Origin: Candidatus Poribacteria bacterium
Lineage (GTDB): Bacteria > Poribacteria > WGA-4E > WGA-3G
Assembly (NCBI GenBank): GCA_009839745.1
Contig: VXPE01000113.1
Span: 1-35,618, forward strand
Length of the DNA: 35,618 nt
Reading direction: 5' to 3'
Part shown: piece by piece, positions 1 to 35,618 of the stretch
How the letters are laid out: each line of letters opens with the position of its first letter
Numbering within the stretch: the stretch's first letter is position 1
Made by a program: the position numbers and the translations under genes
The notes under the pieces: generated by a model
The model's input: the letters and a program-made list of their open reading frames with translations, nothing else
Database searches by the model: none
Told to the model about the DNA's origin: nothing

Positions 1-2
1 AC

Positions 3-23
3 GCTGCCTTTCGACAAGGCAGC
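3..23. repeat. 8-bp stem-loop at window edge
   Basis: Perfect inverted repeat GCTGCCTT / AAGGCAGC with a 5-nt loop. It could be the terminator hairpin of a gene that lies left of the window, but no clear U-tract follows, so this is uncertain. Confidence 0.4.
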
Positions 24-37
24 TTGAATATCATAAT

Positions 38-55
38 ATTGTCCAAACTTTAGTA
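38..55 (+). promoter_or_regulatory. Shared 18-bp upstream motif, copy 1
   Basis: ATTGTCCAAACTTTAGTA, followed two bases later by ATTAGA. The same 18-mer with one mismatch occurs at 10230-10247 upstream of the other large outer-membrane barrel gene, again followed by ATTAGA. It could be a regulator binding site or part of a promoter; its role is inferred only from the duplicated placement. Confidence 0.4.
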
Positions 56-232
56 CCATTAGAATAGCGTTGAGAACACAAATAGTGACGGAATACCCTT
101 CGCGCATTCTATTTAAAAAATTAGAGTGAGGAGGGCTACCGACCCCGTCCATGCGCGCAGGGGCTGCCGCCGACTTAAAAAACGAAGCGAGGGTTTTAAG
201 GATAATAGAACAAAAGGAGAGGATTTCTTAAT

Positions 233-3097
233 ATGGGCTTGCAAGTTCCACCCTTCACAGAACGGTTCCGCATCGGGAACCTGTTGCTTTTAGTGCTGAG
301 CATCGGACTTGTATTTGGAGAAGTCAGTGCTGACAACCACGAAACGCAACCGGTCGTCAAGATAACAGGGACCGTCATAGATAATGATACCGAAACACCG
401 ATAGCAGAAGTATCAATTCGGGTCACGGACACACAGATTCGGGTCAAAACGGATGAAACAGGGGCATTTTCGCTGGGGTTGCCGAGTGGCACTTATAAAA
501 TTCATGCAAGCGCGCCGTTTTATAACACTTTTGTCATTACCGATTTTCAGGTGAGCACAGGAGCGGCACCCGCGCCCCTTCACATTAAACTGACCCCACA
601 AGTCGTAAAACTCGATGCGATCAAGCTACCGGTGCGATTGAGCCAATCCAGTGAACGCGGGCTCCTCGAGAAACGGATGCGCAGCTCACGCATTGAAGAT
701 AGTATCAGTACAGAAGAGATTAGCCGGCTCCCGGCTTCATCTGCGGGTGAGGCTATTAAACGGGTGACAGGTGTCAGCATTGTCGGGGGACGTTACGTGT
801 TCGTCCGCGGGCTCGGAGAACGCTACAGTAACACACTCCTGAATAACGTTGAGATTCCGAGTCCAGAGCCGAACCGCCGAGTTGTGCCGATGGATATCTT
901 TCCGGCAAGCCTCCTCGCCAGTCTCCAGACAGTCAAGACCTTCTCGCCCGATCAACCCGGCGGGTTCGCTGGGGGTTCCGTTCAAGTGTTTACCAAAGAC
1001 TTTCCAGAAGAATTGACGATGTCGCTGTCAATGTCAAGCAGTTTCAACACACAAGCGACAGGTGAAGACGGCTTGACGTATCCGGGCGGCAGCCTGGACT
1101 TTTTAGGATTCGACGACGGCTCGCGCGCGCTACCGAACATCGTCCGAGATCAGGCAGCCGATCTACCGATTCGAGAACGTGGACGTTTTACACCTTTAGG
1201 ATTTACGCCCGCAGAAATTCAGGAGTTCGGACAATCGTTCGCCAACGTCTGGTCGCCCGAACGCCGACAGGTTCCCGTCAATCAAGGCTACAAATTCAGC
1301 CTCGGGAATAGTAACAAGATTTTTGGAAACAAAGAGTTCGGCTACTTAGGGGTCATCTCTTACGGCAACAGCCACAGTTACGGCACGCAAGTCCGTAATG
1401 CCTTCCGGCTCGGTTTGAACGAGACGCTTTCGCCTGTAACCTCGTATGACGTTGAACGCAGTGGAAAAGAAGTGGATTGGGGGAGCGTCCTAAATACGAG
1501 CCTTCGTTTCTCTCCAGAACATCTACTCAGCATCAAAACGCTTTTCACGCATACCGCTGAAGATGAGACGCGGACCTGGGAAGGATTCAACGCCGACAGA
1601 AATACCGATATGCGCAGCACACGGCTCCGCTACGTTGAACGCCAACTCTTCTCCGGACAAGTCGCAGGCATGCATGACTTTAACTTTGGAGAACCCGCAT
1701 TACAAGCAACAGACGAAGATCCAAAACCGCCCGATGTCTCTATGGAGTGGAGACTTACCTATTCGCGCGCCTCCCGCGATGAACCCGACACACGTGAGAA
1801 CATTTATGAAGACAGAGGCGATGGAACGTTCACTTTCCGAGACGTCACACATAGTGGTAGCAGGTTCTTCTTTGATCTTGAGGACGATGAATACAACGCA
1901 CGTGTTGACTGGAAAATCCCGCTGGGTGCTGAGGGTCTCTTCAAATTCGGGGGACTCTTACGAGACAGGTCCCGGACGTTTGATGTGCGTAGATTTAGAT
2001 TCCTACCTGCTGACCAAGTAGATGCGATCGTCAATCTATCCGAGCCGCCCGAAACCCTTTTCCAAATCCAAAACATAGCCCCTCGCGTTTTTGAATTGCG
2101 AGAGTCCACACGCGCCACGGATAACTACCTCGCAGACCAAAACATCTACGCAAGTTATCTGATGCTTGATCTACCGATTACCACAAAATGGCAGGTCATG
2201 ACGGGGGTCAGATTGGAGTCTTCGGATCAAACGGTTACAACCTACGACCCGTTCGCTGCCTCCCGAAAGGAGATTGAAGCGAATTTGGAAACACTTGATT
2301 GGTTGCCGGGTCTGAACGTAACGTATCGCCTCACAGAGCGGATGAATCTACGTCTCGCCGCTTCTCGAACAATTACACGTCCGGATTTCCGAGAACTCGC
2401 CCCCTTTGAGTTCACGGATTTTGTCGGCGGCAGAACGATTCTTGGGAATCCAGATTTGGAGCGGACCCAGATCAACAACTTCGATTTCCGTTGGGAAACT
2501 TTTCCACAGATCGGGGGCATTTTGGCGGTCAGCGCGTTCTATAAGCGGTTCCAAAAACCGATTGAGCAGATCGTTCAACCACAGGCAGAGGTTCGGATTA
2601 CCTACGAAAACGCTGAAGGCGCCAACAACTACGGCTTGGAGTTAGAAGCTCGTCAGAACTTAGGCGTTCTCACGGAGGCGTTGCGTAAATTCTCGATTAA
2701 CACAAACGCCGCACTGATTTCCTCGCAAGTGGTTCTGCCGGAGGATGTCGGGATTCAGACCTCTTCCGAACGTCCGCTACAGGGACAGTGTCCATACATC
2801 GTCAACGTCTCCGTCGGTTTTGAAGATCCCAACTGGGGAATTTCCAGTGCAATCGCGTATAACATCTTCGGACGCAGGCTCTCTGAGGTGGGGAACCACG
2901 GAGTGCCAGATGTGTATGAGCAACCCCGTGGGCAATTGGATGTGAGTTTTAGTCGGACGGTTGCGAACTATTTCAAATTCAGCATTTCAGCGAAAAACCT
3001 ACTTGATCCTTACGTCCATTACAAAATAGGAGACGCAACCTATCTTGAGTATAAACTCGGTAGAGCGTTCTCGTTTGGGATCAGCTACAACTTATAG
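233..3097 (+). CDS. TonB-dependent outer-membrane receptor with N-terminal CarboxypepD_reg-like domain
   Basis: This is an outer-membrane active transporter that takes up a ligand with energy from TonB. At 954 residues it has a normal receptor length. A hydrophobic signal segment lies at about residues 13-33. A carboxypeptidase-regulatory-like beta-sandwich follows at 40-115 (VKITGTVIDNDTETPIAEV, TDETGAFSLGLPSGTYKI). The plug lies at roughly 155-265, with EEISRLPASSAGEAIKRVTG, the VRGLGERYSNTLLNN stretch and GGFAGGSVQV. The rest is an aromatic-rich beta-barrel ending FSFGISYNL. The start is supported by AAGGAGAGG at 214-222. It heads a module with a surface-type beta-helix lipoprotein and a TonB protein downstream. 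The substrate cannot be read from sequence; the N-terminal domain is typical of SusC-like and related receptors, but no SusD partner is present. Confidence 0.9.
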   Translation: MGLQVPPFTERFRIGNLLLLVLSIGLVFGEVSADNHETQPVVKITGTVIDNDTETPIAEVSIRVTDTQIRVKTDETGAFSLGLPSGTYKIHASAPFYNTFVITDFQVSTGAAPAPLHIKLTPQVVKLDAIKLPVRLSQSSERGLLEKRMRSSRIEDSISTEEISRLPASSAGEAIKRVTGVSIVGGRYVFVRGLGERYSNTLLNNVEIPSPEPNRRVVPMDIFPASLLASLQTVKTFSPDQPGGFAGGSVQVFTKDFPEELTMSLSMSSSFNTQATGEDGLTYPGGSLDFLGFDDGSRALPNIVRDQAADLPIRERGRFTPLGFTPAEIQEFGQSFANVWSPERRQVPVNQGYKFSLGNSNKIFGNKEFGYLGVISYGNSHSYGTQVRNAFRLGLNETLSPVTSYDVERSGKEVDWGSVLNTSLRFSPEHLLSIKTLFTHTAEDETRTWEGFNADRNTDMRSTRLRYVERQLFSGQVAGMHDFNFGEPALQATDEDPKPPDVSMEWRLTYSRASRDEPDTRENIYEDRGDGTFTFRDVTHSGSRFFFDLEDDEYNARVDWKIPLGAEGLFKFGGLLRDRSRTFDVRRFRFLPADQVDAIVNLSEPPETLFQIQNIAPRVFELRESTRATDNYLADQNIYASYLMLDLPITTKWQVMTGVRLESSDQTVTTYDPFAASRKEIEANLETLDWLPGLNVTYRLTERMNLRLAASRTITRPDFRELAPFEFTDFVGGRTILGNPDLERTQINNFDFRWETFPQIGGILAVSAFYKRFQKPIEQIVQPQAEVRITYENAEGANNYGLELEARQNLGVLTEALRKFSINTNAALISSQVVLPEDVGIQTSSERPLQGQCPYIVNVSVGFEDPNWGISSAIAYNIFGRRLSEVGNHGVPDVYEQPRGQLDVSFSRTVANYFKFSISAKNLLDPYVHYKIGDATYLEYKLGRAFSFGISYNL

Positions 3098-3180
3098 CAG
3101 AATAGTTGTCGGTAACAAGAGACTTGCGTTAGACGAAAATCCTTTAACCGATAGCCATTTCAAAATGCAAAAAACGCATA

Positions 3181-3217
3181 GGATTGTCATTTTTTTGCAA
3201 CAATCCATCGGTATTTT
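3181..3217 (+). terminator. Possible terminator after the receptor gene
   Basis: GGATTGT (3181-3187) and ACAATCC (3200-3206) form a 7-bp stem, followed by a short T-run at 3212-3217. It lies 84 nt after the receptor stop. It could terminate or attenuate transcription into the beta-helix gene. Confidence 0.3.
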
Positions 3218-3352
3218 TTAAGGGTAAGCAAATTGACAACAGCGGCTAAAAAAAATAGCGGCGATGTGTGCCGCCGCGTCGCGACCATCAGTGTCTATCC
3301 GTAGGATCGGTTGGACATAAGAAACAAAACAAAAAAGGAGCTGAGTTAGCTA

Positions 3353-4723
3353 ATGTTAAATATTGGGTCAGCCCCTGTATCCACAGGAAGAAGGGGTTTA
3401 TATCAAAACTATCTGTTCCTGCTAATGGCCATTTTCACGGTTGGATTAGCACTCGCTTATGTCGGTTGTGGTAGCGACGAAGAAGAACACGACCACGCGG
3501 AAGACGCAGAAGTCGCTGAAGAAACCATTATCGATGTTGGGGGCAGCCAAGTGGTCGTTCTTGAAGGCAAATTGAACGCCGATAAAACACTCACTTCGGC
3601 TTACGATTATCTCCTCCGCGGTGCAGTGTTTGTCGAAGGCGGTGCAACGCTAACGATTGAGGCAGGCGTCCAAATTTACGGCGAACAGGCAACCAATGGC
3701 ACGCTCATCGTTGCCCAAGGTTCCAAGATCGTGGCAGAAGGCACGGCATCTGCCCCTATCGTTATGTCGAGTGATGCCTTTGAAGGTTCCCGGGCACGGG
3801 GTCAGTGGGGTGGCTTGATCATCAACGGTAGCGCGCCCACAAACCAAGGTGTAACCTTTGGTGAAGGTGACACAGGTGCCTTTGGTGGCAACAATCCGAG
3901 TGACAGCAGCGGTGTCCTCCGCTATGTCCGCATCGAGTATGCAGGTATAGAATTCAGTCCTGATAACGAATTGAACGGTATCGCCTTCCAAGGTGTTGGC
4001 GCTGGCACTGTCGTGGATCACGTCCAAGTCCACATGAACCAAGATGATGGCGTCGAGATGTTCGGTGGCACTGTCAACCTCAAGTATGTCATGGTTACAG
4101 GTGCACGCGACGACTCCTTCGACTGGACAGACGGCTGGACAGGTAAAGCGCAGTTCCTTGTCGTGCAACAGTATGGCGACGACGCTGATAACGGCTTTGA
4201 AGTTGACAACAGCAGTAAAGACAATGAGGCACAACCCCGTTCCGCCGCGACGATCTACAACGCGACGCTCGTGGGGGATCCCGCGGGTCCCGAAAGCGAT
4301 AACGGTATGCTGATTCGTGAAGGCGCTGCTGGCACATTCGCAAACTTCATCGTTACCGGCTTTAACAAAGTTGGACTCGATATCAACAACGAAGCGACCC
4401 ACGCCCAAGCAGATAACGGTAAACTGGTTGTAAAAAACAGTATCTTCTTTGAAAATGGAAAAGGCAACTTCGGCGATGAGAAAGACGACGATGGATTCGA
4501 TGAAGCCGGTTTCGCCGCTTCCAACGGAAATAAAGAAGTTGATCCCGGTTTGGCAGCACCCTTCAACAAGTCCGCACCGAACTTCACACCCGGCGCGGGC
4601 GCAAACGCGGTAACGCCTGCGAGCCCGCCTGCTGATGGGTTCTTTGAACAGGTTGACTTCATCGGTGGCGTGAGCCCAAGCAACAATTGGACCGTAGGAT
4701 GGACAACGAGTGCACAGAATTAG
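3353..4723 (+). CDS. Right-handed beta-helix lipoprotein
   Basis: A 456-residue secreted lipoprotein. A hydrophobic segment at about 19-38 ends in a lipobox-like AYVGC with Cys39, followed by an acidic His-rich linker (SDEEEHDHAEDAE). The mature part resembles a family of bacterial surface proteins with beta-helix repeats, recognised by the phrases VEGGATLTIEAGVQI, KIVAEGTASAPIVM, GQWGGLIINGSAPTN, LRYVRIEYAG and the Asp-rich DDGVEMFGGTVNLKYV. Such proteins often lie beside TonB-dependent receptors, as here, which suggests a role at the cell surface in ligand capture or binding; that is inference. AAAGGAG at 3334-3340 supports the ATG. The next gene begins inside its 3' end. The acidic Asp/Asn-rich loops could bind divalent cations. 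Confidence 0.8.
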   Translation: MLNIGSAPVSTGRRGLYQNYLFLLMAIFTVGLALAYVGCGSDEEEHDHAEDAEVAEETIIDVGGSQVVVLEGKLNADKTLTSAYDYLLRGAVFVEGGATLTIEAGVQIYGEQATNGTLIVAQGSKIVAEGTASAPIVMSSDAFEGSRARGQWGGLIINGSAPTNQGVTFGEGDTGAFGGNNPSDSSGVLRYVRIEYAGIEFSPDNELNGIAFQGVGAGTVVDHVQVHMNQDDGVEMFGGTVNLKYVMVTGARDDSFDWTDGWTGKAQFLVVQQYGDDADNGFEVDNSSKDNEAQPRSAATIYNATLVGDPAGPESDNGMLIREGAAGTFANFIVTGFNKVGLDINNEATHAQADNGKLVVKNSIFFENGKGNFGDEKDDDGFDEAGFAASNGNKEVDPGLAAPFNKSAPNFTPGAGANAVTPASPPADGFFEQVDFIGGVSPSNNWTVGWTTSAQN

Positions 4724-5228
4724 CGAGCTCACCGCTCACGCAGCTTACAGCCTCCTAACTGTTCTGTTCGCTCACAGCAGTCTCGTCGGATGTGAGAAGC
4801 GGGTTTGGGAAAATAGTCTCGACTCGCCAGACCAACTCGGTCTGGCAGTCGTTGACGCACTGAACCGCGAAGATATTGAGCAGCTAAACAGACTCCGTGT
4901 GCAACGTGAGGAATACCTCGATTGGATTTGGCCCGCATTCCCCGCAAGCCGTCCGCCGAACAATTTTCCGGGCGATTTCGCTTGGTCTAATCTTAATAAA
5001 AAATGTAATATCGGTATGAAAAAGTGGATCGCTCACTTCGGAGCGGTAAATCTGAAGTTCGTTGCCATCCGCTTCGATCGACCCAAAGAGACTTATCAAG
5101 GGTTCCAACTTTTGCGTGGAACCGTTTTGACGTTACAGAACGTCGCTGGTGAAAAACGGGAATTGCAGATTCTCGGCTCGGTCGTTGTTAAAAACGATAG
5201 ATATAAGTTACTGAGCTACGAAGACTAA
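4710..5228 (+). CDS. Small predicted lipoprotein, unknown function
   Basis: 172 residues, starting at GTG 4710 inside the last 14 nt of the beta-helix gene, with AGGATGGA at 4696-4703 as a likely ribosome site. The overlap implies translational coupling. The N-terminus has a hydrophobic stretch ending SSLVGCEK, a good lipobox with Cys28. The mature part has a helical start (QLGLAVVDALNREDIEQLNRL) and then beta-rich sequence ending in a KNDRYKLLSYED-type strand. That layout is reminiscent of NTF2/cystatin-like folds, but no family is recognised. The position between the beta-helix lipoprotein and TonB suggests an accessory role in the same envelope module. Confidence 0.65.
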   Translation: MHRISELTAHAAYSLLTVLFAHSSLVGCEKRVWENSLDSPDQLGLAVVDALNREDIEQLNRLRVQREEYLDWIWPAFPASRPPNNFPGDFAWSNLNKKCNIGMKKWIAHFGAVNLKFVAIRFDRPKETYQGFQLLRGTVLTLQNVAGEKRELQILGSVVVKNDRYKLLSYED

Positions 5229-5280
5229 TTACGGATATAGCACGCCTATAGGGTGCTGAAAGGAACGGGAGAAGAAAAAT

Positions 5281-6156
5281 ATGAGGACGATTACCGATGT
5301 TCAGCGGCAGAACCGAGAAGCCGCCCAACAACGGAAAAAGAAAGCGATCCGGATCGCATGGAGTTTCGCCATCGGACTGCACGTCATCGGGATTATCGCT
5401 GGGGGTATCTACTTTATTCAGAAAACCGTGTTGGAGATGCACAAGGATAAGGTAGAGAGTGTCGTTCTGGAAGCCGAGAAGCCGCAACCGAAACGCCGGA
5501 CTCCACCCCGCGTAGCACGAAAACCCCAAAAACCGAAGTTTTCTAAGGTCCGGGCACCCAAAGGACAGGCTGTCACGACGAGTGCTAAAATCCCGATGGG
5601 CAACGCACGTTTCACACTGCCGGCGAGCGATGTTTCGACACGCCCGGTCATGGCACCCAGCACGACAGGGATCGGCAAAAATCTGTTCAGAGCAACTCGA
5701 CAACAGGCAAGTATCGTTACAACGATGCCGAAATTTGAAGTGCCGAAGTTTGAGTCCACAAGTCTCGTCACCAGAATAGATATGGGAACAAGCCTCGCAC
5801 AAACGGAGTTTAGCGACCCCGGCAATCTGGAACTCGCCTCTGTCAACTTAGGAGATGCGAAACAGTCTTTTAACGAGTTCCTAAAGGCGGTTCGGGACCG
5901 AATCAAACAGGTGCAACGCTTCCCACCGCGTGTCCGAAATTTAGACGAGGGTGCCAGCACAACCGTTCGGTTCACGCTTTTCAAAGACGGCACGATTCGG
6001 AATCCAGCCGTCACCGATTCTTCCGGCTCAACAACACTGGATAACGCAGCGATCGCGGCTGTCCAAAACGCCGTGCCTTATCCGCCTTTCCCGGAAGGAC
6101 AAGAGGGGAATAGTTTGCGACTCGAACTCCCGATTATCTTCGAGTTATCGAATTAA
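5281..6156 (+). CDS. TonB family energy-transducing protein
   Basis: 291 residues. A short basic cytoplasmic N-terminus is followed by one membrane anchor at about 26-47 (WSFAIGLHVIGIIAGGIYFI). A Lys/Pro/Arg-rich periplasmic linker follows (KPQPKRRTPPRVARKPQKPK), and the C-terminal TonB domain lies at about 200-291, with RDRIKQVQRFPP, the FTLFKDGTIRNPAVTDSSGS strand-turn-strand and AAIAAVQNAVPYPPFPEG. It would pass proton-motive energy to the receptor encoded upstream. ExbB and ExbD are not in the window. An AAGGAACGGGAGAAG stretch just upstream provides the ribosome site. A strong terminator closes the transcription unit. Using the generic family name is safer than a specific symbol. Confidence 0.85.
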   Translation: MRTITDVQRQNREAAQQRKKKAIRIAWSFAIGLHVIGIIAGGIYFIQKTVLEMHKDKVESVVLEAEKPQPKRRTPPRVARKPQKPKFSKVRAPKGQAVTTSAKIPMGNARFTLPASDVSTRPVMAPSTTGIGKNLFRATRQQASIVTTMPKFEVPKFESTSLVTRIDMGTSLAQTEFSDPGNLELASVNLGDAKQSFNEFLKAVRDRIKQVQRFPPRVRNLDEGASTTVRFTLFKDGTIRNPAVTDSSGSTTLDNAAIAAVQNAVPYPPFPEGQEGNSLRLELPIIFELSN

Positions 6157-6172
6157 CCGACAGACATCTGAC

Positions 6173-6209
6173 AAAAAAAAGGACGACTTTCGGGTCGTCC
6201 CTTTTTTTT
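6173..6209. terminator. Strong bidirectional rho-independent terminator
   Basis: Eight A, then GGACGAC / GTCGTCC arms around a 6-nt TTTCGG loop, then C and eight T. It is near-symmetrical, so it works on both strands. It lies between the convergent TonB gene (+) and MFS gene (-). Confidence 0.9.
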
Positions 6210-6211
6210 GT

Positions 6212-6248
6212 TCGTAGTAGGGAGGCCATTCATTGACCGTTCCCTCGC
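6212..6248. repeat. Degenerate GTAGGG...CATTCATTG palindromic repeat
   Basis: GTAGTAGGGAGGCCATTCA and the following TTGACCGTTCCCTC resemble the perfect palindrome at 20178-20193 (GGGCAAT TC ATTGCCC) and its degraded relative near 20918. It is probably a decayed copy of the same interspersed repeat. Confidence 0.35.
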
Positions 6249-6316
6249 CGCAAGGCAGTGCGATAGATACATCGCACGCCTACAGACTTACCCTAAAATC
6301 TAAAACAGAGGAACCC

Positions 6317-7624
6317 CTAAAACGCGAGTTTATCCGCTTTTGCCTTTGTTTCATCGACGAATCCCAAAAGAATCAATCCCGTAATAAAGAAAATCATCAA
6401 TGAAATGATGGCGAGGCGCGCACTGCCGGTGATCTGTTCGATAACGCCAAACGTTACGGGTCCCCAAATTGATGAAAACTTGCTGAAGACAGAATAGAAT
6501 CCGTAAAACTCCGCACTCGCCTGCTCTGGAATCATCGCGCCATAGAAGGAACGGCTCAACGCCTGTGTCCCACCGAGCACAAGCCCCACAACTATGCCCA
6601 AAACAAAGAACTCCGTTGCGGTGTGAATGAAATACCCATACGTAACAACCCCACTCCATAAGACTAAGGCGAACATCACCGAGCGTTTGGCACCGATACG
6701 ACTTGCGAGCCGACTGAAGATCAACGCGCCCCCTATCGCAACGACTTGCACCAGCAAGAGCGTCACCATGAGTGCCGTCGTCGAAAGCCCCAATTCTTCA
6801 GTGCCGTAAATTGTCGCCATACTGGTAACGGTGTGGATTCCGTCGTTGTATATCATATAGGCGACAAGGAAAAGCGTGAGGTGTTTAAAGCGTCCGACCC
6901 GCTTCGCGGTTGAAAGCGTCCGACGGATGCCGAGGGTGAGATAGGCGATAGGTTTCGGTGTATTGCGATAGGCTTCTGGAAGTTGATACGGCGTTTTTTC
7001 CTCTTTTAGGTATTTCAGCGTCAACAGGGTCCAACCTGCCCACCAGAGACCCGTCATCGCCATCCCGATGCGTGCCGCCATCGCTTGGCTTTCCGGTGTC
7101 TTTTGCGTGGCGACGAGAGCGAGGGCAATAGTAAATTGCAGCGAACCGCCGACATATCCGAACGCATATCCTCTGGCAGAAACGGCATCCAGTTTGTCTT
7201 CGGAGGCAATCTGTGGTAAGAACGCATCGTAGAAAACATTACCGCCGACAAAGCAAATTTGAGAACCGAGAAATAGCGTAATCGTCAATCCGACATCACC
7301 CGACCCGCAAAAATAGAGCATCGTTGCGAAGAGACTCCCCATATACGCGAAGCCCATAAGAAACCGTTTTTTTGCACCAGAGAAATCGGCAATCGCTCCA
7401 AGCACGGGTGCGAAGAGGAACACGCAGAACGCCGCGGTTCCCAACATATAGCCCCACAAGGCTGTAGCACTTATATTCATACCGAGGATGTCCACACCTG
7501 CTTCGCCTACAATGGCTTTCGCAAAGTAATTCGGCAATATGGCGGCGATCACAGTGGTGATATAGGCTGAATTCGCGCAGTCATACATGCACCACCCGAA
7601 GATTGTCTTCTTATCGTTTTTCAT
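6317..7624 (-). CDS. MFS transporter, UMF1/Atg22-like family
   Basis: 435 residues with about twelve hydrophobic membrane segments. The N-terminal WCMYDCANSAY (from residue 11) is the hallmark of the UMF1 family, related to the yeast vacuolar effluxer Atg22. A loop with GAIADFSGAKKRFL fits the MFS motif-A position, and the second half carries SRLASRIGAKRSV in the equivalent place. A late ALSRSFYGAMIPEQASAEFYGFY stretch is also family-typical. Bacterial substrates of this family are mostly unknown. No Shine-Dalgarno sequence is visible: the bases before the ATG read CTCCTT, the complement of one. The gene lies downstream of katG in the same direction, 189 bp away, with a katG-end hairpin between, so it may be a separate unit. 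Confidence 0.87.
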   Translation of the reverse strand: MKNDKKTIFGWCMYDCANSAYITTVIAAILPNYFAKAIVGEAGVDILGMNISATALWGYMLGTAAFCVFLFAPVLGAIADFSGAKKRFLMGFAYMGSLFATMLYFCGSGDVGLTITLFLGSQICFVGGNVFYDAFLPQIASEDKLDAVSARGYAFGYVGGSLQFTIALALVATQKTPESQAMAARIGMAMTGLWWAGWTLLTLKYLKEEKTPYQLPEAYRNTPKPIAYLTLGIRRTLSTAKRVGRFKHLTLFLVAYMIYNDGIHTVTSMATIYGTEELGLSTTALMVTLLLVQVVAIGGALIFSRLASRIGAKRSVMFALVLWSGVVTYGYFIHTATEFFVLGIVVGLVLGGTQALSRSFYGAMIPEQASAEFYGFYSVFSKFSSIWGPVTFGVIEQITGSARLAIISLMIFFITGLILLGFVDETKAKADKLAF

Positions 7625-7659
7625 AAGGAGATGATAACATATCTGACGGAAAAGTCAAG

Positions 7660-7686
7660 GGAGCGTCGCGATTCGGAGATCGCTCC
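7660..7686. repeat. Palindromic intergenic repeat
   Basis: GGAGCG (7660-7665) pairs with CGCTCC (7681-7686), and an alternative inner pairing GCGAT / ATCGC exists. Such GTAGGAGCG...CGCTCC units look like REP-type repeats. It lies upstream of the MFS gene. Confidence 0.45.
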
Positions 7687-7763
7687 TACAAGAAGAAGGG
7701 AACAGGCGTTGATTATTATTGACTATCGGTAGGAATAGGAAGGACAGAAGAAGTGAATTGAGA

Positions 7764-7798
7764 ACAGTGGGCGCGTGAAAGTTCTACGCACCCACTGT
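7764..7798 (-). terminator. Hairpin after katG stop
   Basis: ACAGTGGG (7764-7771) pairs with CCCACTGT (7791-7798), one mismatch, then GCGT / ACGC, with a 9-nt loop. It starts 16 nt past the katG stop on the minus strand. No strong U-tract follows, so it may stabilise the 3' end rather than terminate. Confidence 0.5.
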
Positions 7799-7813
7799 CA
7801 TACCTTGTTGAGG

Positions 7814-10048
<2,235 letters not shown>

Positions 10049-10055
10049 TTAATAT

Positions 10056-10085
10056 ATTATACATCAACATTACCAAGAATGACAA
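10056..10085 (-). promoter_or_regulatory. Likely katG promoter
   Basis: On the minus strand TTGTCA (10085-10080), an 18-bp spacer and TATAAT (10061-10056) form a good sigma70-type promoter about 50 nt before the katG ATG. The AT-rich stretch around the -10 loosely resembles a Fur/PerR-type box, but not closely enough to call one. Confidence 0.5.
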
Positions 10086-10229
10086 GTTTAAGTAATACCG
10101 AACCTGAAAGACACATTCGCATTTAAGAGATTTTGAAACTCAGAGGAAGGCAAATCTAAGAGGCGCATTGTCCCGCAAGTCCACACGCGACTTACGCCAT
10201 TGCGCGACTACGAACAGATTTCTCGTTAA

Positions 10230-10247
10230 ATTGTCCAAACTATAGTA
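10230..10247 (+). promoter_or_regulatory. Shared 18-bp upstream motif, copy 2
   Basis: ATTGTCCAAACTATAGTA, 17 of 18 identical to 38-55, and followed three bases later by ATTAGA. It lies about 45-60 bp upstream of the predicted transcription start of the downstream gene, a usual place for an activator site. Confidence 0.4.
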
Positions 10248-10277
10248 TTGATTAGACATGCAGATTTTCAAAAAATG

Positions 10278-10286
10278 TGGTATAAT
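10278..10286 (+). promoter_or_regulatory. Extended -10 promoter of the DUF5916 gene
   Basis: TGG-TATAAT is a consensus -10 hexamer with an upstream TGn extension. No convincing -35 is present, as is common for extended -10 promoters. Transcription would start near 10293. Confidence 0.5.
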
Positions 10287-10337
10287 AGAATAAAGTCTAA
10301 GATAATAACGGAGGATACGTCTCCCATTTTGGATACC

Positions 10338-12578
10338 ATGGATTATCTATGTAGATGGCTATCAATTCTACTGCTCCTTTGCCTCAGTGCTGGGGTGCAT
10401 GCCGAAACTGACGACCTGCGGGCGGAGGCATCCCGTACTTACGAAAGCATCGAGATCGACGGGGAACTTTCAGAGCCCGATTGGCAGAAAGCAACACCTA
10501 TCCGTCAATTTATTCAGTTTGAACCCGATGCAGGCGAACCGCTGACCGAATCCACAGAGGTCCGCATTCTTTACGATGACAGACACATCTATTTCGGTTT
10601 CATCTGCAGCGAACCCGATCGCGCGAAGATTATTGCGAATAAGATGAGACGGGATGGGATGTTGTATGATCAGGACAACGTCTTCGTGTTGTTGGATACC
10701 TATAACGACCGGCGGAGTGGGTTCTTCTTTCGCGTGAATCCACTCGGTGCGCGCGAAGATGTCGCACTCATGGACAGCGGCGACAGCCGAAACGAGAACT
10801 GGAATGCCGTCTGGGACTCTCGCGCAAAAATCAACGGTGACAATTGGACGACAGAAATCGCCATCCCGTTCAGTCAACTCCGATTTAAAAAGGAAGATAC
10901 CCTGACCTGGGGTTTGAACCTCGGACGCACCATCCGAAAAAATCAGGAGGAAGGCACATGGTCCCCCGTGCCGGCAGCCTATACGTATCTGGCACGCTAT
11001 CGGACAACACACCTTGGAACGCTTACCGGTTTATCCGGGATCTCACAACGTCGGAATATAGAATTTCTGCCGTATCTCCTGCCTGGGGTCGCCCAGACAG
11101 AGGATGATGGAACCGTCGGCGTGCTCGATTTCGGGGGCGACATGAAGGTGAGCGTCACCTCAAATCTAACCGCTGATCTCACGGTCAATACAGATTTCGC
11201 ACAGGTCGAGGCCGACCAGGAGCAAGCAAACTTAACACGGTTTAGCCTCTTTTTCCCGGAGAAACGTCAATTCTTCTTGGAAGGTGCGGGTTTATTCGAT
11301 TTCGGTATCCCACGGACGAGTTTCAATGCCCCACCACCGCTCCTCCTTTTCTACAGTCGCCGTATCGGCATTGAGGAAGGACACGCTATCCCAATCATGG
11401 CGGGTGGAAAGATTACCGGTAAAGTGGGCGGCTTCGGTGTAGGACTGCTGAACGTTCTCACAGATAAACATGCAGCAGCTGCCACGGAACATTTGGACGC
11501 GGTCGATGTTAACAGGACGAACTACTCTGTTTTGCGCATCAAGCGCGATCTGTTCACAGGGTCGAGCCTCGGTGTGATCGGAATTAATAAGCAAGATCTC
11601 GACAAACACAACAGCGCGACCGGCGTTGATTTCATCTATCGTCCGACGGGCGAGATGAATTTCCGAGGTCTCTGGGCACGCACGTTTGAATCGCGCGAAA
11701 TCAGCAGGCAAGCCCATCCAGGAAACGGCGCTTTGCCGAGCGAAAACACAAACGCGCTTTACTTCGGCGGCAATTGGCAGAGCGAAGTCGGACGCGTGAA
11801 CGCCTCCTACACGGACATCGGTGATGATTTCAACCCTGAAGTCGGCTATGTGTATCGCACGGGTAGCCGATGGTTGCGGGGCGAAATGCGTGCCACGCCT
11901 TATCTCCATTGGAACGGGTTCCGTCGGTTGTGGACTGGACCGGAGATTGACCTCATCCTCAACTCAGACAACGAATTAGAAACGCGAACCTTTATCTGGA
12001 GCACGTGGCTTGAACTGGAAACGAACGGTTGGGGCGGTCTCCGAATCTACCGGAATTTCGAGAACCTCGTGGAGGATTTTGAAATTCGAGAAGGCATTAT
12101 CATCCCGCGTGGCAAATACAGTTACAATAACTACAACCTCATGCTCAATGCTGAAGGCAAGGTCTTTAACGGACGCTTTGGGTTCAATGTCGGAGATTTC
12201 TACAACGGCACCCGACGCGGATTTGACCTCCGTCTCGACCTTCGGTTCGGTGGGCGCTTCAGTGTGGAACCGAGATATGAATTCAACCGCGTCACACTCC
12301 CACACCAAGATGCTCCCGATGAAAAGACCTCCTTTGATACAAACGTCTTCGGTGGGCGTGTTATCTATTCCTTTTCCACAGACCTCTTTACTAAATTTTA
12401 CGCCCAATGGAACAGTGACCGGAATTTGGTTACCACGAATTTCTTAGTCAATTACATCTATCGTCCCGGTAGTGATTTCTATTTTGTTTTCAACCAGACG
12501 TATGGAACAGACAGTATCACATCGGGATTGCTGGATACCACTGTGGTTGGCAAAGTCACCTATTGGTGGAATCCGTAG
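10338..12578 (+). CDS. CBM9-like / DUF5916 outer-membrane beta-barrel protein
   Basis: 746 residues from the chosen start. MDYLCRWLSILLLLCLSAGVHA is a good signal peptide, and the upstream part of the frame precedes the predicted promoter. GGAGG at 10310-10314 is rather far (23 nt) from this ATG, so a TTG at 10329 remains possible. Residues about 30-195 resemble the family-9 carbohydrate-binding sandwich (YESIEIDGELSEPDW, TEVRILYDDRHIYFGFIC, DNVFVLLDTYNDRRSGFFFRVNP). The remainder is the DUF5916 barrel, with TDFAQVEADQEQANLTRF and FFPEKRQFFLEGAGLFDFG near 290-320 and alternating aromatic strands to the end. These proteins sit in the outer membrane beside polymer-use genes; the ligand is unknown. 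The gene shares an upstream motif with the TonB-dependent receptor. Confidence 0.85.
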   Translation: MDYLCRWLSILLLLCLSAGVHAETDDLRAEASRTYESIEIDGELSEPDWQKATPIRQFIQFEPDAGEPLTESTEVRILYDDRHIYFGFICSEPDRAKIIANKMRRDGMLYDQDNVFVLLDTYNDRRSGFFFRVNPLGAREDVALMDSGDSRNENWNAVWDSRAKINGDNWTTEIAIPFSQLRFKKEDTLTWGLNLGRTIRKNQEEGTWSPVPAAYTYLARYRTTHLGTLTGLSGISQRRNIEFLPYLLPGVAQTEDDGTVGVLDFGGDMKVSVTSNLTADLTVNTDFAQVEADQEQANLTRFSLFFPEKRQFFLEGAGLFDFGIPRTSFNAPPPLLLFYSRRIGIEEGHAIPIMAGGKITGKVGGFGVGLLNVLTDKHAAAATEHLDAVDVNRTNYSVLRIKRDLFTGSSLGVIGINKQDLDKHNSATGVDFIYRPTGEMNFRGLWARTFESREISRQAHPGNGALPSENTNALYFGGNWQSEVGRVNASYTDIGDDFNPEVGYVYRTGSRWLRGEMRATPYLHWNGFRRLWTGPEIDLILNSDNELETRTFIWSTWLELETNGWGGLRIYRNFENLVEDFEIREGIIIPRGKYSYNNYNLMLNAEGKVFNGRFGFNVGDFYNGTRRGFDLRLDLRFGGRFSVEPRYEFNRVTLPHQDAPDEKTSFDTNVFGGRVIYSFSTDLFTKFYAQWNSDRNLVTTNFLVNYIYRPGSDFYFVFNQTYGTDSITSGLLDTTVVGKVTYWWNP

Positions 12579-12631
12579 TTGTCAGAAGAATAGTTATAAG
12601 TTAAGAGGCTTTTGTTAAACCCAAGCGCGCA

Positions 12632-12716
12632 GCCCGTAAGCGTAGCGGAGGGCGGATCTACGGAAAGGAACGTTATTTATCCAACCTCTCTGACCGAACC
12701 GCAAGGAATAATTAAA
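12632..12716 (+). promoter_or_regulatory. Recurrent structured 5' leader, copy A
   Basis: A GCCC / GGGC hairpin (12632-12635 with 12650-12653), then CTACGGAAAGG, then CTGACCGAACCGCAAGG and an AATAATTAAAAG tail running into the ATG. AAGGAA at 12703-12708 is the likely ribosome site. Related leaders lie at 17114, 31062 and, on the minus strand, 22530. Confidence 0.5.
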
Positions 12717-12718
12717 AG

Positions 12719-13837
12719 ATGAAGATTGTTGATGTGAAAACGTATCTCGTTGATGTACCGCCACCGCATTGGGGTGGAAGGCGTTGGATTTTCGTCAAAT
12801 TGGTGACAGACGAAGGGATTGAAGGCATAGGTGAATGCACGTATCACACGCAATTGAACCATGTCGTCATCGAACTCATCAAAGACTGGGGAGAACGCTA
12901 CCTGATGGGCGTAGATCCGTTTCGGATTGAAAGGATCTGGTCGACCCTTTATGAGGGACCGTGTGTCCGGCATTCAGGACCGTTGACGAGTCCAGCGATG
13001 AGTGCGATTGAGATGGCGTGTTGGGATATCGTCGGAAAAGCACTGAACCAACCGATTTACAATCTGTTAGGCGGTATGTTCCACGAGAAACTGCGTGCCT
13101 ACTCCTATCTATTGCAATGGCGCCGCGGCGACTCCCCAGAAAAAACGGGGGACCTCGCGCTCGCTTACGTCGAAAAAGGGTTTACGGCTGTCAAGTTCGA
13201 TCCGGTTGATCCAAGCACCGCGGATCGGTTGGAAACTCTCGATTACGCAGAGAGTGTCATCCGAGGAATTCGCGATGCCGTCGGGGATAGGTGTGACATT
13301 CTGATTGGCACGCATGGACAGTTCAATACAAACAGTGCAATCCGTTTCGCGAAACGCGTCGAGCCTTACGATCCACTCTGGTTCGAGGAACCGCTACCCC
13401 CAGAGAATATCAAGGAGATGGCACGCGTCGCCCAATCAACGAGTATCCCGATTGCCACTGGAGAACGATTGTTGACAAAATACGAGTTCGTGGACCTGTT
13501 GGAACAACAGGCGGCATCTATTCTGCAGATGGATTTGACGATCACAGGGGGTATCCTTGAGGCGAAAAAGATCGCATCGATGGGTGAGGCACATTATGCC
13601 CAAATCGCACCGCATCTGTATGGGGGTCCGATCGGGGGTGCTGCGAATATTCAGTTGGATGTCTGTAGCCCGAATTTCCTGATTCAAGAGGGTATCCATA
13701 CATGGGACGGCTTCCACGCGGATATCCTGAAGGAGCCGTTGCAGTGGAAAGATGGATACATCATTCCATCAACGAAACCGGGACTCGGTGTCGAATTGAA
13801 CGATGAAGTTTTGGAGAAACATTCTATTACGGTTTAA
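12719..13837 (+). CDS. Mandelate racemase / muconate lactonizing enzyme family protein (probable sugar-acid dehydratase)
   Basis: A 372-residue enolase-superfamily enzyme that would abstract a proton alpha to a carboxylate, most likely dehydrating an aldonate or related sugar acid. The N-terminal capping domain (1-120) is followed by the barrel domain. It shows FTAVKFDPVDP, ILIGTHGQF (194-202), WFEEPLPPEN with Glu223, ATGERL with Glu249 and APHLYGGP with His299. Glu223, Glu249 and His299 match the usual second and third metal ligands and a general base. The first ligand, normally an Asp two residues before His199, is Gly197. The galactonate-dehydratase-like layout is suggestive, but the substrate cannot be set. 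It has its own structured leader and is flanked by unrelated genes. Confidence 0.85.
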   Translation: MKIVDVKTYLVDVPPPHWGGRRWIFVKLVTDEGIEGIGECTYHTQLNHVVIELIKDWGERYLMGVDPFRIERIWSTLYEGPCVRHSGPLTSPAMSAIEMACWDIVGKALNQPIYNLLGGMFHEKLRAYSYLLQWRRGDSPEKTGDLALAYVEKGFTAVKFDPVDPSTADRLETLDYAESVIRGIRDAVGDRCDILIGTHGQFNTNSAIRFAKRVEPYDPLWFEEPLPPENIKEMARVAQSTSIPIATGERLLTKYEFVDLLEQQAASILQMDLTITGGILEAKKIASMGEAHYAQIAPHLYGGPIGGAANIQLDVCSPNFLIQEGIHTWDGFHADILKEPLQWKDGYIIPSTKPGLGVELNDEVLEKHSITV

Positions 13838-13911
13838 ATAGTTTAAAAATCTGAATTGTATCTGTCGAAATGGGTTAAAAGGCTTAAGTAGAGTGAATAG
13901 AGGTATTTGTG

Positions 13912-14133
13912 ATGTACTTAGTCTGTTATTCATGCAGACGCGGCTATCGCGTCCACCAAGAGAGTGTTAACTTCGTTGAGAAGAAAACCTGCTCAAATGG
14001 ACACGTCCACGACATACGCTGTCGGTGTGGTCAGAAAATATATGTTACCCAACGCGTCGATTCCACACGTTGGAAATCTATTGATCGCAAAGTTCCTTGG
14101 AAATATCCAGACGAACGGACACCTGGGAAGTAA
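13912..14133 (+). CDS. Small zinc-ribbon-like protein
   Basis: 73 residues from ATG 13912, with AGAGG eight bases upstream; a GTG one codon earlier is also possible. It has CYSC at 5-8, a TCSNGHVHDIRCRCGQKIYV stretch with further Cys and His residues, and a basic tail. The pattern fits a treble-clef or zinc-ribbon fold. It ends 21 nt before the ABC transporter, whose N-terminus also carries a zinc ribbon, so the two may be functionally linked. No family is recognised. Confidence 0.65.
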   Translation: MYLVCYSCRRGYRVHQESVNFVEKKTCSNGHVHDIRCRCGQKIYVTQRVDSTRWKSIDRKVPWKYPDERTPGK

Positions 14134-14154
14134 AGACGGAGGCATAAACAAGGA

Positions 14155-16476
14155 ATGGAAATTTCAGAAACACCAACGGGTACGCTTGACCCGATACCCA
14201 ATTTAGCTGAAGAAACACTTAAAAAATTAGATATCCGTCCAGAACAGATCCGATTTGCTGTCCAAAGCGATGTGAGTTCAACAGGCACCTACGGTGAAGA
14301 ATGGTTTGTCTTAACGGACGCTGCGATCTTCACCGTAACAGGTGAGGGTGAGGTGCTTCACTATATCCCATATAAGAGTGTCCTGGGCATCCGTGCCGAG
14401 ATCGTCGTAGACGCTGGGATACTGGTCCTGGAAACAGAAGAAGGCACTGTCGATCTGATTCGGTACTCCAATGGCTGCGCGGCGAAGTTCGGATTTGTTG
14501 CTCGATTTATCGGTGACGAAATTGAGTTTCGTGACGGTAAACGGGACGAGGCACCGATTTGGGACTACAAGCCGGAGGAAAAATTCTGTCAGTCCTGCAG
14601 TTTACCCTTGCCAGACGAGTTCTCACCGTGTCCAGCCTGTACCAAAAAACACAAGGTTATGTTACGGATTTTGTCCTACATACGCCCGTATCGCGGTAGG
14701 GCAATCCTTTTCATGGTCTTCGTGATTGCTGGCACCCTCATCTCTTTAGTACCGCCGTATTTCTCCCGTATCCTGATTGACGATATCCTGATGCCGAGTG
14801 ATGTCGATACCGCTGCCTCGGCAGCATCGAGCACATGGTTAGGCTCTATTTTCCGAGACATTCCATCGGCGGCATTGGCTTTGTCCATTGCTGTAGGGAC
14901 CCTATTAGGCATACAAATTATCCGTGAAATTTTCACAATTTTTCGGTTACGTTTAGGGGCATGGCTGACGTTCCGCGTCGCTGCGAATATTCGAGCACAC
15001 GTCTATCAGCACTTGCACAACTTGTCAATCCGATTCTTCGATAAACGGAAAACTGGGACGGTTATCTCGCATATCACAGAGGACAGTGAACGGCTTCAGG
15101 ACTTTATGTTAGAGGGTCTCTCGTTTCTCGCGGTAGAGCTGTTGCTTTTCTTCGGGATTGGCGGGATGCTGTTCTGGATGAACTGGAAACTGGCGTGCTT
15201 CATCTTAATCCCGATTCCGATCATTGTCTTTGGAGCGGGTTGGTTCTGGAAAAAAGTGCGCAGTCTTTGGCATCGCGCCTGGCGGCGTCGCTCGAAATTG
15301 TTCGATGTCGTCAACGATTCAGTATCCGGCATTCGGGTCGTCCGTGCGTTCGGACAACAACGGAGCGAAGTGAACAGGTTCGCCGATGCGAACGTAGATG
15401 CCCGAGACTATGAAACGCATGCTGAGATGATCTGGGCGACCTATTATCCACCCCTGATGTTCGCCGTCCAGTTAGGGTCTCTCATCGTTTGGTATGTCGG
15501 GGGTCTCAACATTATCGGTGGGACAATGACGTTCGGGACCTTGATGGCGTTCCACGCATACCTGATGATGTTCTACGAACCGTTACGCTATATCAGCCCG
15601 CTGATTAACTGGGCTTCCCGCTCAATGACGGCGGCAGAACGACTTTTTGAAGTCATTGACTCACAACCGGAACAATTGGACGATGGCAGCCTTAAAGCGA
15701 TGCCGAACATTACTGGAGAAGTCAAATTCCACAACATGACGTTCGGTTACGATTCGCACAAACCGGTGCTTCGAGACATCAGCCTACACGTGAAACCGGG
15801 AGAGATGATTGGACTCGTTGGACATTCGGGGGCGGGGAAATCGACGCTTATTAATTTGATTTGTCGGTTCTATACGCCGGACTCTGGACGTTTAGAGATC
15901 GATGGTGAGGACATCAAGCAGATTGACCTCAAGGATTTGCGCCGCCAGATTGGTGTCGTGTTACAGGAACCGTATCTGTTCAGTGGGACTATCGCCGAGA
16001 ATATCGCCTACGCGCATCCCGATGCGACCATGGAAGATATTATCACGGCAGCGAAGGCGGCAAACGCCCACGAATTCATCGTCAAGTTCCCAGACGGCTA
16101 CGATACGGAAGTCGGTGAACGCGGCGGACGGCTATCGGGCGGCGAACGACAACGCATCTCTATCGCACGGGCGATTTTACACAACCCGCGGATTCTGATT
16201 CTCGATGAAGCCACCTCATCCGTGGATGTGGAGACGGAGAAGAAAATCCAACAGGCAATCGACAGGCTTGTTCAGAACCGAACGACATTTGCGATTGCTC
16301 ACCGGCTTTCTACGCTCCGAAATGCCGACCGATTGTTCGTGATTGAAAAAGGGAAAGGTGTTGAGTGCGGTTCTCACGAAGAACTCATGGAACAGAAAGG
16401 TATCTATTACAAACTCGTAGAAACCCAACGCGAAGCCGCTAATGTTCGCGCAGCATCGCAAGCCGTGGAGAGATAG
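14155..16476 (+). CDS. ABC exporter with N-terminal PH-like domain and zinc ribbon (cyanophycin-associated type)
   Basis: A 773-residue half-transporter with an unusual cytoplasmic front end. Residues about 1-135 look like a PH/GRAM-type beta domain (EEWFVLTDAAIFTVTGEGEVLHYIP). A four-Cys ribbon follows, Cys145, Cys148, Cys159 and Cys162. Six membrane helices lie at about 175-480. The nucleotide-binding domain has Walker A at 556-563 (GHSGAGKS), LQEPYLFSGTIAENI, LSGGE at 660-664, Walker B ILILDE at 680-685 and AIAHRLSTL. All ATPase residues are present. A DUF1854 protein is encoded 2 nt downstream; this pair matches the one annotated elsewhere as cyanophycin metabolism-associated. No cyanophycin synthetase or cyanophycinase gene is visible here, so the cargo is unknown. 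GGAGG at 14138-14142 is the ribosome site. Confidence 0.9.
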   Translation: MEISETPTGTLDPIPNLAEETLKKLDIRPEQIRFAVQSDVSSTGTYGEEWFVLTDAAIFTVTGEGEVLHYIPYKSVLGIRAEIVVDAGILVLETEEGTVDLIRYSNGCAAKFGFVARFIGDEIEFRDGKRDEAPIWDYKPEEKFCQSCSLPLPDEFSPCPACTKKHKVMLRILSYIRPYRGRAILFMVFVIAGTLISLVPPYFSRILIDDILMPSDVDTAASAASSTWLGSIFRDIPSAALALSIAVGTLLGIQIIREIFTIFRLRLGAWLTFRVAANIRAHVYQHLHNLSIRFFDKRKTGTVISHITEDSERLQDFMLEGLSFLAVELLLFFGIGGMLFWMNWKLACFILIPIPIIVFGAGWFWKKVRSLWHRAWRRRSKLFDVVNDSVSGIRVVRAFGQQRSEVNRFADANVDARDYETHAEMIWATYYPPLMFAVQLGSLIVWYVGGLNIIGGTMTFGTLMAFHAYLMMFYEPLRYISPLINWASRSMTAAERLFEVIDSQPEQLDDGSLKAMPNITGEVKFHNMTFGYDSHKPVLRDISLHVKPGEMIGLVGHSGAGKSTLINLICRFYTPDSGRLEIDGEDIKQIDLKDLRRQIGVVLQEPYLFSGTIAENIAYAHPDATMEDIITAAKAANAHEFIVKFPDGYDTEVGERGGRLSGGERQRISIARAILHNPRILILDEATSSVDVETEKKIQQAIDRLVQNRTTFAIAHRLSTLRNADRLFVIEKGKGVECGSHEELMEQKGIYYKLVETQREAANVRAASQAVER

Positions 16477-16478
16477 AC

Positions 16479-17048
16479 ATGCAGAACCAAAACATAGAAA
16501 AACAAACCACGCTCGCTGCGGCACCCACAGTGAAGCCGGTTCCCCCTGAATCGGATGACTTCACGCCGCGCTACTTCAATGCCGCCGACCTGACCTTCAC
16601 GCGCTCCGAAGTGGGAACGGCGCGACTTGAAATTCGGAATGACGCCTGCCATCTGCGGGTAGTGGTGCGGCGGTTGATGCCACTCAGCAATCCCGAGAGT
16701 TACATCTCGCTTGCCGTGGATGAGGACACCGAAATTGGGATCCTCGTGAATCCATCGGAACTGACACGAGAAAGTCAAAAAATCCTGCAGGAAGAGTTGG
16801 ATAAACGGTATTTCACGCCGACAATTCAGAAGGTTTATCGGGTGAAGGAACAATTCGGCATCCATGAATGGGAGGTTGAAACGGAGCGAGGGCGGGTGAC
16901 GTTCTCGGTGCGTGGGTTGAATCAGAACATCAAACAGGTGCCACCTGCCCGACTTTTTGTGACGGATGTCCGCGGGAACCGATATGATATTCCAGATTAC
17001 CGGAAGTTAGATGTGCAGAGTTATCAGCAGATTCAACGGCATCTCTAA
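16479..17048 (+). CDS. DUF1854 family protein, ABC transporter partner
   Basis: 189 residues, starting 2 nt after the ABC exporter stop with GGAGAG at 16466-16471, so translation is coupled. The C-terminal 130 residues match DUF1854: RRLMPLSNPESYISLAVDE, EIGILVNPSELTRESQKIL, KEQFGIHEWEVETERGRVTF and TDVRGNRYDIPDYRKLD. It is predicted to be soluble, with no signal peptide. In other genomes this family accompanies the same type of exporter, and an accessory or regulatory subunit role is likely. The first 45 residues are low in structure and could be a linker. Confidence 0.85.
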   Translation: MQNQNIEKQTTLAAAPTVKPVPPESDDFTPRYFNAADLTFTRSEVGTARLEIRNDACHLRVVVRRLMPLSNPESYISLAVDEDTEIGILVNPSELTRESQKILQEELDKRYFTPTIQKVYRVKEQFGIHEWEVETERGRVTFSVRGLNQNIKQVPPARLFVTDVRGNRYDIPDYRKLDVQSYQQIQRHL

Positions 17049-17113
17049 GGATACTATGGACAAAACAGTCTAAAAAACTGAGAAACTTCTATCTTCTTAG
17101 CGAAAGATTGTAA

Positions 17114-17197
17114 GCCGTAATGAAATGGAGGCGACTCTACGGAGAAGCATGTTAATGCTCAAACTCATTTTAACGAACCGCAAGGTAAATTAAAAAA
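17114..17197 (+). promoter_or_regulatory. Recurrent structured 5' leader, copy B
   Basis: A GCC / GGC hairpin (17114-17116 with 17130-17132), CTACGGAGAAG, then AACGAACCGCAAGG and a TAAATTAAAAAA tail directly before the ATG at 17198. AAGG at 17182-17185 is the only ribosome-site candidate, as in copy A. Confidence 0.5.
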
Positions 17198-18541
17198 ATG
17201 AAACAGAGACGTTTCCGTGCCGCTATCGCCTCAATCGGGTTGCATCTGCTCTTTGTCATCATTGCAGCGTTGCTGTTTTCAGGACAAAGGGAGCTGAACA
17301 AAGACGCGTTTGAGGCGACATTTTTTACGCTCAATCCTGCAAGGACAGCGGTGGAAATCCGTCCGACCCGGCGGACTGTCTCAGCACACACCCCGCTTTT
17401 AAGTGAAACCTCAACGGAAACCCGCATATCGCCCCAAGCATCGCGTAGAGGCGAGGTAACCTCGCCCCTACAGAGAAACCAAACGGATGTCGTGCAACCC
17501 GTGCCACCGTTGGATGTCGAAACCGATATACTGAATCCGACAGAACTTTCGATAGCACCTACACTGCCGAACAGTCGTCAGTTTAGAGGCGGTCTGGTTA
17601 AACCAGAGTCCTCTTTAGTTGATAACCGACTCCTGAAAACTGATAATTATTCGACACGGCGTAGAGGCACAAACACGTCTAAAACGGGACTCTCAGAATT
17701 TCTGGATGGATCTTTACCCACAGGTGGCTTGGGAGATGGGTTCGATACTGCATTTCGCAATCTTGTGAAGATACCGAAGGAGAAATTGGGGGGTGTCCTT
17801 GAAGGGACCGGCAGCGAGATGCGCGGGCATATTCGGTTGATTCGACTCAAACATTCGCTCTCGGATTGGTGGCAGGATCCGACGGCGATTCCTGCGCTCA
17901 TCAAGTGGCTGGAGGAACAGACCCCGATTCGGGCGGATATGGACTTCGATGGCGGTGCGCTACGGATCACTGATCCTCAAATCATGGACGCTCCGCTCAT
18001 CATCATGACAGGACACGATAAAGACATCACCGTTGGGCGGGGGCTTGCAAAAGAGGGTCCGCTGCAGACAGGTTTCACATCCACAGAACGCGCAGCACTT
18101 CGGAAATACATCGTTGAAAAAGGAGGAATGCTGTTTTTCGATGACTGCGGTTTCAATGGACTTTTCGCACACATCGTCGCTGATGAACTCAAACAAATTT
18201 TCCCTGAATATCCGCTTGAGATTCTTCCGCACGAGCACGAGTTGTATAGTATCTATTACCATCTGTCGAAACCGCCTACAGGTGGCGATGTGTTCTGGGG
18301 AAACGAGAACAACGCGCAACCCACGCAGTTCCGTTATCAGAAAGCAATCGTCATTGATGACCGGTTAGCAGTGGTTTATAACCGCAAGGATTACCTGTGT
18401 GCAATGGAAACCGCAGAGATTGAGAGCCGCACGATGTTACGCCTCCGCCGTTCCACGGATGTTTATCGGTTTATGTCAAATCTACTGATTTATGCCCTGA
18501 AATATGGTGGGAATACGGATAGGACGGGGTATCAGCAGTAA
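17198..18541 (+). CDS. DUF4159 domain protein with one N-terminal membrane anchor
   Basis: 447 residues. A single membrane segment at about 8-30 (AIASIGLHLLFVIIAALLF) resembles a TonB-type anchor. A long disordered linker follows, and the DUF4159 domain lies at about 205-440: RGHIRLIRLKHSLSDWWQDP, the LIIMTGHD strand, LRKYIVEKGGMLFFDDCGFN, and the EILPHEHELYSIYYHL region. DUF4159 has a glutamine amidotransferase-like fold and usually occurs with MoxR/DUF58 gene clusters in envelope functions; none is present here. Part of the linker (about residues 82-91 and 133-158) is encoded by sequence that looks like non-coding repeats. Its leader is copy B of the recurrent element. Confidence 0.8.
   Translation: MKQRRFRAAIASIGLHLLFVIIAALLFSGQRELNKDAFEATFFTLNPARTAVEIRPTRRTVSAHTPLLSETSTETRISPQASRRGEVTSPLQRNQTDVVQPVPPLDVETDILNPTELSIAPTLPNSRQFRGGLVKPESSLVDNRLLKTDNYSTRRRGTNTSKTGLSEFLDGSLPTGGLGDGFDTAFRNLVKIPKEKLGGVLEGTGSEMRGHIRLIRLKHSLSDWWQDPTAIPALIKWLEEQTPIRADMDFDGGALRITDPQIMDAPLIIMTGHDKDITVGRGLAKEGPLQTGFTSTERAALRKYIVEKGGMLFFDDCGFNGLFAHIVADELKQIFPEYPLEILPHEHELYSIYYHLSKPPTGGDVFWGNENNAQPTQFRYQKAIVIDDRLAVVYNRKDYLCAMETAEIESRTMLRLRRSTDVYRFMSNLLIYALKYGGNTDRTGYQQ
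17445..17471. repeat. Palindromic repeat inside the DUF4159 gene
   Basis: GTAG-A-GGCGAGGT-A-ACCTCGCC-C-CTAC is a 27-bp near-perfect palindrome centred on 17458. It is read in frame as SRRGEVTSPL within the disordered linker. It looks like an interspersed REP/MITE-type unit rather than ordinary coding sequence. Confidence 0.6.
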
Positions 18542-18561
18542 GTATTGCCGCATAGAAAAAA

Positions 18562-18909
18562 TTACAAGGCACTGGTTATCGCTTCCGCGAGGTTCTTGGG
18601 GAAATCGAAGAGCGATGTCAGATTTGTCCGGATCATCATCCGTTTGATACCTCTATTGACGTTAAGGAGAAGTGTCCGTCCGCCGTTCTGACGGATCTGG
18701 GTGCTGGTAGTGATAAGCACGCCTAAGCCTGCACTATCCATCGACTGGACCTTCGCCATATTAAAAATTAGGGTAGGCGTTCCGTCCTGCGTTTCAAGTG
18801 TTTTGATATGTTCTTCGAGCATCGTTTTTAGCACGATCGCATCTTGCCCGATGACTTTTCCCTGAATCTCTAAAAATGTGAAGTTTTTGGTTTGGATGTT
18901 AATTTGCAT
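18562..18909 (-). CDS. STAS-domain anti-sigma factor antagonist-like protein
   Basis: A 115-residue single STAS domain of the SpoIIAA/RsbV type. The phosphorylatable serine is Ser59 in QSMDSAGLGVLI, and the chain has the usual alternating strands and helices (TFLEIQGKVIG, TLIFNMAKV, GRTLLLNVNRGIKRMM). Such proteins bind an anti-sigma kinase when unphosphorylated and release a sigma factor. No kinase, phosphatase or sigma gene is next to it, so the partners lie elsewhere. It converges on the DUF4159 gene with 20 nt between stops. The ribosome site (AGAGAG) is weak. Confidence 0.9.
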   Translation of the reverse strand: MQINIQTKNFTFLEIQGKVIGQDAIVLKTMLEEHIKTLETQDGTPTLIFNMAKVQSMDSAGLGVLITTSTQIRQNGGRTLLLNVNRGIKRMMIRTNLTSLFDFPKNLAEAITSAL

Positions 18910-18966
18910 AGGTTCTCTCTACCATTTCGATACCAAAGTTTAATAGAACAGACTGTGTGAGTTTTT

Positions 18967-20049
18967 CTAACCCCATGCGTCATGTAGGAATCGGAGCCAG
19001 TTGCCGTGCATGATGGCAGCAATGTCATCGGCACTATAGCCACGCGCCTCTAACAAGCCCGTTAAGTTTTGCAAGTCAGCGATGGTGTCCAAATCGCTCG
19101 GAGATTGCTCACGACCATAGCCACCATCTAAATCGGTGCCGATCGCGGCATGACGGCTGTTGCCTGCTAACTGACAGATATAGTCGATGTGATCCACGAC
19201 GGTGTTCAAAGTAACCGCCTCGTGGGGAGTTTCACCCGTAACCCAGCCTGGATGGAGCATCCACGCGTCAAAAGCAGCACCGATGACCCCATCCCGTTCA
19301 AAAATCGCACGCAACTGTTCATCGCTGAACTGACGCTGATGGGGGACCAGTGTCCGACAGTTGTTATGACTGGCGAGAACCAAGCCGTTGTAGCGTTCAA
19401 GTGCCTGCCAGAACGACTGATCCGAACAGTGGGTAAGATCAAGGATAACGCCTAAGCGTTCCATCTCAGCGAGCAACGGACGCCCCAGTTCGGTTAACCC
19501 TAGTTCTGTGCCTGTTCCACCGGCGTAGCGTCCGGGACCGTAGTGTGTCAGCCCAATCAGTCGTAATCCGCCATCAACCCAAGCCTCTAACTGTGTTGGA
19601 TAAAGAATTGGGTCGGCACCTTCCATGCTAATTACAAATCCTAAAGGCGGTGCATTATCATAGTCGCTTGCGTTGCCTATCGCTGTGCTCTCCCACGCTT
19701 GCCAAGCGTTGATGTGTCTGTCTAATTGTTCTCGGTTCGTGATGATGCGAACGTATCCCATTCTTTCTAAGGCATGATAGTAAGCCAATTGCCCTTGGGC
19801 AATGCCGTAGGATTGGGTAGGCGAGGCAAAATCAGAGTGCGGGGAGGGTCTACCCGTTGAACGCGCAAATAATGTGACAAAACTCAGCGCAATTCGCCCT
19901 CGACGCATCTCCGGAAAAGCCACGGTTCCTTGTCCTTTACCGGGTATCCCTGCTTCTTGGGCACGAATCGTATAGGTGGAACTCAGCAAGTCCCGGTTGC
20001 CTTGCAACGCATTCATTGATAAATCGAGATGGGCATCAACAATAAGCAT
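18967..20049 (-). CDS. Membrane dipeptidase family (M19) peptidase
   Basis: A 360-residue zinc-dependent dipeptidase. Start chosen at 20049 (MLIVDAHLDLSMNAL), with AAGGA ten bases upstream; the longer frame has no family support. The binuclear zinc ligands are visible: His7 and Asp9 in DAHLDL, bridging Glu143 in ISMEGADP, His207 in LDLTHCSD and His228 in LASHNNCR. A late GTDLDGGYG carries the conserved substrate-side Asp. There is no signal peptide, so it should be cytoplasmic. Its start lies inside the last codons of a short sulfatase-derived frame, so a leftover start may be feeding ribosomes into it. Confidence 0.9.
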   Translation of the reverse strand: MLIVDAHLDLSMNALQGNRDLLSSTYTIRAQEAGIPGKGQGTVAFPEMRRGRIALSFVTLFARSTGRPSPHSDFASPTQSYGIAQGQLAYYHALERMGYVRIITNREQLDRHINAWQAWESTAIGNASDYDNAPPLGFVISMEGADPILYPTQLEAWVDGGLRLIGLTHYGPGRYAGGTGTELGLTELGRPLLAEMERLGVILDLTHCSDQSFWQALERYNGLVLASHNNCRTLVPHQRQFSDEQLRAIFERDGVIGAAFDAWMLHPGWVTGETPHEAVTLNTVVDHIDYICQLAGNSRHAAIGTDLDGGYGREQSPSDLDTIADLQNLTGLLEARGYSADDIAAIMHGNWLRFLHDAWG

Positions 20050-20140
20050 TTTTAATGATTCCTTGCTGTCCATAGCAACGCAGCATACCGCGTCCGAGGT
20101 CGTCGCCATAGATGAGAATGACATTCGGGTTGTTAGTCAT
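20036..20140 (-). pseudogene. Sulfatase N-terminal stub
   Basis: A 34-codon frame starting ATG 20140, preceded by GAGAGAG, encodes MTNNPNVILIYGDDLGRGM and then LRCYGQQGI before running into unrelated sequence and a TGA at 20038-20036. The first 28 residues match the N-terminus of type I sulfatases (PNVxxIxxDDxGxG, with the first metal-binding Asp pair). The rest of the sulfatase, including the Cys/Ser-x-Pro-x-Arg motif, is absent, so this is a truncated remnant fused to the dipeptidase upstream region. Confidence 0.8.
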
Positions 20141-20177
20141 AAGTCTCTCTCAGGTTAAAGATAGATTGTTTGTAGTA

Positions 20178-20193
20178 GGGCAATTCATTGCCC
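20178..20193. repeat. Perfect palindrome GGGCAAT TC ATTGCCC
   Basis: Seven-base arms around TC, preceded by GTAGTA. A degraded copy (GGGGCAATTCATTTTCC) lies at 20918-20933, flanking the truncated DUF932 gene on its other side, and a third lies near 6212. It is an interspersed palindromic repeat. Confidence 0.55.
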
Positions 20194-20282
20194 GTTCTTA
20201 CCCACAAGACATCTACTACGCTTCCTTTAGGGTTCTTCGTAAGTTAGAGTATTCATCCTACTAATCCCAACCCTTGCCATAA

Positions 20283-20852
20283 TCAAGGATAGGATACTGC
20301 CGCCAGAGATCTCGTAACCATTGAATTGAGGCAAGTTATCTTCAAAACATAAGGTCCTCCATCGTCCGGGTAAAACTCGTAATTAGGCACGGGAAACTCA
20401 ATCCACATGCGTGCTCCATATTCGGATATCCGTAACTTTGCCTCAAGAGATTCAGGATTCTTCAGTGGTTGTAAAATACGAAACTCAGGATTCTCACTAA
20501 CACAGGCGTGCTTATTCCTTAATGTTCCCAATATACTATCAAGCATTTCATGGTGTTGGACAAGTTTATAGCCCTGTTGGTGTCCTCTGTAGCTCTGGCG
20601 CCCGAAGCCATTACTGACAGCAGCAATTAGTATAGGGGCTTTCTTCACAGAATCAACTAAATTCCCGTGGCTAACTTCACCTGAGTCTGAGGGATCCTGC
20701 ACTATGAGGTCTAAGTATTTGTTGGATCTTAAGTATCCCTTGTCTTCCTTCCAAATCGAAAAATTAGGAATTAACTGACGAAGTTCGTCGATAGATCCGC
20801 TCCGCGCTTCTGACTGCCGGGCTTGCCAGTTTCCATTCCATATTCTATTCAT
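20283..20852 (-). pseudogene. DUF932-like gene, apparently truncated
   Basis: 189 residues from MNRIWNGNW at 20852, supported by GAGGAG about eleven bases upstream; a longer start at 20924 has no such support. The middle and end resemble DUF932 (plasmid/phage and YfjQ-like proteins): QGYKLVQHHEMLDSIL, EYGARMWIEFP and KITCLNSM. Family members usually continue well beyond the NS motif with a second conserved half, but here the frame ends after SLAAVSYP. It is either a C-terminally truncated gene or a short variant. The palindromic repeats on both sides fit insertion or rearrangement. Confidence 0.5.
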
Positions 20853-20980
20853 AGAACGTTTCTTCTCCTCGGATGTTTCGTAGCGGGTCTGTATAAAAAA
20901 CAGATTAGGTAACCGATGGGGCAATTCATTTTCCTACGACAAACGCATTATTCTCTAATACGCCATGTATCAGGCAAATC

Positions 20981-22444
20981 CTATGGGACAGGACTCACGT
21001 ACTCTCTCTTGAATTCCCCTTGAGAAGGAGATTCAGAGGATTTAAGGCGTTGGAATGCCCGCTGCCGATAGAGGTGTTCAAACAGATTCCCTTCATGTGG
21101 ACTATCCCAAGAGATCTGATTCGTCGGGATCGCCCCTAAATTGAGGCGGTCAACAAGCGGTGTCGCTATGAGATCTTGTACGAGCGAAGTGTCTTCTGTA
21201 ATCGCCGTGGCAACCAGCGTTGCACCCATAGCCTCGACTAACTGCGTCGGTGGCACTTCCACAATACTCACGAATGGGAACGGGAATTCTATGTTCGCTA
21301 ACGGATGTTCCGCATCGTCGCACCAGATAACAGTCGGTCTCAGGAAGGTGCAGCCATCCAATTCCACGACGCGATCTCCCGTTGTCAACTCTGTCGCACC
21401 GGGTTCTTTGAGGTGCTGGTCAATCAGAGATGAAATACCGTGTGCAGACTTCGGATTTGCCCACGCGGCGATTCCCGCCTCTGGGTGGTCCAATGGTTTC
21501 GGTTCGATGCGTGCCAAACGCGCTGCTAACGCTTCGGCAATTTTCCGTCCATTTGCGGTTACCCACACGCCAGAGGCGTTAATGCAGGATCTGCCTCCGT
21601 TTTTAGCAACCGATTCCACGATGAGATCGAGATACTGTTCCCAATTGTTCTGTCCCGCCTCGTGGATGATGATCTTGCTACGTCCCGGACCGTGGATTTC
21701 GACACGCGGTGTGTTCACCCAGGGTGCGACGGTTGCGCCGCCACCAAAGAGCATAGAGCGTCCGCATCGGACGAGGATTTCGTTGGCACCGGTGTAATCG
21801 GTCGGGTAGAAACTGAACGCCTCTGCGGGAGCACCTGCGGCGATAAACGCTTGTGCGATCCGATACGGCGTCCAGGGTTCCTCGCGTCCCGGTTTCAGCA
21901 CGAGAGGGACTTTCAACGGAATCGCAGGCACCCACAACGAATGAACGCCGGGCGAATTGCTCGGTAACACGGCACCCAGCGAATCTGTCTCACAGACGTA
22001 ACTCAAGGTGCGTCCGTTTTGGGTTCCCCATCCTGTGTCAAGGACTTCCAAATCAAGCCCGCGGGTGAGTCCATCTAAAACCGTATCTATGTTCTCCAAA
22101 ACCCCTTGAATCTTGAACAGATTCTGTTCGCAGAGTGCTTCAGGCATACCGGTTGTCCCAGAGACCTGTTGGATGTAGTCTGTCGGTGATTGAACGGTTC
22201 CGTCAAGCGGCAATGTCTCTGTTGCGAAGAGACGCGCTGCTTTCTTGCAGGTGGAGATTAATTCGGCGGCAGAACGTTGCCCAAGCACCTCCTTTTGGAG
22301 GGCGATGTCAAGGAGGTCCTTCGCTATCAATCCACGATTGGCTTGGCTCACCTCGACCAAGGGTTCACCGGTTTTGATATGTGGCACGCGGATGGTGTTC
22401 AGACTTCTGTAGGAACGTCCGGCGCGTAGAATCGGAATATGCAT
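20981..22444 (-). CDS. Aldehyde dehydrogenase superfamily protein, acyl reductase (LuxC)-like
   Basis: 487 residues of the ALDH fold. Catalytic Cys287 lies in KNGGRSCINA, an Asn163 (PSNSPGVHS) sits at the oxyanion-hole position, and Lys184 in LVLKPGREEP and LFGGG at 232-236 belong to the nucleotide-binding domain. Glu262 in HEAGQNN replaces the usual ELGG context. The length and divergent motifs fit the acyl-CoA/acyl-protein reductase branch (LuxC-like) at least as well as an ordinary aldehyde oxidiser. A LuxE/PaaK-like adenylating enzyme is encoded two genes upstream in the same direction, so the pair may reduce a carboxylic acid to an aldehyde. A leader related to copies A-C precedes it. 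Confidence 0.8.
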   Translation of the reverse strand: MHIPILRAGRSYRSLNTIRVPHIKTGEPLVEVSQANRGLIAKDLLDIALQKEVLGQRSAAELISTCKKAARLFATETLPLDGTVQSPTDYIQQVSGTTGMPEALCEQNLFKIQGVLENIDTVLDGLTRGLDLEVLDTGWGTQNGRTLSYVCETDSLGAVLPSNSPGVHSLWVPAIPLKVPLVLKPGREEPWTPYRIAQAFIAAGAPAEAFSFYPTDYTGANEILVRCGRSMLFGGGATVAPWVNTPRVEIHGPGRSKIIIHEAGQNNWEQYLDLIVESVAKNGGRSCINASGVWVTANGRKIAEALAARLARIEPKPLDHPEAGIAAWANPKSAHGISSLIDQHLKEPGATELTTGDRVVELDGCTFLRPTVIWCDDAEHPLANIEFPFPFVSIVEVPPTQLVEAMGATLVATAITEDTSLVQDLIATPLVDRLNLGAIPTNQISWDSPHEGNLFEHLYRQRAFQRLKSSESPSQGEFKREYVSPVP

Positions 22445-22530
22445 TTTTTAATTATTCGCAAGGCGTTAAATCAAGCGATTGGTTCAATAACAACTTTTGG
22501 GGACCTACCGCCTGCGCCGTTGTTGCAGGC
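22445..22530 (-). promoter_or_regulatory. Recurrent 5' leader, divergent copy D
   Basis: On the minus strand, GCCTGC and GCAGGC form a perfect 6-bp stem (22530-22525 with 22515-22510) whose loop AACAACGGC matches GCAACAACGG in copy C. The leader ends with GAATAATTAAAAA before the ATG, like the tail of copy A. The central GACCGAACCGCAAGG part is not conserved here. Confidence 0.35.
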
Positions 22531-22575
22531 TGCCATCATTCTAATAGTTGTTGACTGTTATCAGTTATCAGTCAA

Positions 22576-22739
22576 GACTTACGCAAATTGGGCAAAAAAC
22601 AGTGTATTTCCGTGATTTAACCCCCTAAAGAATCAGAATCAACGGTATGAAGTCCGTATGGACTTCCCCGGGTATGAGGTCTCCCGTGTGGGTTTCCCCG
22701 CCCCTTATCAGGGGGACTTTAAGAGAAAATGCGTAAGTC
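22576..22739. mobile_element. MITE-like element with 10-bp terminal inverted repeats
   Basis: GACTTACGCA (22576-22585) and TGCGTAAGTC (22730-22739) are perfect inverted repeats bounding 164 bp with no open frame. The inside has a GAAGTCC-GTAT-GGACTTC hairpin and C-rich and G-rich stretches near the ends. The flanks read TATCAGTCAA on the left and TATCAGTTAA on the right, as if the element split a TCAGTTA-type repeat or duplicated its target. Termini of this kind resemble those of IS families in cyanobacteria-like genomes, but no transposase is present. Confidence 0.65.
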
Positions 22740-22852
22740 CTATCAGTTAAAGAGATGCTTTGTAACAATCTTCCCTTACTTGAAATATTCCAGCGGATAG
22801 TGAGTTGTTACCGAAAAATTCTTGTAACTGAAAACTGATACCTCATGACGCG

Positions 22853-23548
22853 TTACCATGTAATCTTCGCGACCCATCCAGAGGCGGCATCACAATAGAG
22901 GAAATCATCCCCGTAGAGGGAGAGTCCATGCGGTTCTGGGCAGTCTTCAGGCACCTCAATTACATCAAGCGGTGTGCCGTCTTCAAGATCGAGTTTGACG
23001 ATGACCCTATCAGAGGTATGGGTTGACCAAAGCCCATCTTCAACGCGAACCATGCCGTGTCCACGTCCATGCGGTAACGGAAGCGTCTTTTGGATAGACC
23101 AGTCCGAAATCCTGACTTTATGTGTGACCTGATCCTTGAGCGTTTGGACCCAGAGATGTCCCTCATCGTAGTGGTCATATTCGATGCCGTGTGTGCCGCC
23201 GCCATTGGGGATCGGATAGCGTTCAAGGGTTTCGCCGGTAGCCGGGTCTACTTTGAAGACCTCACCTGTCTCGGCATCTGTATCGCGGACGGGACGCCAG
23301 CGTTCTCCAGATCCGTTTGCGGCTAACCAGAGTGCCCCGTCGCCATACGTCATACCGCTTGTATTGGAGGATTCGCTCGGAATGTCGCGGACGAGTTTCG
23401 GCACGATATAGTCGGGATCCGATGTAACTTCGACCAATGCGACTCTATCGGTAATTTGGTCAACGATCCACAAACCGTCGTCCGTGACCTGTAAACCGTT
23501 CGGTACCGAGTAAGGTGACCGGAAGAGTTTTTCAATTTTCGTTATCAT
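22853..23548 (-). CDS. Vgb/SMP-30-like beta-propeller protein
   Basis: 231 residues from ATG 23548, with AGGAG at 23560-23556; the TTG two codons earlier is less likely. The repeats are beta-propeller blades: SVPNGLQVTDDGLWIVDQ, GMTYGDGALWLAANG, THGIEYDHYDEGHLWVQTL, GHGMVRVEDGLWSTHTSDRVIVKLD and EPHGLSLYGDDFLYCDAASGWVAKI. Spaced G-[IML]-x-[YV]-x-D-G-x-[LF]-W units with His residues resemble streptogramin-lyase and SMP-30/gluconolactonase folds. No signal peptide is seen. The enzyme activity is unknown; the length suggests five or six blades. Confidence 0.7.
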   Translation of the reverse strand: MITKIEKLFRSPYSVPNGLQVTDDGLWIVDQITDRVALVEVTSDPDYIVPKLVRDIPSESSNTSGMTYGDGALWLAANGSGERWRPVRDTDAETGEVFKVDPATGETLERYPIPNGGGTHGIEYDHYDEGHLWVQTLKDQVTHKVRISDWSIQKTLPLPHGRGHGMVRVEDGLWSTHTSDRVIVKLDLEDGTPLDVIEVPEDCPEPHGLSLYGDDFLYCDAASGWVAKITW

Positions 23549-23662
23549 GTTCAAACTCCTTTTTAGTGGGTATGCACCTGTGTTAAAGCTAACTTTAGCC
23601 CTCTAAAGTATTCGGATTTTCGTTCACCATGTGGAAAAGACTCGTGAAACTCATTTGAATGA

Positions 23663-24736
23663 TTAATAAACCCCGACGACGACGCTTTCTTGGAGTTCCG
23701 TGAGTAGACGGAGGTTTTCAACACCGTCCCAGGGGTATTCTGGAATCGGTTCGGCACGTTCGGCTTCGTCGCGTTCCAGAAAACGGGGCATGAAAAATTC
23801 TTTCGTTAGGGTTGTGAGCATGACACGTCCGGTTTCGCCGTAATCAACAAGCTCCTCTGGATTTTCTGGATTAACGAGTTCAATGACAGCACGTGGGTGC
23901 GGTGGATAATAGATAATCGCATAGTTATCTGACGGATCGAAGGGTTTACAGGCGGCTAATCCCATAAGCGTATTGCCGTAGGTTGGGATAAAATCAATGC
24001 CCGGCACGAGTTCCTCGCGTGCAAAGCGGTGGAACTGCGCATCCATCTCGGTGCCTCCGCAGAAGATACCTTTGATACCAGCCTTCGGTAAGGAAATCTT
24101 TTCACACAACGCTTCCAGCAATTTCGGGGTGGTGAAGAGGCACTGAACATTTTCATGGGCGCGCAGGACATTGAGTGCTTGCGAGATAACATGGTTTTTA
24201 TACGCGTCCAACTCCTCATTTTTTCCGTAACGGACGAGTTGATTCACCCAACGTGGATCAAGGTCTACATGGAAACAGATACCGCCGCGATGCTGAGCGA
24301 GATGCTCAACAGCAAGTCGTAAGCGGCGCGGTCCTGTGGGACCCAACATAAGCCAATCGCTACCGGGCGGAAACCCTTCATCAGAAAGCGATTCACTGAA
24401 TATCTCATAGTCAATGTGAAAATCACGAATACTGATTCTCGATTTGGGGACACCTGTTGAGCCACCGGTTTCAAAGACGTAGATGGGTTCATCGGCGTAA
24501 GCCTTCGGGACCCAACGCCGCACAGGTCCCCCGCGGAGCCATTCATCTTCAAAATGCCCGAGGCACTTGAGGTCGGCATAACCCCTAATTTCTTTACGCG
24601 GGTCAAAATCGAGGTTTTTTGCGAACGCCAGCCAGAACGGGCAGCCGGTCTTTGGACTGAAGTGCCATTTGATAATTTCTCGGACGTGTGCATCGAGTGC
24701 TTTTCGGTTCTCAGTAATTTTTCGGGAAAGTTTCAT
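23663..24736 (-). CDS. LuxE/PaaK-like adenylate-forming enzyme
   Basis: 357 residues, about the length of LuxE acyl-protein synthetases and shorter than PaaK phenylacetate-CoA ligases. The ATP phosphate loop is TGGSTGVPK at 90-98. Further adenylation motifs are FCGGTEMD (225-232), PTYGNTLMG (251-259), YGETGRVMLTTLT (299-311) and a RFLERDEAE stretch (318-326). It would activate a carboxylic acid as an acyl-adenylate. With the ALDH/LuxC-like gene downstream it could form a two-part carboxylate reductase, by analogy with the LuxE-LuxC fatty acid reductase; this is inference. No clear Shine-Dalgarno sequence precedes the ATG. Confidence 0.75.
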   Translation of the reverse strand: MKLSRKITENRKALDAHVREIIKWHFSPKTGCPFWLAFAKNLDFDPRKEIRGYADLKCLGHFEDEWLRGGPVRRWVPKAYADEPIYVFETGGSTGVPKSRISIRDFHIDYEIFSESLSDEGFPPGSDWLMLGPTGPRRLRLAVEHLAQHRGGICFHVDLDPRWVNQLVRYGKNEELDAYKNHVISQALNVLRAHENVQCLFTTPKLLEALCEKISLPKAGIKGIFCGGTEMDAQFHRFAREELVPGIDFIPTYGNTLMGLAACKPFDPSDNYAIIYYPPHPRAVIELVNPENPEELVDYGETGRVMLTTLTKEFFMPRFLERDEAERAEPIPEYPWDGVENLRLLTELQESVVVGVY

Positions 24737-24808
24737 TTGTATAACAGCTTTCTACGAAGCACCATTTACTTGGCACTTTCATTTTTGAGGTCTTCTAAAA
24801 TTTCGGGG

Positions 24809-25414
24809 TTAGGCTTTTTGAGCCACCATACTTGCGAGGATGCCGAGGACCCTGTCACAGCCCTCAATTTGGTAGACAGACATATCAATATGGAGTTTTT
24901 GCCCCTCCAATTTGAGGAACCGCCACTCTGTGCCTGAAGTAGTCGCTCCATAGATACATGGAATGTTGTTCTCGGCTTCGGCGTTAAAACGTTGGGCGGC
25001 GACCATCTCGGCAACACACTGTCCAAGACCGACTTCCAGATTATTGTTCTTTGCTTCAACGAGGACGATGATTGGTGCTTCTAAACCAAATTGAACGGGT
25101 GACAAACTGATGATAAAATCACAAACACCCATCAGGCCACTCTCATCATCAACATTGAAATCAATACCTGAAAAAAGGCTGATACGGTGTTCCAACTGTT
25201 CTCGAAGTTCAACCAATACATCGGCAACTATCATTTCCGACTTCGCCTTTTCAGTACCGATAGCAGTGGCTAAAGGTATGTTTCGGGCCAATACCGCGGT
25301 GAGCAGTTCACTCGGAGCCATCGGTTCGCTACCCGCAAAAAGATTTGCGGTGTCGATTTCTTCCAAGGCAAATGCTTCCCGTACGGTTTGTAGCGTAAAG
25401 TTGCTATAAGCCAT
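24809..25414 (-). CDS. PD-(D/E)XK nuclease-like protein
   Basis: 201 residues. The core shows Glu60 in a helix (TEKAKSEMIVADVLVELREQL), Asp99 in GVCDFIISLSP and Glu120 with Lys122 in IIVLVEAKNNN. A helix with GLGQCVAEMVAAQRFN follows, then strands IPCIYGATTSGTEWRFL. That order matches the PD-(D/E)XK fold, close to type I restriction-like and DUF-type nuclease families found in cyanobacteria and related genomes. No methyltransferase is nearby, so a restriction role is unlikely; the function is unknown. AGAGG upstream supports the start. It lies 21 nt after the PQQ propeller gene, which suggests co-transcription. Confidence 0.65.
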   Translation of the reverse strand: MAYSNFTLQTVREAFALEEIDTANLFAGSEPMAPSELLTAVLARNIPLATAIGTEKAKSEMIVADVLVELREQLEHRISLFSGIDFNVDDESGLMGVCDFIISLSPVQFGLEAPIIVLVEAKNNNLEVGLGQCVAEMVAAQRFNAEAENNIPCIYGATTSGTEWRFLKLEGQKLHIDMSVYQIEGCDRVLGILASMVAQKA

Positions 25415-25435
25415 TATGAACTACCTCTAAAAAAT

Positions 25436-26884
25436 CTATTCTGAAATCGCAATCAGCATATTACGCGTTACGATGTAAAGCACTCCGTTTTCAGCGACAG
25501 GTGTCGTATAGACTGCACTGCCCATGTTGGTTTCAAACAGCACCTGCTTCGTTTTTCCCGTCTTCAGAACGACAACATCGCCATCTTCATCGCCGAGGTA
25601 AATCTTACCGTCCACAACATAAGGCGATCCCCAGATTGCGGCGAACGTGTCATGCGTCCAATAAAGGTCTCCCGTGTTTACATCTAAGCAGTAAAGGAAC
25701 CCACTGAGGTCAGCAATGTAAAGGAGCCCATCAGCGATAGCGACAGTGGACATCGTGCGATTAAACTGTTCATCGCCGAAGTGCCAAATACCCCCGGTTT
25801 CGGTAATATCACCGGTTTGTGAAGCATCAATGCACCAGAGATGCCCAACGCCTTCGCCGTGCTCTGGGTCTTGTCCGACAGCGATAAAGATTTTGTCTTC
25901 ATAGACGACAGGGGTTGAGATAATATTGTTGCGAGTGCCGCGTCCGCCGAGTTCCCACACGGAATCTTTCGGATTACAGTCAAACTTCCAGATAATGTCC
26001 CCCGTTTCTGGTTCAAAGGCGTAGACCCAACCGTCCCCGCCGGGGATGATAACCTGTGGAACCCCCTTGATAACGCCGTAAGCAGGGTTTGACCACTGCC
26101 CGTGTAGTATATTTTCGCCGGGTGAGGCATCTTCCCACACGAGTTCGCCGGTGTTTTTATTCAGAGCGATGAAAGATGGAGCGTCGGGTGAAGGGATATG
26201 GATATGTCCTTCATCAACACCGTTGCTCGTTTCCAAGAAGAGGAGGTCTCCGACAGCCAGCGGTGAACAGGTAGCAAGGTTATGCGGAAATACATCCAAC
26301 TCATCCATCATGTCGTAGACCCAGATGATGTCGGCATCAATCTTGCTCGTTTCTGTTTCTTCAGTAAAGGGACCATCGTTTTCGCCATCAAGGAAGGCTT
26401 CAGTGTCAACACAGACGACTTCACAACGGTTAGAGATGTAGTAGAGTCGGTCGCCTTCAATAAACGGCGTGGAGCAGATGCCTTGTAGGGGCCAGTCGTT
26501 AACACGTCCTGAGGTGAGTTTGGTATGGGTGGCTTGCCAGAGAAATTTACCATCGGATTCGTTGAACGCCATGAGATTCCCGCGGTCGCCGGTCAGTTTG
26601 GGATTGTAAAGTGCTTTGTTGTTTGTTCCGACAAAGACCTTTCCACCGATGACAAGCGGTCCGGCGTAACTTTGGGAACCGAGTTCTGCTGTCCATTTAA
26701 TATTTTCGCCGGTTTCCAGATCCCAATTACTTGGGATATTGACTTCATCGGATATCATGTTCCGGCTTAATGTGCCGCCCCACAAGGCAATCTCTTTCTC
26801 CGCTGAAGTCATGGATACCGCGAAAATGAGTAGCAGTGCAAGATTTGCAATATAGATACATCGATATTTCCAAAAAGGTTTCAA
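25436..26884 (-). CDS. Secreted PQQ-binding-like beta-propeller protein
   Basis: 482 residues, beginning at TTG 26884 with AAGGAG eight bases upstream. The N-terminus MKPFWKYRCIYIANLALLL and the following residues to TSAEKE form a signal peptide. Repeated blades of the type VIGGKVFVGTNNKALY, YAFEPETGDIIWKFDCNP, LYCLDVNTGDLYWTHDTF and VVDGKIYLGDEDGDVVVLK are typical of BamB and quinoprotein dehydrogenase propellers. The catalytic calcium and disulfide features of true PQQ alcohol dehydrogenases are not apparent, so a structural or binding role is as likely as redox activity. It is the third gene in a leftward set with another propeller and a lipoprotein. Confidence 0.85.
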   Translation of the reverse strand: MKPFWKYRCIYIANLALLLIFAVSMTSAEKEIALWGGTLSRNMISDEVNIPSNWDLETGENIKWTAELGSQSYAGPLVIGGKVFVGTNNKALYNPKLTGDRGNLMAFNESDGKFLWQATHTKLTSGRVNDWPLQGICSTPFIEGDRLYYISNRCEVVCVDTEAFLDGENDGPFTEETETSKIDADIIWVYDMMDELDVFPHNLATCSPLAVGDLLFLETSNGVDEGHIHIPSPDAPSFIALNKNTGELVWEDASPGENILHGQWSNPAYGVIKGVPQVIIPGGDGWVYAFEPETGDIIWKFDCNPKDSVWELGGRGTRNNIISTPVVYEDKIFIAVGQDPEHGEGVGHLWCIDASQTGDITETGGIWHFGDEQFNRTMSTVAIADGLLYIADLSGFLYCLDVNTGDLYWTHDTFAAIWGSPYVVDGKIYLGDEDGDVVVLKTGKTKQVLFETNMGSAVYTTPVAENGVLYIVTRNMLIAISE

Positions 26885-26901
26885 TTGAATGACTCCTTCT
26901 T

Positions 26902-27005
26902 TAATAGTTGTCAGTCGTCAGTTTTCAGTGGTCAGTTAAAGGTTTGTGGCGGTTACAGGGTTCTTGAACACCACAATAAACCTTTTAACTGAAAACCGAT
27001 CACCA
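26902..27005. repeat. TCAGT-type repeat with fold-back arms
   Basis: A TAATAGTTGTCAGTCGTCAG-type stretch leads into TCAGTTAAAGGTTT (26932-26945). Its near-complement AAACCTTTTAACTGA lies at 26978-26992, and GTGG / CCAC pairs inside. The fold-back lies just after the lipoprotein stop and could attenuate transcription into the propeller gene downstream. Confidence 0.55.
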
Positions 27006-27008
27006 CTA

Positions 27009-27932
27009 CTACCATACTTTTAGATTGTCGTAATAGATTTCAGTTGCGGAGTAGCCATAGATACCGGGGCTTCCCTCGCGGTTTGGGAGTGGGTCTTCGG
27101 CAGTAATTGTCCATTCTGAGGGTTCAGGTTCACCCGTTCGCCATACTTTTCCACGGATTACGGCTTTATCATCAAGGACCTCTACCATCATCTTCATCGT
27201 ATACCAGACATCGACTTCCCACGCGAAGTCGATTGTTTTCGCCATGCGTAAATCGGATGCCCACGAACGGATTTGCAAGCGTTGGTGTCTGCCCTGCATG
27301 TCTAACGTATAACGATTCGCGATTAAGCCCAAGTCTGGCAGTCTGCGTTTATTTTGGGTGCCCATCAAGTCAATTTGGATCTGATAGTTCTTCATTGTCG
27401 AGGGACCGAGATAGACGTTGGACCGGTTCAAGCCACGTTGGACAGGTGTTTTGACTAAGACTTTATTGCCATCTTTCTCACGCACAAAGAATTTGCCGGT
27501 CGCACCGATCCAGTGCGTGGGTATCTTTTCGAGTTCAACCGTCTCAAAATCCTCTGTCCACGGGAGCGATGGAATGACGCGAACCCGCGCGGTTGCCTTC
27601 ATATCCCCCGATTGCGCAGTGACGGTTCCTGCATGCGCTCCGGCACTTTTATCCGGCGTAAATGTGCCATCTTCAAAGGCACCAGTTAAGCCCGTGTGTG
27701 CCCATTCTATAGCACCGATTGCACTCGTCTGTTTTCCGTTTGCATCGAAACCGATGACCCTTAACGCAACGGGATCGCCTGATGTGAGTGTTTCTGCAGG
27801 GGTAAGCAGTAGCGAAACAGCCGGGGCAGCTGGCATCTTCACCGGTTCTGGTGCCATCTCTTTACTGGCACAACCGGCAGCGAGGATGCACACCACCAAG
27901 ATAGCGTAAAGTGGGATAAAATTTCTCATCAT
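27009..27932 (-). CDS. Lipoprotein with C-terminal laminin-G/DUF1080-like domain
   Basis: 307 residues. The signal peptide ends in the lipobox CILAAGC (Cys22). Residues about 35-120 look like an Ig/BIG-type sandwich (SLLLTPAETLTSGDPVALRV, GTVTAQSGDMKATARVRV). The C-terminal 180 residues resemble a concanavalin-like jelly roll (PWTEDFETVELEKIPTHW, YQIQIDLMGT, DLGLIANRYTLDMQG, GSPGIYGYSATEIYYDNLKV). Its ATG overlaps the TGA of the upstream propeller gene (ATGA), so translation is coupled; a second ATG follows at once. It probably binds carbohydrate or a cell-surface ligand beside the two propellers. Confidence 0.75.
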   Translation of the reverse strand: MMRNFIPLYAILVVCILAAGCASKEMAPEPVKMPAAPAVSLLLTPAETLTSGDPVALRVIGFDANGKQTSAIGAIEWAHTGLTGAFEDGTFTPDKSAGAHAGTVTAQSGDMKATARVRVIPSLPWTEDFETVELEKIPTHWIGATGKFFVREKDGNKVLVKTPVQRGLNRSNVYLGPSTMKNYQIQIDLMGTQNKRRLPDLGLIANRYTLDMQGRHQRLQIRSWASDLRMAKTIDFAWEVDVWYTMKMMVEVLDDKAVIRGKVWRTGEPEPSEWTITAEDPLPNREGSPGIYGYSATEIYYDNLKVW

Positions 27933-29248
27933 TCTTTCCTCCCAATACAGTAGAGGTGTTCCTCTGTAGTGAAATAGATGCGTCCGTCTGCAATAGCGGG
28001 TGAGCCGTAGATTTCGACGTAGTGTTCATCTTCAAGTCGGCTTATCTCCTGAGCACTTAGCAGTTCACATCCATCCCCACTGGGTTGGAGGATCACAAAT
28101 CCGCCGTTGACTTCCGTGACGTAGAGTTTACCATCTGCCCAGACGGGAGAACCTTTTCCGACTTTGCCGATGTTGTGTTCCCAGTAGACTTCACCGGTAT
28201 CCGTATTCACAGCGTGAACGTTAGCGGAGTTATCCACAACATAGAGGTGTCCGGCGTGAATTGTAGGGGAGGCGTATCCGACGTTGACCGCATCATACCG
28301 CCAGACTTCATGGGTTTGCGTGACGTCGCCAGTCCCCGTCGCGTCAATACAGACGACGCGTCCCATTGCAGTGGTATCTATATTCTCTTCGCTATGCGAG
28401 GCATAGACATTCGTGCCTGAAACGATAACGGACGTATTGATACCCCGCTGACTCAGTTTAAACCCCCAGACCCTCTCTCCGGTGCTCTGTTTCATGGCGT
28501 AGATACCGCCATCTGCATTGCCGCCGATGATAAGTTGTTGTCCGTTGATATTCGCAACGACTGGTGTGGAGTAGGTTGTGTCTAAGGGTCTACCGCCCGG
28601 TGTTGAGACCCAAACTAGTTCCCCGGTAAGTTTATCGAAAGCGAAGTAGCGGTGGCGTGTAGCGGCTTGGTCACCCCATCCTGAATTGAGATAACTAATC
28701 ACAACGAGGTCACCTGCAATGATAGGGGTGTGAACCCGTCCGCCATACCCGGATATCCGCCCATATTCTTCCGTGAGTGAACGCGACCAGAGAATATTTC
28801 CATCTTTATCGAAACAGAAGAAGAGGCCTTGGACCCCGTGTGCATAGATATTCCCGGTTTCTCGGTCACCCGCGAGGCTTGTCCAGCCGACTCGGTTAAA
28901 GGAGATCGTGGTATGAAAAACGTTGAATTGATAATTCCAGATCAGTTCGCCGGTTTCAGCATTGAAGCAGGCGATGCGTTCCTGTTCGGTGATGTCTTTG
29001 CCAACGCGTCCGATGACATAGACCCTGCCATTGAGAACAATCGGTGTAGAACGCCCTATAAATTCTGCCTCCCAGAGCAGGTTCTCCCCTTCAGTTGACC
29101 AAGATGAGATTAACTCGGTCTCAGCAGAAGTGCCGTCCTGATTCGGTCCCCGCCACGTTGGCCAATCGCCAGCAATGGCGTGCATAGGAACAACAATTAA
29201 AAAAAGGCAGACAAATAGCCGACAAAAAATCGGTTTTTGATGGTGCAA
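27929..29248 (-). CDS. Secreted PQQ-like (BamB-type) beta-propeller protein
   Basis: 439 residues. It starts at TTG 29248 with GAGGAGG nine bases upstream; no ATG fits. The signal peptide is CRLFVCLFLIVVPMHAIAGDW. The mature start DWPTWRGPNQDGTSAE is a classic planctomycete/Poribacteria-type PQQ-like propeller opening. Blades repeat as VLNGRVYVIGRVG, CFNAETGELIWNYQF, VVANINGQQLIIGGNADGGIY and YVVDNSANVHAVNTDTGEVYWEHN. It is the first gene of a set with the overlapping lipoprotein and the second propeller. An extended -10 promoter lies about 165 nt upstream. Electron transfer or scaffold roles are both possible. Confidence 0.88.
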   Translation of the reverse strand: MHHQKPIFCRLFVCLFLIVVPMHAIAGDWPTWRGPNQDGTSAETELISSWSTEGENLLWEAEFIGRSTPIVLNGRVYVIGRVGKDITEQERIACFNAETGELIWNYQFNVFHTTISFNRVGWTSLAGDRETGNIYAHGVQGLFFCFDKDGNILWSRSLTEEYGRISGYGGRVHTPIIAGDLVVISYLNSGWGDQAATRHRYFAFDKLTGELVWVSTPGGRPLDTTYSTPVVANINGQQLIIGGNADGGIYAMKQSTGERVWGFKLSQRGINTSVIVSGTNVYASHSEENIDTTAMGRVVCIDATGTGDVTQTHEVWRYDAVNVGYASPTIHAGHLYVVDNSANVHAVNTDTGEVYWEHNIGKVGKGSPVWADGKLYVTEVNGGFVILQPSGDGCELLSAQEISRLEDEHYVEIYGSPAIADGRIYFTTEEHLYCIGRKE

Positions 29249-29853
29249 ATTTCTGTTCCTCCTCGTGTATTTTATGTATCTGCAACTTTAAGACGATGAA
29301 AAAAGTCTGAATGTTTAACTCGGTGTGCCTGTTAGAACACCTCACCGAACGGTTCTTATAAATCTGACAGCGCACCAGAAGGTTTTGTTCTGCATATCTT
29401 TCAATATATCATTATATCACTTCTGGTATTTTTCAGAAAGGTTTTAAATTGAGGAAGGGTCGTCAGGAGAATAGCCAATCAGCAGTCAGCAGCAAAGAAG
29501 CACACCTGAAAGCAGATAGATGCGGTGTTTTGCAGGTAGGTCTAAAGATAGAAAGAAAAGGATGCGTGGTGTGATAGAGGGTGTCTGGATAGAGTCGTTT
29601 TTCAAATGCACCAAGTTTTTTGGGAATTCCGTGTTCATTTCTTCTCCAATACCGCCTCAATAGCATTTTCTCTTGAGAGTCGCTGTGTTTTCATGGCTGA
29701 TCCAATCGACGATAGATGTAATATGTCGGGTCGAATTTTTTTTGATTTTTAAAAGGGATACCGTCAATGCGGTTCACTCACAGCCATCTGTCCCGGTTCA
29801 CCAAGCGGACACGACCTATGTTCAGTAGTTTTAGGCTTTTGCATCGCAAAACC
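29249..29853. other. 605-bp region between propeller operon and PhyH gene
   Basis: The left part is the leader and promoter of the propeller operon. The middle has two tiny leftward frames (29694 and 29638; 18 and 50 codons) with a GGAG ribosome site but no recognisable family, ending in CAGTCAGCAG-type repeat sequence. The right part, up to the PhyH stop at 29854, shows nothing recognisable. Confidence 0.5.
29411..29419 (-). promoter_or_regulatory. Extended -10 promoter for the propeller operon
   Basis: On the minus strand TGA-TATAAT (29419-29411) matches the extended -10 consensus. The resulting leader of about 155 nt holds a TCGGTG / CACCGA hairpin (29320-29325 with 29343-29348) before the GAGGAGG ribosome site. 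Confidence 0.45.
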
Positions 29854-30645
29854 TCAAGGCGTGTCCAATTCACGCAAGATGCGTTCTACGACCCGCTTTC
29901 GCTGCCCTTGGACGGCGGGCTGTTCTAATTCATAGACCTCATCTGAAATCAGGTGTTTATGGCCTTCAATGGGGAGGTTTTTGTGCGATCCGTTATCAAT
30001 ATATCGATTGAAAATAGTGAAGCGCGCATAGGATTCTGTCCAGCGTCTTCCACCGTGATAGAGTGCCTCCGTAAAGATGACACAATCGCCAGCGTTGACA
30101 GGGACATTGATAACCGTAGGCGGTCCCTCATAGATTGAAAGGTCATCCGGGGGTTCAAAGTTACGCTTATGGCTTCCCGGTAGACAGACGAAGCCGGTTC
30201 CCGGTGGCACGTCCACCAAGGAAGTACCAGCGTTGAGGAAACCCGCACGCGGTCCTGACGCATCAACACTATAATCTTGACCGGCGGCATGGAAGTGGAT
30301 GTCATCGGAGGTTTTGTAATTCTTCGTCAAGGCGCAATCCACAAGGCACGGAGTGCCACGCGTAAGGGCAATAATCACCCGCATAATCTCTCGGTTAAGC
30401 ACAAGCCGTTGGAACACCGGATCGCCGTATTGGATGTGATTAATCCAATGTGCAATTGTGGATGCATGTGTGCCCGTCCGGGATGTCGAGGTGAGCGGGG
30501 GTGGCATTTCATCTAAGGGTGTAGCGTGCCATTGGTTACCGAGGTAAATCATTCGCTCGATATCTTCGGGCGGAACGACTTTGCGGAGGATAATGAAGCC
30601 GTGGTGATCAAAGAACCATTTTTCTTGGGGCGTGAGTATATTCAT
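29854..30645 (-). CDS. Phytanoyl-CoA dioxygenase (PhyH) family protein
   Basis: 263 residues with the double-stranded beta-helix fold of iron/2-oxoglutarate dioxygenases. The opening EKWFFDHHGFIILRKVVPPEDI, the DVPPGTGFVCLPGSHKRNF stretch (145-163), distal His197 in LYHGGRRW and Arg208 in YARFTIFNRY fit the family: distal iron ligand and the co-substrate Arg eleven residues on. The proximal H-x-D motif is not present in standard form; the region reads IHFHAAGQD (116-124), so the Asp ligand appears replaced by Ala. It is 12 nt downstream of a LamG remnant. No clear Shine-Dalgarno sequence is near the ATG. The substrate is unknown. Confidence 0.85.
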   Translation of the reverse strand: MNILTPQEKWFFDHHGFIILRKVVPPEDIERMIYLGNQWHATPLDEMPPPLTSTSRTGTHASTIAHWINHIQYGDPVFQRLVLNREIMRVIIALTRGTPCLVDCALTKNYKTSDDIHFHAAGQDYSVDASGPRAGFLNAGTSLVDVPPGTGFVCLPGSHKRNFEPPDDLSIYEGPPTVINVPVNAGDCVIFTEALYHGGRRWTESYARFTIFNRYIDNGSHKNLPIEGHKHLISDEVYELEQPAVQGQRKRVVERILRELDTP

Positions 30646-30659
30646 TTTTTAGGGTGTTA

Positions 30660-30857
30660 CCTTCCTGTCTTGAGAGCCGCCCAGACAATCGGGAGTTTCT
30701 CTGCTGCTTGGACGGATAGCCCGATTTTCGATTTAAAATTTCGGGTCACTTCGGCTGCGGTGAGGGGTCGGTCGTAAATGCGAACTTCATCAATAATCCC
30801 AGGAAAATGTCGCTCGACGTTTCCGCGATTGTTTGCCGCACCGATATAAACTGGTTC
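30660..30857 (-). pseudogene. C-terminal LamG domain remnant
   Basis: A 66-codon stretch ending at a TAA (30659-30657) encodes EPVYIGAANNRG, FPGIIDEVRIYDRPLTAAEV and LPIVWAALKTGR, the last part of a laminin-G-like domain and its usual tail. The N-terminal half and any signal peptide are missing, and the sequence before it in frame is unrelated. It is the broken 3' end of a secreted LamG protein gene. Confidence 0.75.
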
Positions 30858-30934
30858 CACAAATGAGATAACGGAAAATCTCTGGTGTGGTTTTCGAGGC
30901 TTCCAAAGTTTGTTTTCAAAATCGGTGAGACAAT

Positions 30935-30964
30935 TATAGCACCTCTGGGGATTTCTTACCAAAT
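30935..30964 (-). promoter_or_regulatory. Promoter upstream of LamG remnant and PhyH
   Basis: On the minus strand TTGGTA (30964-30959), an 18-bp spacer and TATAAT (30940-30935) with a TGC extension. It would transcribe the LamG remnant and then the PhyH gene with a leader of about 280 nt. Confidence 0.45.
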
Positions 30965-31061
30965 TTATTCCAATGCTAAATTCGCACTTGCACATTACAC
31001 CGAAAACTGGTAGAATGCATCTCACATCGTGTTGTAAGGGCAAATTCGCACGAAATCGTAA

Positions 31062-31168
31062 GCTGCAACAACGGAGCGGGGTTTTTGATAAGGTATTTCT
31101 TCAGATATACGGAAAGGCACTTTCAACACAGAACCCACCTGACCGAACCGCAAGGTAAATTTAAAAAT
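31062..31168 (+). promoter_or_regulatory. Recurrent 5' leader, copy C
   Basis: GCTGCAACAACGGAGCGGGG, a T-run, TACGGAAAGG, then CTGACCGAACCGCAAGG (identical over 17 bases to copy A) and TAAATTTAAAAA. Unlike copies A and B, another 38 nt with a second ribosome site, GGAAAGGAAAG, follow before the ATG at 31206. Confidence 0.5.
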
Positions 31169-31205
31169 CGCTTGCAAGTTACGCGAACCGGGAAAGGAAA
31201 GAACT

Positions 31206-32879
31206 ATGCCGAAAATGACAGGTGCTAAATTTATTGCTGATACCGTCCACGGATATGGAATTACGCACGTTTTTTTTATGCCGTATATCGGACCGCGGAC
31301 TTTAATGGAGATGGAAAGTCTTGGAATTAAGCGGGTTCAGACGCACGGTGAAAAAGCAGCAGCGTATATGGCTGACGCTTACGCCCGTGTGAACCGCGCG
31401 CCAAGCCTCTGCATGGCACAATCGGTCGGTGCAGTGAACCTCGCCGCGGGGTTACAAGATGCCTATCTCGCTTGCTCACCGGTGATTGCGATTACGGGTA
31501 AGGAAAACCAAATCAATCAACAACGGCACGCCTACCAAGAGGTAGACCACGTCAACCCGTTTTCTGCTGTCACGAAATATAGCGCATACGTCGCGACCCC
31601 GGAGCAGTTGCCCTTCTATCTACGGCAAGCCTTCCGTGCGGCAACAACAGGGACCCCCGGACCTGCACACCTCGATTTCGAAGGCATCGCTGGGACCTCG
31701 GTTATTGATCGAGAAGGTGAACTTGAGGTCATCATTGAAGAGGCGTTTACCCAATTACCGCCGTTCCGTCCGGAAGCAGAAGCAGAAAAGGTAACGGACG
31801 CTCTCAGTCTCCTCTCCGATGCGGAACGTCCCATCATTATGGCAGGGGGTGGCGTAACGGCGTCGGACGCACGCTCAGAACTTGTCGCAGTGGCGGAGAA
31901 ACTCTCGATTCCGGTAGCGACTTCGCTGAATGCAAAGGCGATGTTTCCCAGTGACCATCCGTTGGCAGTCGGGACTCCGGGTTCATACTCGCGGGCATGC
32001 GCCAATCAAGCAATGTGTGAGGCAGATCTTGTCTTCTTTATCGGAAGTCATACGGGTGGACAGGTAACCAACGGATATAAGATCCCGCCACAAGGCACAC
32101 CGATTATACAACTCGACATTAACCCAGATGAACTGGGACGGAATTATCCGATCCAGTTAGGGATGCAGGGAGATGTGCGGAACACACTCCGTCGGATGCT
32201 TGACGCGTCAGAAGCTACGGAGCCGCGGACTGAATGGGTCAGCCGCGTCCAAGAATTGGTGCAAAACTGGAAAGACGATGTCAGTGAGAAGGTAAACTCG
32301 GAACGGTTGCCGATGCTACCCGAACGGCTCTGTCGTGAACTGACAGACTATCTTCCGTCAGACGCTATCCTCGTCTCCGACACAGGGCATTCAGGTATCT
32401 GGACTGGCACGATGATTGACTTCAAACATCCCGATCAGAGTTTCATCCGTTGTTCGGGTTCGCTCGGATGGGGACTCCCCGCGGCGATGGGTGCCAAGTG
32501 CGCGCAACCCGATAGACCGGTCATCTGTTTCACAGGCGACGGCGGTATCTGGTATCACATGACGGAACTCGATACGGCAATGAAGTCCGGGATTAATGCT
32601 GTCATTGTTGTGAACAATAACCACTCACTGAACCAAGAACAGGGTGGCGTTGAGTCGGTTTACGGTGGACGGACAACGGGTTCCGATGAACTCTGGTTGT
32701 TCCCAGATGCGGATTTTGCGAAGATGGCAGAATCGATGGGATGTCTTGGAATTACGGTCAATAAACCGAGTGAACTCGCGGGTGCGCTGGATCAGGCACT
32801 TGATTCAGGGAGACCGGTAGTCGTGGATGTGAAAACGCATGTGGAAGGGATTGCGCCCCGGACGTGGATGCCTTCGTAG
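31206..32879 (+). CDS. Thiamine pyrophosphate-dependent enzyme, acetolactate synthase-like
   Basis: 557 residues with the three domains of the acetolactate synthase/benzoylformate decarboxylase family. The N-terminal domain has cofactor-activating Glu49 in THGEKAAAYMADAYAR. The middle domain runs RPIIMAGGGVTASDA to HTGGQVTNGYKIPP. The C-terminal domain holds the ThDP-binding motif from Gly444-Asp445-Gly446 to Asn470-472 (GDGGIWYHMTELDTAMKSG, VVNNN). FAD is not required in all members, and the middle domain alone does not decide this. It could be a 2-oxoacid decarboxylase or carboligase. GGAAAGGAAAG supports the start. A hairpin follows the stop. Confidence 0.85.
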   Translation: MPKMTGAKFIADTVHGYGITHVFFMPYIGPRTLMEMESLGIKRVQTHGEKAAAYMADAYARVNRAPSLCMAQSVGAVNLAAGLQDAYLACSPVIAITGKENQINQQRHAYQEVDHVNPFSAVTKYSAYVATPEQLPFYLRQAFRAATTGTPGPAHLDFEGIAGTSVIDREGELEVIIEEAFTQLPPFRPEAEAEKVTDALSLLSDAERPIIMAGGGVTASDARSELVAVAEKLSIPVATSLNAKAMFPSDHPLAVGTPGSYSRACANQAMCEADLVFFIGSHTGGQVTNGYKIPPQGTPIIQLDINPDELGRNYPIQLGMQGDVRNTLRRMLDASEATEPRTEWVSRVQELVQNWKDDVSEKVNSERLPMLPERLCRELTDYLPSDAILVSDTGHSGIWTGTMIDFKHPDQSFIRCSGSLGWGLPAAMGAKCAQPDRPVICFTGDGGIWYHMTELDTAMKSGINAVIVVNNNHSLNQEQGGVESVYGGRTTGSDELWLFPDADFAKMAESMGCLGITVNKPSELAGALDQALDSGRPVVVDVKTHVEGIAPRTWMPS

Positions 32880-32896
32880 AGGTGAATTATGCGGTC

Positions 32897-32920
32897 GTGC
32901 GAGGTCACTGTGCCTCGCAC
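32897..32920. terminator. Hairpin between convergent ThDP and PIN genes
   Basis: GTGCGAGG (32897-32904) and CCTCGCAC (32913-32920) form a perfect 8-bp stem with an 8-nt loop. There is no T-run, so it is either a terminator hairpin or a palindromic repeat related to the one at 17445. Confidence 0.5.
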
Positions 32921-32930
32921 AATCCATATC

Positions 32931-33359
32931 TTAAGGGCAGGTATCTCTGGTAAGCATGTGCTCATGTGATTTTCTTGTATACACTCTGCCACCGACTAAC
33001 TGACGATTCTTAAAATCTGTGAACAAATCCCCATCGCCTTCTCGGTAAGATACTAACACTTTTAACTCAGCTATCAGAGCCAATGCGATAATATGTGGGT
33101 CGTCCGATACTATTTTGCCTTCCAGTTCATCTGCCTTTTCTTGCACACCTCCAGAGACCAATTTGAGTTGACCCGCCCACATCATCTGGTCTCTCAGATG
33201 ATTCATTCCGCCTCTTTCCCATTCATCTTCAAATTTCTTCGTATTGGCATAGACGATTTTGCCGTTTCTGTTATCTAACCATTTCCACACAGGTGCCATA
33301 TCCTCATCGTTGGGGTTTCTAAATTTACCAAAAGTATTCGTATCTAAAATAATGCACAT
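32931..33359 (-). CDS. PIN-domain-like ribonuclease
   Basis: 142 residues. The N-terminal strand CIILDTNTFGKF supplies Asp6, an acidic FEDEWERGG lies at 43-51 (Glu44, Glu46), IVSDDPHIIALAL gives Asp86/Asp87 and LVSYREGDGDLFTDF gives Asp109, Asp111 and Asp115. The order D...E...DD...D-x-D...D matches a metal-dependent PIN nuclease. Its ATG is 3 nt after the stop of the AAA ATPase, with GAGG upstream, so the two are translationally coupled. No classical small antitoxin is adjacent, so the ATPase is the likely partner or regulator. Ribonuclease activity is inferred from the fold. Confidence 0.65.
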   Translation of the reverse strand: MCIILDTNTFGKFRNPNDEDMAPVWKWLDNRNGKIVYANTKKFEDEWERGGMNHLRDQMMWAGQLKLVSGGVQEKADELEGKIVSDDPHIIALALIAELKVLVSYREGDGDLFTDFKNRQLVGGRVYTRKSHEHMLTRDTCP

Positions 33360-33362
33360 TCC

Positions 33363-34664
33363 TTAATCCTCAAACCCCATGAGGCGTTTAGACTCCTTCA
33401 GGAAAAAATTCCTATAATGTGGTGGCACGCCCATCATGTTCGCCATTTTATCAAAACCAATATTATGTGCCCTGACAATATTTCCCTTCGGTTCAAAGTA
33501 TATCAAGGATACATCTTCAGGACGAACGGTTCCTTTTCTGATTTCAATGCGCGCCCGGTCAATCATATAGTCGCTGTGCGTTTCAACGATGAATGAACGG
33601 TTACCTTTACCTGCCAATTTTGCTAATAAAGAAGAAAATTCCGCCTGTGCCCTTGGATGCAGGTGGACTTCAGGTTGTTGTAATAACGAAAAAGACGACG
33701 GTATAGTATGTTGATCGCTTTTAGAAAGAAGGGGATTTAAAATCTGCACTAAAATTGGTAGAATTTGACTGATACCGTACCCAACATCATTGATATTTGT
33801 TTTAGGACCTCGTACTTTGACCTGCAGTTGGAACGGAGCGCCTAAGGAACGTCCAAGGTTTTTTACATCTATGTTCTCGAATAGCCCAGAATCCCTGCCA
33901 AACTCGACTAATTGTATTTTTAATGCCTCCCAATTCTTTTTCTCCGTCGCTTCAATTCGCATTAAATGCATAGGCACATCGCTGCCTTCTGGATCATCAA
34001 ACTCCCTCGTTGGATCATAGGTTCGCTTAGGACGTGAGCGGACTGGCGATGTACTAAATACAGATACCGTTCGAAAGATATCCCACGGGCTGCATTCAAA
34101 TTTTTTAACTTTTTTCTTAAAATATTCTGAGAAAGCTATTTTACCCTTAGATTCTTGTGTGAAAGAAGGGAAAAAGAAGTAAACGGAATACTCGTTCAAT
34201 CTATCCGTATCACACGCTATTTTATATCGATTCTGTTCTTTATTAGAGGCATCTAAACGTAACACCCTACCCATTGCGTCTTCAGATCGAACAACAATTT
34301 CACCATCAGTAAGTTTCATTGTTATCGAACTAACGACTGGTTCTATTCCTGCGTGCTTTTCAACGAATTCAACTGTTGTTTCAATGTCTTCAGTATTGTA
34401 TTTAGAAGTAAATCCAAGCTTAAAGTTTTTTTCTTTTTTCTTACTATTTCTGACAATATCTCTAAAGGTGCCCATCGAATAGGGATGCGAATTAAAATCC
34501 ACTCCGGCACCGCGTAAGTACCCTGCCAACACATGAAAACATGCTAATGCCGTGGTTTTGCCGGTGCTGTTTTCGCCAACCAAAAAGGTCAAAGGACGAA
34601 TTTCAAGCGTCTGAGGTTCGGCAAAACAGCGGACTTCTTCCATTGTGAATTGGGTAATATTCAT
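33363..34664 (-). CDS. AAA family ATPase (ABC/OLD-like, AAA_21 type)
   Basis: 433 residues from MNITQFTMEEV at 34664, with GAGGAGG upstream; the longer frame starts inside the ribosome site. Walker A is GENSTGKT (30-37). A middle insert at about 80-270 is variable. The C-terminal part has GYGISQILPIL (ABC signature-like), LLQQPEVHLHP (327-337) in the Walker B place with Gln329-Gln330 where acidic residues usually stand, and VETHSDYMIDR (D-loop and His switch). Such stand-alone ABC-type ATPases occur in OLD, Septu, PARIS and similar two-gene defence systems with a nuclease partner. Here the partner is a PIN protein 3 nt downstream. The function is inferred from this layout. Confidence 0.8.
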   Translation of the reverse strand: MNITQFTMEEVRCFAEPQTLEIRPLTFLVGENSTGKTTALACFHVLAGYLRGAGVDFNSHPYSMGTFRDIVRNSKKKEKNFKLGFTSKYNTEDIETTVEFVEKHAGIEPVVSSITMKLTDGEIVVRSEDAMGRVLRLDASNKEQNRYKIACDTDRLNEYSVYFFFPSFTQESKGKIAFSEYFKKKVKKFECSPWDIFRTVSVFSTSPVRSRPKRTYDPTREFDDPEGSDVPMHLMRIEATEKKNWEALKIQLVEFGRDSGLFENIDVKNLGRSLGAPFQLQVKVRGPKTNINDVGYGISQILPILVQILNPLLSKSDQHTIPSSFSLLQQPEVHLHPRAQAEFSSLLAKLAGKGNRSFIVETHSDYMIDRARIEIRKGTVRPEDVSLIYFEPKGNIVRAHNIGFDKMANMMGVPPHYRNFFLKESKRLMGFED

Positions 34665-34789
34665 TTTTTGCCTCCTCAATGTCATTGTTTAACGCCGGGA
34701 TATTTTGATTTGAGACTTTCTCAATACGCTCCATCCATTATCGTAACACACCGAATGGAAGATATCAAGAGAAACCACACCCACTGAAT

Positions 34790-35140
34790 TTAGACCAGAG
34801 GTTGGTTAAACTTACCCTGTCGCCACTCTTTATAGACGAGGAAAAGCCCTATTAGATTCAAACTCATGTAGAAGAAACGCTTAATCATCTCAAATATCAT
34901 TAAGAATGACCCGAGTGTCATACTTTCAGTTAGCCAGTTATCTACTTTGCCTCCCGCCCATCGGTCGATATACTGTTGGAAAAACGGTTGAAAAATCGCC
35001 TCAACTATGATAAAACCCACGTAAGTCGCGAACAGAACGATCAAGCCCTTTGATCGGGTTCGGATACATAAAAACCCCAGTAACCCTACAAAAACCAACC
35101 ATACAATAATATTTAGCCCGTAAAGAATACCACTAAGCAT
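34790..35140 (-). CDS. Small membrane protein, unknown
   Basis: 116 residues from ATG 35140, with AAGGAG eight bases upstream; the ATG at 35164 lacks one. Three hydrophobic segments are visible: about 5-26 (LYGLNIIVWLVFVGLLGFLC), 31-51 (IVLFATYVGFIIVEAIF) and 80-105 (LMIFEMIKRFFYMSLNLIGLFLV). No family is recognised. It is encoded in the same direction as the ATPase/PIN pair, 125 nt upstream, so it may be part of that unit or unrelated. Confidence 0.55.
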   Translation of the reverse strand: MLSGILYGLNIIVWLVFVGLLGFLCIRTRSKGLIVLFATYVGFIIVEAIFQPFFQQYIDRWAGGKVDNWLTESMTLGSFLMIFEMIKRFFYMSLNLIGLFLVYKEWRQGKFNQPLV

Positions 35141-35251
35141 TGTCAAAATCTCCTTCAAACGCAAATTCGGCTGAATGTTATTTTTCTTAGGAGAATTACA
35201 GCATCAATCTCTCTACCACACGAACCTAATAGATTCCATTTATTTTTTCAA

Positions 35252-35330
35252 CTATACACATGTCGCCCCGCTGGGGCTTACTCCTTGGGGGAATCCCGTT
35301 TCTACACACATGCCGCCCCGCTGGGGCTTT
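35252..35330. repeat. Two 50-bp-spaced copies of ACACATG-GCCCC-GCT-GGGGC
   Basis: CTATACACATGTCGCCCCGC with TGGGGCTT recurs 50 bases later as CTACACACATGCCGCCCCGC with TGGGGCTT. Each contains a GCCCC-GCT-GGGGC hairpin. The rightward open frame over them is repeat-derived and not called as a gene. Confidence 0.65.
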
Positions 35331-35493
35331 AGCGCGTCACACAACAGACTTACACGTTCACGCCCACAATCTATGAGAAGAATACTAAAAACGCTACAAA
35401 AATAATATCTTCATTTCAAGGTAGTAACTTAGTATTCCTTCAACTTTGAGTTTGAGAGTTTGTTTTAGGATTCCACGAAGAATACCTGAAGAT

Positions 35494-35521
35494 GTCGGGT
35501 TTCGCTGACGCTCTACCCGAC
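35494..35521. repeat. REP-like palindrome GTCGGGT / ACCCGAC
   Basis: Seven-base perfect arms around a 14-nt loop (TTCGCTGACGCTCT), followed by CTAC. It looks like an interspersed palindromic repeat. Confidence 0.55.
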
Positions 35522-35618
35522 CTACTTATCATAAACTCAATTTTGATGCACTATTAGGTTATACGCTCATGTCAAGAGTAAGTGCTTTTTACGAGTTTTG
35601 CTATAAAATCAACAGAGA

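Follow-up and report, generated by a model that had tools for sequence, protein, structure and literature searches.

Several families of dispersed repeats described in bacteria come close to the leader reported here. BOX elements of Streptococcus pneumoniae are, like it, dispersed, modular, non-autonomous and slow-moving intergenic repeats, and some of them give start codons to open reading frames (ORFs) running out of the repeat; these ORFs have neither a good Shine-Dalgarno sequence nor host homologues, and that study describes no placement of the repeats at start codons (PMC3049150). Rickettsia palindromic elements (RPE), about 105–146 bp in length, are found in frame within conserved protein genes (PMC2229807). 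REP sequences bear a GTAG at the palindrome foot and number in the hundreds, with Y1 transposases (RAYT or TnpA-REP) encoded in the genome (PMC3733652, PMC8266576). In Beggiatoaceae, more than 100 sets of TAACTGA direct repeats, proposed to act in translation, lie just upstream of the start codons of unrelated genes (PMC4679880).

The window analyzed in this study, a stretch of 35,618 nucleotides (contig C113) from a 5.04 Mb genome of Candidatus Poribacteria, contains members of a dispersed repeat family of about 115 nt. The unit consists, in this order, of about 15 nt, a GTAG-footed hairpin (P1) of about 21 nt, a body of about 45 nt, the sequence CCGCAAGG and an A/T tail of about 12 nt, the latter varying among lineages (AAGGWAWAATTAAAA for the close group and AAGGAAANTTAAAA for others). 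Its edges are sharp, conservation reaching from about 15 nt 5′ of the GTAG to 11–12 nt past the AAGG with unconserved flanks on both sides; tandem units exist as well, 5′ flank included. Several interchangeable body types occur (A, B, D, E and others). In a sample of 1.81 Mb from the own genome (36% of this draft assembly, with ORFs called mechanically), 116 tails belonged to type A, 63 to type D/E and 23 were left unassigned.

Judged from the published descriptions, this unit differs from BOX elements in that it runs up to the start codon of known host genes and carries an AAGG at fixed spacing. RPE are long palindromes inside ORFs, whereas the Poribacteria element occurs chiefly as a 5′ leader, has a short hairpin and forms N-terminal fusions; a long palindrome spanning the whole element was not found, since only a hairpin with a 4-bp stem covaries. 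The consensus GTAG precedes this covarying stem and thus forms a palindrome foot as in the GTAG superfamily of REPs. Unlike in REPs, however, where the palindrome of 20–40 bp is the whole unit, the hairpin always comes with body and tail, the conserved unit of about 115 nt has a single orientation to genes and no linked RAYT was found among seven Y1 loci with flanks of about 1.5 kb. TAACTGA repeats are heptamer tandem repeats without Shine-Dalgarno character and not a unit of this length with hairpin and AAGG. Terminal inverted repeats as in MITEs were not seen by inspection, the consensus ends (TTARNACCAAA... and ...AATTAAAAA) not being complementary, and pairs of filled and empty sites gave no clear target site duplication, with flanks often replaced. 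As described, none of BOX, RPE, REP and TAACTGA joins start-codon placement, an AAGG at fixed spacing and the donation of start codons.

A covariance model built from 34 own-genome copies, including the window copy at 12617 and none of the other three, matches exactly four places in the window. These are the leaders for which a recurring structure had been proposed in the original prediction (12632, 17114, 31062 and a looser one at 22530 on the minus strand); the receptor leader at 165–205, which had been called loosely similar, gave no match to the model. The first type A copy (12617–12721, plus strand; cmsearch 100 bits, E 9.6e-24) ends with the ATG of a gene of the mandelate racemase/enolase superfamily (12719–13837; Pfam MR_MLE). 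In its hairpin (12632–12653, plus), which is preceded by GCAG where the family consensus has GTAG, GCCC at 12632–12635 pairs with GGGC at 12650–12653. The second type A copy (17098–17200, plus; 83 bits, E 2e-19) precedes a gene for a DUF4159 protein (17198–18541). In both, AAGG (12703–12706 and 17182–17185, plus) lies exactly 12 nt before the ATG (12719 and 17198) and is, as had been stated for two copies, the only Shine-Dalgarno-like site. The third type A copy (31046–31170, plus; 64 bits, E 2e-14) is located about 50 nt upstream of the start of a TPP-enzyme gene (31206–32879) that keeps its own ribosome site, a native GGAAAGG. Here another repeat (GGTTTTTGATAAGG...) replaces the 3′ half of the hairpin and the four model pairs are broken, so that the GC/GC read in this copy is not a kept stem; over the 34 copies of the model, the proposed variation of the stem with kept pairing holds for P1. 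The divergent copy (22442–22545, minus; 33.6 bits, E 2.5e-6) precedes the minus-strand gene 20981–22444, whose label as ALDH stems from the original prediction. It shares P1, has a different body, which defines type B, and ends with ...AACGCCTTGCG-AATAATTAAAAA-ATG; sister copies with the identical ending occur elsewhere in the genome.

Searches of the 5.04 Mb genome for CGAACCGCAAGG yielded 269 exact copies (128 + 141) against 1 for the reversed control, and 364 against 42 when up to one mismatch was allowed. The repeat is therefore real, far beyond chance and far more numerous than first stated. The covariance model found matches in each of the 38 species of the genus that were searched, with 1 to at least 46 per genome, and the exact core is present 3 to 269 times per species. 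Of the 85 genomes of the phylum searched, three outside the genus gave one or a few matches at E < 1e-13, another three gave weak matches and the remaining 41 contained none; for core plus tail, the matches listed in named genomes all belong to Candidatus Poribacteria. G035, a genome of another family, gave one very strong match (E 1.1e-21), to be explained by horizontal spread or by misbinning of the contig. Identity between nearest dispersed copies is mostly 75–90% and rarely more than 90%, and no recent burst of identical copies was seen in this comparison, which covered 36% of the genome. In the non-subscription literature searched, no description of this repeat in Poribacteria was found.

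The copies are placed at the starts of genes that are unrelated to each other. In the own-genome sample, an ORF of at least 80 codons starts 5–30 nt after the AAGG in 88 of 157 type A copies, compared with 10 of 157 on the opposite strand. The distance is 10–13 nt in 71 of these 88 copies and exactly 12 nt, the mode of the family, in 52; for about a quarter of the A-type copies, no long ORF follows. The search of related genomes that had been suggested as a check gave the same picture: in held-out genomes, 51 of 84 model matches lie directly before an ORF start (27 of 39 in G004 and G006, 24 of 45 in G008) and only 2 on the opposite strand (0 and 2, respectively), with the start at the exact model position in 37. 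Pattern and match selection were blind to ORFs, the last positions of the model nevertheless containing the frequent ATG. Hits are thus concentrated just before start codons and not placed at random. Of 950 ATG-initiated ORFs with 250 codons or more, 119 have a CGCAAGG-like site within 30 nt before the start. About one gene in eight would thus carry the AAGG site of the element, an approximate figure because ORFs were called mechanically. At a spacing of 12 nt, AAGG is a weak Shine-Dalgarno match; from the sequence we infer that ribosomes use it, as well as the internal starts discussed below.

Orthologous sites are variably filled. At orthologues of the gene at 12719, the leaders of related species are of type A or, in several species, keep the hairpin with a body of another type; two species are without the element and show an AGGAG-type site instead. 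The second window copy is full in four species (the own one, G008, G005 and G003). In G009 and G007 its body is deleted and the GAACCGCAAGG tail with the AAGG is kept; at another locus, L267, a deleted body likewise leaves the AAGG tail. The second copy is absent from G006, G011 and G012, in which only a few nt separate the start of the gene from the upstream stop codon. The third copy is absent from the equivalent place in the approximately 94% identical G008. Within a pair of loci of about 95% identity, L162 is empty, whereas L048 is filled with a type D element inserted between the upstream stop and a native ATTAAAA and keeps the native GGAG site. Other empty sites without similar sequence (ACAGACAG-AAATG; TAA-AAATAAA-ATG) are filled in relatives, and upstream flanks are sometimes replaced too. 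Between G000 and G008, after chance coding matches were taken out, 21 shared copies stood beside 3 gained or lost and 23 beside 4, and about 15% of testable copies differ. This variable occupancy, which includes the third window copy, indicates that the unit spreads. Together with the start-codon placement in held-out genomes, it supports the second of two proposals made at the outset, a mobile leader supplying a ribosome site, which is better supported than the first, a structured RNA; the original interpretation as a whole is thus partly supported.

It is probable that the repeats represent dispersed, non-autonomous mobile leaders of about 115 nt that give host genes their translation start signals. 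An inserted unit would serve its host gene as 5′ leader and would, in the usual case, donate an AAGG some 12 nt ahead of the host ATG. Less often, the element would end within the first host codons, with no host ATG seen and the frame open into the element. Translation could then begin at an in-frame ATG, GTG or TTG inside the element, which would encode the N-terminus of the protein (...HLTEPQGKIK-). A host frame without a canonical start 5–15 nt after the AAGG that is open into the element was found for 51 type A copies from 37 gene families. Such fused copies in frame 1 contain an in-frame ATG, GTG or TTG within the element in 31 of 38 cases, compared with 54 of 148 other copies read in the same frame (p 8e-7). 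With one copy per gene family, the numbers are 22 of 29 and 43 of 111 (p 6e-4); 10 of the 37 fused families have no ATG, GTG or TTG within the element. The commonest internal start lies 35 nt before the end of the AAGG, behind a GGAGAGG-like stretch. ATT as start of these ATG-less genes was dropped as the main reading because most of them have an in-frame ATG, GTG or TTG inside the element.

N-terminal extensions from the element are accordingly predicted for fused families such as RuvC, CoaBC and TrpB. Domain matches start past the extension in RuvC (residue 25), CoaBC (residue 24) and a cysteine desulfurase (residue 17), and in TrpB the match to solved chains begins at residue 22, past an extension of element length. 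The ruvC gene is fused in G000 as well as in G008; the two fusions differ in frame, and both have an in-frame ATG. The unfused CoaBC orthologue of G006 has its own ATG and reads MEFRERTIILGVTGG. Orthologues were located in 29 of 38 genomes for ruvC and in 37 of 38 for trpB. Start donation by the element predicts peptides such as MKSQVHPNEPQGK (TrpB) or MKVPTHLTEPQGK (RuvC). Over the element as a family, codon-position periodicity is absent, though frame 1 is usually open. For this reason coding conservation of the element was rejected, and we read the extensions as tolerated, apparently incidental by-products of overwritten starts. As in RPE, in-frame pieces of the element also occur inside conserved protein genes, namely those for AnmK and NAD kinase. 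In two genomes, a type A piece lies in frame within the anmK coding sequence (HHLP-RLNEPQGK-VPSTLQI; L042:19600-19660 and L130); one of the two, from a related species, has a reversed type D element in addition, which also keeps the frame. The NAD kinase gene at L220:12083-12676 appears to be interrupted midway through its coding sequence by a complete element that is likewise in frame.

The proposal of a structured RNA regulating translation held up only for one short hairpin. P1 covaries, with all five pairs (the 4-bp stem and one inner pair) formed in 34 of 34 copies and 37 double-change cells against 11.6 after shuffling; no covariation was found elsewhere in the element, and several covarying helices, as in structured cis-regulatory RNAs, are thus not present. 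RNAalifold predicted only P1 and an invariant CC-GCAA-GG, the four window copies folded no better than shuffled sequences (z 0.72 to -0.44) and Rfam gave no match at gathering thresholds. A long-range helix P2 (ACGG...CCG, AGG...CCT; in type D GAGGAAC/GTTCCTC) looked convincing by eye and was discarded, since it shows no covariation within types. Regulation by CsrA via GGA motifs was likewise rejected, as no PF02599 match and hence no CsrA gene is present in this 96% complete genome. With covariation confined to the hairpin, the rest conserved as sequence and folds like those of shuffles, a structured regulatory RNA is not supported. A riboswitch or protein-binding leader of a large regulon, whose function keeps the copies and whose turnover is regulon rewiring, would agree with the covariation of P1, the highly conserved body and the strict sense orientation before starts. 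Nevertheless, it is distinctly improbable given the missing further helices, stability, Rfam match and CsrA, the unrelated genes downstream, the swapped or deleted bodies at orthologous genes, the in-frame copies inside anmK and the NAD kinase gene and the fact that P1 is often broken by other repeats in copies persisting at gene starts.

Regarding the spread of the mobile leader, single-strand transposition in trans via P1 by a resident Y1 transposase of the IS200/IS605 or REP type is possible, if short of an even chance; alongside it, ectopic gene conversion between copies would swap bodies. As candidate machinery, the genome encodes Y1 transposases at seven loci and a single reverse transcriptase of group II type. 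None of the seven, with flanks of about 1.5 kb, bears the hairpin of the element and no element ends were found at the reverse transcriptase locus, so that neither enzyme was retained as autonomous partner. Two of the Y1 transposases resemble the REP-associated kind by eye, which, like the GTAG foot and palindrome (PMC3733652), would suit a repeat consisting of the hairpin alone, spread by such a transposase, with the rest being neighbouring sequence. This is very unlikely, because the hairpin is never alone (of 73 P1-type hairpins, 66 have CCGCAAGG no more than 170 nt downstream and 7 have variant bodies), hairpin-less copies exist and the fetched Y1 loci contain no such hairpin.

A retro-type insertion, in which an RNA copy is primed via its tail at an A-rich target, possibly with a group II intron reverse transcriptase acting in trans, appears unlikely as well. 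Tail priming at A-rich DNA would leave a precise 3′ end and often a truncated 5′ end, and the precise 3′ ends at A-runs, the frequent 5′ truncations, the tail-only leaders, the doubled tails with diverged halves, the insertion abutting the native ATTAAAA and the presence of one reverse transcriptase gene are all in line with it. However, this enzyme looks like an ordinary group II maturase unlinked to the element, hairpin-bearing units are mostly full length, a covarying hairpin is easier to account for by hairpin-recognising DNA transposition and truncations can also result from deletion. Equally doubtful is a spread without any transposition, in which similar intergenic regions exchange leaders by ectopic recombination or gene conversion alone. 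Body types swapped at orthologous genes under an unchanged hairpin, nearest copies differing by more than 5% and the occasional replacement of upstream flanks would fit this explanation, but it hardly accounts for the filling of empty sites without similar sequence or for insertions inside coding sequences.

More tentatively, the mobile leaders may act as start cassettes, i.e., as transposing leaders directed to start codons that overwrite the native initiation region (in housekeeping genes such as ruvC, coaBC and trpB also the start codon and the first residues) and leave about one gene in eight of the genus on element-borne signals; we consider this conceivable rather than probable. If the reading as mobile leaders is right, hundreds of genes in a single genus of abundant sponge symbionts would have a mobile repeat as their translation initiation region, the N-termini of essential enzymes would have been reshaped by it and gene callers would be likely to mis-start many genes in these genomes. 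The series of orthologous genes with full leader, deleted body, tail only, no element or fusion would constitute a natural test of what ribosomes need to start.

Some further short sequences were observed in or beside the element. A second short repeat (GGTTTTTGCTTGGGCGTTTCCCC / GGTTTTTGATAGGGTGTTTC..., reverse complement CCCAAGCAAAAACACGCAGG) often takes the place of the 3′ half or loop of P1, as at window positions 31080–31105 and at many other loci, and the P1 loop of copies in L096, L217, L260 and L048 contains a small palindrome (TTATGCCTTAAATGGCATAATTT...), so that small repeats are nested. An additional family, C, has a separate body and follows the same logic: its hairpin has a loop of the same kind (GTAATGTAATGGA type), and CCCAGnAGCCCA and TAAATTAAAAA come between the hairpin and the start codon (for example at L037, L048, L033 and L046 of the own genome). 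In the window, G008, which is 95% identical, lacks a 106-nt segment (10121–10228) that lies upstream of gene 10248 and has no visible relation to the element. Direct repeats of the TAACTGATAACTGA type, resembling those known from positions before starts in Beggiatoaceae, are present at 22552–22570 on the minus strand and occur six times in the 1.81 Mb of the own genome, with none for the reversed control.
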